From Spirochaetota bacterium (lineage in GTDB: Bacteria; Spirochaetota; UBA4802; UBA5550): 64,000 nucleotides of DNA. The DNA is taken from NCBI GenBank assembly GCA_025457915.1, contig JALOTL010000002.1, positions 62,001-126,000 on the forward strand, read 5' to 3'. Shown here piece by piece: positions 1 through 64,000 of this stretch. The position numbers were made by a program, and so were the translations under genes. The number at the start of each line of letters is the position of its first letter. Within the stretch, counting starts at the first letter, position 1. A model generated the notes under the pieces. That model was given only the letters and a program-made list of their open reading frames with translations, was not told the origin of the DNA and did no database searches.

Positions 1-395
1 GGTCATCCGGACACGGGGGCCAGTCCGTAAACACCACGGACTCCGCGGTCCGCATCACCCACATACCGACCGGAATAGTGGTTACCTGCCAGGATGAGAA
101 ATCCCAGCACAAGAACAAGGCGAAGGCTCTGCGCGTTCTGAGGTCAAGGCTCCTTGAAAAAATGAACAGGGAAAGACAGGACAAGGAGGCCGAGCTGAGA
201 AAATCCCAGGTCGGTTCAGGCGACCGCAGCGAAAGAATAAGGACTTATAATTTTCCCCAATCGAGGGTCACCGACCACAGGATTGGCATGACGATGTATT
301 CGCTCGAGAGCTTCATCTCGGGTGAAATTAAAGACATGATCGAGGCCCTCAAGAAAAACGAAATCAGCCAGATACTGGCCGTCATTAATAAGTGA
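1..395 (+). CDS. prfA: peptide chain release factor 1 (C-terminal part, cut by window start)
   Basis: This is the last 130 or so codons of a class I release factor, in frame from base 3. It begins inside the catalytic loop: [10 protein letters not shown] contains the universal GGQ motif that triggers peptidyl-tRNA hydrolysis. The following stretch ([11 protein letters not shown], then the basic [11 protein letters not shown] region) is typical of RF1/RF2. RF1 rather than RF2 is chosen because prmC follows 6 bases later, a very common prfA-prmC pairing, and because the C-terminal end has the RF1 look ([14 protein letters not shown]). The decoding PxT motif lies outside the window, so RF1 versus RF2 is not proven by sequence here. 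Confidence 0.93.
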
Positions 396-401
396 GGCAG
401 G

Positions 402-1241
402 ATGATGCGGCTTTCTGAAATCCTGGCGGCCGGGGCGGACCGCCTCAGGAACTCCGGAATACCGAGCCCGGTCCTTGATGCCGAACTGCTCGCCGCACAC
501 GCCATGGGAAAAGACAGATTTCAACTCGTAATGGACGGGGACATTGAACTGCCGCCCGGTGACGTGTCCAGGATAAACGGTTTGCTGAAAAGAAGGGAAT
601 CCTTCGAGCCGGTGGCCTATATCACCGGAAGAAAGGAATTTTATTCCATTGATTTCATGGTGGACAGCAGGGTCCTCATCCCGCGGCCCGAAACGGAACT
701 CCTGGTCGACATGGCGGTTTATTATGCGGGGCTTAAGCGCAGCGTTCTGGATCTCGGGACCGGTTCCGGCGCGATAGCGGTGTCCGTTAAAAAACAAAGG
801 CCGGACCTTCACGTGACCGCCTCGGATATTTCTCCAGAAGCGATTGAAGTTGCGAGAAAAAATTCGGAAGAGATACTGGGGGAAGGAGAAATTGATTTTT
901 ACTGCGGCGATCTGTTCGCTCCGCTCGAAGGCAGGGTGTTCGACGTCATGGCTTCGAATCCGCCGTACATCGGGCTGGATAAAAAGGAAGGGCTTCAGAA
1001 AGACCTGGAATACGAACCCGGGATCGCGCTTTTTTGCGGCGACGGCGGAAGGGAAGCCGTGCGCAGGATTATCAATGAAGCCGGAGATCACATCACCGCT
1101 GACGGAATACTTCTCATGGAAATTTCTTTCGACATGGAAGATTTCATCGTTCAGTCCGCTTCAGGATCGGGATTCGGGGTTTCTATTCTCAAGGATTATT
1201 CCGGACTGCCGCGCGTGGCAGTGATGAAAAGAAAAAATTAA
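402..1241 (+). CDS. prmC: release factor glutamine methyltransferase
   Basis: PrmC (HemK) transfers a methyl group from SAM to the glutamine of the GGQ motif in release factors. An N-terminal helical substrate-binding domain comes first (about residues 1-80). A Rossmann methyltransferase follows, with the SAM loop LDLGTGSG at residues 117-124 and the amide-binding NPPY signature at 186-189. The IPRPETELL stretch near residue 93 is also a family hallmark. The length of 279 residues is normal. The gene sits directly behind prfA, the gene for its substrate. Start could be the ATG at 402 or the one at 405; the GAGG at 394-397 is better spaced for 405. Confidence 0.95.
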   Translation: MMRLSEILAAGADRLRNSGIPSPVLDAELLAAHAMGKDRFQLVMDGDIELPPGDVSRINGLLKRRESFEPVAYITGRKEFYSIDFMVDSRVLIPRPETELLVDMAVYYAGLKRSVLDLGTGSGAIAVSVKKQRPDLHVTASDISPEAIEVARKNSEEILGEGEIDFYCGDLFAPLEGRVFDVMASNPPYIGLDKKEGLQKDLEYEPGIALFCGDGGREAVRRIINEAGDHITADGILLMEISFDMEDFIVQSASGSGFGVSILKDYSGLPRVAVMKRKN

Positions 1242-1257
1242 TACAGGCCTTAAGAAA

Positions 1258-2601
1258 ATGACTGCAGTAAACGAAGTGCTTGACGTTTTTAAAAAGCTCA
1301 AAACCTTTTTCGCGATACTGTTTTTTCTTTTAATCGTTTACATCGTTTTCAATCTGAAATTTCAATGGGAAGGCGTATATATAATAGTCAATGTATATCT
1401 TTATGTCTTTTCATTTTACATGATCTTTAATTTTTCTTCGATCGAGCTTTCCCATTTCAAGGAAGAGTATCAAAGAAAGTACGGGAAAAAGGGGGTTTAT
1501 TACCTTTTCCTGCTGTTCAGGGTCGTCCCGTTTTCAATAATATATATAATAACCGTGATTTTCACCCTGATAAGCTACCTTGACAAGTCTGATTGGCCGT
1601 CGATGCCGATAATGGACCTCCTCGACGGTAAATATTCAAACATACTTTTTTACTCTTTGATACTTCTTGTGATACTCAAGCTTAAAAAAAAGCCGCAGAT
1701 AACAATCCCGTTTTTTTTCGGACTTTCGGTCATATATTTCACGATTTACAGGATAGTAATCACCTTCTCTGATTCTACAACCGGTCCCTCGATATCTTTT
1801 TTAAAGCTGTTCCAGGTCGTTATCGCCCTTTTTTTCCTTATAAATGAGTTTTTCTTCGACAAGAAGAACATTGTTAAATCAATAATCGCTTCGCTGCTGG
1901 CCAGCCTGATAATGTACTCGTCCCTTGTTCTGCTCCTTCACGGCATTTTCAGGCTGTCGGGATTTACTTCTTACAGCCAGACCAAGTCCGCGGTAATTTT
2001 AATGAAAATGGGATATTCATATCCTCTCCCGGAATTAAAAAAAATCGTGATTGAGACGTCCCGAAATGACCTTCTTTTTTATCTCATATATTTTTCAAGA
2101 AGGTACGACTACAGGTTGAACCTGACCCCGGAACAATGGGGCAATCTCCTGCTTGCGGGCACCATGGAAACCGCGGACGTCATCTCGTATTATATAATGT
2201 ACAAGAACATAAGCCTGCCTTTCGGCAACGTTATATCGTTCGCTGAAAGAAGATCCATTGATTCCGGCAGCAAGCTTGTAGAGGCGCTGGCTTTCATTAA
2301 ATACGCTTCAAGATATTATGAAGGCAACGCCGGGGATTTTTTTGAAAGATACGAGAGGGGAAACAGGGAATATAAAATCTGGACCATCAGGGTGATGGCT
2401 GACGCGGGCAGCGTTAATACCGCGCCTTTTCTCTTGAACCTTCTTACCGGCACGGACGAGGTTCTTTCGAAGGAAGCCTACAGGGCCCTGAGCAGATCCC
2501 TTGACGCGGACCCGGTGAAGGACCTCGGGTTAAAGCGGAACAGTCCGGAGGTAATTCTTAGATTTAAAGAAATCTACCTGCGTTCACGCAAAGGGCTATG
2601 A
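1258..2601 (+). CDS. polytopic membrane protein of unknown function with HEAT-like C-terminus
   Basis: A protein of 447 residues that I do not recognise. The first 235 residues or so hold about seven hydrophobic segments (for example around residues 15-35, 40-60, 75-100, 115-130, 140-160, 175-195 and 205-230) joined by short basic loops. The rest is soluble and helical. Its last third contains a HEAT/Armadillo-like stretch (KIWTIRVMADAGSVNTAPFL, then EVLSKEAYRALSRSL), which suggests a protein-binding solenoid on the cytoplasmic side. It follows prmC by 16 bases and so may be cotranscribed with it. Its 3' end overlaps the convergent nth gene by 38 bases. No catalytic motif is visible. Confidence 0.75.
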   Translation: MTAVNEVLDVFKKLKTFFAILFFLLIVYIVFNLKFQWEGVYIIVNVYLYVFSFYMIFNFSSIELSHFKEEYQRKYGKKGVYYLFLLFRVVPFSIIYIITVIFTLISYLDKSDWPSMPIMDLLDGKYSNILFYSLILLVILKLKKKPQITIPFFFGLSVIYFTIYRIVITFSDSTTGPSISFLKLFQVVIALFFLINEFFFDKKNIVKSIIASLLASLIMYSSLVLLLHGIFRLSGFTSYSQTKSAVILMKMGYSYPLPELKKIVIETSRNDLLFYLIYFSRRYDYRLNLTPEQWGNLLLAGTMETADVISYYIMYKNISLPFGNVISFAERRSIDSGSKLVEALAFIKYASRYYEGNAGDFFERYERGNREYKIWTIRVMADAGSVNTAPFLLNLLTGTDEVLSKEAYRALSRSLDADPVKDLGLKRNSPEVILRFKEIYLRSRKGL

Positions 2602-3196
2602 CGGGACAATCCGGGCACCCGGGTTTTCTTGCGGTGCAGATTTTTCTTCCGTGATTGATAAGCGCGAGATGTATACTGATCCACCTGTCTTCAGGGATCA
2701 TCGATGTAAGGGATTTTTCGACCTCAAGCGGATTTTCCGAATCAACATAACCGAGCCTGTTCGCGACCCTGATCACATGGGTATCGACGGCCAGTGCCGG
2801 TATTCCGTATCCCATTGCCAGTATTACATTGGCTGACTTTCTGCCCACCCCGGGAAGGCCGGTGAGCTCCTCGAGACTTTTCGGAAGAATCCCCCCGTGA
2901 TCGCTGAGGACCTTTTTAGACATCGATATTATATTTTTTGACTTGTTTCTATAGAAACCGGTGCTCCTGATGATGGACTGCACCGTTGACAGCTTCGCCA
3001 TGGAAAGGCTTTTGAAATCAGGAAACGTCCGGAAGAGGCGGGGCGTGACCCTGTTTACCTGGACGTCGGTAGTCTGCGCGGAGAGAACGACTGAAACCGC
3101 GAGCTGGTATAAATTGCTGTAACGCAATGCGGGTTTTGCATCATGATGGTATTCCAGGATCCTGTTGATGATCTTATCGGATAGGGCCTTCCGCAT
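2564..3196 (-). CDS. nth: endonuclease III, DNA glycosylase/AP lyase
   Basis: Endonuclease III removes oxidised pyrimidines and nicks the abasic site in base excision repair. The helix-hairpin-helix motif LPGVGRKSANVIL carries the catalytic lysine (Lys120), and AVDTHV carries the catalytic aspartate (Asp138). Both fall at the same residue numbers as in E. coli Nth. The C-terminal 4Fe-4S cluster motif is intact: C-X6-C-X2-C-X5-C in the last 25 residues. At 210 residues it has the family length. It overlaps the end of the upstream rdgB gene by 23 bases, so the two are probably a coupled minus-strand operon for cleaning the nucleotide pool and the DNA. Confidence 0.97.
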   Translation of the reverse strand: MRKALSDKIINRILEYHHDAKPALRYSNLYQLAVSVVLSAQTTDVQVNRVTPRLFRTFPDFKSLSMAKLSTVQSIIRSTGFYRNKSKNIISMSKKVLSDHGGILPKSLEELTGLPGVGRKSANVILAMGYGIPALAVDTHVIRVANRLGYVDSENPLEVEKSLTSMIPEDRWISIHLALINHGRKICTARKPGCPDCPVIALCVNAGRFL

Positions 3197-3797
3197 CCTG
3201 GCGCTCCATGATTGATTTTAATATTTCCCTCGCACCGTCCAGGGCCCTGGCCCTGTGGCTGATTTTATTTTTTTCGCCCATCGGTATTTCCGCCATGGTT
3301 TTATGCATGCCCGGCAGGTAAAAAACCGGGTCGTATCCGAAACCCATTTCACCTTTCGGTTCATGCGCAATGATTCCCTCGCACTCGCCCCTTGCCATGT
3401 GTATTTCGCCGTCAGGGAACGCGATTGCGATGACGCATACAAACCTGGCGGATCTTTTTGCGTCTTCGATGCCGTTAAGCTCATCCAGAAGGAGCAGGCA
3501 TCTTTCCCTGTCGGTTTTCCCGGGCCCTCCGTATCTTGCAGAAAATACCCCGGGCCTTCCTCCCAGTGCGTCAACTGCAAGGCCGGAATCGTCGGCCAGC
3601 GCAGGGAGCCCGGTATGGGCTGATATCTCAAGCGCTTTTTTCCCAGCGTTGCCCTCGAACGTATCCCTGTCCTCCCTCACCTCGGGGGCCGTCGCGAAAG
3701 CCGACAGCGGTATCAGCTCCAGGCCCCCGATCCCTGCCATTTTTTCATTTATCTCGAAGAATTTATTCCTGTTGTTTGTTGCCACGACAAGCTTCAA
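3174..3797 (-). CDS. rdgB: XTP/dITP pyrophosphatase (RdgB/HAM1 family)
   Basis: This enzyme hydrolyses non-canonical purine nucleotides (dITP, XTP) to monophosphates and keeps deaminated bases out of DNA. The family signatures are present in order: ATNNRNKFFE at the N-terminus for phosphate binding, LADDSGLAVDALGGRPGV in the middle (metal and base pocket), and GFGYDPVFYLP followed by EKNKISHRARA near the C-terminus. Length (207 residues) is normal. It is the first gene of a minus-strand pair with nth and is divergent from the histidine kinase gene, with 178 AT-rich bases between them. Confidence 0.97.
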   Translation of the reverse strand: MKLVVATNNRNKFFEINEKMAGIGGLELIPLSAFATAPEVREDRDTFEGNAGKKALEISAHTGLPALADDSGLAVDALGGRPGVFSARYGGPGKTDRERCLLLLDELNGIEDAKRSARFVCVIAIAFPDGEIHMARGECEGIIAHEPKGEMGFGYDPVFYLPGMHKTMAEIPMGEKNKISHRARALDGAREILKSIMERQDAEGPIR

Positions 3798-3975
3798 TGA
3801 ATTGCCCCGTTATATTTTTTTATTAATAAAAAAAAACATATTGATAAAATAGATAATCAGAAGATAGAATAAATTTGCAATAGATTTTCTTGCAGGCGGG
3901 ATAATATTAAAGCCCGTTCCGTCTGAACCGGTATATCCGGTGCGGATTAAACACAGGATAAAAGCTTAATTCGGC

Positions 3976-6024
3976 ATGATATTTAAAAGATACCCGTCAT
4001 TAAAAAACGCTTATATCTTCATTCCAGAGGTCATACTTTTATTTTATCTCGTCTATGATTTTTTTTATCTCAATTACCTCAACGGCTATTATGAGATTTT
4101 AATGCTCGCAGTGGTCCTGCTGATTCTCTCGTCAAGGGCGGTAATGTTTTTTTTGGGATACAGCAGGTACAAGACAATGCTGTCGTCAGTCAGGGACGTC
4201 ATTAACGATTATAAAAAAGGCAGGTTCATCCTGCAGAAAAAAAAGGTGGCCGGCGATGACCCTCTTTCGATCATCTTCAATGAGCTTCTTGTCGTCGGCA
4301 GGCACCTGGACAGCCTCGTATCGTCGCAGAGGACGGAAATTGAAAAATTCAACGACCTTTACAACAGCGTAATTTTTTCACTAAGCTCATATTTCCTGGT
4401 GCTTGACGAGGAAGAAAAGGTCGTATCCGCGAATGACGGTTTTTTTAAAAGGTTCCAGTTCGAGCAAAACAAGATAATCGGCAAAAAGATCGATGAGATT
4501 TTTTATTTCGTCAATGCAAGACTCAAGGGGGGGCTCTCGCAGGCAAGGAAGCTCGGGAAGTCCGTGGTGCTTGAAAAGACCCATCTCCTGACTCTGAACA
4601 AAATTTCCATAATAGCCGACATCAAGATATCAAATATCAGCATCCAGGGCAAAAACCAGATAATAATTATAATAGACGATATAACGAACAAGCTCAGAAA
4701 AGACTATCAGATAACTCTGATGAGCCAGATATCCGAATCCATCCAGAGGGATGCGGAGATAGACAGGATCCTCTATACGATCCTTACCGGCGTTACTTCC
4801 GGAACGGGTCTCGGGTTCAACCGGGCGATGCTTTTCCTGCTCGATCCCGACGGGTTTCTCGGTGGAAAAATGGCGGTGGGTCCGGATTCATTCGAAGAGG
4901 CAATTGAGATATGGAGCAACATATCAACCAGCACCGGAATTTCCGAGAGTTATGATTTCAAGGATCAGAAAAGCGGCAAGGAGCTGCTTAAAAAGGTTCT
5001 CATGGTAAAATTTCCAATTAACGATGTGAATATTTTCACAAGGTCGATAAAGAACAGGGAGAACATTCACATCGTAGATTCGTGGAACAATCCGGATCTT
5101 GATGAAGAGATAAAGAAGCTTATGGATGTTAAGGAATTCGTCCTGGTTCCGCTTATAGTGGGCAACAAGGCCATAGGCGCGATAGCCGCCGATAATAAAT
5201 TCAACCAGGCCCCCATAGGCAACGACAGCATTGAACTGCTGTCTATATTCGCTTCCCAGGCGGCGCTTTCCATTGAGAGCTACAACAGCCTGGACATGGT
5301 AAAGAGCGAGATGCAGAAAATCAGCGAAAGGCAGGAGGCCATTGTAGAATCCGAAAAACTGGCGGCCGTGGGAAGGATCGCCTCCCAGATCGCTCACGAG
5401 ATCAGGAATCCCCTGGTGACCATGGGCGGCTATGCGAGGAGGATAATGCAGCTGACCAAGGACACCCCGAAAAACAGCGACAAGATAACCAATGCCGCAT
5501 CGATAATTCTCAAGGAGTCCGAAAGGCTGGAAAAGACGCTGTCAAACGTGATGGATTTTTCTAGGCCGTCAAAATTCATAAGGGAATTCAACAATATAAA
5601 CGACATCGTGAGGGATACGGTCGACCTTTTAAAGAACCTGTTCCAGGAAAAAAATATAAATTGCGAACTGGAACTTCAGCCGGACATTCCCCTGGTCAAG
5701 TCAGATTTCAATCAAATGAAGCAGGTGATGCTCAATCTCCTTCAGAACGCCATTGATGCGACCGGAAACGGCGGCACGGTCGTTATCCGCACGGTCAGCG
5801 ACTCCAGGAGCCTTTTTATATATATATCTGATACCGGTACGGGTATAAAGGAAAAGAATCCCGATGCGATTTTCGAACCGTTTTTCACAACAAAGGTGAC
5901 GGGCGTTGGTCTCGGGCTTGCGATAGTAAAAAAGATCATAAAGGATCACGATGGAGAAATTAAGGCGCGCAACAGGGACGAGAGGGGAGCGGAATTTGAA
6001 ATCCAGTTGAATGTTCCTGGTTGA
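3976..6024 (+). CDS. PAS-GAF sensor histidine kinase
   Basis: A hybrid-free sensor kinase of 682 residues. Two closely spaced membrane segments (about 12-34 and 38-60) leave almost no outside loop, so sensing is probably cytoplasmic or within the membrane. After a short linker come a PAS-like domain (about 115-235, SSYFLVLDEEEKVVSANDGF) and a GAF domain (about 250-430). Next is a HisKA dimerisation helix with the phospho-acceptor His474 in QIAHEIRNP. The GHKL ATPase domain has its N box near residue 590 (LLQNAIDA), G1 (DTGTGI) and G2 (GVGLGLAIVKK). A receiver-only response regulator follows 129 bases later and is the likely partner. The input signal is unknown. Confidence 0.93.
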   Translation: MIFKRYPSLKNAYIFIPEVILLFYLVYDFFYLNYLNGYYEILMLAVVLLILSSRAVMFFLGYSRYKTMLSSVRDVINDYKKGRFILQKKKVAGDDPLSIIFNELLVVGRHLDSLVSSQRTEIEKFNDLYNSVIFSLSSYFLVLDEEEKVVSANDGFFKRFQFEQNKIIGKKIDEIFYFVNARLKGGLSQARKLGKSVVLEKTHLLTLNKISIIADIKISNISIQGKNQIIIIIDDITNKLRKDYQITLMSQISESIQRDAEIDRILYTILTGVTSGTGLGFNRAMLFLLDPDGFLGGKMAVGPDSFEEAIEIWSNISTSTGISESYDFKDQKSGKELLKKVLMVKFPINDVNIFTRSIKNRENIHIVDSWNNPDLDEEIKKLMDVKEFVLVPLIVGNKAIGAIAADNKFNQAPIGNDSIELLSIFASQAALSIESYNSLDMVKSEMQKISERQEAIVESEKLAAVGRIASQIAHEIRNPLVTMGGYARRIMQLTKDTPKNSDKITNAASIILKESERLEKTLSNVMDFSRPSKFIREFNNINDIVRDTVDLLKNLFQEKNINCELELQPDIPLVKSDFNQMKQVMLNLLQNAIDATGNGGTVVIRTVSDSRSLFIYISDTGTGIKEKNPDAIFEPFFTTKVTGVGLGLAIVKKIIKDHDGEIKARNRDERGAEFEIQLNVPG

Positions 6025-6153
6025 CGATTATGCGATAAAAAGTTCTTGAAAAACAAAAATTCAGTTATTATCTTTATTGTGTAGACATTGAAATATGATA
6101 CATGCCGGGAATGTGGATAGAATTTAAAATATATATCACACGGAGGTAATTTG

Positions 6154-6516
6154 ATGGCGAAATTGCTTATTGTGGAAGATGAACAGCACCAGAGAGAGCT
6201 TTATGCCGTGGAGCTTCAGGATGACGGCTACGAAGTTGACCAGGCCGGGAACGGGAAAGAAGCCGTGGAGATGGTGAAATCAAATAAGTACGATTTAGTG
6301 ATAATGGACATCAGGATGCCGGAAATGGACGGAATAGAGGCTCTCGGTAAGATATTATCGAGGGACAAAAAAATTCCTATCATAATATATACCGCATACT
6401 CAAATTATAAAAGCAACTTCATGACATGGACCGCGGATGCATATGTCACAAAAACATCCAACCTCAATGAACTCAAGGAAAAGGTCAGGGAAATTCTTGC
6501 CTCAAGAGGCGTTTGA
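6154..6516 (+). CDS. single-domain response regulator (CheY-like receiver)
   Basis: A 120-residue stand-alone receiver domain with no output domain. The acidic pair is in VEDE near residue 8, and the phosphorylation site is Asp52 in LVIMDIRMP. The switch Thr/Ser sits in IIYTAYS, and a conserved Lys in the loop before the last helix reads VTKTSNL, where most families have KP. The ATG at 6154 is chosen over the TTG at 6151 because GGAGG at 6142-6146 is 7 bases upstream. It lies just after the PAS-GAF kinase, so a phosphorelay between them is likely. The target must be a partner protein rather than DNA. Confidence 0.93.
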   Translation: MAKLLIVEDEQHQRELYAVELQDDGYEVDQAGNGKEAVEMVKSNKYDLVIMDIRMPEMDGIEALGKILSRDKKIPIIIYTAYSNYKSNFMTWTADAYVTKTSNLNELKEKVREILASRGV

Positions 6517-6528
6517 ATTAAAATAATA

Positions 6529-6561
6529 AAAAAAGGGGTGTTCAACGAACACCCCTTTTTA
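6529..6561 (+). terminator. bidirectional intrinsic terminator
   Basis: A hairpin with stem GGGGTGTTC/GAACACCCC and a three-base loop is flanked by A-run and T-run on its two sides. It can stop transcription from the response regulator gene on the plus strand and from the convergent lipoprotein gene on the minus strand. Confidence 0.9.
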
Positions 6562-6592
6562 GTAACGTTTTTTAACGTAAGATTAGAGCTGA

Positions 6593-6841
6593 TTACATAC
6601 CAAGCTTCTTAACGCCTTTGTCAACGCCTTTGTCGACTGCTTTTTTGATTGCATCTTTTGCAGCACCTTTAGCTGCATCTTTAGCTGCATCAGCAACTGC
6701 TGCTTCGTCTTTCTTTTCGGCAGCTTCTTCAACTTTCTCTTCTGGTTTGGCTTCTTCAGCTTTTTTGCAGCCTACGAATCCGAAGCTGAAAGCGAAAGCA
6801 AAGATGGAGATGATCGCTAAAGTAAAAATACTTTTTTTCAT
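6593..6841 (-). CDS. small Lys/Ala-repeat lipoprotein
   Basis: An 82-residue putative lipoprotein. The signal peptide has two lysines and a Phe/Ile-rich core ending in FGFVGC, with Cys25 as the lipid-modified residue. The Phe at -3 makes this a loose lipobox of the kind known in spirochaetes. The mature part is almost only Lys, Glu, Asp and Ala. Its C-terminal half repeats a four-residue pattern (AAKD AAKG AAKD AIKK AVDK GVDK GVKK), which should form an amphipathic helix. AAGGAG lies just before the start. No family is recognised; a periplasmic structural or membrane-spacing role is possible but is only an inference. Confidence 0.8.
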   Translation of the reverse strand: MKKSIFTLAIISIFAFAFSFGFVGCKKAEEAKPEEKVEEAAEKKDEAAVADAAKDAAKGAAKDAIKKAVDKGVDKGVKKLGM

Positions 6842-6975
6842 AAAAAAAGCTCCTTAGATTTAAAATTTTTCGCAAAACTATGATATGGTGGTAAAAAGTC
6901 AATAAAAAATCAACGATAAAATTAAAAAAATTTAAAAAGGTGATTTTTCTTATTAAATCATCATTATTAATGAAT

Positions 6976-7350
6976 TTATTTGAAATATGTACATTTTGAT
7001 GTTTCTGATTCCCATACTGTTATTGATTCCAACTTTACAGCTTCGTTGTTTTCACCAAGGGCATCAGTAAATTTTTCATAAATATATTTCGCAATATTTT
7101 CCGAGGTGGGATTTATTTCGTTAAACGGGGGTATGTCATTGAGGTTTTTATGATCAAGTTCCCCGATTATGCCTTTCAGAATTCTTTTAATTTCGTGAAA
7201 GTCAACGAGGATGCCTATCCGGTCAAGCCTTTCCCCTTTTACGCTTGCTGCGATCTTCCAGTTATGGCCGTGAAGATTCTCGCATTTTCCCTTGTAGCCC
7301 ATCAGCTGGTGCGCCGACGAGAAGTTGTCTTCCACTGTTAATATGAACAT
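6976..7350 (-). CDS. queD: 6-carboxy-5,6,7,8-tetrahydropterin synthase / PTPS family
   Basis: QueD converts dihydroneopterin triphosphate to carboxy-tetrahydropterin in the route to queuosine and archaeosine precursors. The zinc ligands and catalytic Cys are visible in SSAHQL and in CENLHGHNW, the C-X3-HGH signature of QueD. Further conserved parts are ILVDFHEIK, LDHKNLND, PTSENIAKYI and WESETSKCTY. The ATG at 7350 is chosen (124 residues); a TTG at 7362 would overlap the upstream gene. It begins 4 bases after the stop of the DegT-family gene, so the two are almost certainly translated from one mRNA. No queC, queE or queF is nearby. Confidence 0.9.
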   Translation of the reverse strand: MFILTVEDNFSSAHQLMGYKGKCENLHGHNWKIAASVKGERLDRIGILVDFHEIKRILKGIIGELDHKNLNDIPPFNEINPTSENIAKYIYEKFTDALGENNEAVKLESITVWESETSKCTYFK

Positions 7351-7354
7351 TTTT

Positions 7355-8386
7355 TTACACAAATTTTGACAGATTTTTTGCTATGCCTTCAATGTCCTTT
7401 TTCGTCAGGGTCGGATAAATAGGGAGAGAATAAAGCTTTTTTGAAAGCCTGCCGCTTATCGGAAAATCCTCCCTTTTCAGCCCCAGAAAATTATGGAGCC
7501 CCCTGACCGGTTGATAAATCTCTATCCCGCATTTCCTCCAGTATTTTTCCACTTTTTCATTCGACGCATCGAACAGAATTGGAAACGACTGGTACGCGAA
7601 CCTGTCGCTGAAAGGGACGATTGATTTGTGGGGCGTTATCCTTAGGGCTTCATGGTATATTTTGGCTATTTCCCTTCTTCTGGCAAGGAAGTTCTGCAGC
7701 TTTGAAATCTGGGATATTCCCATTGCAGCCTGGAAATCCGTCATCCCGCAATCGAGACCCGGATGTCCATCATCACCGCCCCTGTTTTCTTTCATTGATG
7801 AATAATTTCTGGAGTTGTTGGTCAGTACCATGCCGCCGTTGCCGGTGGTTATTATCATTGAGGATGAAAATGATGCAACGGTAAAAGCGGCCTCCCCGCC
7901 TGCCGGGACATCGTTGATTTCCGTGCCTATGGCATGGGATATATCTTCAATAACCGGGATCCCGGCTTCGGCGAGGGCTTCCCTGGGGAAATGATAGCCG
8001 AAGATATGGAAGATTACGACCGCCCTTGTTTTTTCGCCGATGAGCTTTTTTATTGATTCCGCGGACGGGAATAACGAGTTTTCTTCGCAATCAACTAATA
8101 CGGGTTTGGCCCCGGCGGAATCAAGGGCCGCAAGAGGGGCCGGGTGCGTATAATCAGGCAAAATGACCTCGTCCCCGTTTCCGATGCCCAGGGACTTGAA
8201 AACAAGCTGATATGCCGAGGTAAGGGAGCTGGTCACAAGGGAGTATTGCAAGCCAACAAGCCTGGCAAGGGCCGATTCGAATTCCTTTACGCAGGTCCCG
8301 GTCTGCAATTCATCGTTGATAAGGCAATCCAGGACGCCTTCCAGCTCTTTCCTCGTTATGGTCGGTCTTGAAGAAACTATCTTCAT
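7355..8386 (-). CDS. DegT/DnrJ/EryC1 family protein lacking the PLP lysine
   Basis: A full-length (343 residues) fold-type I PLP family member of the DegT/StrS sugar aminotransferase group. The family landmarks align: TSSLTSAYQLVFKSLGIGNGDE, VIEDISHAIG with the pyridine-binding Asp, TTGNGGMVLT, and MTDFQAAMG. At the position of the Schiff-base lysine (normally HATKNITTGEGG) it reads SSSMIITTGNGG, so residue 177 is Met, encoded by ATG on the minus strand at 7858-7856. Without that lysine a normal transamination is not expected. It may be a pseudoenzyme or use another chemistry. It is upstream of, and coupled to, queD. Its substrate is unknown. Confidence 0.85.
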   Translation of the reverse strand: MKIVSSRPTITRKELEGVLDCLINDELQTGTCVKEFESALARLVGLQYSLVTSSLTSAYQLVFKSLGIGNGDEVILPDYTHPAPLAALDSAGAKPVLVDCEENSLFPSAESIKKLIGEKTRAVVIFHIFGYHFPREALAEAGIPVIEDISHAIGTEINDVPAGGEAAFTVASFSSSMIITTGNGGMVLTNNSRNYSSMKENRGGDDGHPGLDCGMTDFQAAMGISQISKLQNFLARRREIAKIYHEALRITPHKSIVPFSDRFAYQSFPILFDASNEKVEKYWRKCGIEIYQPVRGLHNFLGLKREDFPISGRLSKKLYSLPIYPTLTKKDIEGIAKNLSKFV

Positions 8387-8670
8387 AATATATTATTGCG
8401 GTCCTTTTTTATTGCAGATATGACCGGCTGGAGAATTTTGGTCGGTTTCATCCTGCATACGGGAATATAAATTGCTTTGAACAAGGCAATAGTATTCTGC
8501 GGGAAAAGGTCAAGAATGTTTTCATGGCGCGGAATAAAAAACCCGTCCGGAATCAAAAATAATTGCAGATGGCCTGGAATGAATCCGATGCATAATTCAG
8601 AATTTTAAACTTCAGCATTGATTAAGGATTTCCGATAAATTAAGCAGTGAACGTGGTGGAGGTATGTCTG

Positions 8671-9555
8671 ATGTACGCTAAAAGATTGCCTGTTATTTTT
8701 CTTTCTTTTGCGGTGATAAGCCTGCTGGTGACGGGTTGTACCCCGGGCAGGGCCCAGACCAAGAAGAATGCAAAAAACAAAACGGAAATCGCCCTGGATG
8801 AAAATAACGAAGATGATTCCGATACTGTCAATTCCAGGAAAAAAGGAGTCAGGGAGTCTACCCGCAGCAGCGAGGAGTTTGATTTCAATGATAACGATTC
8901 CGATGGCGAGGAAAGCCCATATAAAAAGGAAAAATTTTACCAGACCGGCAATGCATCCTGGTACGGAAGGGAGTTTCAGGGTAAGCGCACTGCGTCCGGT
9001 GAAAAATTCAACATGAATACAATGAGCGCCGCGCATAAAAAACTGCCTATGGGTTCGGTGGTTGAGGTCAAAAACCTTGATAACGGTAAAATCGTAAAGG
9101 TCAGGATAAATGACAGGGGCCCATATAAGGACGGCAGGATCATAGACCTTTCGTATGCTGCCGCTAAGAAACTCGGGATGCTTTCAACGGGAACGGCGTA
9201 TGTGGGCATAAAGGTAGTCAACAGGGACGATAAATATGCCGGTGAAGGTAAAAAATCCTCAAGGAAAAGGGATATAGAACCTGTCGTGGACGATGATTCC
9301 GAAGCCGATGTCAAGAATGACAGGAAAGGTGGGGATTACAGGATTCAGGCCGGCGCCTTTTATTCAAAAAGAAATGCTGAAAAACTTAAAGAAAAAATAG
9401 AAGGCCTTACTGATAATGAGGTCGTGGTAGTCCATGACGGCGACCTTTACAAGGTGCGGGTCGAAGGGATGGCCTCCAAAAGGGCCGCGGAGAAAAGTAA
9501 AAAGATACTGACAGAAAAAAACATACCTGCCTATCTGATAGAACAGGGAGAATAG
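8671..9555 (+). CDS. rlpA: RlpA-family septal ring lytic transglycosylase lipoprotein with SPOR domain
   Basis: A lipoprotein of 294 residues; the signal peptide ends in LLVTGC with Cys23 as the lipidated residue. A low-complexity acidic/basic linker (about 25-90) leads to a double-psi beta-barrel domain. That domain has the RlpA marks ASWYGREFQGKRTASGE, AAHKKLPMGS and NDRGPYKDGRIIDLSYAAA. A C-terminal SPOR domain (from GGDYRIQAGAFYSKRNAEKL) binds denuded glycan strands at division sites. In Pseudomonas RlpA cleaves such strands. The ATG at 8671 is preceded by GGAGG at 8658-8662, which decides the start over the upstream GTG at 8647. It has its own terminator. Confidence 0.92.
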   Translation: MYAKRLPVIFLSFAVISLLVTGCTPGRAQTKKNAKNKTEIALDENNEDDSDTVNSRKKGVRESTRSSEEFDFNDNDSDGEESPYKKEKFYQTGNASWYGREFQGKRTASGEKFNMNTMSAAHKKLPMGSVVEVKNLDNGKIVKVRINDRGPYKDGRIIDLSYAAAKKLGMLSTGTAYVGIKVVNRDDKYAGEGKKSSRKRDIEPVVDDDSEADVKNDRKGGDYRIQAGAFYSKRNAEKLKEKIEGLTDNEVVVVHDGDLYKVRVEGMASKRAAEKSKKILTEKNIPAYLIEQGE

Positions 9556-9558
9556 ATC

Positions 9559-9592
9559 AAAAAAGGGCCCTCCATAAGGAAGGCCCTTTTTG
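9559..9592 (+). terminator. intrinsic terminator after rlpA
   Basis: A hairpin AAAAAGGGCC ... GGCCCTTTTT with a short purine-rich loop and a T-run, starting 4 bases after the rlpA stop codon. Confidence 0.88.
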
Positions 9593-9685
9593 TATATTGA
9601 TTTGAATTTTAACAGGGAGATCCCGGAAATTTTCATTTCTCATGTTTTTTTATAACCTTCATATATCAAAAAAAAATATTTTTAA

Positions 9686-9713
9686 TTGACAAAAAAGGGG
9701 CGGTTTTTAATAT
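9686..9713 (+). promoter_or_regulatory. promoter of tRNA-Thr and the rpmG-secE-nusG operon
   Basis: A near-consensus vegetative promoter: TTGACA at 9686-9691, a 16-base spacer, and TAATAT at 9708-9713. It lies 15 bases before the mature tRNA 5' end, and an AT-rich stretch precedes the -35 box. It is among the best promoter matches in the window and probably drives the tRNA and possibly the downstream block. Confidence 0.8.
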
Positions 9714-9727
9714 TACACCCTGCCTCT

Positions 9728-9800
9728 GCCCACGTAGCTCAGTCGGTAGAGCATTTGCATGGTAAGCAAAAGGTCACCAGTTCGATTCTGGTCGTGGGCT
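9728..9800 (+). tRNA. tRNA-Thr (anticodon GGU)
   Basis: A complete cloverleaf of 73 bases: acceptor stem GCCCACG/CGTGGGC, D-arm GCTC/GAGC, anticodon stem TTTGC/GCAAA around loop ATGGTAA with anticodon GGT at 9761-9763, and T-arm ACCAG/CTGGT with loop TTCGATT. The discriminator base is T. The 3' CCA is not encoded, so it must be added by CCA transferase. The anticodon reads ACC and ACU codons. Confidence 0.96.
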
Positions 9801-9824
9801 CATTATATTTAATGAGCTCACTGC

Positions 9825-9869
9825 TTTGATCCCATGGGGTGAGATCAAATAGAGGCAAGCGGTTTTTTT
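9825..9869 (+). terminator. possible attenuator between tRNA-Thr and rpmG
   Basis: A hairpin TTTGATC (9825-9831)/GATCAAA (9843-9849) is followed 12 bases later by a run of seven T (9863-9869). The distance between stem and T-run is larger than in a standard terminator, so partial termination or RNA processing is as likely as a full stop. Confidence 0.4.
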
Positions 9870-9958
9870 CATTAGCGGCCGTCCAGGGGATTCCGTGTAA
9901 ATAGATTCAGCTTCAAATTAAATTTCCATGCAGTCTCATCATAAAAAGGGTTTGTCTT

Positions 9959-10111
9959 ATGCGAGATATAATACTGATGGCGTGCCAGGAATGCAAACGA
10001 AGGAATTATTCCGTCACGAAGAATAAAAAAAACCAGAGCGGCAAGCTCGAGGTGAAAAAGTTCTGCAAGTTTTGCAACAAGCATACTATGCACAAGGAAA
10101 CAAAGGCTTAG
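9959..10111 (+). CDS. rpmG: 50S ribosomal protein L33 (bL33)
   Basis: A 50-residue protein from the ATG at 9959 to the TAG at 10111. The zinc ribbon is of the C+ type: Cys9 and Cys12 (CQEC) and Cys36 and Cys39 (CKFC). The surrounding ECKRRNY and HKETK stretches are typical of bL33. It is the first gene of the classical rpmG-secE-nusG-rplK order, which supports the call. Its end lies 14 bases before the chosen secE start. Confidence 0.95.
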
Positions 10112-10125
10112 TACCGGGTGACATT

Positions 10126-10308
10126 GTGAACAAGATCCTGCAATTCTTGCGCGAGTCGAAAGAGGAACTGCTGAAGGTTACCTGGCCCGACAGGGACGAG
10201 GTAACCAGTTTCACCATGGTCGTCCTGATAACCGTAGTTGTAATTTCGGTTTTTTTATGGATGGTCGATACCGGATTGCTTGCTCTTATTAATCAGCTGA
10301 TGAAATGA
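10126..10308 (+). CDS. secE: preprotein translocase subunit SecE
   Basis: SecE is the small essential clamp subunit of the SecYEG channel. The conserved amphipathic stretch FLRESKEELLKVTWPDRDEV precedes a single membrane helix (VVLITVVVISVFLWMV). The GTG at 10126 gives 60 residues, the usual size of single-span SecE. Earlier in-frame starts would run into rpmG. It ends one base before the nusG start, so the two are tightly coupled. Confidence 0.93.
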   Translation: MNKILQFLRESKEELLKVTWPDRDEVTSFTMVVLITVVVISVFLWMVDTGLLALINQLMK

Positions 10309-10309
10309 T

Positions 10310-10852
10310 ATGGCGAAGGAATGGTACGTAGTACATACGTTTTCCGGGCATGAGAACAAGGTAAAGCTGGCCCTGGAGAAGAAGGTCGAAAACTTCGAGC
10401 TTCAAGGCAAGATATTCCAGGTGAAGATCCCGATGGTCGACGTTGCGGAGGTAAAGGACGGTAAAAAGAAGATCAAGTCCAAGAAATACTTCCCGGGATA
10501 CATCCTGGTCGAAATGGAACTCGACGATGAATCATGGGGCATAGTCAAAAGCGTTCCCGGTGTCACGAATTTCGTCGGCGCGTACGGAACAAACAAGCCC
10601 AAGCCTTTATCCAGGAACGAGGTGGATGCTCTGTTCAACCAGATGGGGGAACAGAAGGCGAAGGAGAAGATATCCGCTGTTCTCGATTTCTCGGTGGGCG
10701 AACATATAAAAGTCGTGGACGGGCCCTTCAATAATTTTACCGGTATAGTAGAAGAGGTGTATCCGGAAAAAGGCAGGCTCAGGGTAAAGGTGGAAATTTT
10801 CGGCCGCGGCACTCCGGTCGAGCTGGACTTTCTGCAGGTCGGGAAAATATAA
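10310..10852 (+). CDS. nusG: transcription termination/antitermination factor NusG
   Basis: NusG links RNA polymerase to Rho or to the leading ribosome and stimulates elongation. The NGN domain starts EWYVVHTFSGHENKVKLALE and contains the KYFPGYILVEM and VPGVTNFVG signatures. The C-terminal KOW domain has VVDGPFNNFTGIVEEV. The length of 180 residues is normal and shows no inserted domain II. It lies between secE (1 base) and rplK (35 bases). Confidence 0.97.
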   Translation: MAKEWYVVHTFSGHENKVKLALEKKVENFELQGKIFQVKIPMVDVAEVKDGKKKIKSKKYFPGYILVEMELDDESWGIVKSVPGVTNFVGAYGTNKPKPLSRNEVDALFNQMGEQKAKEKISAVLDFSVGEHIKVVDGPFNNFTGIVEEVYPEKGRLRVKVEIFGRGTPVELDFLQVGKI

Positions 10853-10887
10853 TTTTGCAAATCAATATGTTTTATTGAGGAAATAAA

Positions 10888-11331
10888 ATGGCGGCACCAT
10901 CGAAAAAGAAAAAGAAAATTGTAGTTGAAATCAAACTGCAGATACCTGGCGGGCAGGCCAATCCCGCTCCTCCCGTAGGACCGGCCCTTGGTCAGCACGG
11001 CCTCAACATCATGGAATTCTGCAAATCCTTCAACGAAAGAAGCAAAGAGCAGCAGGGGACCATTCTCCCGGTGGTCATCACCGTTTATGAAGACAGGAGC
11101 TATACGTTTATAATAAAGACTCCGCCGGCATCCGTTCTCATTAAAAAGGCCCTCGGTCTTGAAAAGGGATCAAGCGAACCCAACAAGACCAAGGCAGGTA
11201 AAATTACGAGACAGCAGCTGATCGAGATAGCCAAGATAAAGATGCCGGATCTAAACGCCAATACGGTTGACGCGGCGGCAAACATTATTGCGGGAACCGC
11301 CAGGTCAATGGGCATTGATGTAATTGATTAA
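10888..11331 (+). CDS. rplK: 50S ribosomal protein L11 (uL11)
   Basis: uL11 forms the base of the GTPase-associated centre and binds 23S rRNA near the thiostrepton site. The N-terminal domain shows [20 protein letters not shown], including the conserved proline pair. The C-terminal RNA-binding domain has [18 protein letters not shown] and [19 protein letters not shown]. At 147 residues it has the usual length. GAGG lies before the ATG. Confidence 0.97.
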
Positions 11332-11353
11332 TACAGCCGGATGGGTATAAGAG

Positions 11354-12037
11354 ATGAATAGAGGAAAGCAAATAAAAGAAGCAAGATCGCAGGTTGACAA
11401 GACCAGGCTCTACAACGCCGATGAGGCCGTAGCCCTCATGAAGAAAGTCAAATTCGTTAAATTCGATGAGACGGTCGATTTGAAGATCAAGATAGCTTAC
11501 AAGAGTTATCAGAACATCAGGGGATCCGTAACACTTCCTGCCGGCACCGGAAAGGATAAGAAGGTGCTCGTGATATGCAAAGGCGACAAGCAGAAGGAAG
11601 CGAGGGATGCAGGTGCCGACCATGTCGGCGCAGAGGACATGATTGAAAAAATCAAAGGCGGCTGGATTGATTTCGAAGCGGTCGTAGCCACGCCTGAAAT
11701 GATGAAGGAAGTCGGTAAGCTTGGACAGATTCTCGGCAAAAAAGGTCTTATGCCCAAACCTAAATCGGGAACCGTCACCGATGATGTCAAGGGAATCGTT
11801 AAGGAGCTGAAGGGCGGAAGGGTTGAATACAAGGCCGACAAGACCGGTGTAATCCATATGGGAATCGGAAAAGTTTCGTTTGAGGACGGGGCCATAATGG
11901 ACAATTTAAAAACATTCTTTAATCAGATTATTAAAGACAAGCCGTCTGATGCCAAGGGCAATTATATAAAATCCGTTCACATATGCTCCACCATGGGCCC
12001 TGGAATAAAAATAAACCACAAGGGGATTGAGCGATGA
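11354..12037 (+). CDS. rplA: 50S ribosomal protein L1 (uL1)
   Basis: uL1 builds the L1 stalk, which helps release deacylated tRNA, and in many bacteria represses its own mRNA. The fold is recognisable from DETVDLKIKIAYK, the GTGKDKKVLVICKG stretch, GKLGQILGKKGLMPKPKSGT (the hallmark) and GKVSFEDGAIMDNLKTF. Length (227 residues) is typical. Its stop overlaps the rplJ start (ATGA), which points to translational coupling. Confidence 0.97.
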   Translation: MNRGKQIKEARSQVDKTRLYNADEAVALMKKVKFVKFDETVDLKIKIAYKSYQNIRGSVTLPAGTGKDKKVLVICKGDKQKEARDAGADHVGAEDMIEKIKGGWIDFEAVVATPEMMKEVGKLGQILGKKGLMPKPKSGTVTDDVKGIVKELKGGRVEYKADKTGVIHMGIGKVSFEDGAIMDNLKTFFNQIIKDKPSDAKGNYIKSVHICSTMGPGIKINHKGIER

Positions 12038-12552
12038 CCGTAAAGCAATATAAAGTAGACGAGGTCGACAGGCTGGTTGCCAAGCTGAAGGAGCGTGGAA
12101 ATATAATACTTACAAACTATTCCGGCATAAAGGTTAAAGACCTGAGCCTGCTGAGAAGAACCCTCAGGGAGAAAAATGCGGAATATAAAGTAGTCAAGAA
12201 CACCCTTTTTAAAAGGGCGCTAAAACAGCTGGGCTATGCGGACATGGACGAACATTTGAAGGGACCGGTTGCCGTAGCTTTTGTGGGAGATGAAATAGCA
12301 GATGTTGCGAAAGCGCTCAAGGAATTCGGAAAAGAAAGACAGAGCTTCAGCTTTACTGCCGGAGTGCTGGATTCGGTTCTGTATGGAGAGGACCAGATCA
12401 AAAGACTTGCAGATCTTCCCTCTAAAGAGGTTCTACTTTCGCAGATCATGTCGCTGATAAACGGTCCTGCGAGCGGAATTGCAATAGGAATGAATCAGAT
12501 TATGGCTTCAGTTGCGAGGGGCATCAAGGCCGTCGCCGAAGCAAAGAATTAG
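12034..12552 (+). CDS. rplJ: 50S ribosomal protein L10 (uL10)
   Basis: uL10 anchors the L7/L12 dimers to the ribosome. The N-terminal RNA-binding domain has NIILTNYSGIKVKDLSLLRR and YKVVKNTLFKRAL. The C-terminal helix that carries L7/L12 dimers is represented by ASGIAIGMNQIMASVARGIKAVAE. Length 172 residues is normal. It overlaps rplA by 4 bases. Unusually, 231 non-coding bases separate it from rplL instead of the usual few dozen. Confidence 0.96.
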   Translation: MTVKQYKVDEVDRLVAKLKERGNIILTNYSGIKVKDLSLLRRTLREKNAEYKVVKNTLFKRALKQLGYADMDEHLKGPVAVAFVGDEIADVAKALKEFGKERQSFSFTAGVLDSVLYGEDQIKRLADLPSKEVLLSQIMSLINGPASGIAIGMNQIMASVARGIKAVAEAKN

Positions 12553-12663
12553 CGTTTAAAGCCCGCACCTCTTGATGCTTTAAGCCGGGGTGTAGGGATT
12601 AAATAGATAAGGGTAAAAAAAGGTATCTGTTTCCATAAGGATAAATTTAAGCGATCGTGCGAT

Positions 12664-12750
12664 ATCTCCGCTGGAGATTAAAATTTATTGATGTGGATCA
12701 CATGACTTAATGCCCTTTATAAGTTTTTACGCCAGTGAGCGTGTTAACTT
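12664..12750 (+). promoter_or_regulatory. hairpin-rich rplJ-rplL spacer
   Basis: Three consecutive small inverted repeats lie in the non-coding spacer before rplL: ATCTCC/GGAGAT at 12664-12678, ATGTG/CACAT at 12691-12703, and an imperfect AAGTT..ACGC/GCGT..AACTT at 12721-12750. The last ends 20 bases before the AAAGGAG of rplL. They may be RNA structures that tune rplL translation, RNA processing sites, or chance. No U-run follows, so they are not ordinary terminators. Confidence 0.4.
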
Positions 12751-12783
12751 GAAGAAATTCACTAAGTATAAAGGAGTTTAAAA

Positions 12784-13164
12784 ATGGGTAAAATTTCAGT
12801 TGCAGAATTACTGGATGCTATCGGGAGCCTTACTCTCGTTGAAGCCGGCGAGCTTGTCAAGGCCATGGAAGAAAAATTCGGAATATCAGCGGCTGCGCCT
12901 ATCGCTGTAGCAGCAGTCGGCGGCGCCGGAGCGGCGGCCGAGGTTGAGGAGCAAACCGAATTCGACGTCATATTGACCGGTTTCGGCGATAGCAAGGTTA
13001 ACGTTATCAAAGAAGTCAGGGCAATCACTGGTCTGGGACTCAAAGAGGCCAAGGAGCTTGTCGAGGCCGGCGGAAAGGCGGTAAAAGAAAAAATCGCCAA
13101 GGAAGAGGCTGAAAAGATTAAAAAACAGCTACAGGACGCTGGTGCAACAGTCGAGATTAAATAA
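12784..13164 (+). CDS. rplL: 50S ribosomal protein L7/L12 (bL12)
   Basis: bL12 is the multi-copy stalk protein that recruits translational GTPases. The N-terminal dimerisation domain ([29 protein letters not shown]) is followed by an Ala/Gly hinge. The C-terminal domain carries [35 protein letters not shown], which contains the factor-binding helices. Length 126 residues is normal. An AAAGGAG lies 8 bases before the ATG. Confidence 0.97.
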
Positions 13165-13202
13165 AATTTTTTTATTTTTTTTCAACTTTTTGTTTGTCAG
13201 AA

Positions 13203-13235
13203 AATAGGTTTGATTGTTTATCGGTCAAACCTATT
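13203..13235 (+). terminator. possible attenuator hairpin between rplL and rpoB
   Basis: A perfect 11-base inverted repeat, AATAGGTTTGA/TCAAACCTATT, encloses an 11-base loop about 40 bases after rplL. There is no T-run behind it (GGCGTTTATT follows). It resembles the partial attenuator or RNase processing site found at this junction in E. coli more than a full terminator. Confidence 0.5.
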
Positions 13236-13404
13236 GGCGTTTATTAATATCTCTGACGTTTTTTAAAAAACTCGATGATGATCATTTTATCAAATATCTC
13301 CGAAGCGGAAGAATTGTCGGTGAATTTTTTTTTAAATTCCGCCCGTGCCGCTCAATTTTTAAGCTTATGCTTTCAACAAAATAAAATAAAAGGTATAAGG
13401 CTCC

Positions 13405-16400
13405 ATGCAAACAGGTAAAAAGATAATCAATTTCGGAAAGATAAAGGCAAGCCTGGAACTTCCAAATCTTATTGAGATACAGCTCAAATCGTATGAGTGG
13501 TTCCTGCAGCCGGATACTGCCAGAAAAAAATCACAGGGCCTGCAGGCCGTGTTTGAAGAAATATTTCCGATTGAGAGCCCGCACGAGGATGTTGTCCTTG
13601 AATATATCGATTATGAGGTGGGTGAGCCTAAGTATTCCGAAAATGAGGCGAAGGAAAGGGACGTAACCTATGCCGCGCCTCTGAAAGCGACCATAAGGCT
13701 GATCAGGAAGGACAGCATGGAGGTCAGGGAGCAGACCGTTTACATGGGTGATATACCTTTGATGACCCAAAGGGGAACATTCATCATTAACGGCGCCGAG
13801 AGGGTCGTCGTAAACCAGCTGCACAGATCCCCGGGGATATTCTTTTTCTTCGAAGAGGCCGAGAGGATATACAATGCCAGAGTCATACCCGACAAAGGAT
13901 CATGGCTTGAATTCGAGATGGATACCAAGGGCTATTTAATAGCCAGAATCGACAGGAAGAAAAAATTTCCAGTCACCCTTCTTATAAAAGCGATGGGCTA
14001 TGAAAACAACGAGGAAATAGTAAAGCTCTTCTATGAAACAAATACAATCAAGCTTAAGAGCGAGGATGATTACAGGCTTCTCAACGGCAGAAGGGTTGCC
14101 AGGGACGTCGCCAGCACCGAGACCGGTGAGGTCCTCATCGAGGTGGGGGAAAGAATCAACATCGACCTGATAGACAGGATCAGGGAGGAGAAGATCAAGG
14201 AGATTGAGGCCATCGAGTTCCCGAACAACAAGGAAGACGCGTATTTCGCAACCACCCTCGAGGTCGAAAAGGAATTCATCAAGAAGACGCTGAAGCTTGA
14301 CCCCGAGCATCAGCATAAAGAATCCGAGGTCGCACTGCTGACCATACATGCCATAATGAGGCCGGGCGAGCCCACCAACCTGGAGAACGCGGCTACCGAG
14401 CTTGACAGGTTGTTCTTCAATCCAAAGACCTACAGCCTGGGCCTGGTGGGCAGGTACAAGATCAGTTCCAAGTTCGGCTTCAACGATTTCAAAAGCGAGA
14501 CCCTCAAAAACGAAGATATAATAGCCACGATAAAATATCTTCTTTTCCTTATCGCCGAAGCGGACGGATACGAAATAGAACAGACTGATGGAAACGGCAA
14601 AACCAAAAAGAGGTTCGTGCCTACCATAGTGGACGATATAGACCACCTCGGCAACAGGAGGATAAGGTCCGTCGGCGAACTCATAATGAACCAGATAAAG
14701 GTCGGTTTCCAGAGAATGGAGCGCGTTATCAAGGAAAGGATGACCATCCAGGACCTTGACATAATAACACCGCAGGCGCTTATCAGCATCAAGCCTATCG
14801 CCGCGGTCATAAACGAATTTTTCGGGTCAAGCCAGTTGTCGCAGTTCATGGACCAGACGAATCCCCTCGCGGAGCTGACCCACAAGAGAAGGCTGAACGC
14901 GCTCGGACCTGGCGGACTTTCCAGGGAAAGGGCCGGTTTCGAAGTCAGGGACGTACACCCTTCGCATTACGGAAGGATGTGTCCTATCGAGACGCCTGAG
15001 GGACCGAACATAGGTCTGATCGTTTCTCTCAGTACCTTTGCGAGAATAAATGAATACGGATTTCTCGAAACTCCATACAGGGTCGTTGAAGACGGCAAGG
15101 TAACGGACGAGATTGAATACCTCACCGCCGACAAGGAAGACAGTTATTTTATCGCCCAGGCGAACGCGGTGATAGACGTAAAGGGCAATTTTCAGAGCAA
15201 CATGGTCCCCACGAGAAACAGGGGCAACTTTCCATACAAGAGGCCGAAGGAGATCCAGTATATGGACGTATCCCCGAGCCAGATATTTTCAGTCTCGACG
15301 TGCCTGATCCCGTTCCTTGAGCACGACGACGCCAACAGGGCCCTCATGGGGTCCAACATGCAGCGTCAGGCGGTACCCCTTCTTGTTGAGGAGGCCCCGT
15401 TTATCGGTACTGGAATGGAACCCTTTGCGGCCTATGATTCAGGGGTCCTTTTAATATCAAGAAAATCCGGCGAGGTTGTATTCGCCGATGCGAAGACCAT
15501 AAAGATCAAGACCTCTTCGGGCGAGGTTGAAGAAAATGAGCTGATGAAATTCAAGAGGACCAACCAGGGGACCTGCTTCAATCAGAAACCCGTTGTGAAG
15601 GCCGGGCAGAAGATCAAATCCGGAGATGTTCTCGCGGACGGTCCGGCAACGGACAGCGGCAGGCTCGCGCTGGGCAAGAACATTCTGGTGGCGTTCATGC
15701 CCTGGATGGGATACAACTTCGAGGATGCCATATTGATTTCCGAAAGGCTCGTCTCGGAGGACATCTATACATCGATTCATATAGAACAGTTCGAGGTCGA
15801 GGCCAGGGAAACCAAGCTCGGAAGGGAAGTCATAACAAGGGACATTCCCAATCTGAGCGAAAAGGCATTCAGGGACCTTGATGCTGATGGAATAGTCAGG
15901 ATAGGGGCTTATGTTAAGCCCGACGACATACTTGTAGGAAAGGTCACGCCCAAGGGCGAGCAGGATCTTACCCCGGAGTACAAGCTTCTCCATTCGATAT
16001 TCGGCGAGAAGGCGAGAGAGGTGAGGGACACGTCCCTGAGGGTTCCGAACGGAGTTGAAGGGATCGTCGTGGACGTGAAAAGGTTTACTCGTGAAAACGG
16101 CGACGAGCTTTCTCCCGGGGTCGAAGAGCTTGTAAAGGTTTACATAGCGGACAAGAGAAAAATTTCTGTCGGTGATAAAATGGCCGGACGTCACGGGAAC
16201 AAGGGCGTCATTTCCAAAATAGTCCCAGAACAGGATATGCCTTACCTTCCCGACGGCACACCGGTCGACATCGTTCTTAATCCGCTTTCCGTCCCGTCCC
16301 GAATGAACCTGGGCCAGCTTCTCGAGACCGAGCTGGGATGGGCCGCGAAGGAACTAGGGATCATGATTGAAACGCCGATTTTCGACGGCGCCAAGGAGAC

Positions 16401-16938
16401 CGATATAAGGGATTACCTTAAAAAGGCAAACATCCCGGAAAGCTCAAAGACGCAGCTTTATGACGGAAGGACCGGTGTCCCGTTTGAGGGAGAGGTCATG
16501 GTTGGATATATTTACATGATGAAGCTGGCGCACATGGTGGACGACAAGATACACGCAAGGTCGACGGGACCATATTCACTGGTGACTCAGCAGCCGCTGG
16601 GAGGAAAGGCCCAGTTCGGCGGACAGAGGCTCGGGGAAATGGAGGTCTGGGCTCTCGAGGCATACGGCGCCGCGTACACTCTCCAGGAACTCCTGACGGT
16701 GAAATCCGACGACATGCTGGGAAGGGCGAGGATTTACGAGGCGATAGTAAAGGGCATAAACACGACTTCTCCGGGCATTCCGGAATCGTTCAACGTTTTG
16801 ATACAGGAACTCAGGGGCCTTGCTCTTGACGTAAGGATTTACGATGAGCATAACAACGAGATAAGCCTTTCCGAGTGGAGCGAGGGTTTCAGCAAGCCCA
16901 AAAAGAGGATAAAAATCGATTCGATCAAAAATATTTAA
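13405..16938 (+). CDS. rpoB: DNA-directed RNA polymerase subunit beta
   Basis: RpoB forms one pincer and much of the catalytic cleft of RNA polymerase. The 1177-residue protein lacks the long lineage-specific inserts seen in some bacteria. Landmarks include [21 protein letters not shown], the rifampicin cluster [63 protein letters not shown], and [15 protein letters not shown]. Residue Asn498 (codon 14896-14898) aligns with E. coli Ser531, and Ala replaces Ser522. The Asn is the substitution behind natural rifampicin resistance in spirochaetes. rpoC follows after 19 bases. Confidence 0.98.
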
Positions 16939-16957
16939 CCAGGGTTAAGGCGATATT

Positions 16958-19900
16958 ATGAGAGACTTTAATGATTTCAGATCTATAAAAATAAAGCTCG
17001 CATCCCCTGACATGATCAGGGAATGGTCTTACGGCGAGGTTAAAAAGCCCGAGACCATCAACTACAGGACCCTAAAACCCGAGAGGGACGGATTATTCTG
17101 CGAGAAGATTTTCGGCACCACCAAGGAATGGGAATGCTATTGCGGAAAGTTTAAATCAATCAGGTACAAGGGCGTCATATGCGACAGGTGCGGCGTTGAG
17201 GTCACTCATTACAAGGTAAGAAGGGAAAGGGGCGGACATATAGAGCTGGCCGCTCCGGTCGCGCATATCTGGTATTACAGGTCCGTCCCTTCAAGGATGG
17301 GTCTGCTTCTGGACATGACCGTAAATTCCTTGAAATCGGTTCTATATTATGAAAAATACGTTGTCATCGATCCGGGAAAGGCGGAGGAGGAGGACATAAA
17401 GAGGGGCGACGTTATCGACGAAGACACGTACGACGGCCTCTATGAAAAATACGGTGATACCTTCATCGCCGGGATGGGCGCCGCCGCAATCAAAGACCTT
17501 CTGCTGAACATAGACCTCGACGAGGAATCCCGTCAACTGAGGGCCGACATAACAAACAAGGCGGCGAAAGAAACAAAGATCGACAAGAAATTCATCAAGA
17601 GGCTGGAGATCATCGAGGCATTCAAGGAATCTGGGAACATGCCCGATTGGATGATACTTGACGTCATCCCGGTCATTCCGCCGGAGCTCAGGCCGATGGT
17701 GCAGCTTGACGGCGGAAGGTTTGCGACCTCCGACCTTAACGACCTCTACAGGCGCGTTATAAACAGGAACAACAGGCTGAAGAGGCTTCTGATGCTGAGG
17801 GCCCCTGAAATAATAGTAAGAAACGAAAAGAGGATGCTGCAGGAGGCCGTGGACGCCCTGTTCGACAACAGCAGAAGGAAAAGGGCCGTCAAGGGTAAGG
17901 GAAACAGGCCTCTCAAATCGCTTTCGGATATGCTCAAGGGCAAGCAGGGAAGATTCAGGCAGAACCTTCTCGGCAAAAGGGTGGACTATTCAGGAAGGTC
18001 CGTTATCGTCATAGGACCGGAACTCAAGCTCCATCAGTGCGGCCTTCCCAAGAAGATGGCCGTCGAGCTCTTCAAGCCGTTTATAATGAAAAGGCTGGTC
18101 GACAAGGACTATGTGCAGAATATCAAATCTTCGAAGAAGATGGTTGAAAACGAAAGGCCCGAGGTATGGGAGGTTCTTGAGGAGGTTATCTCCGAACATC
18201 CTGTTCTTCTGAACAGGGCGCCGACGCTTCACAGGCTCGGGATACAGGCCTTCGAGCCGGTACTGGTGGAGGGCAAGGCGATAAGGCTTCACCCGCTGGT
18301 ATGCCACGCCTACAATGCCGACTTCGACGGCGACCAGATGGCGGTTCACGTGCCGCTTTCACCCAGGGCACAGCTGGAATGCTGGAGCCTGATGCTCTCT
18401 ACGAACAACCTGCTCTCTCCGGCCAACGGTCATCCGGTAGTATCTCCGACCCAGGACATAGTCCTTGGAATATTCTACCTGACTTCGATGCTTGAGGGGG
18501 CCAAGGGCACGGGCATGTTTTTCGACGACGAGGTCGAGGTGATGAGGGTCGTCGACTACGGCCAGATCAAAATGAGATCCATGATAAAATTTCTCATGGA
18601 CGGGGAATTTATCGAGACCACCCCCGGGAGGCTGATATTCAACAAGTTGATGCCCGAGGATTACCCGTTCATCAACCACATGGTAAACGACAAGGAGCTT
18701 TCAAAAATAATCTCCAACGTGCTGAGACACTATGGTTCGGACGTAACGATCAGAATGCTTGATGACATCAAGGAGGCCGGCTACAAGTACGCTACGAGAT
18801 TTGCTCCCACTATATCGATGTCGGACATCATCGTTCCAACGGAAAAAAAGGACATCATATTCGAAGAGGACAAAAAGCTCGAAGCTATTGAAAACGAATA
18901 CAGAAACGGTTTCATAACCAACGAGGAGAGATACAACAGGGTTATAAACCTCTGGACCAACGTTAACGAGCAGATTGCTATTAAAATGTTCGAGGAACTG
19001 TCAAAAAGCTCGAACGGCTTCAACCCGATATGGGTCATGGCGCAATCCGGAGCCAGGGGCTCCAAACAGCAGATAAGGCAGCTCGCGGGGATGAGGGGCC
19101 TTATGGCCAAGCCCAGCGGCGAAATCATAGAGGTGCCCATCAAGGCAAATTTCAAGGAAGGCCTCACGGTACTGGAGTATTTCATATCCACCAACGGGGC
19201 AAGGAAGGGACTGGCCGACACCGCTCTTAAAACGGCGGACGCCGGGTATCTTACCAGGAGACTGGTCGATATCGCACAGGACGTTGTCATTTCCATGGAG
19301 GATTGCGGCACGACCATAGGCATCGACGTCAATTCGATAAAGGAGGGCGACGACATAATCGAGTCCCTCGGAGACAGGGCCCTCGGCAGGACCGTTCTCT
19401 ACGATTTGATCCATCCCGTGACCAACGAGGTAATCTGCAAGGCTGATGAAATCGTAACCGAGGAGATAGCCGACCTGATAGACCAGCTCAATATAGATAC
19501 GATAGAAATCAGATCGGTGCTGACCTGCGAGGCCAGGCACGGGGTTTGCGTCAAATGCTACGGCAGAAATCTCGGTACTGCAAAACCGGTAGATATAGGC
19601 GAAGCGGTAGGCATCATAGCGGCCCAGTCCATAGGACAGCCAGGAACCCAGCTTACCATGAGAACCTTCCACATCGGGGGTATCGCTTCCAGGTCCGTAG
19701 AGGAAAGCGAGATCAAGATGAACTATCCCATTTTTGTGAAGGAGATCACGTCAAAGAGCATCAAGACCGAGGAAAAAAAGATCATCACCGTCAGAAGGGG
19801 ATACCTTATAGTCCAGAGGGTCATAGACGAAAAAGCCGCCAAGGACGAGAACGACATCGTCGTAAAGGAAAACGACAAGGTTTATTCAGGGATGGTCCTG

Positions 19901-21193
19901 GCGAAATCTTCTGATAAAAACGAGATCGTAGCCAAGAGCTCCGGTATAGTGAAGATAAACAAGAAGAAGATTTATATACTCGGCGATCCGAACTCCATTC
20001 CCATAAACGTCGGAACGGAGCTGCATTCCAAGGAGGACAAGTTCTATGAAAGGAACGAAATCCTGGCTTCCTTCGACCCGTGGTTCGAACCCATCCTTAC
20101 GGAGATAGCCGGCAGGGTGGAATTCGTAGACGTTGAGATAAACAAGAGCATGAGGGAAGAGATCGATCCAGCGTCAAACGTTACCAAAAGGATTATTGTC
20201 GAGTATAAAACTGAAAAATTGCAGCCCAGGGTTAACATACAGGGATCATCCAGTGAGCCGATTACATACCTGCTGCCGAAGGGCGCGCACCTCATGGTGA
20301 TGGACAGCGATTCGGTAAATGCCGGAACCGTTCTTGCCAAGATACCAAGAAGCGTTGAGAAGACCAAGGATATTACCGGCGGTCTTCCCAGGGTCGCTGA
20401 ACTTTTTGAGGCGAGAACCCCCAAGGAATCGGCAACCCTTTCCGAAATAGACGGAACGGTTACTATAGGCGACACCGCCAAGAATAAAAGAAAGATAATA
20501 GTCACCGGAGAGGACAAAAACGAGAAGGAGTATTCGATCCCGATATCGAAATTCCTGAGGGTCCAGGACGGAGATTTTATTTCCAAGGGCGAGAAGGTTG
20601 ACGACGGCCCTGTCGATCCGCACGAGATTCTGAAGATAAAAGGCCCGAGGGAGCTGCAGAAGTTTCTTGTCAACGAGATCCAGGAGGTCTACAGGCTGCA
20701 GGGCGTCACCATCAACGATAAGCATATTGAGGTGATCGTGCGCCAGATGCTTCGCAAGGTCAAGCTTTCCGATCCAGGCGACTCGAGTTTCGTCATAGAA
20801 CAGATCGTCGACAAGTTCGATTTCCAGGAGGAGAATAACAGGGTGATCGAAGAAGGCGGAAAACCCTCCACCGCGATTCCGATACTTATGGGAATAACCA
20901 AGGCCGCACTGAACACGGAGTCGTTCATATCGGCCGCTTCTTTCCAGGAAACCACCAGGGTCCTTACCGATGCCGCCATAAAGGGCAAGGTGGACAAGCT
21001 GAGGGGCCTGAAGGAAAACGTCATTATCGGGCACCTTATCCCTGCCGGAACAGGCATCAGGATATATACCGATGTAGACGTATACGAAGACGAGCCGGGT
21101 GATCTCGACGGCGCCGTTCCTGAAGAAAATCCTGAGGCAGAGGCTGCCGAACCGGTCGAGGAAAAGGACAAGAGCGAGATCAGCGCGGAATGA
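16958..21193 (+). CDS. rpoC: DNA-directed RNA polymerase subunit beta'
   Basis: RpoC carries the catalytic magnesium of RNA polymerase. The N-terminal zinc ribbon is present (CYCGKFKS and [10 protein letters not shown]), as is the absolutely conserved [12 protein letters not shown] active-site loop at about residues 453-464. Further landmarks are [14 protein letters not shown], the bridge-helix region [20 protein letters not shown], the second zinc site [16 protein letters not shown], and [18 protein letters not shown]. The 1411-residue length is normal. The last 30 residues are an acidic Glu/Ala/Pro tail. It is cotranscribed with rpoB. Confidence 0.98.
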
Positions 21194-21200
21194 TCCCGGT

Positions 21201-21239
21201 CCGGCGGTAAAATCCCCGCCTGTATGCGGTTTTTTTCGC
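21201..21239 (+). terminator. weak terminator after rpoC
   Basis: A GGCGG/CCGCC hairpin begins about 10 bases after the rpoC stop. It is followed by an overlapping CCGC/GCGG hairpin that leads directly into seven T. The two hairpins share bases and cannot form together. Confidence 0.5.
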
Positions 21240-21358
21240 TTTAGATTTTAACCGGGTCGTAACGGCGGTCCTGCTTGGAATAAATACTTGACAAAAAATC
21301 GAGTATCGCCGATGACGATCTTCGTCCCTGATTTTCAGGGTCAAAAGGACAAAACCAG

Positions 21359-21385
21359 TTGATACACCGATATCACTGTTATAAT
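21359..21385 (+). promoter_or_regulatory. probable promoter of the rpsL-rpsG operon
   Basis: A consensus TATAAT (21380-21385) lies 15 bases after TTGATA (21359-21364). The start site would be about 18 bases before the rpsL ATG. The short spacer lowers confidence. A TTGACA at 21288-21293 further upstream has no good -10 box at the right distance. Confidence 0.5.
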
Positions 21386-21409
21386 ACAGCAAGTTAAACA
21401 GGAGTTGAG

Positions 21410-21784
21410 ATGCCAACAATCAGTCAGCTTATAAGAAAGGGAAGGCAGAATAAAAGGAAAAAGACCAAATCCCCGGCGCTCAAGCAGTGCCCGCAGAAAA
21501 GGGGCGTATGCACCAGGGTCATGACATTTACGCCTAAAAAGCCGAATTCCGCCCTTCGAAAGGTTGCCAGGGTCAGGTTGACAAACGGAATAGAAGTCAC
21601 GGCCTACATACCCGGTGTCGGCCACAACCTTCAGGAGCACTCCGCTGTTCTTATAAGGGGAGGAAGGGTCAAGGACCTTCCCGGAGTCAGGTATCACATA
21701 ATCAGGGGCACCCTGGATACCCTGGGCGTAGATGACAGGAGAAAAGCAAGATCCAAATACGGGACCAAGAGACCCAAAGCCTGA
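21410..21784 (+). CDS. rpsL: 30S ribosomal protein S12 (uS12)
   Basis: uS12 lies in the decoding centre and affects accuracy. The loop [17 protein letters not shown] and the second loop [14 protein letters not shown] keep the lysines whose replacement gives streptomycin resistance in other bacteria, so the sequence predicts a drug-sensitive form. The 124-residue length and the rpsL-rpsG-fusA order are classical. AGGAG precedes the ATG. Confidence 0.97.
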
Positions 21785-21805
21785 TATAATGATATTATAG
21801 TTTGA

Positions 21806-22282
<477 letters not shown>

Positions 22283-22305
22283 TGATAAAAATAATTATTG
22301 ATATT

Positions 22306-22340
22306 CCAAATACCAGGTCCGCCTGGTATTTGGTTTTTTA
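22306..22340 (+). terminator. intrinsic terminator between rpsG and fusA
   Basis: A perfect 12-base-pair stem, CCAAATACCAGG/CCTGGTATTTGG, closes a TCCG tetraloop and is followed directly by six T. It lies 26 bases before the fusA start, with no room for a promoter after it, so read-through or regulated antitermination must feed fusA unless fusA has a promoter inside rpsG. Confidence 0.88.
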
Positions 22341-22365
22341 AAGGCGTTAATTTTCAGGTATACTT

Positions 22366-24453
22366 ATGGGACGTGATTTACCATTAAATAGAACAAGGAA
22401 TATAGGCATAATGGCCCACATCGATGCGGGCAAGACCACCCTTACGGAAAGGATCCTGTTCTATACCGGTAAGACGCACAAGATCGGCGAGGTTCACAAT
22501 GGGACTGCCGAGATGGACTGGATGATCCAGGAAAAGGAGAGGGGAATCACCATCACCGCCGCGGCGACGACCTGTTACTGGAAAAACACCAGGGTAAATA
22601 TCATAGACACTCCGGGTCATGTTGATTTTACGGTTGAGGTTGAAAGGAGTCTCCGTGTTCTCGATTCCGCCATAGCGGTCTTTGACGGAGTGGCGGGGGT
22701 TGAACCCCAGTCGGAAACGGTCTGGCGGCAGGCGGACCATTACGGAATCCCCAGGATATGTTTCGTCAATAAGATGGACAGGATAGGGGCCGATTACGAC
22801 AGATGCATTCAGATGATAAAGGACAAGCTTCATGCAGTGCCTTTGCCGCTCCAGATTCCTATTGGCCTCGAGGATTCCCATGCCGGGGTGCTGGATCTTG
22901 TCGGGATGAAGAGTATAAGATGGAAAGACGAGCTCGGACTGGAGTTAGATGAGGGCGGCATCCCGGATGATCTTGCCGATACTGCGCGAAGGTTTAGGGA
23001 AGAGCTCATCGAAAAGATCGCCGAACATGATGACCATATAATGGAAAAATACCTCGAGGGCACCGATCCTGATCCCGAGGATATAAAAAAGGCCATACGT
23101 AAAGCGACAGTTGAAACAAAGCTGTTCCCGGTTTTCTGCGGTTCTGCGCTGAAAAACAAGGGAGTTCAGCCGATACTCGACGCGATCATAGATTACCTTC
23201 CTTCGCCGAGGGACGTCAAGCCCGTACAGGGCCATAATCCGAAAAATCATGAAGAAATAATGACCAGGGAGGCGGCAGACAAGGAGCCGTTTTCCGGCCT
23301 GGTATTCAAGATAATGTCCGATCCATATGTGGGGAAGCTTTCATATCTGAGGGTCTATTCCGGGCATGTCAAAGCCGGCGACCAGGTCTTCAACCAGAAC
23401 AACGGGAAAAAGGAAAGGGTCAACAGGTTCCTTCTCATGCATGCGAACGACAGGCAGGATATAGATGAAATATTCACGGGAGATATAGTCGCGATAGTCG
23501 GTCTTAAAAACGCCAGGACCGGAGATACCCTGTGCGATGAGCACAATCCCATCCTTCTCGAAAAAATGGAATTTCCCGAGCCGGTGATATCCATAGCCAT
23601 AGAGCCGAAAACAAAGGCCGATCTCGAGAAGATGCGATCCTCACTGCAGAGGCTCGAGGAGGAAGACCCGACATTCAAGGTGAATTTTGATCCGGATTCC
23701 GGACAGATGCTTATATCGGGAATGGGGGAGCTTCATCTCGAGATCATAGTCGACAGGCTTCTCAGAGAATTTAAGATCCAGGCAAATATCGGAAAGCCAC
23801 AGGTGACTTACAAGGAGACCATCACCGCCGCGGTGGAATCCTCCCATGTCTATGAAAAACAGATCGGAGGCAAGGACCAGTTCGCCCACGTTGTATTGAA
23901 AATGGAGCCCGCCCCTCCGGGTTCCGGTCTGGTTTTTCACAACGGCATTGCCGGCGGACAGATTCCCCAGGAATTCATTCCCCATGTCGAGGCCGGAGTA
24001 AATGACGCGATGCAGGCCGGGGTCATAGCAGGGTATAAAATGGACGATGTAAAGGTTTCACTGACAGGCGGTTCATATAATGAACTTGCCTCGGTGGACA
24101 TGGCCTACAGAATTGCCGCAAACATCGCCTTCAAGGACGGTGCCAGGAAGGCAAATCCGACGTTGATGGAGCCGATAATGAAACTGGAGGTCGTGTCACC
24201 GGATGATTATACCGGCGACATAATCAACGACATAAATACAAGAAGGGGCAGGATCGAACATATAGATTTCAGGGGCGCGCTCAAGGTCATCAAGGCAACG
24301 GTTCCTCTTTCGGAGGTCTTCGGATACGCAACCAGCGTAAGATCCATGAGCCAGGGAAGGGCATCGCACACCCTTCAGTTTTCGCATTATGAAAACGTGC
24401 CGAAAGACGTAATGGAAAGGATCGTGGGAAGGATCACGGGCATATTTTACTGA
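22366..24453 (+). CDS. fusA: elongation factor G
   Basis: EF-G is the GTPase that drives translocation. The G domain has [12 protein letters not shown] (P-loop), [14 protein letters not shown] (switch I), [16 protein letters not shown] (switch II) and [11 protein letters not shown]. The domain II-V regions are recognisable, including [15 protein letters not shown] and [18 protein letters not shown] near the end. The length of 695 residues is standard for EF-G1. It sits in the str operon after rpsG but behind a strong hairpin terminator. Confidence 0.97.
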
Positions 24454-24531
24454 TTTTTTACGGTTGCGATTTCTGGTTAAATTGTTTTTTATGCCATTGC
24501 GTCATTTATTTTAAAATTTTTTATTAATTTC

Positions 24532-24604
24532 TTGACAGAATAGGCATATTTTTTTTTTATTCATAAACCTGCGAAAAATCTGGGATAATCAGGCATTACG
24601 CCTG
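24532..24604 (+). promoter_or_regulatory. candidate tuf promoter and leader hairpin
   Basis: TTGACA at 24532-24537 starts the 237-base non-coding region before tuf; the matching -10 box is unclear in the T-rich stretch that follows. A CAGGC/GCCTG hairpin with loop ATTAC lies at 24590-24604, followed by TATTTT. A separate TATAAT at 24648-24653 lacks a convincing -35 box. tuf probably has its own transcription start here. Confidence 0.4.
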
Positions 24605-24690
24605 TATTTTGCATTTAATCGGCCCTTTTTCGCGATCAGTAAGATATTATAATTCAGATTATTCATGAATAACAAATAAGGAGATATTCA

Positions 24691-25905
24691 ATGGGTAAAG
24701 AAAAATTTGATAGGAAAAAGCCACATGTCAATGTTGGAACAATTGGCCATATAGACCACGGCAAGACCACATTGACCTCTGCCATCACGAAGGTGTTTCA
24801 CCTTGTATATGGAACCGGAAAGCCGATCAACTTCGATCAGATAGACAATGCTCCGGAAGAAAAGGCAAGAGGAATAACGATTGCGACTTCCCACCAGGAG
24901 TATGAAACTCAGAAGAGACACTATGCCCATGTTGATTGTCCGGGGCATGCTGACTATATAAAGAACATGATTACCGGCGCCGCGCAGATGGACGCCGCGG
25001 TTCTGGTCGTTGCCGCCACTGACGGCGCAATGCCCCAGACTAAAGAGCACGTTCTTCTCGCGCACCAGGTTAACGTACCATATGTAATCGTATATCTCAA
25101 CAAGGTCGACATGCTCGATCCGGCAGACAGGGACGAGATGGTCCAGCTGGTTGAAATGGAAATCAGGGACCTCTTGAAGAAATACGAATATCCCGGTGAC
25201 GAGATACCCATAATTCCAGGTTCTGCTCTCAAGGCCCTTGAGGCCGCAGAGGCCGGGAAGAAGGATGACGAATGGCTCCAGACGATCATCAAGCTCGGTG
25301 AAGCTCTGGACAACTACATACCCGAGCCGAAGAGGGAAAAGGACAAACCATTCCTTATGCCGGTTGAGGACGTTTTCTCGATCACAGGCCGCGGTACTGT
25401 CGTAACCGGAAGGATCGAAAGGGGCGTGGTGAAAACCGGGGAAGAGATAGAAATCATAGGTTTTACCGAAACCAAAAAATCCGTTGTGACCGGTGTGGAA
25501 ATGTTCAGGAAGATACTCGACGAGGGTATGGCCGGCGACAACGTCGGTTGCCTCCTCAGGGGTGTAGGTAAGGACGAGGTCATGAGGGGACAGGTGCTGG
25601 CAAAGCCGGGTTCAATAACACCGCACAAGAAATTTATCGGCAAGATATACGTTTTGAAAAAAGAAGAAGGCGGAAGGCACACGCCGTTCTTCGGAAACTA
25701 CAGGCCGCAGTTTTATTTCAGGACCACGGACGTTACCGGAATCATACAGCTTCCGCAGGGAGTTGAGATGGTCATGCCGGGTGACGACGTTGATATAACG
25801 GTGGAACTGATAACTCCGGTTGCGATGGAAGAGGAGCTCAGGTTTGCCATAAGGGAAGGTGGCAAGACAGTCGGTGCCGGGGTTGTTACCAAGGTAATCG
25901 AGTAA
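24691..25905 (+). CDS. tuf: elongation factor Tu
   Basis: EF-Tu delivers aminoacyl-tRNA to the ribosome. G motifs are [10 protein letters not shown] (Ile where most have Val), [12 protein letters not shown] and NKVDM. Domain II and III marks are [13 protein letters not shown] and RTTDVTG. It is 404 residues, about ten longer than E. coli EF-Tu. The extra length is mostly in the linker around [11 protein letters not shown] and in domain III near [15 protein letters not shown] lies before the ATG. It is bounded by its own upstream region and a terminator. Confidence 0.98.
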
Positions 25906-25920
25906 TAAATGGATTAATGG

Positions 25921-25955
25921 GGTCAGACCATCTTGAAGATGGTCTGACCGTTTTA
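25921..25955 (+). terminator. intrinsic terminator after tuf
   Basis: A long stem GGTCAGACCATC/GATGGTCTGACC with a five-base loop starts 15 bases after the tuf stop and is followed by GTTTTAT. The T-run is short, so partial read-through into rpsJ, which starts 33 bases later, is plausible. Confidence 0.8.
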
Positions 25956-25988
25956 TCGGATATAAAAAAATTTTACAGGACTTAGCAA

Positions 25989-26306
25989 GTGGCAAATCTT
26001 ACAGGGCAACGTATCAGGGTCAAGCTGAGATCATTCGATGCAAAACTGCTTGATCAGTCGGCGGAGAAAATAGTCGCGACAACTAACAGAAGCGGCGCCA
26101 AGGTCGCGGGACCGATACCTCTACCCACAAAAATCGAAAAGTTTTGCGTCCTCAGATCTCCACATGTCAACAAAAAGTCCCGTGAGCAGTTCGAGATTCG
26201 TACGCACAAGAGGCTTATCGATATCATCGATCCGAATTCGGATACGGTTGAAGCGTTGATGAAGCTTGAGCTTCCCGCGGGTGTATCGGTAGACATTAAG
26301 TCTTAA
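25989..26306 (+). CDS. rpsJ: 30S ribosomal protein S10 (uS10)
   Basis: uS10 is a 30S head protein and, as NusE, part of antitermination complexes. [21 protein letters not shown] and [29 protein letters not shown] are diagnostic. It has 105 residues and a GTG start with AGGA upstream. It is the first gene of the S10 operon here, beginning only 33 bases after the tuf terminator hairpin. A further 140-base spacer with hairpins separates it from rplC. Confidence 0.96.
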
Positions 26307-26311
26307 AGCTT

Positions 26312-26375
26312 CCGTAACCGCACGATGCTTTCTTGAAGCCTGTTTACGGGATCCAAATTTTCCTCTGGAAAATTT
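26312..26375 (+). promoter_or_regulatory. structured rpsJ-rplC spacer
   Basis: The 140 bases between rpsJ and rplC contain CCGTAA/TTACGG arms (26312-26317 and 26344-26349) and then a perfect AAATTTTCC/GGAAAATTT hairpin with a three-base loop (26355-26375). Ribosomal-protein leader RNAs of the S10 operon normally precede rpsJ. Whether this is a displaced leader, a processing site or chance cannot be told from one sequence. Confidence 0.4.
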
Positions 26376-26446
26376 CCGCCTGAACAGCCCAGATTTGGCG
26401 TTAATATACGGAATTGAGATATTATCATGTCATTGGACGGTGTAAA

Positions 26447-27064
26447 ATGAAGAAGGCGCTTATCGGCCGAAAAATCGGCATGACGCAGGTCATGAAGGAA
26501 GATGGTACCATGGTTCCGGTCACCATATGCGAAGTGGGCCCCTGTGTCGTAATACAGAAGAAAAGCGTTGAGAACGACGGCTATGCGGCGTTGAAACTCG
26601 GCTTCCTTGATGCCAAGGAAAAAAATATTACCAGGCCTATCGCTTCGGAATATAAAAATAAGGGACTCGCACCGAAGAAATACAGCCGCGAGGTTGAAGT
26701 ATTCGACGATTCTCTGGATGTCGGGAGCGTCATCAAGTGCTCGATATTCTCTGAAAATGAGGCTGTCGACGTAATCGGCATTTCCAAGGGAAAGGGTTTT
26801 TCCGGGGTTATAAAAAGGCACGGGTTCGGCGGAGGCCGGTTAACCCACGGTTCAAAATTCCACAGGGCGCCGGGTTCAATTGGCGCTCATACGTACCCTG
26901 CCGAGGTGTGGAAGGGACAGAAAATGCCCGGAAGGGACGGAAACAAGACCGTTACCATAAAAAATTTGAAAGTTGTCAAGGTCTTCGAGGATAAGAATAT
27001 AATATTGATATCCGGTGCAATTCCCGGCAAGAAGCATTCGCTGATAACAGTTAAGCAGAAATAG
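26447..27064 (+). CDS. rplC: 50S ribosomal protein L3 (uL3)
   Basis: uL3 reaches toward the peptidyl transferase centre and starts 50S assembly. The N-terminal IGRKIGMTQVM and the extended-loop region FGGGRLTHGSKFHRAPGSIG are family hallmarks; the AHTYPAEVWKGQKMPG stretch follows. The ATG at 26447 gives 205 residues, the usual length. It opens the contiguous L3-L4-L23-L2 run. Confidence 0.97.
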   Translation: MKKALIGRKIGMTQVMKEDGTMVPVTICEVGPCVVIQKKSVENDGYAALKLGFLDAKEKNITRPIASEYKNKGLAPKKYSREVEVFDDSLDVGSVIKCSIFSENEAVDVIGISKGKGFSGVIKRHGFGGGRLTHGSKFHRAPGSIGAHTYPAEVWKGQKMPGRDGNKTVTIKNLKVVKVFEDKNIILISGAIPGKKHSLITVKQK

Positions 27065-27075
27065 GCGGTTGAGAG

Positions 27076-27702
27076 ATGAATATTAAGAAATATTCCATCG
27101 ATGGAAAGGTTGTTGGAGAAATTGAGCTTTCAAACATCGTCTTCGGGGCCGAGGTAAACGACGTCCTTATATACGAATTGATCAAGGCCGCAAATGCGAA
27201 TCTCCGTCAGGGAACTCATAAAACGAAAGAGAGGGCGGAAATAAGAGGCGGCGGCGCAAAACCCTGGAGGCAGAAGGGAACCGGTAGGGCGAGACAGGGA
27301 ACATCGAGGTCTCCCATCTGGAGGGGCGGCGGTACGACTTTCGGTCCAAGGCCGAGGAGCTACAGGATCGAATTGCCGAAAAAAGTAAAAACGGCCGCTT
27401 ATATTTCTCTTTTGTCCCTTAAAGCCAAAGAGGGATCCATCAAGGTTGTCGAGGATTTTAAGGTCAACGGAAAGACAAAGGAAGTAGCCGGAATAGGAAA
27501 GGCCCTGTCCATAACAAAGGGCGTTCTTATTTCAGACAGCAATGATCTTTTTTTAAAAAGATCCGTAAAAAATATTCCCTGGCTAATCTTCAACAACGTA
27601 TCAAGACTTTCCAGCAGGGACATCTTTTACGCGAAGGACCTGCTGATTACCGAGAGTGCAGTTAAGTATCTGAATGAAAAATATTCTAAGGGTGACAAGT
27701 GA
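27076..27702 (+). CDS. rplD: 50S ribosomal protein L4 (uL4)
   Basis: uL4 lines the exit tunnel. The long internal loop is clear: RQGTHKTKERAEIRGGGAKPWRQKGTGRARQGTSRSPIWRGG in overlapping pieces, typical of uL4. Length 208 residues is normal. Its stop codon overlaps the rplW start by one base (TGATG), which points to coupled translation. Confidence 0.97.
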   Translation: MNIKKYSIDGKVVGEIELSNIVFGAEVNDVLIYELIKAANANLRQGTHKTKERAEIRGGGAKPWRQKGTGRARQGTSRSPIWRGGGTTFGPRPRSYRIELPKKVKTAAYISLLSLKAKEGSIKVVEDFKVNGKTKEVAGIGKALSITKGVLISDSNDLFLKRSVKNIPWLIFNNVSRLSSRDIFYAKDLLITESAVKYLNEKYSKGDK

Positions 27703-27986
27703 TGAACGCAAACGACATCATAATCAGGCCGGTTATTTCAGAAAAGACGACTGAGGCAATGGAACAAAACAAGTACGTTTTTGAAGTTATGATGAAGGCC
27801 AATAAGCTGATGGTCAGAACGGCGGTCAAGGAGCTATTCGGCGTTAAACCGGAAAAGGTCAACATCATCAGGGTCCGCGGCAAGGAGAAGCGGCTCAGAT
27901 TCAAGACAGGAAGAAGACCGGCATGGAAAAAGGCGATCATTACGCTCAAACCCGGAGAGAAAATAGATATCTTTGAAACCAAATAA
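27702..27986 (+). CDS. rplW: 50S ribosomal protein L23 (uL23)
   Basis: uL23 sits at the tunnel exit and docks trigger factor and SRP. DIIIRPVISEKTTEAMEQNKYVF at the N-terminus, the VKELFGVKPEKVNIIRVRGK segment and the late GRRPAWKKAIITLKPGEKI are conserved. The ATG at 27702 overlaps the rplD stop by one base; 94 residues is normal. Confidence 0.96.
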   Translation: MNANDIIIRPVISEKTTEAMEQNKYVFEVMMKANKLMVRTAVKELFGVKPEKVNIIRVRGKEKRLRFKTGRRPAWKKAIITLKPGEKIDIFETK

Positions 27987-28010
27987 TTCGGAATCGCAAG
28001 GTAACATATC

Positions 28011-28835
28011 ATGGGCATAAAAAAATACAGGCCGAAAACGCCTACCACGAGGTATCAGACCGTTCTCACCTTCGATGAGCTTACGGCTGAAAAGCCTCAT
28101 AAACCGCTCACCAAGGGCACAAAGGAGCATGCCGGAAGAGGGGCCAAGGGACAGATATCTGTAAGAAGAAAGGGCGGCGGACATAAAAGAAAATACAGGG
28201 TAATTGATTTTAAGAGAAACAAGATAGGTATAAAGGGATTTGTCGCCACGATTGAATACGATCCCAACAGATCCGCGAATATAGCGCTTATCAATTACAT
28301 AGACGGCGAAAAAAGATATATTATCGCTCCGGAAACCCTGAAAGTGGGGGACATGGTAATATCAGGAGAGGATGCGGAAATTAAATCCGGGAACGCTCTC
28401 CCGTTAAAAAAAATTCCGCTTGGAACGAATATTTATAATATCGAGCTTCACAGGGGCAAGGGCGGACAGCTGGTGAGATCAGCAGGAAGTTCGGCTGTAA
28501 TCGCGGCGAAAGAAGGCGATTATTGCCTAATAAAGCTTCCCTCCGGGGAGATCAGGAAAGTGCACCACGAGTGCTACGCAACCATCGGCGGTGTCGGGAA
28601 CAAAGACCACGGCAATATAACAATAGGAAAGGCCGGAAGGAACAGGTGGCTTAATAAAAGACCGAAGGTCAGGGGCGTCGCGATGAATCCTGTAGACCAC
28701 CCGCTCGGAGGCGGCGAGGGAAAATCATCGGGAGGAAGACATCCTGTTTCCCCGACCGGCGTACCCACGAAGGGATACAAGACAAGAAAGAAGCATAAAT
28801 ATAGCGACAAATATATCGTCAAGAGAAGGAAATAG
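28011..28835 (+). CDS. rplB: 50S ribosomal protein L2 (uL2)
   Basis: uL2 is needed for subunit joining and peptidyl transfer. [16 protein letters not shown], the [14 protein letters not shown] segment, [19 protein letters not shown] and the C-terminal [27 protein letters not shown] (containing the conserved histidine near the peptidyl transferase centre) identify it. Length 274 residues is usual. rpsS starts 5 bases later. Confidence 0.97.
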
Positions 28836-28840
28836 CGATT

Positions 28841-29125
28841 ATGGCAAGATCAATTAAAAAGGGTCCTTACATAGACATTAAGCTTTTTAAAAAGGTGGAG
28901 GATATGAATTCCACCAATTCAAAAAAAGCTCTCAAGACATGGTCGAGACGATCAACCATATTTCCTGAAATGATAGGACATACGCTCATGGTTCATAACG
29001 GCAAAAGCTTTATACCGGTCTATGTTACAGAGAATATGGTGGGACACAAGCTCGGTGAATTCGCCCCGACAAGGACATACAGGGGGCATAAAAGCAAAGA
29101 CGATAGAATTGCAAGGAAGAAGTAA
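28841..29125 (+). CDS. rpsS: 30S ribosomal protein S19 (uS19)
   Basis: uS19 is a 30S head protein that contacts A-site tRNA and uS13. [39 protein letters not shown] and [16 protein letters not shown] are typical. Length 94 residues. The stop overlaps the first base of the rplV start. Confidence 0.97.
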
Positions 29126-29463
29126 TGGAATCTCTAGCTTATTCAAAAATAAACAGGATATCAGCCCAGAAGCTGAGGCTCGTGGCCGATGAGATAAGGG
29201 GTTATTCGCTGCCTGAAGCGATAGATGTTTTAAAAATCATACCTCAGAAGGCATCGAGGCTGATTTTGAAAACCCTCTATTCGGCAGGGGCAAACGCAAA
29301 GTTTAAAAACCCCGAGGTCGTTGAGGAAAGGCTTTATATCAAGAAGATAACAATAGATGTTGGTCCGACCCTGAAGAGGTTCCGAGCAAGGGCCAGGGGC
29401 AGGGGAAACAGGATAAAAAAGAGGACGTCGAGCATTCTGATAATATTATCAGATGGAAAATAA
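29125..29463 (+). CDS. rplV: 50S ribosomal protein L22 (uL22)
   Basis: uL22 extends a loop into the exit tunnel next to uL4. AYSKINRISAQKLRLVADEIRG at the start and VGPTLKRFRARARGRGNRIKKRTSSI near the end (the tunnel loop) are clear. Length 112 residues. The ATG overlaps the rpsS stop by one base. Confidence 0.96.
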   Translation: MESLAYSKINRISAQKLRLVADEIRGYSLPEAIDVLKIIPQKASRLILKTLYSAGANAKFKNPEVVEERLYIKKITIDVGPTLKRFRARARGRGNRIKKRTSSILIILSDGK

Positions 29464-29483
29464 ATCATTAAGAAGGATGTGAT

Positions 29484-30164
29484 ATGGGTCAGAAGGTAAA
29501 TCCAACCGGCTTCAGAATCGGAATAAACAAAACCTGGGACTCCGTTTGGTTCGAGGACAAGAAGGAATATTCCAAATATCTTCACGAGGACCTTGCAATA
29601 AAAAAACATATCGATAAAAGCAAGCAGGGTGCCGGAATATCCAAAATCACGATTGAAAGGTTCCCGGACAGGGTCAATGTTAATATACATGCTTCGAGAC
29701 CGGGTGTTCTTATCGGGAAAAAAGGAGCCGACATTGAGAATCTCAAGGCCGAACTCCAGAAGATTGCGACAAAAAATGTATATATAAATATTATAGAAGT
29801 CAAGAAGCCGGAAAACAATGCAAAGCTTATCGCTTTGCAGGTTGCTTCGCAGATAGAATCCAGGTTCCCCTATAGAAGGGCGGTCAAACAGGCCATTACA
29901 AACTCTATAAGAAGTGGCGCGCAGGGGGTTAAGGTTAACATATCAGGAAGGTTGAACGGTGCTGAAATAGCAAGGTCTGAAAATTATAAGGAAGGAAGGA
30001 TTCCCCTTCATACTCTCAGAGCCGATATAGATTATGGTTTTGCCGAGGCCCTTACGACATTCGGTCTGATAGGCATCAAGGTCTGGATTTATAACGGTAT
30101 AGTCCTTTCCAAAAACGTGGAAGACGAAGAAGACAAATATACAGTAAAGCGAAAAACAAAGTAA
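29484..30164 (+). CDS. rpsC: 30S ribosomal protein S3 (uS3)
   Basis: uS3 lies at the mRNA entry site and helps unwind mRNA. GQKVNPTGFRIGINKTWDS, the KH-type motif VLIGKKGADIENLKAEL, and the C-terminal GRLNGAEIARSENYKEGRIPLHTLRADIDYG are diagnostic (given in part). Length 226 residues. AAGGATGTG precedes the ATG. Confidence 0.97.
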   Translation: MGQKVNPTGFRIGINKTWDSVWFEDKKEYSKYLHEDLAIKKHIDKSKQGAGISKITIERFPDRVNVNIHASRPGVLIGKKGADIENLKAELQKIATKNVYINIIEVKKPENNAKLIALQVASQIESRFPYRRAVKQAITNSIRSGAQGVKVNISGRLNGAEIARSENYKEGRIPLHTLRADIDYGFAEALTTFGLIGIKVWIYNGIVLSKNVEDEEDKYTVKRKTK

Positions 30165-30179
30165 TCAGGGTTAGACATT

Positions 30180-30590
30180 ATGTTGATGCCGAAAAGGACT
30201 AAATACAGAAAGCAGCAAAGAGGCAGAATGAAGGGGAAGGCCATCAGAGGGTCTTCCATAGCATTCGGTGAAATAGCCTTAAAAACTCTCGAGGCGGGAA
30301 AAATAACCAGCCGCCAGATCGAAGCGGCCCGTGTTGCCATAAACAGGAAGGTCAAAAGGGGCGGGAAGCTCTGGATAAGAATTTTTCCTGATTATCCTGA
30401 AACAAAGAAACCTGCTGAAACCAGGATGGGTAAAGGAAAAGGAAATCCTGAAGCATGGGTTGCCAGGATTAAACCGGGAAGGGTTCTTTTCGAGCTGGCC
30501 GGCGTCAGCGAAGAGCTTGCAAGGCAGGCTTTAAAAAACGCTTCCTTTAAACTGCCCGTAAAAACAAAGATCGTTACCATAGTCAAGTAG
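30180..30590 (+). CDS. rplP: 50S ribosomal protein L16 (uL16)
   Basis: uL16 organises the A-site tRNA binding region of the 50S subunit. [19 protein letters not shown], the [21 protein letters not shown] segment, [12 protein letters not shown] and [22 protein letters not shown] match the family. Length 136 residues. The ATG at 30180 is kept because the family start is MLxPKR; 30186 is an alternative. Confidence 0.97.
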
Positions 30591-30604
30591 CTGGAGTTGG
30601 AACA

Positions 30605-30802
30605 ATGAAGGGAAAAATTGAAGAATTGAATCAGCAGGAGATTGACAAGAGCCTCCGTGAATCCAAGGAGGAACTCCGCAAGGAAAGGTTCAAATCAGTA
30701 ACGAGCAAGGTTGACAATCCCAAGAAAATCAGGGAGCTTAAGAAGCATATCGCGAGGATACTCACCCTGAAAAAAGAAAGGGAAAAGGGTATCAGGAAAT
30801 AG
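30605..30802 (+). CDS. rpmC: 50S ribosomal protein L29 (uL29)
   Basis: A small helical-hairpin protein near the tunnel exit, 65 residues. LNQQEIDKSLRESKEELRKERFK and NPKKIRELKKHIARILTLKKERE follow the uL29 pattern. GGAG lies before the ATG. Position between rplP and rpsQ is canonical. Confidence 0.94.
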   Translation: MKGKIEELNQQEIDKSLRESKEELRKERFKSVTSKVDNPKKIRELKKHIARILTLKKEREKGIRK

Positions 30803-30827
30803 ACTTATTATTGGAGTTATTTGATTT

Positions 30828-31079
30828 ATGAAGAATAGCAGGAAACAGCTGGTTGGAAAGGTGGTCAGCAACAAGATGGATAAAACCATTGTTGTTGAGA
30901 TTGAACACCTTATAATGCATCCGCTTTATAAAAAGTCCGTCAAGAGGACGAAAAAACTGAAAAGTCATGATGAGAAGAATGAATGCAAGCCCGGTGACAT
31001 TGTCAGGATTGAGGAGACCAGGCCGCTTTCCAAGGATAAAAGATACAGATTAATTGAGATCGTTGAAAAAGCCAAATAG
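30828..31079 (+). CDS. rpsQ: 30S ribosomal protein S17 (uS17)
   Basis: uS17 binds the 5' domain of 16S rRNA early in assembly. The OB-fold protein reads [21 protein letters not shown], then [19 protein letters not shown] and [20 protein letters not shown]. Length 83 residues is typical. GGAG lies before the ATG. Confidence 0.96.
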
Positions 31080-31090
31080 GGTTAAACCAC

Positions 31091-31483
31091 ATGATTCAGG
31101 TAGAGACAATGCTGAACGTCGCTGACAACAGCGGTGTAAAAAAGGTTCAATGCATCAAGATACTGGGCGGAACCAGAAGAAGATATGCATCCGTCGGAGA
31201 TGTTATTGTTGTGGCCGTGAAGGATTCGCAGCCTTCATACGGACTCAAAGATGCGACCGGGAAAAAGGTTCATGGAAAAGCCGTTCTCAGGGCGGTTATA
31301 GTCAGAACCAAGAAACCGGTCAGAAGAAAGGACGGTTCATATATCAAATTCGACGATAATGCCGTAGCTATTATAGACAACAAGGGAGAGCCGAGGGGCT
31401 CGCGTATATTTGGTCCGGTGGCAAGAGAACTGAGGGATAAAAATTTTCTAAAAATAGTTTCTCTTGCACCTGAGGTATTATAA
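31091..31483 (+). CDS. rplN: 50S ribosomal protein L14 (uL14)
   Basis: uL14 lies at the subunit interface. [26 protein letters not shown] and the C-terminal [26 protein letters not shown] (in part) are diagnostic. At 130 residues it is about seven longer than E. coli uL14. The extra residues sit in one loop around residue 47-60 ([20 protein letters not shown], where E. coli has a short PRGKVKKG). The rest of the fold is conserved. Confidence 0.96.
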
Positions 31484-31500
31484 AGGCGGTGTTGAAAAGC

Positions 31501-31833
31501 ATGAAAGTTGAAAGCACGAAAACCAAATTAAAGGTAAACGACAACGTCGTAGTTATCTCCGGAGCCGATAAAGGCAAGAGGGGGAAAATATTAAAAATTA
31601 ACAGGAATTCCGGAAGGGTTATTATAGAGGGCATTAATAAAAGGAAGAAATTTTTAAGGCCCAACCAGGAAAATCCGCAAGGCGGATTTATAACAATGGA
31701 GTTTCCGATCAACCTGTCAAATGTGATGCTTTTTTGCGACAAGTGCAAGAAGGGGGTCAGGATCGGAATGGAAACCAAGGATAAGCAAAAAACCAGGGTA
31801 TGCAAAAAGTGCGGTAAAAGCTTGGATAAATAA
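31501..31833 (+). CDS. rplX: 50S ribosomal protein L24 (uL24), zinc-ribbon form
   Basis: uL24 is an assembly initiator of the 50S subunit. The KOW motif is [20 protein letters not shown], and the protein ends with a four-cysteine zinc ribbon: CDKC near residue 79 and CKKC near residue 99. The ATG at 31501 gives 110 residues. In-frame GTG (31489) and TTG (31492) lie closer to AAGGCGG and could also be used. Confidence 0.93.
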
Positions 31834-31844
31834 GGATAAGCGAG

Positions 31845-32387
31845 ATGGCTGCTAGATTGAAGGAAGAATTCGAAAAAACAATAAAGAAAAACTTAATGAA
31901 CCAGCATAAGTACGGTACAATCATGCAGGTTCCGAAGCTGAAAAAAATCATTCTCAATGTCGGGATGGGGGAAGCTCATTCGAACCAGAATATGCTCAAT
32001 TCCACGATTGAAGAGCTTACCATGATAACCGGTCAGAGGGCAGTTAAGACCGTTGCAAAAAAATCAATAGCCAATTTTAAAATTCGCGAGGGCTATGATG
32101 TGGGCTGCCGTGTGACTCTCCGGGGAGACAGAATGTATGAGTTTCTTGACAGGCTCATAAACATCGCTCTTCCAAGGGTAAGGGACTTCAAGGGGCTGTC
32201 ACCCAAATCATTCGATAATTTCGGGAACTATAATTTTTCGGTTATGGAGCAGATAATTTTTCCGGAAATCAATTTTGACAAGGTCGAAAAAATTCATGGG
32301 ATCAATATAACGATAGTAACATCTGCAAAATCAAAAGAAGAGGCAAAGGCCCTTCTCGATGAATTCAAAATGCCATTCAGGAGTTAG
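31845..32387 (+). CDS. rplE: 50S ribosomal protein L5 (uL5)
   Basis: uL5 binds 5S rRNA in the central protuberance. [58 protein letters not shown] and [18 protein letters not shown] follow the family. Length 180 residues. It is placed between rplX and the zinc form of S14, as is usual. Confidence 0.97.
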
Positions 32388-32398
32388 GAGAAACAGTC

Positions 32399-32584
32399 GT
32401 GGCTAAAACAAGCTTGATCGCAAAACATTTGCGCGGTGGTAAGTACAAAGTCAGGGAGCACAACAGGTGCAAAATTTGCGGGAGACCAAGGGGCTACCTG
32501 AGAAGATTCGAGATGTGCAGGATTTGCTTCAGAAAGCTGGCTTCGGAAGGTCAGGTTCCAGGCGTAATAAAATCATCTTGGTAA
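32399..32584 (+). CDS. rpsZ: 30S ribosomal protein S14 type Z (zinc form)
   Basis: The short, 61-residue zinc-binding form of S14. The four ligands are Cys24, Cys27, Cys40 and Cys43 (CKIC and CRIC), flanked by [20 protein letters not shown] and the conserved GVIKSSW end. The start is a GTG with AGGAG upstream. Its position between rplE and rpsH is classical. Confidence 0.96.
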
Positions 32585-32594
32585 AGGTAGAAAA

Positions 32595-32996
32595 ATGAGC
32601 AGTATTTCAGATCCAATAGCGGACATGCTGACAAGAGTCAGAAACTCGGTAAAGGCCGGTCATCTGAAGGTCGATGTGCCGTCTTCCAAAATGAAGATTT
32701 CAATAGCCAAAATCATGAAGGATGAAGGCTTCATCAAGAATTATAAGATAATAGACGACAACAAGCAGAAGATTCTCAGGATATATTTGAAATACAGCCA
32801 GGAGAATCAGTCGGCCATAATCAATTTGAAAAGAATTAGCAAGCCGGGAAGAAAAGTTTACATTAAGGCCGAGGAGATAGTTCCGGTTTATAATAATATA
32901 GGGATCTGGATCCTTTCGACTTCAAAGGGAATAATAACGAGCAAGTCCGCCAAAAAGTTGAATATTGGCGGCGAGATAATATGCGAGATATCATAA
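32595..32996 (+). CDS. rpsH: 30S ribosomal protein S8 (uS8)
   Basis: uS8 binds the central domain of 16S rRNA and, in E. coli, represses the spc operon. SDPIADMLTRVRNSVKAGH at the N-terminus, LKRISKPGRKVYI and the C-terminal ISTS-like motif (WILSTSKGIITSKSAKKLNIGGEII) are diagnostic. Length 133 residues. Confidence 0.97.
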   Translation: MSSISDPIADMLTRVRNSVKAGHLKVDVPSSKMKISIAKIMKDEGFIKNYKIIDDNKQKILRIYLKYSQENQSAIINLKRISKPGRKVYIKAEEIVPVYNNIGIWILSTSKGIITSKSAKKLNIGGEIICEIS

Positions 32997-33015
32997 CTTT
33001 AAAGAGTGTGAAGAT

Positions 33016-33558
33016 ATGTCAAGGATAGGAAAAAAACCTATACAGATACCCCAGGGGGTATCCGTTGATTTTAAAGACCGAACCGTTGCGGTAAAGGGGC
33101 CGCTGGGGGAAGACAAGATCGATCTGCTGGAAGGGATCGATGTTGAGGTTAAGGACAATATTCTGACCGTTAACGGAAAAAATATCGACACCGACAGGCA
33201 GATGAATGCATATACCGGCCTGTTCAGGTCCTTATTGAACAATATAGTCCTTGGCGTTTCTAAAGGATTCGAGAAAAATCTTGAAATTTTAGGGGTCGGG
33301 TACAGGGCAACACAGCAGAACAAGGATGTGCAGTTCCAGCTGGGTTATTCTCACCCTATAATTTTTTCGCCTCCCGCCGGTATTACGATCGAAGTTCTTG
33401 AGCCGACCAAGCTCAGGGTAAAAGGCATTAACAAGCAGGTTGTCGGGCAGGTTGCCGCGAATATCAGGAAGCTGAGACCGCCGGAACCTTATAAGGGAAA
33501 GGGGATCAGGTACAAGGACGAATACATCAGGAAAAAAGCCGGGAAGACAGGTAAATAA
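33016..33558 (+). CDS. rplF: 50S ribosomal protein L6 (uL6)
   Basis: uL6 lies near the sarcin-ricin loop. SRIGKKPIQIPQGVSVDF starts the first of two tandem similar domains. The second ends in GQVAANIRKLRPPEPYKGKGIRYKDEYIRKKAGK, which is conserved. Length 180 residues. AGAGTGTGAAG precedes the ATG. Confidence 0.97.
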   Translation: MSRIGKKPIQIPQGVSVDFKDRTVAVKGPLGEDKIDLLEGIDVEVKDNILTVNGKNIDTDRQMNAYTGLFRSLLNNIVLGVSKGFEKNLEILGVGYRATQQNKDVQFQLGYSHPIIFSPPAGITIEVLEPTKLRVKGINKQVVGQVAANIRKLRPPEPYKGKGIRYKDEYIRKKAGKTGK

Positions 33559-33560
33559 AT

Positions 33561-33926
33561 ATGGATTCGCTAAGAATTAAGACCAAGAGGTTCATCAGAA
33601 GACGGCTCAGCATCAAGAAAAAGATAGTCGGGGCCGGAGGAAGAATGAGGCTCTGCATAAACAGGAGCAATAAGAATTTTTTCGCCCAGATAGTAGACGA
33701 CAGCAAGGGTGTTGCAGTGGTTGCACTTTCAACGACGTCTAAATCCTTTCCGAAGATGAAGAACGCCGGCAACATTAATGCGGCGAAGGAACTTGGCAAG
33801 TTGATTGCAAAGATTGCCCTTGAAAAAGGCATCAAGGAAGTAGTGTTCGATAGAAACGGTTTTCTGTACCATGGAAAAATAAAAGCATTTGCAGATTCAG
33901 CGCGTGAAAACGGACTGGTGTTTTAG
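33561..33926 (+). CDS. rplR: 50S ribosomal protein L18 (uL18)
   Basis: uL18 binds 5S rRNA. The protein starts with a basic tail, then [72 protein letters not shown] in segments typical of uL18. Length 121 residues. It starts 2 bases after rplF. Confidence 0.96.
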
Positions 33927-33937
33927 GAGAATACCTG

Positions 33938-34450
33938 ATGAAAATAAAGAGGAAAAAAATTAAACCCGATGGCCTTGAACTGGTTGAAAAAATTGTGACC
34001 ATTAACAGGGTTGCCAAGGTTGTAAAAGGCGGTCGAAGATTTTCGTTCAATGCGCTTGCCGTGATCGGTGACGGTCTCGGGCATGTCGGTGTCGGGTTCG
34101 GCAAAGCGAACGAAGTGCCTAATGCGATCGATAAAAGCAAAGAGGATGCCAAGAAGAACATATACAAGGTGCATGTTCATAAAAACACCATTCCTCATGT
34201 AGTAATAGGTAAATTCAAATCCGCCAAGGTGATTCTTAAACCCGCTGCTCCTGGAACCGGAATAATAGCCGGTGCCTCCGTAAGGGCCGTGCTTGAAAGG
34301 GCAGGGATTAATGACGTACTCACAAAGGCCCAGGGCTCCAGGAATCCTGTGAATCTTGTAAAGGCGACAATTGACGGTCTTCTGCAGCTAAGGAGTCTCA
34401 AGGAGGCATCGGAGCTCAGGGAGATACCTTTAAATAAACTCTGGGAATAA
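33938..34450 (+). CDS. rpsE: 30S ribosomal protein S5 (uS5)
   Basis: uS5 helps keep translation accurate and contacts m[26 protein letters not shown] is the N-terminal loop where spectinomycin-resistance changes map in other bacteria. [19 protein letters not shown] and [28 protein letters not shown] are conserved. Length 170 residues. GGAG lies 11 bases before the ATG. Confidence 0.97.
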
Positions 34451-34454
34451 TGAA

Positions 34455-34643
34455 ATGGCTAAGAAGTTGATTGTAAAACAGGTTAAAAGCAAAATCGGCG
34501 TAAAGCCCAAGCACAGGGCCACTCTCTGGGCTCTCGGACTCAGGAAGTTGAATGATGAGAGGATGCATGATGACACCCCGGCTGTCAGGGGAATGATAAA
34601 TCAGATAGGTTATCTTCTCGAAGTCAAAGAAATCAACCAATAG
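34455..34643 (+). CDS. rpmD: 50S ribosomal protein L30 (uL30)
   Basis: A 62-residue small 50S protein. [30 protein letters not shown] and the end [17 protein letters not shown] follow the bacterial L30 pattern. It starts 4 bases after rpsE. Its presence is not universal in bacteria, but the order rpsE-rpmD-rplO is the classical one. Confidence 0.95.
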
Positions 34644-34659
34644 ATTGCGAGTGTGAATT

Positions 34660-35139
34660 ATGGAAAGCAAATACATATTGATAAAGCCGGCATCCATTAA
34701 AAAAAGAAAGAGGGTGGGACGCGGTCCTTCAAGCGGACACGGTAAAACCTCCTGCAGGGGCCAGAAGGGCCAGAAGAGCAGGTCAGGGTATAGCCTTAAG
34801 ACCGGTTTCGAAGGCGGCCAGATGCCTCTCCAGAGAAGGATACCCAAAAGGGGATTTAACAATTACTGCAGGAAGGAATACCAGATCATAAATGTGTCCT
34901 CCCTTCAGAAAATAAACCTCCCGGATATCGATCCTAAAAAAATGATGGAAATGGGACTCATCAAGTCAGATTTTCAGATGATCAAGGTTCTCGGAGTCGG
35001 GGAGCTTAAAACAGCAGTGAAAGTAGTTGCCGATGCATTTTCGAAATCAGCGATTGAGAAGATAAAAAAAGCCGGCGGCGAAGCCATCGTGCGCGAATAT
35101 CCGAAAAGGGAGCCGAAATCCAGGGTAGCAAATGTCTAA
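34660..35139 (+). CDS. rplO: 50S ribosomal protein L15 (uL15)
   Basis: uL15 is a late-assembly 50S protein. The glycine-rich N-terminal part [27 protein letters not shown], then [18 protein letters not shown] are hallmarks. Length 159 residues. The stop overlaps the secY start by 8 bases. Confidence 0.96.
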
Positions 35140-36469
35140 TCCCATTTTTAATATTTTCAGGATTCCGGATTTAAGAAGAAGAATCCTGTTTACGATGATG
35201 ATACTGATTGTATACAGGATCGGGGCGATGATACCGATACCTGGTATCAATGTAGACGCGTTGAAGATATACTTCAAAGAAGCGGAGACGTCCGGCATAC
35301 TTGATTTTGTTAATCTTTTTACCGGCGGCGCTTTTAAGAGATTCACCATATTTGCACTGGGCATAATGCCCTATATCACATCGTCGATTATCATTGACCT
35401 CCTGAAGGTTGTGTTTCCTACACTTGAACGATTGTCAAAGGAGGGACATGAGGGATACAAGAAGCTTAACCAGTATATAAGATACGGAACAGTTGTTCTT
35501 TGCATGTTCCAATCCTTCGCGCTTGCCACCTGGATGAAGACGATGAGGACAAGAGGCGGAGGAACTGTAGTGGCGGATGACGCCGGTATACTTTTTTTTA
35601 TTGTAGCAACAGTTGCAATTACGACGGGTACGATGATATTGGTCTGGCTGGGAGACATTATAACTGAAAGGGGCATAGGTAACGGGATATCCCTTATTAT
35701 TATGGCGGGTATCGTCGTAAGGATTCCTCAGGCCACGGCTGATACCGTTAAAAAAATCAGTGAAACAGGAGAGCCCATAATCGGGATTATTCTGATCTGT
35801 CTTTTTCTTGTTGTAACCGGCGCTTCGATTCTCCTGACCCTGGGTACGAGAAGGATACCCATACAGTACGGGAAAAGGCAGGTGGGAAAATCCGTCGTGC
35901 AGACGACGGCGCAGTATATACCCCTGAGGGTTAACGCGGCGGGCGTTATTCCCATAATATTCGCTTCGGCGCTGATAGTTTTTCCTTCCCAGATTCTAAA
36001 TATGATGGGCGGGACAAGTTCGCAGATAATAAATATTGTGCATTTCTGGCTGTCACCGGGACAGATTCCATACATGCTATTTTACAGCGGGCTGATAATA
36101 TTTTTCTGTTATTTTTACACCTCCATTAAATTTAATACGACTGAAATTGCGGAGAATTTGAAAAAATACGGCGGTTTCATACCCGGCATAAGACCGGGGC
36201 AGAACACATCGGATTACATGATGTTCATTTTGAACAGGATAACTCTATCCGGATCGATATTTCTGGCAATTATAGCAATTTTTCCGGATTTTATTCTCCA
36301 GATATGGCCTGAACAGGTGACGGCCGAAATGGCTCATCTATTCGGCGGAACCTCCCTGCTTATAATTGTGGGAGTCGCACTTGATACTTTGAAGCAGATA
36401 GAATCTCAGCTTCTAATGCGGCATTACGACGGATTTATAAAGAGCAGTAAAATTAAGGGAAGGCTTTAG
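35132..36469 (+). CDS. secY: preprotein translocase subunit SecY
   Basis: SecY is the channel of the Sec translocon. It shows ten hydrophobic spans across 445 residues. Landmarks are [22 protein letters not shown] (TM1), [22 protein letters not shown] (plug/TM2), [39 protein letters not shown] and the last cytosolic loop RPGQNTSDY. It overlaps rplO by 8 bases. infA follows directly, with neither adk nor map between. Confidence 0.97.
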
Positions 36470-36488
36470 GAGTTAAACGGGGATATAT

Positions 36489-36710
36489 ATGGCAAAAGAA
36501 GAACCAATTGAAGTCGAGGGTGTGGTTGTAGAGCCCTTACCCAATGCAATGTTCAGGGTCAAACTCGACAACGGTCATGTGGTTCTGGCTCATATATCAG
36601 GGAAAATGAGAATGCATTATATAAGGATTCTCGCGGGGGACAGGGTTACCGTAGAACTGTCGCCCTACGATCTGAACCGTGGAAGAATAATTTACAGATC
36701 AAAGGGATGA
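36489..36710 (+). CDS. infA: translation initiation factor IF-1
   Basis: IF-1 occupies the A site during initiation. The OB-fold protein reads [49 protein letters not shown] in segments that match the family, with [13 protein letters not shown] at the end. It has 73 residues, the usual size, and lies between secY and rpmJ. Confidence 0.97.
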
Positions 36711-36736
36711 TTTAATAAAAAGTTAAGAGGACAGAG

Positions 36737-36871
36737 ATGAAAGTAAGGGTATCGTTAAAACCTCTCTGCAATGATTGCAGGGTTATCAGGCGCCACGGAG
36801 TTGTCAGGATTATTTGCAAGAATCCGCGTCACAAGCAAAGACAGAAAGTCAGAACTCTAAAAAAACATTAA
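36737..36871 (+). CDS. rpmJ: 50S ribosomal protein L36 (bL36), zinc form with short C-terminal extension
   Basis: A 44-residue protein from the ATG at 36737 to the TAA at 36871. The zinc ligands Cys11, Cys14, Cys27 and His32 are intact ([12 protein letters not shown]). HKQRQ is the usual end of bL36. Here seven more residues follow (KVRTLKKH), a basic extension. Position between infA and rpsM is canonical. Confidence 0.94.
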
Positions 36872-36886
36872 TATTAAGAGGAATTT

Positions 36887-37261
36887 ATGGCCAGGATAGC
36901 GGGCGTTGATTTACCCAACAATAAAAGAGTCGAAGTGGCATTGACCTATATATTCGGAATAGGGCCCACCCTGTCGAAGAGGATCCTTTCACAGGCAAAT
37001 GTTGACATCGACAAGAGGGTCAAGGATTTGACCGACGATGAGATAAACGATATCAGAAGAACAATCGACAGCATGACAAAAGTCGAGGGCGATTTGAGAA
37101 CCGAAATCGCGATGAATATTAAAAGGCTTATGGATATCGGCTGCTACAGGGGGATTAGACACAGGAGAGGTCTTCCAGTAAGGGGCCAGAATACGAAAAA
37201 CAATGCCAAAACCAGAAAGGGCAACAAGAGACAGCCCGTGGGTTCAAAGAAAAAGAAGTAA
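36887..37261 (+). CDS. rpsM: 30S ribosomal protein S13 (uS13)
   Basis: uS13 bridges the 30S head and the 50S subunit. [25 protein letters not shown] starts the protein. [25 protein letters not shown] near the end is the conserved tRNA-contacting tail. Length 124 residues. GAGG lies before the ATG. Confidence 0.97.
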
Positions 37262-37264
37262 GGA

Positions 37265-37666
37265 GTGGCAAAGGTGAAGCAAAAAAGGACCAGGACCGCG
37301 AAAAAAGAAAAAAAGAACGTACCGATAGGAAAGGCTTACGTTCAGGCAACATACAATAACACGATAATTACCCTCACCGATATGCAGGGAAACGTAATAG
37401 CATGGGCGTCTTCCGGAGGAGAAGGCTTCAAGGGATCCAGGAAATCTACACCCTTTGCGGCGCAGATGGCGGCAAAAAATGCCGCACAGAAGGCCATAGA
37501 CACTGCCGGTTTAAAAACGGTAGAGGTCTTCGTCAAAGGACCGGGGATCGGAAGAGAAGCAGCCGTCAGGTCGCTGTTCCAGTCCGGGCTGAACGTTACC
37601 AAGATCAAGGATATTACGCCGGTACCCCATAACGGTTGCAGGCCTAAAAAACGCAGAAGAGTCTAA
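37265..37666 (+). CDS. rpsK: 30S ribosomal protein S11 (uS11)
   Basis: uS11 lies on the 30S platform near the Shine-Dalgarno helix. [29 protein letters not shown] and [18 protein letters not shown] are diagnostic, with the conserved end [18 protein letters not shown]. The GTG at 37265 gives 133 residues and the family start MAK. A second in-frame GTG at 37274 is better spaced from AGGAG (37261-37265) and may be the real start. Confidence 0.95.
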
Positions 37667-37677
37667 CGGAGAATACT

Positions 37678-38310
37678 ATGGCGAGATATACAGGCCCCAG
37701 GTGCAAGATTTGCAGAAGAGAAATGATGCCCTTGATGCTTAAAGGGCAGAGGTGCCTTACTGATAAATGTCCTGTTAAGGGCAAGAAAAAATACCCTCCC
37801 GGACCACCCAGGAAACGAAGGGCTAAATTATCAGATTATGCGGTTCAGCTCAGGGAAAAGCAGAAAATCAGAAAAAGCTATGGGTTGATTGAAAAACAAT
37901 TCAGACTTCTTTTCCATGATGCAACCGGAATGAAGGGTGTAACCGGCGACAACATGATGTCCCTTCTGGAGCGCAGGCTTGATAACGTTGTATACAGGAT
38001 GGGGTTTGCCTCTTCAAGGTCGCAGGCGAGAAAGCTGGTACGCGACGGACATATGCTTGTTAATGATATGCCTGTTGATATAGCCTCTTACAGGGTCAAT
38101 TCAGGAATGACTGTAAGGGTCAAGGATAAATATGTTGAAAACGTCATGCTTGAGGATTCAATCAAGCTGGCAAAGGCCGTGGATTCGGTTCCTGAATGGC
38201 TTGAAGTCGATTTTGAAAAAAGATCCGGGAAGATTATAAGGCTGCCGGTGAGAAGCGACATCAAGGCCAACTTTAACGAACAGCTTGTCGTTGAGCTGTA
38301 TTCCAAGTAA
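37678..38310 (+). CDS. rpsD: 30S ribosomal protein S4 (uS4), zinc-binding form
   Basis: uS4 is a primary 16S-binding protein and, in E. coli, the alpha operon repressor. The N-terminal zinc knuckle has Cys9, Cys12, Cys26 and Cys31. Then follow PPGPPRKRRAKLSDYAVQLREKQKIR and the S4 RNA-binding domain (LLERRLDNVVYRMGFASSRSQARKLV, HMLVNDMPVDIASY). Length 210 residues. It is the gene before rpoA, the classical place. Confidence 0.97.
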   Translation: MARYTGPRCKICRREMMPLMLKGQRCLTDKCPVKGKKKYPPGPPRKRRAKLSDYAVQLREKQKIRKSYGLIEKQFRLLFHDATGMKGVTGDNMMSLLERRLDNVVYRMGFASSRSQARKLVRDGHMLVNDMPVDIASYRVNSGMTVRVKDKYVENVMLEDSIKLAKAVDSVPEWLEVDFEKRSGKIIRLPVRSDIKANFNEQLVVELYSK

Positions 38311-38358
38311 TAGTTTAAGCTGAAGAAGATAGCCGTTTTTTAAGTTATGGAGGTAAAA

Positions 38359-39324
38359 ATGGCCCCGAGAAATCTACTAAAGGGCTTTAAAAGACCAAAT
38401 AAAATTCTCTTCGAGCATGATGAGTTGCAGCCAGATTACGGCAGGTTTATAGCCGAACCTTTTGAAAAGGGTTACGGTTTGACGATCGGCAATTCACTGC
38501 GAAGGGTTCTTCTTTCTTCGATTGAAGGCGCTGCAATCACCGCCATCAAGATAGAAGGCGTCCCGCATGAATTCGCTACGATGAATGGCGTATATGAGGA
38601 TGTGACAAGAATCATCCTGAATCTGAAAAAACTCAGATTCAGATACGAAGGTGAAATGCCAAAAGTTCTTCATATAATAAAGAAGGGCCCTGGCGATATG
38701 GTCGGAGAGGATTTTAATATAGATCCAGAGGTCCAGGTGATGAACAAGGATCTCAAGATCGCCACGCTTAATGAGTCGGCGAACATTGACATGGAGCTTC
38801 AGGTCGAACACGGAAGGGGATATGTTCCTGCCGAGGTCAATAAAACGAATACCGAAGCCGTGGGAGTAATACCGATTGATTCAATTTTTTCTCCCATAAG
38901 AAAAGTCAATATCAAGGTCGAGGATACAAGGGTCGGGCAGAGAACCGACTTTGACAAGCTCATACTTGAAATCTGGACTGACGGATCCATTAAACCGGAT
39001 GATGCACTTGCCCACGCGGCCAAGATAATCAAGGACCACATGACGATCTTCATTAATTTTGAAGAGGAGGTCGAAGAGGAAGTCGAGGTTGTTGATGAAA
39101 ATCTCGAAAAAATGAGGGTTCTTCTTTCCAAGTCTATTGACGAGATAGATCTTTCCGTCAGGGCTTACAACACCCTTAAAAGCCAGGACATCTCTTCGCT
39201 GGAACAGCTTATCAGAAAAACTGAAGATGAACTTAAAAAGTCCAAGCATTTCAGCGATATCGTATTAAAAGAAATCAAAGGCAAGCTGGAAAGTTACCAC
39301 CTCAGCCTGGGTTTGAAAGAGTAG
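38359..39324 (+). CDS. rpoA: DNA-directed RNA polymerase subunit alpha
   Basis: RpoA dimerises to start polymerase assembly and its C-terminal domain binds UP elements and activators. The N-terminal domain has EPFEKGYGLTIGNSLRRVLLSSIEGAAI and GRGYVPAEVNK. After an acidic linker the alpha-CTD reads LDEIDLS-type SIDEIDLSVRAYNTLKSQDI and ends LESYHLSLGLKE. The ATG at 38359 is chosen because GGAGG at 38349-38353 precedes it by 5 bases, giving 321 residues. An in-frame ATG at 38347 has no ribosome site. Confidence 0.97.
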   Translation: MAPRNLLKGFKRPNKILFEHDELQPDYGRFIAEPFEKGYGLTIGNSLRRVLLSSIEGAAITAIKIEGVPHEFATMNGVYEDVTRIILNLKKLRFRYEGEMPKVLHIIKKGPGDMVGEDFNIDPEVQVMNKDLKIATLNESANIDMELQVEHGRGYVPAEVNKTNTEAVGVIPIDSIFSPIRKVNIKVEDTRVGQRTDFDKLILEIWTDGSIKPDDALAHAAKIIKDHMTIFINFEEEVEEEVEVVDENLEKMRVLLSKSIDEIDLSVRAYNTLKSQDISSLEQLIRKTEDELKKSKHFSDIVLKEIKGKLESYHLSLGLKE

Positions 39325-39334
39325 GAGATTCACG

Positions 39335-39862
39335 ATGAGACACATAAATGACATAAAGCAGCTGGGTAAGACCTCATCTCATAGAAAAGCGATGTTCAGG
39401 AACATGGTAACTTCCTTTTTTGAAAAAGAAAGAATCGTTACCACAAAGCAAAAGGCGAAAGAACTGAAAAGAATTTCTGAAAGGCTTATCACGAGGGCAA
39501 AGAATACCCTTTCCCTTCCCGCAGATGATATGGCCGGAAGACTTCACAACAAAAGAGAAGTCATGAAATACATCAGGAACAGGGACGTTATAAAAAAATT
39601 ATTCGAAGATATAGCTCCAAGGTTTAAGGAAAGAAAAGGCGGGTATACCAGGATTTATCTTTTAAACAAGCGTATAGGAGACGCGGCAGAAATGTCAATC
39701 CTTGAGCTGGTGGAGAAAAAGATTTTAAAGGAATCCCATAAGGATGAAGCCAAGGAGAAAAAGGCCGTAAAAAAAGAGAAGGTCAAGGATAAAGAGAAAG
39801 AGAAGGTCAAGGATAAAGCCAAGCCTAAGGAAAAAGTAAAAGAGAAAAAAGAGAAAAAATAA
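39335..39862 (+). CDS. rplQ: 50S ribosomal protein L17 (bL17) with long lysine-rich tail
   Basis: bL17 lies near the tunnel exit. The core of about 120 residues is normal: LGKTSSHRKAMFRNMVTSFF, KRISERLITRAKNTL and GGYTRIYLLNKRIGDAAEMSI. After residue 125 a tail of about 50 residues consists almost only of Lys, Glu, Asp and Val with repeated KEKVKDK units. Tails of this kind occur in several L17 proteins but vary in length. It is the last gene of the alpha operon and is followed by a strong terminator. Confidence 0.96.
   Translation: MRHINDIKQLGKTSSHRKAMFRNMVTSFFEKERIVTTKQKAKELKRISERLITRAKNTLSLPADDMAGRLHNKREVMKYIRNRDVIKKLFEDIAPRFKERKGGYTRIYLLNKRIGDAAEMSILELVEKKILKESHKDEAKEKKAVKKEKVKDKEKEKVKDKAKPKEKVKEKKEKK
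39773..39814 (+). repeat. tandem duplication in the rplQ tail
   Basis: The 18-base unit AAAGAGAAGGTCAAGGAT occurs at 39773-39790 and again at 39797-39814, a period of 24 bases (eight codons). It encodes two copies of KEKVKD in the charged C-terminal tail and is a likely site of repeat-length change. Confidence 0.85.
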
Positions 39863-39868
39863 TATAAA

Positions 39869-39898
39869 AAAACCGCTCCCCCGAGGAGCGGTTTTTTT
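39869..39898 (+). terminator. intrinsic terminator of the ribosomal-protein block
   Basis: A GC-rich stem ACCGCTCC/GGAGCGGT with loop CCCG/A is flanked by A-run upstream and seven T downstream. It ends the alpha operon after rplQ and may also serve the convergent gene at 39944. Confidence 0.93.
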
Positions 39899-39943
39899 AT
39901 GTGATGACGATTAAAAAATAATTCGTTAAAATATATTATTGGT

Positions 39944-40810
39944 TTACCTGTTTTTTGTATTCTGGTATCTTTCCACCCTTTTTAATTCAACCGCATGAAT
40001 CAGCCTTATATTATCATTGGCGTCGACTTTATATTTTTCCGGAATCCTGTCGTCAAAGATCGGTATTATTGAACCGCCCTTGATATCGTATTTAACGAGA
40101 CTTTTGCCGAGCTCATTCGGATTCTTTATTTGATGTATGGCTATGCCGTTTTGCTTTGATTGTCTGCACGTGTATATCGTATTGAGATATCTTGAAATTA
40201 TGAAATTCTGGGATTCGGATGACATGGCCTTTCGTTTTTTCAGCATTTCAATTTCCGGATCATTGAAATACCCCTTCGCTTCCTGATAGAGTTTATATCC
40301 GTTTTTCAGGTAGGATTCTATCCTTTCCCTGTCCCGGAAATAATGGTATTCATCCTCCTTGAGAGGCTTTACATCCCTCAGCGGATCAAAGGGTTTTCTT
40401 AAATATTGGGCGAGCCCGCTGTTTTTGCTGTACTTTATCATTATATCGAAGGATTCTTTTTGCGTGGAATCGAGGATTTCTTTTGTCCTGTTAAGGTATA
40501 CCTGGGCGATTTTTTCTAAAATGGTGATGAATTCAAATTTGAGTTTTTTGTATTTTTCGAATGATGATGAAAAGTTTTGACCGTAATAATCTTCGCTTGC
40601 CGACTGGAAAAGAGTATTGATGGAAGCATAATTTTTTTTCAGCTCCTCATCGCCGAAATTTTCAACCATGATTTTCATCTCCCTGAGACTGTTCATGGAA
40701 AGATAATAATCTTCAGTTGATTTTACCGCAGAAGATACGGGGAATGAATCCGTTTCCATTAAAAGTACTGCTAAAACTGCGATAAATAATGCTTTTCTAT
40801 AGATTTTCAT
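39944..40810 (-). CDS. secreted protein of unknown function
   Basis: A protein of 288 residues that I do not recognise. A cleavable signal peptide is likely (MKIYRKALFIAVLAVLLMET). The mature part is highly charged and helical, with long stretches of Lys, Glu, Tyr and Ser, and shows tetratricopeptide-like spacing around SEDYYGQNFSSSFEKYKKLKF and LKNGYKLYQEAKGYF. No catalytic motif or Cys pair is visible. It is a single minus-strand gene convergent with rplQ. A periplasmic or surface location is inferred from the signal peptide only. Confidence 0.75.
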   Translation of the reverse strand: MKIYRKALFIAVLAVLLMETDSFPVSSAVKSTEDYYLSMNSLREMKIMVENFGDEELKKNYASINTLFQSASEDYYGQNFSSSFEKYKKLKFEFITILEKIAQVYLNRTKEILDSTQKESFDIMIKYSKNSGLAQYLRKPFDPLRDVKPLKEDEYHYFRDRERIESYLKNGYKLYQEAKGYFNDPEIEMLKKRKAMSSESQNFIISRYLNTIYTCRQSKQNGIAIHQIKNPNELGKSLVKYDIKGGSIIPIFDDRIPEKYKVDANDNIRLIHAVELKRVERYQNTKNR

Positions 40811-41189
40811 TGTGATTTCCCTCTGGTAATATTGTCAGGACCAACCCTTGTGAATAATATTAATCCAATAAACTGCATTCGCGGGGATATCCAGGTCATT
40901 TATAGATATCCCTATGGTATTTTCGTCAAAATCTTTAAATATCTTGAAGTAAATCCGCTTTTTTTACAATGATAATATGATCTTAATATCCGGTTTAAAT
41001 ACCGAATTTTGTTGTAGTATTATTTTTTTGATCTGAAAACCTATAAATTGGCAGGTATTAAAAAGTTTATTGATTTTTTTATTGAAGATTGCTAATAGGT
41101 ATCAGCAGGGAAAAATATCAATTAACCTCTTTTTTTAATACGACATTACCAGTTTCAGCGTCACCCGGTTTTTGTGTTCGGGGTTATTT
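40811..41189. other. non-coding region between divergent genes
   Basis: AT-rich spacer of 379 bases between the divergent secreted-protein gene and the DUF2225 gene. No tRNA, strong hairpin or repeat was found. It must hold promoters for both directions, but I could not place convincing -35/-10 pairs. Confidence 0.5.
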
Positions 41190-42068
41190 ATGGAAACAGC
41201 GAAAAAAATATCATTCAGACAAAAAAACGTTACCGTTTGTCCCATATGCTCTTATGAATTTCACAGGGAAGAGCTTCTTTCCGGGGGCGGAAGGCTTATT
41301 GCCGGCAAACTGACCGACGAGCTGAGAAGGCTTTACGAGGAGAGCAAGAAATTCGGCAATTTGAATCCTTTGTATTATTATCTGACTGTCTGCCCCAAAT
41401 GCTTTTATTCGGCATTTCCCAGAGATTTTGATGCAATTGAGCCATCCGAGGCCGAAAAGATCAGGGAATTGACCTCGGCCAGGAAGGGGGCGGTTCAGAA
41501 GTTTTTCGGCAGCATCAACTTCAACGATGAGAGGAACCTGGAGCTCGGCGCGGCTTCATACATGCTTTCAGTCGATTGTTACGGCTACAGGAATAAAAAG
41601 GTTGCGCCGACTTTTAAAAAAGCGCTTTCATCCATCAGGGCCGCGTGGCTTTTTTCGGATCTCGGGAAAGCCTATCCGGATAAACCTTACAGACAGATAT
41701 CGCAATTTTTTTATAAAAAGGCCTACCAGTATTATATAGTTGTGCTGGACCTCATACAGACAGGTGCCGAGCCGGTTGAGGCAATGGGCAGCCTCGGTCC
41801 GGATGCGGATAAAAACTGGGGCTACGACGGCATTCTCTACATATCGGCCATACTGACGGTTAAAATCGGGTCCAAGGACCCGGACGTGAAAAAACGGGTC
41901 GAGAATCTGGAGAAATGCAAAAGGTACCTGAGCAAAGTGTTTGGGATCGGCAAGACCTCCAAGTCAAGGCCCAGCGATCTTCTTGATAAGATCAAGGATC
42001 TATACGACAAGATAAACAAGATGATAGAGGAATGGGGCCAGGAAACAGCGGAAATAAAAGAAGAATAG
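41190..42068 (+). CDS. DUF2225 family protein
   Basis: A 292-residue protein with the DUF2225 pattern. Two pairs of cysteines probably bind zinc: VCPICSYEF near residue 18 and VCPKCFYSAFPRDF near residue 68. The second half has helical TPR-like stretches (RAAWLFSDLGKAYPDK, FFYKKAYQYYIVVLDL, RYLSKVFGIGK). DUF2225 proteins are found in spirochaetes and Firmicutes, and their function is not known. The ATG at 41190 is chosen over the GTG at 41172, since METAKK leads straight into the conserved part. The gene overlaps truA by 37 bases. Confidence 0.85.
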   Translation: METAKKISFRQKNVTVCPICSYEFHREELLSGGGRLIAGKLTDELRRLYEESKKFGNLNPLYYYLTVCPKCFYSAFPRDFDAIEPSEAEKIRELTSARKGAVQKFFGSINFNDERNLELGAASYMLSVDCYGYRNKKVAPTFKKALSSIRAAWLFSDLGKAYPDKPYRQISQFFYKKAYQYYIVVLDLIQTGAEPVEAMGSLGPDADKNWGYDGILYISAILTVKIGSKDPDVKKRVENLEKCKRYLSKVFGIGKTSKSRPSDLLDKIKDLYDKINKMIEEWGQETAEIKEE

Positions 42069-42826
42069 CCCTGTCCCTTCAGTATGACGGCACCTGCTTT
42101 TCGGGATGGCAGAGACAGAAAAACCTCAGGACCGTCCAGGGGGAGGTCGAGAGGGCCCTCGGCATCCTGCTAAAGGAGCAGGCGGCGATTACGGCCTCCG
42201 GCAGAACCGATACGGGCGTCCACGCGCTTCAGCAGGTCGTGCATTTTGATACATCCTCCGGACTGCCCCTCAAGAGAATATGCCTCGGACTGAACGGAAT
42301 CCTTCCTTTCGATGTATCCGTGGATAACGTCTATTCCGTACGGGATGACTTCAGCGCAAGGTTCAACGCCGTTGACCGCGAATACAGGTATGTCATTTAT
42401 AATGCTCCCATGAGAAGTCCTTTCATGATAAACAGGGCCATGTGGGTGATTGATGAACTTGATGTCGAATTGATTAAAAAAACCTCGGGTTTTCTCATAG
42501 GAGAGATGGATTTCGCATCGTTCTGCAAGAAAACCGCCGCGGAAAACATGAATACGGTAAGAAGGATAAACAGGATAGACATCAACAGGGACGGCAGGAT
42601 GATATACCTCCACGTCAATGGAAACGCTTTTCTGCACAACATGATCAGGATAATCGCGGGCACCCTTGTGGAAATGAACCTGAACGGGGATGATCCCGGG
42701 GCCATAAAAACACTTCTGGAAAAAAAGGACAGGGATTATTGCGGAACCACGGCTCCGGCATACGGCCTTTATCTTTACAGGGTCAATTATAATCCTCCCC
42801 TGGAATCCATGGAATCGGCTTTTTGA
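42032..42826 (+). CDS. truA: tRNA pseudouridine(38-40) synthase TruA
   Basis: TruA converts U38-U40 of the anticodon stem to pseudouridine. The catalytic Asp60 is in SGRTDTGVHALQQ, the same number as in E. coli. YDGTCFSGWQRQ near the start, NAVDREYRYVIYN, DFASFC and NAFLHNMIRIIAGTL near the end are family marks. It has 264 residues. The start lies 37 bases inside the DUF2225 gene in another frame, so the two are translated from one mRNA. Confidence 0.96.
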   Translation: MGPGNSGNKRRIALSLQYDGTCFSGWQRQKNLRTVQGEVERALGILLKEQAAITASGRTDTGVHALQQVVHFDTSSGLPLKRICLGLNGILPFDVSVDNVYSVRDDFSARFNAVDREYRYVIYNAPMRSPFMINRAMWVIDELDVELIKKTSGFLIGEMDFASFCKKTAAENMNTVRRINRIDINRDGRMIYLHVNGNAFLHNMIRIIAGTLVEMNLNGDDPGAIKTLLEKKDRDYCGTTAPAYGLYLYRVNYNPPLESMESAF

Positions 42827-42964
42827 TTAAATAAACTTTTTAATTGACATAAATATGATTATTTTGCTTATTGTGGGATAATTGTAACAGTGCAGTCTTT
42901 TTCTTTTCTGTATATTACACATATTGCGTCACTAAATGAATATTACTATCAAGGATGACGGATT

Positions 42965-43567
42965 TTGCCAAGACTTGCCCGGCTATTGTTTTTAATAGCA
43001 ACAACCATATCGTTTCTGCATCTAGGTATCGAGGCTTACGGTCTTGAAAGCAGGAAGGAGTATTTTTACAGACCCCAGGTAGGGGCCTGGTTCGGCCCGA
43101 TCACGCCCGTTGGAAAAACCGGCGAGAAAATCGATGCGGCGCTTGCCGGGGGGTTTTTTGTAAGAATAAACACCCCTTATAAACCGATGAAGATAGCGGT
43201 TGATGTTTCATACCAGCATTTCAAATCAAAGCAGGTCAATGAACTTTACTGCGTGCCCCTGTACGGGAACCTGGTCTATCTTCTGCCCGTGAATCTTCCG
43301 ATCAAGATCCAGCTTAAGGGGGGGATGGGATCGGGATACGTGTCATTGAGGCCCGATCGGATCCACCAGTGGGATGCGCTTTTCATGACGGGCATGGAAG
43401 TATCTTTTCCAGCGGGAAGAATCATAAATATTGGAATAAGGCTGGATTACCTTTACCTGTATGACGGTAATATCGAAAGCAGAAGAAATTACGTGTTTTA
43501 TATTAAAAAGCCCATTTCAGGCGGGCACATTCTAAATACAGGGATTACGCTTTATTTCAACATATAA
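42965..43567 (+). CDS. secreted beta-barrel-like outer membrane protein
   Basis: A 200-residue protein with a signal peptide (PRLARLLFLIATTISFLHLG). The mature part is rich in alternating hydrophobic/aromatic strands and ends GGHILNTGITLYFNI, with a terminal aromatic-hydrophobic strand typical of outer-membrane barrels. It looks like a small eight-strand barrel, but no named family is recognised. The start is a TTG with AAGGA 9 bases upstream; no ATG is available before the signal peptide. It precedes the lipoprotein gene by 13 bases, so the two may form an envelope pair. Confidence 0.7.
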   Translation: MPRLARLLFLIATTISFLHLGIEAYGLESRKEYFYRPQVGAWFGPITPVGKTGEKIDAALAGGFFVRINTPYKPMKIAVDVSYQHFKSKQVNELYCVPLYGNLVYLLPVNLPIKIQLKGGMGSGYVSLRPDRIHQWDALFMTGMEVSFPAGRIINIGIRLDYLYLYDGNIESRRNYVFYIKKPISGGHILNTGITLYFNI

Positions 43568-43580
43568 CCAGGAATTCAAA

Positions 43581-44972
43581 ATGAGATTTAAAATAATATT
43601 ATTATTGGTTTTGTTTTCCGCCTCCCTTCTCTCGTGCGGCGACTATGCTCTATTTTCCGAGCTCGATAAAAACAGGCTCATAGTCGTTTTCAAGGGCACA
43701 TATGAATCCAACAATCCGCGCCCTTTTATAAATCAATACGGGCTTCCGGGGGGGATTAACGGTCCTTACGTACAGGACGATTCCGTCATCAAACATCCAA
43801 CCGCGCCGGATATTTATCCGCAGGCGTTCATGATCGATATAGCCGAAATGAAGCTGGTGGACGTGAAGGGCAAGAAATTCAAGTTTTCGAACTACAGGCA
43901 GCCGCTTGTGTTTTTTTTCAGCGATGAAAGCCCCTTCTACAACGGCGGGGGTTACGTGCTCAAGAACGACGACGTACCGAACAACGTCTACGTGGCCCTT
44001 ATGCTCTATGTAAGAAAGATGATGTTTAACCAGGCCAAGCAGTATACGCAGGGAGCGGCGGGCTGGACATTCGTGCAGGACGTTCCGGGCCTGTTTGAAG
44101 AAAAGATTGTTTTGGGCGGCTACGATATTAATCTTAATCTGATAAACAGCTACACGGACAGTCTGAAGCTCGAGGGAATGTACATCAACAGGATATACCC
44201 GATACTGATCCCGATAGAAGGGGGCCTTTATTTCGACAGCCAGAAGACCAAGTACGCGGTCCTCGAGGTGAGGATCCCGGTGAAGAATTACATCAAGAAA
44301 TACGAATCGACGATCTCCGACATCACCGGGCTGAGCGTGGTCCACCACTATTCGTTTTCGGATTGGCTCAGGGACGTCCATCCGAACGAAACAAACATGG
44401 GAGGAAACATTCTTACAATCGCAAGGGGATACTTCCCGACGTTTATCGGCCGTATATCCGGAACAGCACCAGCCAACAGCCTTGTTATCGCTATTCCCCA
44501 GGGCGAGCCAATCACCAATTACACGACACCTGCGCCCGTGCCTCCCTATCCGGCAACATCACTGCGAAACATATGCGATTTCCCGCCCATCCCCGGATAC
44601 AACGCTGTTTCGCTTGATTCAGTTATGGATTATTTCCTCGAATTTGAAAGATACAAGTACGAGTGGAACCAGGTGGCGCCCCCGACCGGGACATGCGCCA
44701 ATTTCGCGCTTTACCAGGCTGAATGGAACGCGTATGAGCTTGAAAAAGGCAACTTCAAGATCCCGCCGCTTGCTACATGGGCAAACAGCGCGGGAAATTA
44801 CGTTCTTGAGAATATCTCGCCGGGATCTTATGATGTATACAGCACCGATAGTCGTACATTAGATAACCTGTGGTATGGTCAGCTTGTATATGATGGTGGA
44901 TTTAGTACTACACCGGTAAATATAGTTGTACCAGCAGGTGTTACAGTAACGGCAAATCCTACCTATCCATAA
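43581..44972 (+). CDS. large lipoprotein of unknown function
   Basis: A lipoprotein of 463 residues; the signal peptide ends SASLLSC with Cys19. The middle part is beta-rich with many Tyr, Pro and Gly residues and no family I recognise. The last 70 residues contain a carboxypeptidase-regulatory-like (CarboxypepD_reg) motif, GNYVLENISPGSYDVY, which forms a small Ig-like fold. From about base 44828 to the end codon use changes to AT-rich triplets (TTA, ACA, AGT, CGT, GGT) that are rare in the first 1.2 kb. It is likely exported to the outer membrane or surface together with the barrel protein before it. Confidence 0.75.
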   Translation: MRFKIILLLVLFSASLLSCGDYALFSELDKNRLIVVFKGTYESNNPRPFINQYGLPGGINGPYVQDDSVIKHPTAPDIYPQAFMIDIAEMKLVDVKGKKFKFSNYRQPLVFFFSDESPFYNGGGYVLKNDDVPNNVYVALMLYVRKMMFNQAKQYTQGAAGWTFVQDVPGLFEEKIVLGGYDINLNLINSYTDSLKLEGMYINRIYPILIPIEGGLYFDSQKTKYAVLEVRIPVKNYIKKYESTISDITGLSVVHHYSFSDWLRDVHPNETNMGGNILTIARGYFPTFIGRISGTAPANSLVIAIPQGEPITNYTTPAPVPPYPATSLRNICDFPPIPGYNAVSLDSVMDYFLEFERYKYEWNQVAPPTGTCANFALYQAEWNAYELEKGNFKIPPLATWANSAGNYVLENISPGSYDVYSTDSRTLDNLWYGQLVYDGGFSTTPVNIVVPAGVTVTANPTYP

Positions 44973-45027
44973 TCTTAATTAAACCAGTTTAAGACACATT
45001 ATTTGATTTTTATTTAACTTTTTTTTA

Positions 45028-45130
45028 TTGACCTATTCCTCGCCTGTATTTAATTAAGTTCAAAATCCGGCGGCCGGTTCATGGTACCGGACCGCGTTTG
45101 ACGGCCGCATTTTTGAAACCTCGACGGTTT
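45028..45130 (+). promoter_or_regulatory. lysC promoter and possible attenuator leader
   Basis: TTGACC (45028-45033), a 17-base spacer and TAATTA (45051-45056) form a good promoter. In the transcript a strong hairpin, GCGGCCGGT with ACCGG-A-CCGC (45070-45095), competes with a second pairing of the same GCGGCCG with CGGCCGC (45102-45108), which is followed by TTTTT. A third hairpin AAACC/GGTTT follows at 45116-45130. Mutually exclusive stems before an aspartokinase gene suggest attenuation. The leader is too short for a lysine riboswitch. Confidence 0.5.
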
Positions 45131-45164
45131 GTATCATATATGAATTAAAATACAGGGTGGGCAG

Positions 45165-46400
45165 ATGTCAGGGAAAAAAATCATCGTACAGAAATACGGC
45201 GGAACCTCGGTCGGGACGACTGAAAGGATAAAGGCCGTAGCGGAGAGGATCAAGGGCTACGTCGGAAAGGGATATTCCGTGGTCGTGGTCGTGTCGGCCA
45301 TGGGTCATACGACGGATACGCTGGTGGATCTCGCCGGTCAGATCACGAAAAATCCCGACAAGAGGGAAATGGACATGCTCCTTTCCACCGGCGAGCAGGT
45401 CAGCATATCGCTTCTCGCGATGGCCCTGCACGAGACCGGCGTGGACGCCATTTCGTATACCGGCTCGCAGATACGCGTGATAACCGACGGAAATTTTTCC
45501 AACGCCAAGATCGAGAGCATTTCCCCGGAAAGGATAATGCAGTCGCTCGACGAGGGCAGGGTGGTGATAGTAGCCGGGTTCCAGGGCATAGACGCTAACG
45601 AAAACATAACCACCCTGGGCAGGGGCGGGTCCGATACCTCGGCGGTCGCGCTGGCTGCCGTTTTGAAGACCAGGGACTGCGAAATTTATACCGACGTCGA
45701 AGGCGTCTACACCGCCGATCCGAGAATAATCGACAGGACTAAAAAACTCAAGGAGATCAGCTACGATGAAATGCTGGAGCTGGCCAGGCTCGGCGCAGCC
45801 GTCCTTCATTCCCGATCCGTAGAATTCGCCAAAAAATACAATATCAAACTTCATGTCAGGTCCAGCTTCAATTACGAAGAAGGAACGATTGTCATGCCCA
45901 AGGAGGAAATGATGGAAAGATTCGTTATCAGCGGAGTCACGTCTAAAACCAACGAGGCAAAGATCACCCTCAGGGACATTCCAGATAAACCCGGAATAGC
46001 GGCGCAGCTTTTCAAACTGCTGGGCGAGAACAAGCTTTATGTTAACATGATAGTGCAGTCCACCGGGAAGGACAACAAGGCCTCGATATCATTCACCGTT
46101 TTAAAGAACGATCTTCCCAGGGCCAGGGACCTCTGTGAGAAGATCAAATCCGATTTAAAGGCCACCGGAATAGATTTCAAGGAGGATATCGCGATCGTAT
46201 CCGCGGTCGGCGTCGGAATGCTTTCATCGTACGGGGTCGCCGGCAGGATGTTCCAGGTGCTTTCCGAGCACGGGATAAACATCGAGATGATATCCACGTC
46301 TGAAATCGGCATATCGTGCGTCATAGACAGCATGTACGCGGAGCTCGCAATGAAGGCCATCCACAAGGAATTCCTGGAAGCCGAGAAATACGTATGCTGA
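45165..46400 (+). CDS. lysC: aspartate kinase
   Basis: Aspartokinase phosphorylates aspartate, the first step to lysine, threonine, methionine and DAP. The kinase domain has [59 protein letters not shown] and [13 protein letters not shown]. Two C-terminal ACT domains (from about residue 265) make it likely to be feedback-regulated. Length 411 residues is the monofunctional class. It overlaps ddl by 7 bases, which joins the lysine/DAP route to peptidoglycan building. Confidence 0.96.
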
Positions 46401-47494
46401 GCGTCGGTGTTCTTTACGGCGGCAGGTCCGGCGAACACGATGTGTCGCTCTGCTCCGCCGCCTCCGTGATTTCGGCCCTTGACAGGACAAAATATAAAAT
46501 AGTCGCGATAGGGGTCGACAGGGACGGGAGGTGGCATGTCCAGGACTCGCCCGAGATCATCAGCGACCCCTCCTTCGGGAAGATCATGAGGATGGAGAAG
46601 AACGGCGAGTGGTACGTCAACCATTTCATGGACGACGGAAGGCTGCACCTCTTCGACAGGAAAAGCGGGAATAAGGCCGAGATCGACGTGGTATTCCCCG
46701 TGATGCACGGTCCCAACTGCGAGGACGGCAGGCTCCAGGGACTTCTTGAGCTTGCGTCCGTGCCTTACGTCGGTGCGGACGTGACCGGTTCCGCCATAGG
46801 AATGGACAAGGACGTGTCCAAGCGCCTTCTCGCGCAGGCCGGCATTCCGGTCGTACCATGGATCGTGGCTGCGGAAACGGCATGGAAAAACGGACGCTCC
46901 GCGATCATCGGGGAAGCGGCCGGCACTCTCGGCATGCCGTTGTTCGTAAAACCCGCAAACATGGGCTCTTCCGTGGGCATAACCATGGTAAAAGAAAGGG
47001 ACGCGCTCGGCGCCGCAGTAGACTTTGCCCTGCAGTTCGATTCAAAGGCGATAATCGAGAAGGGTATAGACGCAAGGGAGATTGAATGCTCCGTGCTCGG
47101 GAACGAAGAGCCGGCGGCCTCGGTACTCGGCGAAATAATACCCAGACACGAATTCTATTCCTATGAATCCAAGTATCTTGATTCTGACGGGGCCGCTCTG
47201 GTTATACCCGCCGAAATGGACGGGGATATGTCAGCGCGAATAAGAAAAACCGCAGTTGACGCTTATGTCGCGCTGTGCTGCTCGGGGATGGCAAGGGTGG
47301 ATTTTTTCCTGGAGAAGGGCGGCACGGGGTACTATCTCAATGAAATCAATACGCTTCCCGGATTTACCAGCATAAGCATGTATCCCAAACTCTGGGAGAA
47401 GTCGGGCCTGGGCTACGCTGAATTGATCGATAGACTGATCGGGCTTGCAGTCGAGAGGCAAAGCCGCAGATTAAAAATAAAGACCACCATGTGA
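46394..47494 (+). CDS. ddl: D-alanine--D-alanine ligase
   Basis: Ddl joins two D-alanines for the peptidoglycan stem peptide. The ATP-grasp protein begins [19 protein letters not shown], has [49 protein letters not shown] and ends with [23 protein letters not shown]. The ATG at 46394 is chosen because it begins right at the conserved [10 protein letters not shown], giving 366 residues. It overlaps the lysC stop by 7 bases. Tyr/Phe at the vancomycin-class site was not checked. Confidence 0.96.
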
Positions 47495-47525
47495 TGATTT
47501 CAAAACCCGCAATCATAAAGCAGCC

Positions 47526-48212
47526 ATGAACAAAACCGCCGCAGGAATGCGGTCCCCTGATTTCATTAAATTCGTTTTATTCGACATGGACGGGGTCATC
47601 GCTGATTCGATGAAAAACCATGCGGCCGCCTGGATCGCCGTGCTCGGCGAAAAGGGCCTCTCGCTGAGCGAGCACGATATTTTAAAAAGGGAAGGTATGT
47701 CCGGCGAGGCTTCGGTCATGGACATATTCAATGAAAAGGGCGTTGAGCTTCCATCTCGCGGCGAATTCAGGGCGATGATGGAAAAAAAACATGATATCTT
47801 TGAAAGGATGACGCCGCGGATTTATCCAGGGGCCAGGGAAATCCTGGTTTTTTTGAAGGGAAGGGGGATCCGCCTTGCGCTGGTCACGGGTTCTCTGTAC
47901 AGGACTGTAAACCACATGATCCCCGGAGACATCATCGGGTGCTTCGATGCCGTTGTTTCCTCTGAAAAGGTCGAAAGGGGCAAGCCCGACCCCGAACCGT
48001 ATTTAAAGGCGATAGAACATCTCGGAGCCGATCCTGAATTTTCAGTTGCCGTGGAAAACGCCCCCATGGGAATCCTGTCCGCCAAAAGGGCGGGACTTTA
48101 TTGCATAGCTGTTGAAACCACCCTCGATAAAAATCATCTCGATGGAGCGGACCTGGTGCTGTCCAACCACGGGGAGATACTTCAATATTTTATGAATTTT
48201 TTAAAAATGTAA
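47526..48212 (+). CDS. HAD-superfamily phosphatase (beta-phosphoglucomutase-like)
   Basis: A HAD hydrolase of 228 residues. Motif I is VLFDMDGVIADS with the nucleophile Asp and the acid/base Asp two residues later. Motif II is LVTGS, motif III has KPDPEPYLKAIEHLG with Lys, and motif IV reads VENAPMGILSAKRAG. The helical cap after motif I places it in the beta-phosphoglucomutase/phosphoglycolate group, but the substrate is not defined. It lies 31 bases after ddl and may be cotranscribed. Confidence 0.85.
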   Translation: MNKTAAGMRSPDFIKFVLFDMDGVIADSMKNHAAAWIAVLGEKGLSLSEHDILKREGMSGEASVMDIFNEKGVELPSRGEFRAMMEKKHDIFERMTPRIYPGAREILVFLKGRGIRLALVTGSLYRTVNHMIPGDIIGCFDAVVSSEKVERGKPDPEPYLKAIEHLGADPEFSVAVENAPMGILSAKRAGLYCIAVETTLDKNHLDGADLVLSNHGEILQYFMNFLKM

Positions 48213-48347
48213 TGAATCAATCATAGAGTCTGATTTTTTTTATAAATACGTCCAAATGCTGAATATTTTCTACGGTAATTCCTGCTTTGCTAGAATAAAT
48301 TCCGTTATAATTTTTTAAATCATCATGGAATGAATATCGCATATCGT

Positions 48348-48390
48348 AACCCCTGATTATTCCAGCAGTTGCGGCTGCAGGGGGTTTTAT
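48348..48390 (+). terminator. intrinsic terminator after the HAD gene
   Basis: An outer stem AACCCCTG/CAGGGG(G)TT encloses an inner GCAG/CTGC stem and is followed by TTTTATT. It ends the lysC-ddl-HAD unit, about 135 bases after the HAD stop codon. Confidence 0.6.
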
Positions 48391-48455
48391 TGGTTCATAT
48401 CAGCATATGTTCGCTTAATTAAATCCGATCTATTCCGGACGCATGTGAATTTTAA

Positions 48456-48485
48456 TTGACAAGCTTCATTTCAGGCTGATTAAAT
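48456..48485 (+). promoter_or_regulatory. probable pssA promoter
   Basis: TTGACA at 48456-48461, an 18-base spacer and TTAAAT at 48480-48485. The transcript leader would be about 230 bases long. Confidence 0.55.
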
Positions 48486-48720
48486 ACTTTTTTGAAGAAG
48501 AAAAAAATATTAAATAAAATGTTATTTAATCCGGTTATCCTTAAAACATATCATGCTGTATTTAGATTTACCTCTTTTTTATTAAAAATTAAATCTGAAC
48601 TGGAAATTATTATTCCAGGGCTATTCTGCGGAAATGTATTGCGAGATGAAGAAAAAAACAGCCCGGCTGGAGCTTTATATAGATTCAGGTGCGTAAAATT
48701 AAGGTTGGTCAGGTGAATGT

Positions 48721-49494
48721 ATGGTTAACAGGGGAGTAATAGGAAGTTTCATAATTAAAAAAAGGTCCATCGTTCCGAACATTATCACGATGTCGAACAT
48801 GATAATGGGTTTTTTCGCAATAATATATGCCGGGAAGGGAGACCCTGAATATCTGGCCATAGCTGGGGTCCTTGTTTTCATCGGATCGCTGTGCGATGTT
48901 TGCGACGGGGCCGTCGCCAGGGCGCTTCACGTGGAAAGTCCTGTCGGGGTCCAGCTCGATTCCCTTGCAGACGGCATAGCCTACGGCATCGCTCCCGCGA
49001 TAATCGCATACCAGGCGTTCCTCAGCAAGCTTCCCGCAATCGGCGGTATTGATATTGGCCTGGTGATAGCCCCGATTTATCCTATCTGCGCGATATACAG
49101 GCTCGCAAGGTTCAATATTACCGCGGACGAGGAGCAGAACGGTTTTACCGGACTGCCTTCGCCTCCCGCAGGGATTGTAATCGCTTCCATTCCGGCTCTT
49201 TCATCCGAGCTGCCGTTTATCGGCAAAATAGATTTCGCAATACCCATGGAGGTGTTCGTTCCCATGTATCTGATCGTCGGGCTGCTGATGGTTTCAAAGG
49301 TCGATTACAACAAGCTGTTCACCGACCTTTACAGAAAGGGGAAAGTCGTCGCCGTCATAACGATCATCGTGGTGATCTCCGGGCTTGTATTTTTCAGGAT
49401 GTGGTCCGTGTTCTGCGTCACGATACTGTATATTGTTGTCGGAATAATTAATTATGTCATTAAATTGTTCCGGGGTAAAAGCGAAAATGAGTAA
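48721..49494 (+). CDS. pssA: CDP-diacylglycerol--serine O-phosphatidyltransferase
   Basis: PssA makes phosphatidylserine, the precursor of phosphatidylethanolamine. The CDP-alcohol phosphotransferase signature D-G-X2-A-R-X8-G-X3-D-X3-D is intact in CDGAVARALHVESPVGVQLDSLADG. The protein of 257 residues has about seven membrane spans, in line with the Bacillus-type (type II) enzyme. IKKRSIVPNIITMSNMIMGF at the N-terminus is typical for the family. No psd is next to it; an FAD oxidoreductase follows 17 bases later. Confidence 0.93.
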   Translation: MVNRGVIGSFIIKKRSIVPNIITMSNMIMGFFAIIYAGKGDPEYLAIAGVLVFIGSLCDVCDGAVARALHVESPVGVQLDSLADGIAYGIAPAIIAYQAFLSKLPAIGGIDIGLVIAPIYPICAIYRLARFNITADEEQNGFTGLPSPPAGIVIASIPALSSELPFIGKIDFAIPMEVFVPMYLIVGLLMVSKVDYNKLFTDLYRKGKVVAVITIIVVISGLVFFRMWSVFCVTILYIVVGIINYVIKLFRGKSENE

Positions 49495-49511
49495 TGACCG
49501 GCTGAAGCATA

Positions 49512-50714
49512 ATGGGTAGTAACCGCATATTGGTCATAGGGGCCTCGGCCGCGGGAATTTCGGCTGTTAAAGAAATCAGGTCTATCAACCAGGGCGTCGA
49601 TATTACCATGATCACCGATGAAAAATATAATCCCTACTACAGGCCTTACCTTACGGAATTTATTGGAAACAACAGGGTGCTGGAAAAACCCAATTTTTTT
49701 CTGAATCCGGACAAGTGGTTTGCTGAAAACAGGATCGGGCTGGTCCTCGGGAGAAGGGTAACGGAGATAAACCAGCCCGGGAAATACCTGCTTGATGAAA
49801 AAGGCGAAAAACACGAATACGGCAAACTGATCCTGGCATGCGGCAGCCGTCCGTTTGTTCCCATAAGCGGAGCGCTTGAAAAGAAAAATGTTTTTTCCGT
49901 CAGGACCCTTGACGATGCCAAGAGGACCAGTCAATACGCGACCGGAATAAAAAAAGCAATAATAATCGGCGGGGGGCTGCTCGGTCTCGAAACCGCTAAT
50001 TCCCTGATGGGGCTGGGCGTCAGCGTGACGGTGGTGGAGCTGAGCGACAGGATACTGCCTGTCCAGCTTGATGCCGAATGCTCGTCCATAATGGAAGGGA
50101 TATTGAAAAAGGCCGGGACCGATCTCGTTCTTTGCGAATCGGTCGATTCCATATCCGGGGGGGAAGTCGCAACCGGCGTCATTCTTAAATCCGGGAGAGA
50201 GATCGGGACCGACATGATAATTTTTTCCATCGGCGTGAGGTCGAATATAGATCTGGCTAAAAACAGCGGCATTAAAACCAACAGGGCGATCCTGGTCAAT
50301 GAAAGGATGGAGACATCGGAGCCTGATATTTATGCCTGCGGCGACGCGGCGGAATTCATGGGGAAAACCATAGCCCTGTGGATGCCCGCGGTGAAGCAGG
50401 GAAAGGTTGCCGGATCCAATGCCGCCGGCAGGACCGCATCCTTTGAGCAGGAGGAGTATCCAGCGGTACTGAACGCGTTCGGGACGAGGTTGTATTCAAT
50501 CGGAAACAAGTGCCTTGATGAGGACGAAGATAGGGTTAAAATTATCAGAAAATCCGATGAAGCGAAGGGCGATTTTAAAAAGCTTTTTTTTCTTGAAGAA
50601 ATACTGGTCGGCGCGATCCTGATCGGCAACATTTCCGACGGGCAGAAAATCTCCGTGGGAATCAAGGGCCGGATGAAACATAACGATATCTTAAAAATGC
50701 TGGATCTCCAATAA
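49512..50714 (+). CDS. FAD-dependent NAD(P)H oxidoreductase (rubredoxin/nitrite reductase-like)
   Basis: A two-dinucleotide-binding-domain flavoprotein of 400 residues. The FAD site begins ILVIGASAAGISAVKEI, and NPYYRPYLTEFI near residue 38 is the pattern of NADH:rubredoxin reductase and NirB-like proteins. The NAD(P)H site is IIIGGGLLGLETANSLMGLG, and the second FAD motif is DIYACGDAAEF. There is no redox-active CxxC pair, which excludes thioredoxin reductase. Electron acceptor unknown. Location behind pssA may reflect cotranscription only. Confidence 0.88.
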   Translation: MGSNRILVIGASAAGISAVKEIRSINQGVDITMITDEKYNPYYRPYLTEFIGNNRVLEKPNFFLNPDKWFAENRIGLVLGRRVTEINQPGKYLLDEKGEKHEYGKLILACGSRPFVPISGALEKKNVFSVRTLDDAKRTSQYATGIKKAIIIGGGLLGLETANSLMGLGVSVTVVELSDRILPVQLDAECSSIMEGILKKAGTDLVLCESVDSISGGEVATGVILKSGREIGTDMIIFSIGVRSNIDLAKNSGIKTNRAILVNERMETSEPDIYACGDAAEFMGKTIALWMPAVKQGKVAGSNAAGRTASFEQEEYPAVLNAFGTRLYSIGNKCLDEDEDRVKIIRKSDEAKGDFKKLFFLEEILVGAILIGNISDGQKISVGIKGRMKHNDILKMLDLQ

Positions 50715-51037
50715 GGGAACCTCTATTGATTGCATTTCTGATGTTTTATTACGGCCGTTTCTCTAAACCCATGTAGCCGCGGTATCAGTGCTTCCGTGCT
50801 CATCAGGCAAAACATCCGATAAAATCAGGAGTTGCGATTTATAATATCAATGAAACTCATGGTTTTTAGAGGTGCCCATAACTTAATGCCATAATACGAT
50901 GACGGCTTGGATTTTACAATTTTTCAATTCAGTCTTTATAATCATGCAAACCCGGTTTTGACTCATCAGATAAAAAAAATAAATTTTTTTCATTAAATGC
51001 TTGTGTCTCAATGAAATGACATTTAAACGGTTAAATA
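50715..51037. other. non-coding region before moaC
   Basis: The 323-base spacer holds one plausible promoter, TTGACT (50958-50963), 16 bases, TAAATT (50980-50985), about 50 bases before the moaC start. Several short inverted repeats are visible in the first half, but none matches a riboswitch that I can name, and a molybdenum-cofactor riboswitch is not recognised. Confidence 0.45.
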
Positions 51038-51511
51038 ATGAAGGATTTCAGTCATTATTCTGAAGACGGCAAGTCTACGATGGTTGACATCGCGGAAAAG
51101 CCTGTTACGGTCAGGACTGCCAGGGCCGAGGGTTTTGTACAGATGAAGAAGTCAACCCTCGACCTGCTGAAGAACAGGGTCCTGCCCAAGGGAGACGCAT
51201 TCGAAGTGGCGAGGATAGCGGGGATTATATCGGCAAAAAAAACATCAGAATTGATTCCCCTGTGCCATCAGTTAAATATTGAGTTTGTCGATGTTAAAAT
51301 TGTTCCGGATTATGAAAAAAGTCTCGCAAGAATTGAATCAGAGGTGAGACTGACCGGAAAGACCGGGGCCGAAATGGAGGCTCTGACGGCTGTTTCAGTA
51401 TCCGCCCTTACTCTCTATGACATGTGCAAGGCCGTTGATAAAGAAATGGTTATAAGCAATATTAGCCTGGTTGAAAAAACCGGCGGTAAATCAGATTTTC
51501 ATAAAAAATAA
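51038..51511 (+). CDS. moaC: cyclic pyranopterin monophosphate synthase MoaC
   Basis: MoaC works with MoaA to form cyclic pyranopterin monophosphate, the first intermediate of molybdenum cofactor. The 157-residue protein has the markers MVDIAEKPVTVRTARAEG, KKTSELIPLCHQL and the highly conserved GKTGAEMEALTAVSVSALTLYDMCKAVDK. It stands alone; no moaA, moaB, moeA or molybdoenzyme is in the window. It is probably a single-gene transcript. Confidence 0.96.
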   Translation: MKDFSHYSEDGKSTMVDIAEKPVTVRTARAEGFVQMKKSTLDLLKNRVLPKGDAFEVARIAGIISAKKTSELIPLCHQLNIEFVDVKIVPDYEKSLARIESEVRLTGKTGAEMEALTAVSVSALTLYDMCKAVDKEMVISNISLVEKTGGKSDFHKK

Positions 51512-51825
51512 ATTGTGAAATTTTTTTTATTGCTATAAATAAATTTAATTTTTAAACATATTTTCTAATAATCAGCTATAATTATTTTTTAATAAAAAAA
51601 TCAGCATTTGATTAATTTATTTGACAGAATATATTAATTTTTGTTAGCACTCACTTTAATGAGTGCTAACAATTTATACAGCATTTAAATTATTAATCTG
51701 ATCGGGTATTTTATAACGACATAAAATATTCTTTTCAATTTAAGAATGTTTGATGAATGCATTGTTTAAAAACGCCCAAAACAAATCAGAAATAATACTA
51801 TTAAAATAGTCAAAGGAGGATTTAA
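51512..51825. other. non-coding region before groES
   Basis: A 314-base, very AT-rich spacer. It contains TTGACA at 51621-51626 and the CIRCE operator at 51642-51671. The -10 box for that TTGACA probably falls on the left arm of CIRCE, so repressor binding would block polymerase. No other structure is recognised in the remaining 150-base leader. Confidence 0.6.
51642..51671 (+). promoter_or_regulatory. CIRCE operator (HrcA site) with 8-base spacer
   Basis: The inverted repeat TTAGCACTC (51644-51652) and GAGTGCTAA (51661-51669) is the exact consensus arm of CIRCE, the HrcA binding site of heat-shock operons. The spacer here is 8 bases rather than the usual 9. The symmetry extends further, to 12-base arms TGTTAGCACTCA/TGAGTGCTAACA with a 6-base centre. 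It lies between a TTGACA box and groES. Confidence 0.95.
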
Positions 51826-52110
51826 GTGGCTATTAAACCAATTAGAGATCGAGTTCTTGTTGAGATGCTGGATGAGGAAGTTGAAAAGGTCGGATCCCTT
51901 TTCGTTCCGGATACAGCCAAGGAAAAACCCCAGCAGGGTAAAGTAATAGCCGTCGGGGAAGGAAAAAGGGATGGCGATAAGCTTATCCCTCCGACCGTCA
52001 AGGTTGGAGACAAGGTACTGTTCAGCAAATACGGCGGTACTGAAATAAAATACGACGGTAATGAATATCTCATACTGTCGGAAAATGACATTCTCGCGGT
52101 TATCGACTGA
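51826..52110 (+). CDS. groES: co-chaperonin GroES
   Basis: GroES caps the GroEL chamber. [44 protein letters not shown] is the family N-terminal half with the mobile loop. [35 protein letters not shown] is the second half. It has 94 residues and starts with GTG behind a strong AAAGGAGG. The CIRCE operator lies 154 bases upstream and groEL starts 39 bases downstream. Confidence 0.97.
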
Positions 52111-52137
52111 TTACCGGGACATTAAATTTCTTTATAA

Positions 52138-53784
<1,647 letters not shown>

Positions 53785-53830
53785 GAATTGAAAAAATAAC
53801 GGGAAGGCCGCCGTTGCGGTATTCCCGGTT

Positions 53831-53863
53831 TAAAAGCGGCGGGTCATCCCGCCGCTTTTTTTT
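53831..53863 (+). terminator. intrinsic terminator of groES-groEL
   Basis: A stem AAAGCGGCGGG/CCCGCCGCTTT with loop TCAT followed by eight T. Confidence 0.93.
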
Positions 53864-53988
53864 GTCATAAGGGCCCGGCCTGTTAAATTAAATACAAGCT
53901 TATACATTTGAAAGAAAAAGTTTAGAATTTATTTAATTTTTTACCGATGATATCATGAGTCCTGAAAAAATAACAAAAAAACAAGCAA

Positions 53989-54873
53989 ATGACCGTCGAT
54001 AACCCAATAATTCTGCCAAACAAGCTCAGGGATCCTTTTCTGTTTGAAGAAGTCATAGATATCCAGGAAGGGATTTACAGGAATTCTGTGATCGACCTCT
54101 CAAAGATTTCCTTCATCGAACCATATTCAATGATATCCCTTCTGCTTCTCGGGAAGAACCACATCAGAAGCAAGGGGGAAAAGATCAAAATGATAAACAT
54201 CCCCATTTCGATACATCAGTATTTCATCAGGATGGATTTTTTAAAAACGGGGATATTCGAGGTTTCAGAAAAAATCAACAAGGATATGCTTCTTAAACGA
54301 AGCCCCCTGAGCAGGAGGATCATTGAAATTACCGAGATCCCGAACAAGGAAAGGGAAAGCATAGTGGTGATTACGGACGTGATTTCCCTTTTCAGGAAGA
54401 GGGCGTCTAACATACTGAAATACTGGATATCGGACAGGATAATAGATTATTTCGTCACGGTGATATCCGAACTGTGCCAGAATATATTTGAGCACAGCCT
54501 GGATTCGGGCTATCTTGCCATGCAGACGTATTCTGTCGGCAAGGAAAACATCTTCAGGCTGGTCATATCGGATTCAGGCATCGGGATCAGGAGAAGTTTC
54601 GAAGAGAACATCAACGTCGAATACTCAAGCCCTGCGGGATTGATGGAAAAGGCGATATTCACCCCCATATCGAGTAAAAGGGAGTTCGGGTACGGGCTTT
54701 GCCAGGTAAATGAAATAGTCGAAAGACTGAGGGGGACCCTTTTTATACGCTCGGAAAACGCTTCCATTACGGCGCTCTATCACAGGAAAAACAAGGGCGC
54801 GCCTTTCCTGTTCCTTAAAAATAACCTGAGTGTTTTTTGCGGCACGCAGATATCAATATCGTTGGGCGGATGA
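53989..54873 (+). CDS. STAS-like/GHKL ATPase fusion protein (anti-sigma-factor kinase-like)
   Basis: A 294-residue protein in two parts. Residues 1-115 or so look like a STAS-type domain (VIDLSKISFIEPYSMISLLLLGKNH). Residues 140-294 are a GHKL ATPase domain with N box ELCQNIFEHS, G1 DSGIGIRRS and G2 EFGYGLCQV, as in SpoIIAB/RsbW-like protein kinases; there is no HisKA helix. The combination is that of partner-switching systems, here in one chain. It starts a tight operon with a STAS-like/winged-helix protein 9 bases downstream. No ribosome binding site is obvious at this ATG. What it acts on is unknown. Confidence 0.8.
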   Translation: MTVDNPIILPNKLRDPFLFEEVIDIQEGIYRNSVIDLSKISFIEPYSMISLLLLGKNHIRSKGEKIKMINIPISIHQYFIRMDFLKTGIFEVSEKINKDMLLKRSPLSRRIIEITEIPNKERESIVVITDVISLFRKRASNILKYWISDRIIDYFVTVISELCQNIFEHSLDSGYLAMQTYSVGKENIFRLVISDSGIGIRRSFEENINVEYSSPAGLMEKAIFTPISSKREFGYGLCQVNEIVERLRGTLFIRSENASITALYHRKNKGAPFLFLKNNLSVFCGTQISISLGG

Positions 54874-54882
54874 ACCGGGGAT

Positions 54883-55434
54883 ATGGAAGTCAACGTATCA
54901 AAAATAGCGGGCGAGCTGAAAATCAAAACGCCCGACCTGATTACGAGGTCGATCGGCAGGGCCTTTTACGAAAAGGTCAGGAAGCTCTTGCGGTTAGCCG
55001 GTAGCGGCGAAACGGCGATTTTCGATCTTGAAAGGATCGTTGTCATGGATTCATCCTTCATAGATGAATTTCTTGTGGCAAGCGTCGCCGACACTATGCG
55101 GCTTGAACCGGACTGTTTTATTAAATTGAGAAATATATCCCCCATAAGCGAAATTAATATTGACTTGGTTTTCAGATCCTATTCTAATTATAAAAATAAA
55201 AGGATAGCCGTGATCACGGACGGCATCTGCCAGAATAACAGTTTTTATATTGGCCAGTTAACATCCGAAGAAAGCGATATTGTCGAATACCTGAGGATCA
55301 ACAGGTCAGTAAGCACCGAGGAGATTTCAAATTTTACCGGGACCGGACTTTCTGATATCGATCAGATTATGAACGGGTTATTCGCCCTCAGAATCGTCAA
55401 GCGGGAGGCGCCGGGATTGTTCTTCGCAGTCTGA
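54883..55434 (+). CDS. STAS-like (DUF4325-type) and winged-helix fusion protein
   Basis: A protein of 183 residues. The N-terminal half fits a STAS-like fold of the DUF4325 kind: AIFDLERIVVMDSSFIDEFLVA, with MDSSF at the switch position. The C-terminal third looks like a winged helix (SDIVEYLRINRSVSTEEISNF, then IDQIMNGLFALRIVKRE). A STAS-like antagonist fused to a DNA-binding module would allow direct control of transcription by a partner switch, a layout I do not know from described systems. Function is inferred from the fold match and from its position after the GHKL protein. Confidence 0.65.
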   Translation: MEVNVSKIAGELKIKTPDLITRSIGRAFYEKVRKLLRLAGSGETAIFDLERIVVMDSSFIDEFLVASVADTMRLEPDCFIKLRNISPISEINIDLVFRSYSNYKNKRIAVITDGICQNNSFYIGQLTSEESDIVEYLRINRSVSTEEISNFTGTGLSDIDQIMNGLFALRIVKREAPGLFFAV

Positions 55435-55452
55435 TATCAACGAGATAAAAAT

Positions 55453-55920
55453 ATGAAGGCTGCTGATAAAAAGCAAAACAGGCTTAAGGATGACAGCCTT
55501 TTTGGACTGCTGTCCTCATATAAAAGCAACAATACCTTCATCCGGATAATGATCTCAGAAAAACAGGATTCTATAATCATTCAGATATCGGACAATCCGG
55601 CCAAATGGCTTGACCTCGGGGTTGAGAAACCGTCAGATTATAAAAGCATCAGGCGACTTGAAATCGGTACGCACAAGATATCACTTAAATATCTTTGCCC
55701 CGAGCACCTGGTCAAGGCCCTGGGTCCGCTCCTCGGGATCGACCTCCCGATCGACAGGGTTGAAATAAACAACAATCTTGCCGGGGGAGGGTGCCTGGCA
55801 TTGAAAACGTCCCTGAAATATAAGGGCAGGGTGCTGCAGGGCATTAAAAAGCTCCTTGGAATGAACCCGCAGAAAAAATACGAAATTTTAGAGAAAAATC
55901 TGTCAGAGAACCAGGAATAG
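55453..55920 (+). CDS. cytosolic protein of unknown function in the STAS/GHKL operon
   Basis: 155 residues, not recognised. It has no signal peptide or membrane span. Predicted alternating beta and alpha parts: TFIRIMISEKQDSIIIQISD, RRLEIGTHKISLKYLCP, and a Lys-rich C-terminal helix. A single glycine-rich GGG turn (NNLAGGGCLALKTS) is visible, but no catalytic motif. It starts 18 bases after the STAS-like/winged-helix gene and ends 2 bases before the next gene, so it belongs to the same transcript. Confidence 0.65.
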   Translation: MKAADKKQNRLKDDSLFGLLSSYKSNNTFIRIMISEKQDSIIIQISDNPAKWLDLGVEKPSDYKSIRRLEIGTHKISLKYLCPEHLVKALGPLLGIDLPIDRVEINNNLAGGGCLALKTSLKYKGRVLQGIKKLLGMNPQKKYEILEKNLSENQE

Positions 55921-55922
55921 TA

Positions 55923-56957
55923 ATGCCGGAACAAAACCAATCCATCAACGATTTATCCCGAATGGTGGACATCTCCCTCAAGTATACGGGAGGCGACCTT
56001 GAAAAGGCCAAGAGCATGGCAAGCGGCCAGTATGACGATACGACTGTTATAAAGGCCAGGTTTCTGGTCCAGGAAAAAAAGCATTCCGGATTCTTTATAG
56101 TCTTCATAAATCACGACAATGATTTTATTTCCAGTCTCAGCTCCTATATTTCCGATAACCCTGGTATGTTCGAAAAGGTCAGGATATTCGACGACTGGAA
56201 GACCCTATACAAGGATATCAAAGCGCTTTCGTCCTCCGAGAAGGCACTTGACACGCAGGACTTCGCCAGTTTTCTCATCGCCTCGTTCATAGGGTTTGAT
56301 ATTTTTTCAGATGTTAAATCAAAGGATCTAGGCGTCCTTTCAAAAGCCGTGAATGAAATTATAGGCAGGTCCTATAACGCCAAAAATGTTCAATCTCAGA
56401 TTGAATTGGACGTCACGAGTTCCCTGACGATGGAACTCGCCGGGATAAGGATACAGATCCCCGGCTCGGCCGGATCTCAGGTTTCGGAAATAACGGCCGA
56501 AGCCCTTTCCAGGGAAGATGAGCTGATAAAAAAAATCGAGAGTGAAGCGGAATTCATAATTGAAGGAAAAACCATTGTTTCCCCCGTCAGGGGCAAATAC
56601 CTGAGCGATATTTCATCCGGAGAAAAAATCAAGGTGCTGCTGACCGGCGGGGACCTGATAACGGAAAGAATCCTCAAGCTTCTGAACGCCTACGATATAT
56701 CAGGGAAGCCCGGATCGGTGACCGGCAGGGTCAAAGCGAAAATACCGATGGAAAAGGGCGGTTATATCGTTTACACCGTGGTAGCGAAGGGGGTCCTGGC
56801 CAAGCTGATAGAAGAGGAGAACGTCAAGATACAGACCGATGTCGTGACCCATGAAATCGAGAAGGAAGAGGGAACGGACAACAGGCTCCTGATCGTCATG
56901 GGGATCCTTGTCGGACTTATAATCCTGGCAGGCATCATCCTGCTGCAGATGCTCTGA
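55923..56957 (+). CDS. tail-anchored membrane protein of unknown function
   Basis: A 344-residue protein whose only membrane segment is at the very C-terminus (LLIVMGILVGLIILAGIILLQ), so it is a tail-anchored protein with its bulk in the cytoplasm. The N-terminal 30 residues (LSRMVDISLKYTGGDLEKAKSMA) look like a small helical, UBA-like module. The central part has a beta-rich stretch (EAEFIIEGKTIVSPVRGKYLSDI). It starts 2 bases after the previous gene. It may place the STAS/GHKL complex at the membrane; that is an inference. Confidence 0.65.
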   Translation: MPEQNQSINDLSRMVDISLKYTGGDLEKAKSMASGQYDDTTVIKARFLVQEKKHSGFFIVFINHDNDFISSLSSYISDNPGMFEKVRIFDDWKTLYKDIKALSSSEKALDTQDFASFLIASFIGFDIFSDVKSKDLGVLSKAVNEIIGRSYNAKNVQSQIELDVTSSLTMELAGIRIQIPGSAGSQVSEITAEALSREDELIKKIESEAEFIIEGKTIVSPVRGKYLSDISSGEKIKVLLTGGDLITERILKLLNAYDISGKPGSVTGRVKAKIPMEKGGYIVYTVVAKGVLAKLIEEENVKIQTDVVTHEIEKEEGTDNRLLIVMGILVGLIILAGIILLQML

Positions 56958-56959
56958 CG

Positions 56960-57853
56960 ATGAAATACCGGATTATCCCATCGGCCGTCCTGGCGCTGAT
57001 CCTTACCGTCCCGGACCTGGCGGCGCAGATGCCGGAGTGGAAGTTTTTCAGGGACAGGGAGGGTAACAGGTATTATCTTGATCTCAACGGAAAAATTTTT
57101 ATAACGGATGATATCACGCATGCATACAGGGCCGTTTCACCGGAAGGTATAGATTATTACAAGAATTCCGGCCTTCGGCTTCTTAAAGAACACCGCAAGG
57201 CGGAGGCCCTTTCCATGCTGAAATCGATTATGGCCCTGCCATGCGACAATGAAAGAATCTGCGCCGCGCAGCGTGAATCATCAGCGGCAATCAACGAAAT
57301 GAAAAAAAGGGAGGGAACAAGGTTCCCGGTCTATGAAAAGCAGGCCTCTCTTTTATTCTTCAAAACTGGCAGGAATCATTATCTGACCGACGATGTCCTC
57401 ATGTATTCACTCAGGATCCCGTTCCGCACAGTGGTCATCAGGAGAAGCCTGCGGGAAATGGTGGACTACATGCATACCGGGCTTATGTGCGGGATAAAAA
57501 AGGATGATAATACAGGCGGCAATTATGATATGCTGATCGGGATAGACGCGGAGAGGTTCCGGGGCAGGATAAGCGGTCTTGCCGAGCTTGAAAAGAACTG
57601 GAGCAACAATCTCGGGTATGACGGCGCGTTAAGGCGCGAGCTTGAAAGGACGGATTCCGGCGTCATGTATGTTTTTGAAAGCAGGAGCGAGCCTTATTTT
57701 TCAGGCCTGGAAAGGATCTGCCTGAACGGAAACAGCGGTTATTGCATAAGGATAGTAACTTCCAGGAGCAAAAATGCGGGCAACGAGGCTGATATGATGG
57801 AGATAATACGCGGGTTCAGTTTCATCAGGTCTGAAAGAAAAACCGGGAATTGA
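56960..57853 (+). CDS. secreted protein of unknown function, last gene of the STAS/GHKL operon
   Basis: A 297-residue protein with a signal peptide (RIIPSAVLALILTVPDLAAQ). The mature part starts WKFFRDREGNRYYLDLNGKIF and has a TPR-like helical stretch around residues 60-115. The last 100 residues (AELEKNWSNN, FSGLERICLNGNSGYCIRIVTS, IIRGFSFI) form a beta-rich end without a named match. It contains four scattered Cys. The gene starts 2 bases after the tail-anchored protein gene. The operon thus ends with an exported product. Confidence 0.7.
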   Translation: MKYRIIPSAVLALILTVPDLAAQMPEWKFFRDREGNRYYLDLNGKIFITDDITHAYRAVSPEGIDYYKNSGLRLLKEHRKAEALSMLKSIMALPCDNERICAAQRESSAAINEMKKREGTRFPVYEKQASLLFFKTGRNHYLTDDVLMYSLRIPFRTVVIRRSLREMVDYMHTGLMCGIKKDDNTGGNYDMLIGIDAERFRGRISGLAELEKNWSNNLGYDGALRRELERTDSGVMYVFESRSEPYFSGLERICLNGNSGYCIRIVTSRSKNAGNEADMMEIIRGFSFIRSERKTGN

Positions 57854-58312
57854 TCATCCGCGGTACACCATGGCAATCTCTTTGCAGTTGTCCTTGTTGG
57901 CGCAGTTGCTGCAATCCTTCCAGATTTTTTCCGGCAGTGATTCCCGTTCGACTTCATCGAAGCCGTTTTTATCGAAGAATTCAGGTGAATAGGTCAGAAC
58001 GAATATTTTACTTTCGCATGATTGGCTGATTTTTTCTATCAGGGCCTTCAAAAGCACGGATCCCACTCCTTTCCTGGAATGTTTTTCGATTACGCCGAGC
58101 GAACGGACCTCTTTCAGTCGTTCCCCGTAATTGTAAAAAGATATAACACCGATAATGTAGCCGTTTTCCTCCGCGACTATGAAATTATCCAGCGATGACA
58201 GGATTTCATCCTCCGTCCTTTCCAGGATCAGTCCTTTCCTCGAATAATGGGATATGATTTCGAGAATGGACGGGATGTCCCGCTCGCCTGCTTTTCTGGT
58301 TTTAATTTTCAT
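57854..58312 (-). CDS. GNAT N-acetyltransferase (short ArgA-like)
   Basis: A GNAT fold protein of 152 residues. The acetyl-CoA site is visible in RSLGVIEKHSRKGVGSVLLKALIE. The C-terminal segment LPEKIWKDCSNCANKDNCKE with three Cys is the pattern of short N-acetylglutamate synthases found in many bacteria, so a role in arginine biosynthesis is plausible. The substrate is not proven. It is convergent with the operon before it; its stop is adjacent to that of the last operon gene. Confidence 0.8.
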   Translation of the reverse strand: MKIKTRKAGERDIPSILEIISHYSRKGLILERTEDEILSSLDNFIVAEENGYIIGVISFYNYGERLKEVRSLGVIEKHSRKGVGSVLLKALIEKISQSCESKIFVLTYSPEFFDKNGFDEVERESLPEKIWKDCSNCANKDNCKEIAMVYRG

Positions 58313-58348
58313 GCTGCTTATACTGATTAAATTTTTCGGATAAATAGT

Positions 58349-58386
58349 GAAAAAGATGGCCGGTTATTGTCCGGCCTGTCTTTTCG
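58349..58386 (-). terminator. intrinsic terminator of the SPOR-protein gene
   Basis: On the minus strand a stem AAAAGACAGGCCGG/CCGGCCATCTTTTT with one mismatch ends in a T-run, directly after the gene at 58408-58977. Confidence 0.75.
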
Positions 58387-58407
58387 TTAAATCTAATGGT
58401 CCTTGGG

Positions 58408-58977
58408 TTACCGTTTCAGGATTCTAAGGCTGCTGGCAAGAGAAAAATCCCTGTACCTGGAAATTTTCTTGAGGTATGATTGGGCTTCATCCTGCGTTTT
58501 ATAGGGGCCCGTGAAAAGCCTCTGGAGATCATTGTGATTAGAAATGATTACAGTATGGCCTTTTTTACTGAGATAGGAAGCAATTTCCTGCGACTTTGCG
58601 CCGTCGAATTCGCCTCCTATTTTTATTACGTATGGATATTCATCTTTCGGAAAAATGTTGCCCTGCTGTTTTACGGCGCCGGAAGACATCATTCCCGATA
58701 ATTTTTTCCCGACGTTAGCAACGGCGTTTTTGGTATGCGGATCCATTATTTCCTTGTTTGCACCGCCGGCAATCTTCAGCCCGAAAATCAGACCGGCCGT
58801 GAATGATATGATGCACAGGGCAACAATAAGAAACATCATCCTGCTGGCTTTTTTTCTGTTTTTTTCTTCATCCTTTTCCGTTTGCGGGGATATCCTGGAA
58901 AAATCCGCGTCCTGGAATTCAAACTGGGTATTCAAATTCCTGAAATTTCTGCCGTCGTGAAAATCTATGTTTTGCAT
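58408..58977 (-). CDS. membrane-anchored SPOR-domain protein
   Basis: 189 residues. A short cytosolic basic part is followed by one membrane helix at about residues 48-70 (MMFLIVALCIISFTAGLIFG). The C-terminal 70 residues form a SPOR domain (YPYVIKIGGEFDGAKSQEIASYLSKKGH, LFTGPYKTQDEAQSYLKKI). SPOR domains bind peptidoglycan without stem peptides at division sites, so this is probably a divisome accessory protein. It is a single gene with its own terminator. Confidence 0.88.
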   Translation of the reverse strand: MQNIDFHDGRNFRNLNTQFEFQDADFSRISPQTEKDEEKNRKKASRMMFLIVALCIISFTAGLIFGLKIAGGANKEIMDPHTKNAVANVGKKLSGMMSSGAVKQQGNIFPKDEYPYVIKIGGEFDGAKSQEIASYLSKKGHTVIISNHNDLQRLFTGPYKTQDEAQSYLKKISRYRDFSLASSLRILKR

Positions 58978-59219
58978 GTATTAAATCCCGGTAAAAAATT
59001 ATGACATGTCAAATAATAAAGCTGCATTAGACTGGGCGCCCCGCATACGGGATATCGGAAAAAGAATACGCTTGATGGACGTCCCATGAAAAAAAAACAG
59101 TTACAGACTCAATTTCGTCAATGGAGGGTAAAAGCATGAGAAATTAATAATATTTTGGCCTTTAAAAAATTTCAGGAAAGGGGTGTCGCTGCAAAAGGAA
59201 GAAATTGAACTGAAAAAAA

Positions 59220-59987
59220 TTATGTCTCTCCGGGTGTTTCCGGTTTCTGTGAGTCCGGTGAAGGTCCGGCAATTTTCAAGAGGAGTTTCATTTCGTATTC
59301 GTGCAGCGGCCTGCACATTCCCTTGTTTACGCCCTTAAGGACCAGTGGGCCAAGCGCGGTTCTCTTGACGGCGATGACCCTGTATCCCAGTTTTTTAAGG
59401 GCCTGTCTTATATGCCTGTTTTTTCCTCCGGCGAGAGTAATCCGCAGGCATGATCCGGATTTGTCTTTGAATTCGATGGATGCCGGCTTGGTTTTTATCT
59501 TCAGCTGGGGTATATATATTCCCCTTTCCATTTTATCCATGTCGGTTTTTTCAATGGGCCGGTCTATGGTAACAACGTATTCCTTGCTTATCCTGTTGAA
59601 CGGACCGGTCAGGATGTGCGCAAGCCTGCCGTCATTCGTCAATATTATAATGCCCTCCGTGTCCCTGTCCAGCCTGCCCACAGGGAAGACCCCGACCCTT
59701 TTGTATTTTTCCGGGATGAGGTCCATCACTGTAGGCCTTCCCCTGTCGTCCTTTAAAGCTGTCAGATATCCTTTGGGCTTGTTGAGAACGATGTACTTGA
59801 AGCGCTTGTTGGGTTCCAGCGGTTTGTTTTCAAATTGAACCGAATCAGATTCCGTTTCCACAGTTATCCCGGGGGTCCTCACAACGGAACCGTTGACACG
59901 GACCTTTCCGCTGAAGATGTATTTCTCGACCTTTCTTCTGGATCCGAGACCGCAGGAGGCCAGGTATTTGTTAAGCCTAATCTTCAC
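59220..59987 (-). CDS. rluB: 23S rRNA pseudouridine synthase, RluB/RsuA type
   Basis: A pseudouridine synthase of 255 residues with an N-terminal S4 RNA-binding domain (RLNKYLASCGLGSRRKVEKYI). The catalytic Asp107 is in VGRLDRDTEGIIILTNDGRL. Further marks are LNKPKGYLTALKDDRGRPT, KEYVVTIDRPI and GGKNRHIRQALKKLGY. The RluB/RsuA/RluE subfamilies cannot be separated by eye; RluB is favoured because of length and the S4 domain. It overlaps the upstream SH3 lipoprotein gene by 11 bases. Confidence 0.92.
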   Translation of the reverse strand: MKIRLNKYLASCGLGSRRKVEKYIFSGKVRVNGSVVRTPGITVETESDSVQFENKPLEPNKRFKYIVLNKPKGYLTALKDDRGRPTVMDLIPEKYKRVGVFPVGRLDRDTEGIIILTNDGRLAHILTGPFNRISKEYVVTIDRPIEKTDMDKMERGIYIPQLKIKTKPASIEFKDKSGSCLRITLAGGKNRHIRQALKKLGYRVIAVKRTALGPLVLKGVNKGMCRPLHEYEMKLLLKIAGPSPDSQKPETPGET

Positions 59988-60717
59988 TGGGCGGGGGGTT
60001 CTCCGGTTTTTCCTGGACCTCTGTCTTTTCTTCCTCTTTTTTCAGGGCCTCCTCGCTTATTTTTTTCAGCCTGAGTTCATGGTCTTCAAGGTCCTTCTTC
60101 AGGAAAAGCATCGTTCCCCTTCTTGAAAACTCTATAGTGTTCCCGAATGTCGCGCCCTTGCTGAAGGTGATTTCGTTTTTATTGAAGTCGATCGTGTATT
60201 CACCCTCTGTAGCTTTGGGATCAACGCCACGCAGGTAAGATTTGTATTTTCCGTCTTTTGTCATCTCGAGGCAGTTTTCAGTATAGTCTCCGAACTGGTT
60301 GACGCTCCACCACTTGCCGTTGAGCTCCTTTTTGATTTTTTCTGATTCTTCCGACATGTAGCTCGCCACGTAATTTTTAACGGAACTGTCGGCTTTGCTG
60401 GAAAGGATTTTTATGTTTTTGCCGAATACCCAGCCGGTGACCCCGTTTCTCAGCTTTATCTTGTACCAGAAGTCGCTTGAATTGCCTATCCAGCTCTTTT
60501 CAAAGGATTTTTCAAGAACCTCGACGGTTTCCCCTTTTTTCAGCTGGGTTATCTTTGATGAAAAAATGATCGGGTCGACCCTGATCGCGGTGTTCCCGGA
60601 CAGTATCACGGCTGATTTGTCGGCGTAAAATTTTTTGGGGTCATCATCCTTGCAGCCGAACGCCGCTAAGGTTATCATGATGATTGCCAGATACAGCTTC
60701 TTTAGAGTCATATTCAC
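59977..60717 (-). CDS. SH3-domain lipoprotein
   Basis: A 246-residue lipoprotein; the signal peptide ends ITLAAFGC with Cys22. Residues 40-105 form a bacterial SH3 domain (SGNTAIRVDPII, KKGETVEVLEKSF, GVTGWVFGKNI). The second half has a lipocalin-like or SRPBCC-like beta region (LNGKWWSVNQFGDYTENCLEM, EGEYTIDFNKNEITFSKGA) and a Glu/Lys/Pro tail. It may sense or bind the cell wall. The start could be the ATG at 60717 or the one at 60711. It overlaps rluB by 11 bases. Confidence 0.85.
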   Translation of the reverse strand: MNMTLKKLYLAIIMITLAAFGCKDDDPKKFYADKSAVILSGNTAIRVDPIIFSSKITQLKKGETVEVLEKSFEKSWIGNSSDFWYKIKLRNGVTGWVFGKNIKILSSKADSSVKNYVASYMSEESEKIKKELNGKWWSVNQFGDYTENCLEMTKDGKYKSYLRGVDPKATEGEYTIDFNKNEITFSKGATFGNTIEFSRRGTMLFLKKDLEDHELRLKKISEEALKKEEEKTEVQEKPENPPPSED

Positions 60718-61147
60718 CGTCCGTATGTCGTTTCCCTTTAGATCCGTACGTCCACAGGTTTCTCATTCTGTAACAGACCTGATCAATCAGTCTTGAGAGC
60801 TAAATGCCCTGTAAAACCAGTCTGAAATCGGGGGCCTGTTTGAAATGTCCCGCAAAGATTAAGTTGGGGGCCGTCATTTTTATTTCAAGTAATTTCTTTC
60901 TTATAAAATAAATTAATAAGACCCATAATTGGGCTACCGGCGGTACAGGGTCCTGTTGACCAGGGTCACGGAACCGGGGATTAAACGCCATGGATCGGCT
61001 TCGGACCGCATAATATGAAATTCGCCCGAGAAATATTATTGACGTTCTTTGCAGAAGATTTAATATATTAAACTCAGGGGCAAGGCACAAGGTTTAAATA
61101 CCCGTCGGACGTCCTGACCCGCAAAAACTATCACTGGATTGACCATT
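60718..61147. other. 430-base non-coding region before pgsA
   Basis: Divergent spacer between the SH3 lipoprotein gene (minus) and pgsA (plus). The promoter at 61039 is the only clear element. No RNA gene or strong hairpin is recognised. A 96-codon minus-strand frame at 60800-61090 has no protein-like features and is not called. Confidence 0.5.
61039..61066 (+). promoter_or_regulatory. probable pgsA promoter
   Basis: TTGACG (61039-61044), a 16-base spacer and TAATAT (61061-61066), giving a leader of about 75 bases before the pgsA start. Confidence 0.65.
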
Positions 61148-61744
61148 ATGATGATAAAAGATCTATTCGCCGACAGGGTTTTTACCATATCAAACCTGCT
61201 TTCCCTTTCCCGGATTTTTATCGCTCCGGTGATATCATATTTTTTATATCTTGAGAATTCAACCGGCGATGAAAAATACCTTTATTATCTTTCCGCCGGA
61301 CTGGTATATATCATATTATCCGATTTCCTTGACGGCAAGCTGGCGAGACGCCTGGGCCAGGTATCAAAGCTGGGACAGTTCCTCGATCCAATGGCGGACA
61401 AAATTTCCTACCTTATTTACGGCTTTTTTATGTGCCTGTTCAAGGGATTCCCCTGGTGGCTTCTTGGCTTCGCCCTGTTCAGGGAGATAGTTGTAGTGAT
61501 AATAGGCCTGCTGTTTTTTTCGAACATGGATATCGAGGTAAAACCGAATTTTTTAGGCAAGATCTGCGTTGCAACCCTCGCGTTGTCCGCCATCGTCTAT
61601 ACCCTTTCCCTTTCCTGGTCCTTCATGGGCGTCTCCATAAAGGATTTCTGCATATTCCTTAACGTTCTTTTTTTCATTCTCGGCGGCATAGGATATATTA
61701 AAACCTACTCCAGTGTCTATTTTGATAGCAAAAAGAATTCTTAA
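61148..61744 (+). CDS. pgsA: CDP-alcohol phosphatidyltransferase, probably phosphatidylglycerophosphate synthase
   Basis: A 198-residue membrane enzyme with about five spans. The CDP-alcohol signature is intact: LDGKLARRLGQVSKLGQFLDPMAD fits D-G-X2-A-R-X8-G-X3-D-X3-D, and the LDPMADK end is typical of PgsA. It would make phosphatidylglycerol phosphate for phosphatidylglycerol and cardiolipin. The ATG at 61148 (or 61151) is preferred to the TTG at 61139. The downstream amidase gene begins 32 bases inside this gene in another frame. Confidence 0.88.
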   Translation: MMIKDLFADRVFTISNLLSLSRIFIAPVISYFLYLENSTGDEKYLYYLSAGLVYIILSDFLDGKLARRLGQVSKLGQFLDPMADKISYLIYGFFMCLFKGFPWWLLGFALFREIVVVIIGLLFFSNMDIEVKPNFLGKICVATLALSAIVYTLSLSWSFMGVSIKDFCIFLNVLFFILGGIGYIKTYSSVYFDSKKNS

Positions 61745-62888
61745 TATCTCGCTCCTCGCATGCCTCCTGTCATCCCCGTCTTCCGGGGGTGACGCCGGCC
61801 TGGATATTAAAAAGATTTCGGGGGCCGAATACATTTCCCTCTACGACATGATGAAAAGCTTCGGGTATGAAAGCAGCTTTGACGTTTTCATGCAGAAGGG
61901 CAGGATTTATTTTAAAAGTCATCATGCCGCTTACGCGGTCGGCCTGTCGGCCGTTATAATCGACGGGAAGCTTTATAAATCCGACAACCCGGTAACAAGG
62001 ATGAACGGGGAGATAATGATTCCCTTCGATATCGCAAGGGACATGATACGGATTTTTTCGCCGGAGTTAGCCATTTCCAGGGATGATTCACGGCTGGTCT
62101 ACGCGGATACCGGCGCGCCCGAAAAGCTCGAGCCGCAGGAGGAGAAAAGATATACCGGGAAGGACCGCATCGCTTTCGTGGTAATCGACGCGGGCCACGG
62201 GGGAAAGGACCCGGGCGCCATCGGCAAAGGCGGGTCGAGGGAAAAAGACGTTACGCTTTCCGTATCAAGGAACATAGAGGGAATCCTTAAGGAAAAGCTG
62301 GGGGGGATAAAGATCCATCTCGTACGGAGGGACGACAGGTTCGTCAATTTATCCGACAGGACGGGATTCGCCAACAGGAGGCTTAAAAAGGGGGTGAACG
62401 GTCTCTTTATCAGCGTGCACGTGAACGCGTCCATATCCCCGAAGATTTCCGGATACGAGACCTATTTCCTTTCGCAGAACCCGACAAACGACGAGGCGAG
62501 GAGCACAGCCGCTCTCGAAAACGACGTCATAGTTTTCGAGGAAAGGCGCGATTCTGGAAAAAAATACAACGACGTCGACTATATCGAGGCAAGGATGATA
62601 ACGACCCAGATACAGAAGGAGAGCTCCCTCCTTGCCGGTTCGGTGCAGAAGGGGATCTCGAAGTCCGTCAGGAAGTATAAATCCAGGGGAGTGAAGAAGG
62701 CCGATTTTTACGTGCTCCGCGGCGTCCTTATGCCGGCGGTCCTGGTGGAGGCCGGCTACATTACCAATTTGAAAGAGGGCAGGAGCCTGAAGAGCCGGGA
62801 ACACCAGGCGGCCGTCGCCGAGGGGATTTGCGCCGGCATAATGGATTTTATAAAAAAGTACAACCGTATGATCAAGACGAAGAAATAA
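61713..62888 (+). CDS. N-acetylmuramoyl-L-alanine amidase (Amidase_3)
   Basis: A 391-residue exported protein. A short signal peptide (ILNISLLACLLSS) leads to an N-terminal domain of about 130 residues that resembles the copper-amine-oxidase-like wall domain of such amidases. The zinc ligands and catalytic Glu of Amidase_3 are visible: His in IDAGHGGKDPGAIG, Glu in SREKDVTLS, His in ISVHVNAS and Glu in VLVEAGYITN. The start is a GTG at 61713, inside the end of pgsA; a TTG at 61722 is possible. It cleaves septal peptidoglycan during cell separation. Confidence 0.92.
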   Translation: MSILIAKRILNISLLACLLSSPSSGGDAGLDIKKISGAEYISLYDMMKSFGYESSFDVFMQKGRIYFKSHHAAYAVGLSAVIIDGKLYKSDNPVTRMNGEIMIPFDIARDMIRIFSPELAISRDDSRLVYADTGAPEKLEPQEEKRYTGKDRIAFVVIDAGHGGKDPGAIGKGGSREKDVTLSVSRNIEGILKEKLGGIKIHLVRRDDRFVNLSDRTGFANRRLKKGVNGLFISVHVNASISPKISGYETYFLSQNPTNDEARSTAALENDVIVFEERRDSGKKYNDVDYIEARMITTQIQKESSLLAGSVQKGISKSVRKYKSRGVKKADFYVLRGVLMPAVLVEAGYITNLKEGRSLKSREHQAAVAEGICAGIMDFIKKYNRMIKTKK

Positions 62889-62995
62889 GTGCCGCATTAC
62901 GCAGCTTATATTGATGCGGCATATTATTATCCGAAAAAATCCTTGAAATTAACCATGGGAATTATATTTTTGCACAAAAGCCGGAAAACAATGAT

Positions 62996-63679
62996 ATGAA
63001 AAGAATAAAAGAGATTATAGGATCCGCGAAAAAGCTGGTCCTGGACATAGCCGGGGTCTTCGAGGAGTTCTTTAAGGAATCCGAAAAGTTTTTCAACAAG
63101 TACCTCGTCATAATGGACGCACTGATAAAAAGCGTCATGGCCCTGGCCGCCTCAAGCGTAAAGGAAAGGAACAGGATCTGGATCCTGTCCCTTTCGGTGC
63201 TTTTTTGCCTTGATTACGCGATGTACAGCTACCTTACGGACAAGAACATCTTCGATATATTTCCTTCATTCCCCAAGCTCGACGACAGGCAGGAGATGGA
63301 TATTTACATCCCTTCCGTGGACTGCAAAACTGTCGTAAAGGAAAAAAGAGAGGTCCCGGTTTTCGATTCAGAGGAAAAGCAGGCGGCCTATCTTTTCAGG
63401 CTTGTCGCAAGGGGTTCGGTATTCGAGAATACATCGATGATGGTCCCGGTGGATCTTTTCGTAAAGAGGGTATGGATTTACAGGTCCGGTGCGGCCGGCA
63501 AGGCATGCATTCTGGATATTGAAGCCGGCCCCATACCTGAAAATGTGCCTGTTTACGCAAACTCGGAAGTACTTTTCAGGAAGGCGATTGAAAAAACCAT
63601 AAAGACGAACATCCCGTCAATAAAGTCAGTGTACCTGCTCGACAAGGGCGTCCCCGACAGGAATCTCTGGGATATCTAG
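62996..63679 (+). CDS. membrane protein with GerMN-like domain
   Basis: A 227-residue protein with one membrane helix at about residues 62-82 (IWILSLSVLFCLDYAMYSYL), after a basic amphipathic cytosolic part. The outside region (from residue 110) has the look of a GerMN domain: VPVFDSEEKQAAYLFRLVARG, LDIEAGPIPENVPVYANSEVLF, and IKSVYLLDKGVPDRNLWD. GerMN domains often go with cell-wall amidases, and the amidase gene precedes it by 107 bases. It overlaps the convergent dapF by 4 bases. Function in spirochaete-like bacteria is not defined. Confidence 0.75.
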   Translation: MKRIKEIIGSAKKLVLDIAGVFEEFFKESEKFFNKYLVIMDALIKSVMALAASSVKERNRIWILSLSVLFCLDYAMYSYLTDKNIFDIFPSFPKLDDRQEMDIYIPSVDCKTVVKEKREVPVFDSEEKQAAYLFRLVARGSVFENTSMMVPVDLFVKRVWIYRSGAAGKACILDIEAGPIPENVPVYANSEVLFRKAIEKTIKTNIPSIKSVYLLDKGVPDRNLWDI

Positions 63680-64000
63680 TCCCGCCAGATTCCTTCAAAG
63701 ACCTCGACTGCCGGTCCCGTGAGGTATATCCTGTTGTCCGATTCGTTCCATTCAGTCTGAAGATCCCCGCCTTTCAGGTGGACCAGCAGGTTTCTGCCGG
63801 TTTTTTTGTTGAGTATGCAGGCCGTTGTCGCGGCCGATGCGCCTGTTCCGCACGACAGGGTTTCCCCGCTCCCCCTTTCCCATGTTCTCTGCACGATTTC
63901 GTTTTCATTTACTATTCTTACAAACTCGACGTTCGTTCTCTGGGGGAAAAGGCTGTGGTTTTCCAGTACGGGACCGTATTTGGATACCGGAAAGTTTTCA
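63676..64000 (-). CDS. dapF: diaminopimelate epimerase (C-terminal part, cut by window end)
   Basis: DapF interconverts LL- and meso-DAP for lysine and peptidoglycan. The visible last 108 codons contain ENHSLFPQRTNVEFV, then ERGSGETLSCGTGASAA with the second catalytic Cys (in SCGTG), and end with the LTGPAVEVFEGIW motif. The frame runs on past the window end. Convergent with, and overlapping by 4 bases, the GerMN-like gene. Confidence 0.95.
   Translation of the reverse strand, partial: ENFPVSKYGPVLENHSLFPQRTNVEFVRIVNENEIVQRTWERGSGETLSCGTGASAATTACILNKKTGRNLLVHLKGGDLQTEWNESDNRIYLTGPAVEVFEGIWRD

Follow-up and report, generated by a model that had tools for sequence, protein, structure and literature searches.

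A CapK/CapS-type gene pair of one spirochaete order heads an operon behind a sigma-28-like promoter element

Introduction

CapK, a kinase of HTH-STAS-GHKL architecture, and its substrate CapS, a STAS-winged-helix protein, were described by Chambers et al. (EMBO J, June 2026; PMC13373217) as a pair in which CapK, once activated by single-stranded DNA (ssDNA), phosphorylates CapS at Ser54, leading to dissociation of the CapS dimer and derepression of the adjacent immune operon. A bacterial immune operon lies downstream of the two genes in 348 of 443 cases, and non-immune neighbours (such as yegP) have also been noted. The pair responds to DNA damage; the N-terminal HTH of CapK is dispensable, and the ssDNA site contains an aromatic residue (W68 in CapK and F54 in VapK), which CapK requires for its interaction with ssDNA (PMC13373217).

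Described here is a five-gene operon (g1 to g5), from an order of uncultured spirochaetes, that begins with a ‘CapK/CapS-type’ gene pair. It lies in a 64,000-nucleotide stretch of DNA, which is termed the ‘window’.

Organization and conservation of the operon

The five genes, with gaps of 9, 18, 2 and 2 bases between them, all lie on the forward strand (Table 1). A strong terminator sets the upstream groESL operon apart from them, and a convergent gene begins at 57854, directly past g5, so that g1-g5 can be regarded as a self-contained unit. The gene positions and spacings of the initial annotation were all reproduced from the open reading frames, as was its observation that the operon contains neither a sigma factor nor a phosphatase gene. 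That absence applies to the operon and not to the genome (3.66 Mb), which encodes FliA and SpoIIE-type (PP2C) phosphatases in trans; the latter account for 43 matches, 42 of them over the cut-off and many inside long open frames, and a trans-acting phosphatase is thus available. The same genome gives 20 HATPase_c_2 matches beside the 43 of SpoIIE type, which amounts to a large partner-switching repertoire.

Table 1. Features of the operon and its upstream region (positions in the window)
Feature	Position	Strand	Length	Description
Intrinsic terminator of upstream groESL operon	53832-53859	+		12-bp stem followed by a T run
Sigma-28-like promoter element TAGAATTTATTTAATTTTTTACCGATGAT	53923-53951	+		Boxes TAGA and ACCGATGAT; conserved two-box element 5' of g1
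g1	53989-54873	+	294 aa	CapK-type STAS-GHKL protein, predicted serine kinase, without N-terminal HTH
g2	54883-55434	+	183 aa	CapS-type STAS (DUF4325)-winged-helix protein, predicted kinase substrate
g2 Ser58 codon	55054-55056	+		Candidate phosphorylation site; invariant in 27/27 orthologues, aligned with CapS Ser54
g3	55453-55920	+	155 aa	Conserved cytoplasmic protein, no family assigned
g4	55923-56957	+	344 aa	Tail-anchored LIC10486/DUF4899-type protein, N-terminal region cytoplasmic
g5	56960-57853	+	297 aa	Exported, probably periplasmic protein; signal-like N-terminus, no curated family

Among 198 genomes sampled across the phylum, g1 was found in 32, corresponding to 32 of the 37 genomes of the same order and to none of the 161 other spirochaetes; 34 of 39 relatives carried g2. 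The genes g1-g2-g3-g4 are collinear in all 26 g1-bearing relatives examined for synteny, and the gene order of the operon is kept far beyond chance. The fifth gene is attached more loosely: it lies directly after g4 (within ~100 bases) in 17 of these 26 relatives and 428-651 bases away in 4; the remaining 5 showed no g5 within the stretch examined around the locus. The linkage originally drawn for all five genes therefore holds for the first four and is weaker for g5. Every g1-bearing relative has g3, and so does a family (f5) that retains g3-g4-g5 and lacks g1-g2, which indicates that the downstream module can work without the switch; the locus thus consists of two modules that can be separated, g1-g2 and g3-g4(-g5). 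The complete unit is apparently an order-specific trait that has been vertically inherited.

A scan of named genome contig records for relatives of g2 gave Spirochaetes MAGs and two DUF4325-like matches in one Chloroflexi MAG. The latter (L127 and L128), its sole matches outside the spirochaetes, carry a DxSF[IV]DE motif.

Relationship of g1 and g2 to CapK and CapS

A CapK/CapS reference was assembled from three plasmids, one of which encodes the published CapS (WP_001567865.1), and was aligned and used for profile-profile comparison. The g1 profile matched that of CapK (97.7%, E 1.6e-12, 264 columns) and the g2 profile matched that of CapS (94.5%, E 8e-8, 154 columns), against 0.3% and 1.7% for negative controls drawn from unrelated families and 1.0% for an RsbW-like protein of the window genome (a weak control, consisting of one sequence). 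On the basis of this near full-length homology, g1 and g2 are a CapK/CapS-type pair, and the arrangement that the initial annotation had presented as a ‘new layout’ is of a kind already published (PMC13373217).

The GHKL domain of g1 (Pfam HATPase_c, E 3.5e-8) is found in 27 of 27 orthologues, and its ATP site is complete: E161, the N-box asparagine N165 (27/27), H169, the DSG(I)G motif and G234/G236 are invariant among orthologues, and a C-terminal GTQ motif is conserved. The N-terminal region, which yields a weak Pfam STAS_2 match in 10 of the 27 (best E 0.0071), can be aligned to the STAS portion of CapK, in agreement with the STAS/GHKL fusion that had been proposed by eye. The start of g1 corresponds to about residue 56 of CapK, with the alignment beginning at CapK residue 65, and the N-terminal HTH is absent. 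At the column of the ssDNA-site residue Trp68, the orthologues of g1 display phenylalanine (12 of 27), cysteine (8) or leucine (7, including Leu13 of the window protein). An aromatic residue is thus not conserved at this site, which makes ssDNA sensing by g1 appear less likely.

The same column bears upon the possibility that g1 and g2 constitute an ssDNA- or DNA damage-responsive CapK-CapS pair governing an unrecognized defence or stress module encoded by g3-g5. Homology to a pair that responds to DNA damage, together with the known occurrence of non-immune neighbours (PMC13373217), would accommodate such a role; however, searches of g3-g5 against PADLOC defence models produced only chance-level matches, and a single-copy, strictly vertical and order-wide pattern of retention is unlike that of mobile defence genes. 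A role of this type is improbable.

The DUF4325 domain of g2 is likewise found in 27 of 27 orthologues (best E 2.4e-9). In its predicted structure (pLDDT 95.5), winged helices of the VIA list superpose on the last 57-60 residues at Z about 11 and rmsd 1.0, so that the fusion of a STAS-like DUF4325 region to a winged helix is upheld. A Foldseek search with the same model returned no match at E<=0.001 and the VIA list covered the winged helix only; the assignment of a STAS domain to g2 accordingly rests on profiles and not on a fold match. Profile searches of PDB sequences gave a match to ‘Escherichia VapS’ (9z7o, E 2.4e-4) and a weak one to a STAS-winged-helix protein of the ‘MarR family’ (9z72), and, within the literature library searched, no paper mentioned both DUF4325 and STAS. 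The candidate phosphorylated residue, which had initially been placed in the ‘Ser55 region’, is corrected to the invariant Ser58.

The residues through which CapS contacts DNA (N145, K151 and the glycine pair of the wing tip, GG169-170) align with columns that vary among the 27 g2 orthologues, with none conserved, and the recognition helix of g2 is net negative in 21 of the 27 (mean charge -1.7, as compared to +2 to +3 in CapS). DNA binding by g2 is doubtful because these contacts have been lost; of the earlier proposal of a ‘direct kinase to DNA-binding-STAS switch’, the pairing of a kinase with a STAS-winged-helix protein is retained. The differences between this pair and CapK/CapS leave untouched the case for g1 as a kinase and g2 as its substrate.

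These observations also weigh upon a CapS-like repressor, in which unphosphorylated g2 would bind the promoter of its own operon and phosphorylation by g1 would release it, such that the signal derepresses the operon. The domain order and gene adjacency shared with CapK-CapS, as well as the canonical fold of the g2 winged helix, argue for such a mechanism, whereas the altered contacts and helix charge argue against it, as do the little room for an operator at the g1-g2 and g2-g3 junctions, the frequency of TTAA palindromes upstream of g1 (narrow form, 1 of 27 versus 0.86 expected; wide form, 0 of 27) and the promoter-like appearance of the one element that proved strongly conserved upstream. 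Autorepression by g2 is possible, at somewhat less than an even likelihood. One copy of TTAAATTAA, at 53883-53891, is identical to the published narrow palindrome of CapS and occurs nowhere else in the window, where chance alone would give 2.4 copies; it is not conserved in relatives and was dropped as a candidate operator.

Products of the downstream genes

The predicted structure of g3 (pLDDT 84) has no clear fold match; an aspartokinase regulatory domain, the best candidate when compared to the PDB using Foldseek and VIA-align, reached only Z 5.3 over 71 residues and was rejected as not meaningful. The g4 protein matches the NCBIfam family LIC10486_fam (E 1.3e-11) over residues 27-341, nearly its full length, with a score against that family (NF047678) of 44 bits that is far under the Leptospira equivalog cut-off of 500; DUF4899 was found in 16 of 41 relatives. 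A single, very hydrophobic segment (KD 3.2 at residues 323-341) is located at its C-terminus. The g5 protein has an N-terminal signal-like segment, followed by a mature part that opens with a conserved AQMPxW motif, and gave no curated family match in searches of Pfam and NCBIfam. The tail-anchored and secreted products named by the initial annotation are thereby recovered, and its statement that the last three genes belong to no known family remains correct for g3 and g5 and is superseded for g4.

A second paralogue of the g4 family is encoded in the same genome (L086:4630-5706, minus strand; G000:C23), where it adjoins a response-regulator-like gene and lies near a divergent open reading frame with GHKL-like motifs as judged by eye. 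Another genome, probably that of a Leptospira and strongly matched by LIC10486_fam, has its g4 homologue immediately downstream of a HATPase-like gene (L087:4854-6710, minus strand; Pfam HATPase_c, E 4e-4). The latter was considered as a relative of g1 and rejected, since a single-sequence comparison gave no profile similarity.

A promoter element shared with flagellar genes

A de novo motif search 5' of g1, scored against block-shuffled controls, identified a block (TaCCGATnAT) well over those controls, and a second box at a fixed distance from it (T at -20 in 17 of 21 and A at -17 in 18 of 21). The combined pattern, TnnA-N15..17-nCCGATn[AT] (also as ...nCCGATnA), occurs as a strict match in 14 of 27 regions upstream of g1, compared with an expectation of 0.59 and a single reverse-strand match; this count and those that follow are drawn from phylogenetically related genomes and do not represent independent events. 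Flagellin promoters were considered as a positive control and set aside, the five main flagellin genes of the window genome having no CCGAT element upstream, and fcpA and flgM were used instead. In the window genome the element lies 41-42 bases before fcpA (flagellar coiling protein, identified at E 3e-58). Across the set it precedes fcpA in 12 of 29 upstream regions (0.67 expected; none on the reverse strand) and flgM in 13 of 20 (0.63 expected; 5 of 20 on the reverse strand), 29-30 bases before the gene in most relatives.

The sigma-28 consensus is TAAAGTTT-n11-GCCGATAA (PMC2859248). Judged against a sigma-28 (FliA) promoter with a TAAA-like -35 box and a CCGAT-like -10 box 15-16 nt apart, the element upstream of g1 conforms, with a -35 box (TnnA) that is looser than the consensus; it looks like a sigma-28-type promoter, putatively used by FliA. 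The initial annotation had listed no promoter, and so missed this element common to g1 and flagellar genes. Membership of the regulon is uneven, since the element is missing upstream of the five flagellins and of the window genome's own flgM, and the pattern is insufficient by itself to delimit a regulon, since a genome-wide scan returned 83 matches that fall mostly inside coding regions. A shared promoter is, moreover, no proof of a function in motility.

Elsewhere in the order, flgM (L270-L288) displays a textbook sigma-28 promoter (for example, TAAAGAATTGACAAAAATTnCCGATAT) ~29 bases before the start, which could be used to define the FliA regulon of this lineage. Exported proteins encoded at L163:455-1141, L164:526-1377 and L241 have TnnA-N16-nCCGATnAT 21-68 bases upstream and are possible new members of a flagellar regulon.

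The presence of a sigma-28-like promoter ahead of the operon, with FliA encoded elsewhere in the genome, raises the question of an anti-sigma role in trans, in which g1 would bind a sigma factor of the FliA/SigB group and g2 would serve as the anti-anti-sigma, thereby tuning, in the manner of the sigB operon, the sigma factor that acts on their promoter. The combination of GHKL and STAS chemistry is that of RsbW/RsbV. However, FlgM, the usual inhibitor of FliA, is encoded in 29 of 30 relatives (the window genome included), the similarity of g1 to CapK extends along the entire protein, and none of the relatives examined has a linked sigma gene; a role as an anti-sigma system seems quite unlikely.

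Discussion

On a modest balance of probability, the operon comprises a switch of the CapK/CapS kind that is fixed in one spirochaete order, is placed behind a sigma-28-like promoter and would control an envelope module. From the homology, domains, invariant residues, gene order and shared promoter element that are observed, we infer a scheme in which the operon would be read from that promoter, and probably co-produced with late flagellar genes; the STAS-GHKL body of g1 would sense a signal and phosphorylate g2 on Ser58; and this modification would break the STAS contact made by g2, which a trans-acting SpoIIE-type phosphatase may subsequently reset. The output would control the neighbouring module of g3, tail-anchored g4 and exported g5. 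Output through protein contact (of g2 with g3/g4 or another partner) is considered slightly more likely than repression of the CapS type, given that the DNA contacts of CapS are not retained in g2. A further proposal, to be regarded as tentative and rather unlikely, is that a CapK/CapS switch was domesticated into the flagellar late-gene regulon, with g2 off DNA and passing the phosphorylation signal to a tail-anchored/periplasmic module by which the periplasmic flagella or the cell envelope would be tuned.

The published role of CapK/CapS is the control of immune operons, and the homologous pair found here is fixed in the chromosomes of an order without immune cargo and without a conserved ssDNA-site aromatic residue. 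The spirochaete pair thus provides a natural setting in which to ask which signal the kinase senses and whether its STAS-winged-helix partner needs to bind DNA. The sigma-28-like promoter, in turn, gives an initial clue to the function of three spirochaete protein families, among them one related to the LIC10486 family of Leptospira.

Comparison with known systems

The closest described system is CapK+CapS, with which the locus shares the placement, at the start of an operon, of a STAS-GHKL kinase gene directly before one for a STAS-winged-helix protein; the profiles are homologous over their full length, and the N-box asparagine and the phospho-acceptor serine are retained. It differs in that g1 has neither the N-terminal HTH nor a conserved ssDNA aromatic residue and g2 does not have the CapS DNA contacts; in that the pair is chromosomal, order-wide, vertically inherited and located behind a sigma-28-like promoter; and in that the downstream genes encode envelope proteins, with no match to a defence family, rather than immune proteins. 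The VapKSC toxin-antitoxin system (PMC13373217) similarly contains a STAS-GHKL kinase without an HTH and a STAS substrate able to bind protein, and g2 matches VapS; in contrast to that system, the operon has no PIN/VapC-type gene and g2 has a full winged helix. The g4 protein resembles the LIC10486 family and DUF4899 in the extent of its match and its C-terminal hydrophobic anchor, and departs from the former in scoring far below its cut-off. Finally, RsbW/RsbV and SpoIIAB/SpoIIAA share with g1 and g2 the pairing of a GHKL serine kinase with a STAS substrate that bears a serine at the DxS position, whereas in the spirochaete operon no sigma factor or PP2C phosphatase is linked and both partners are fusions.
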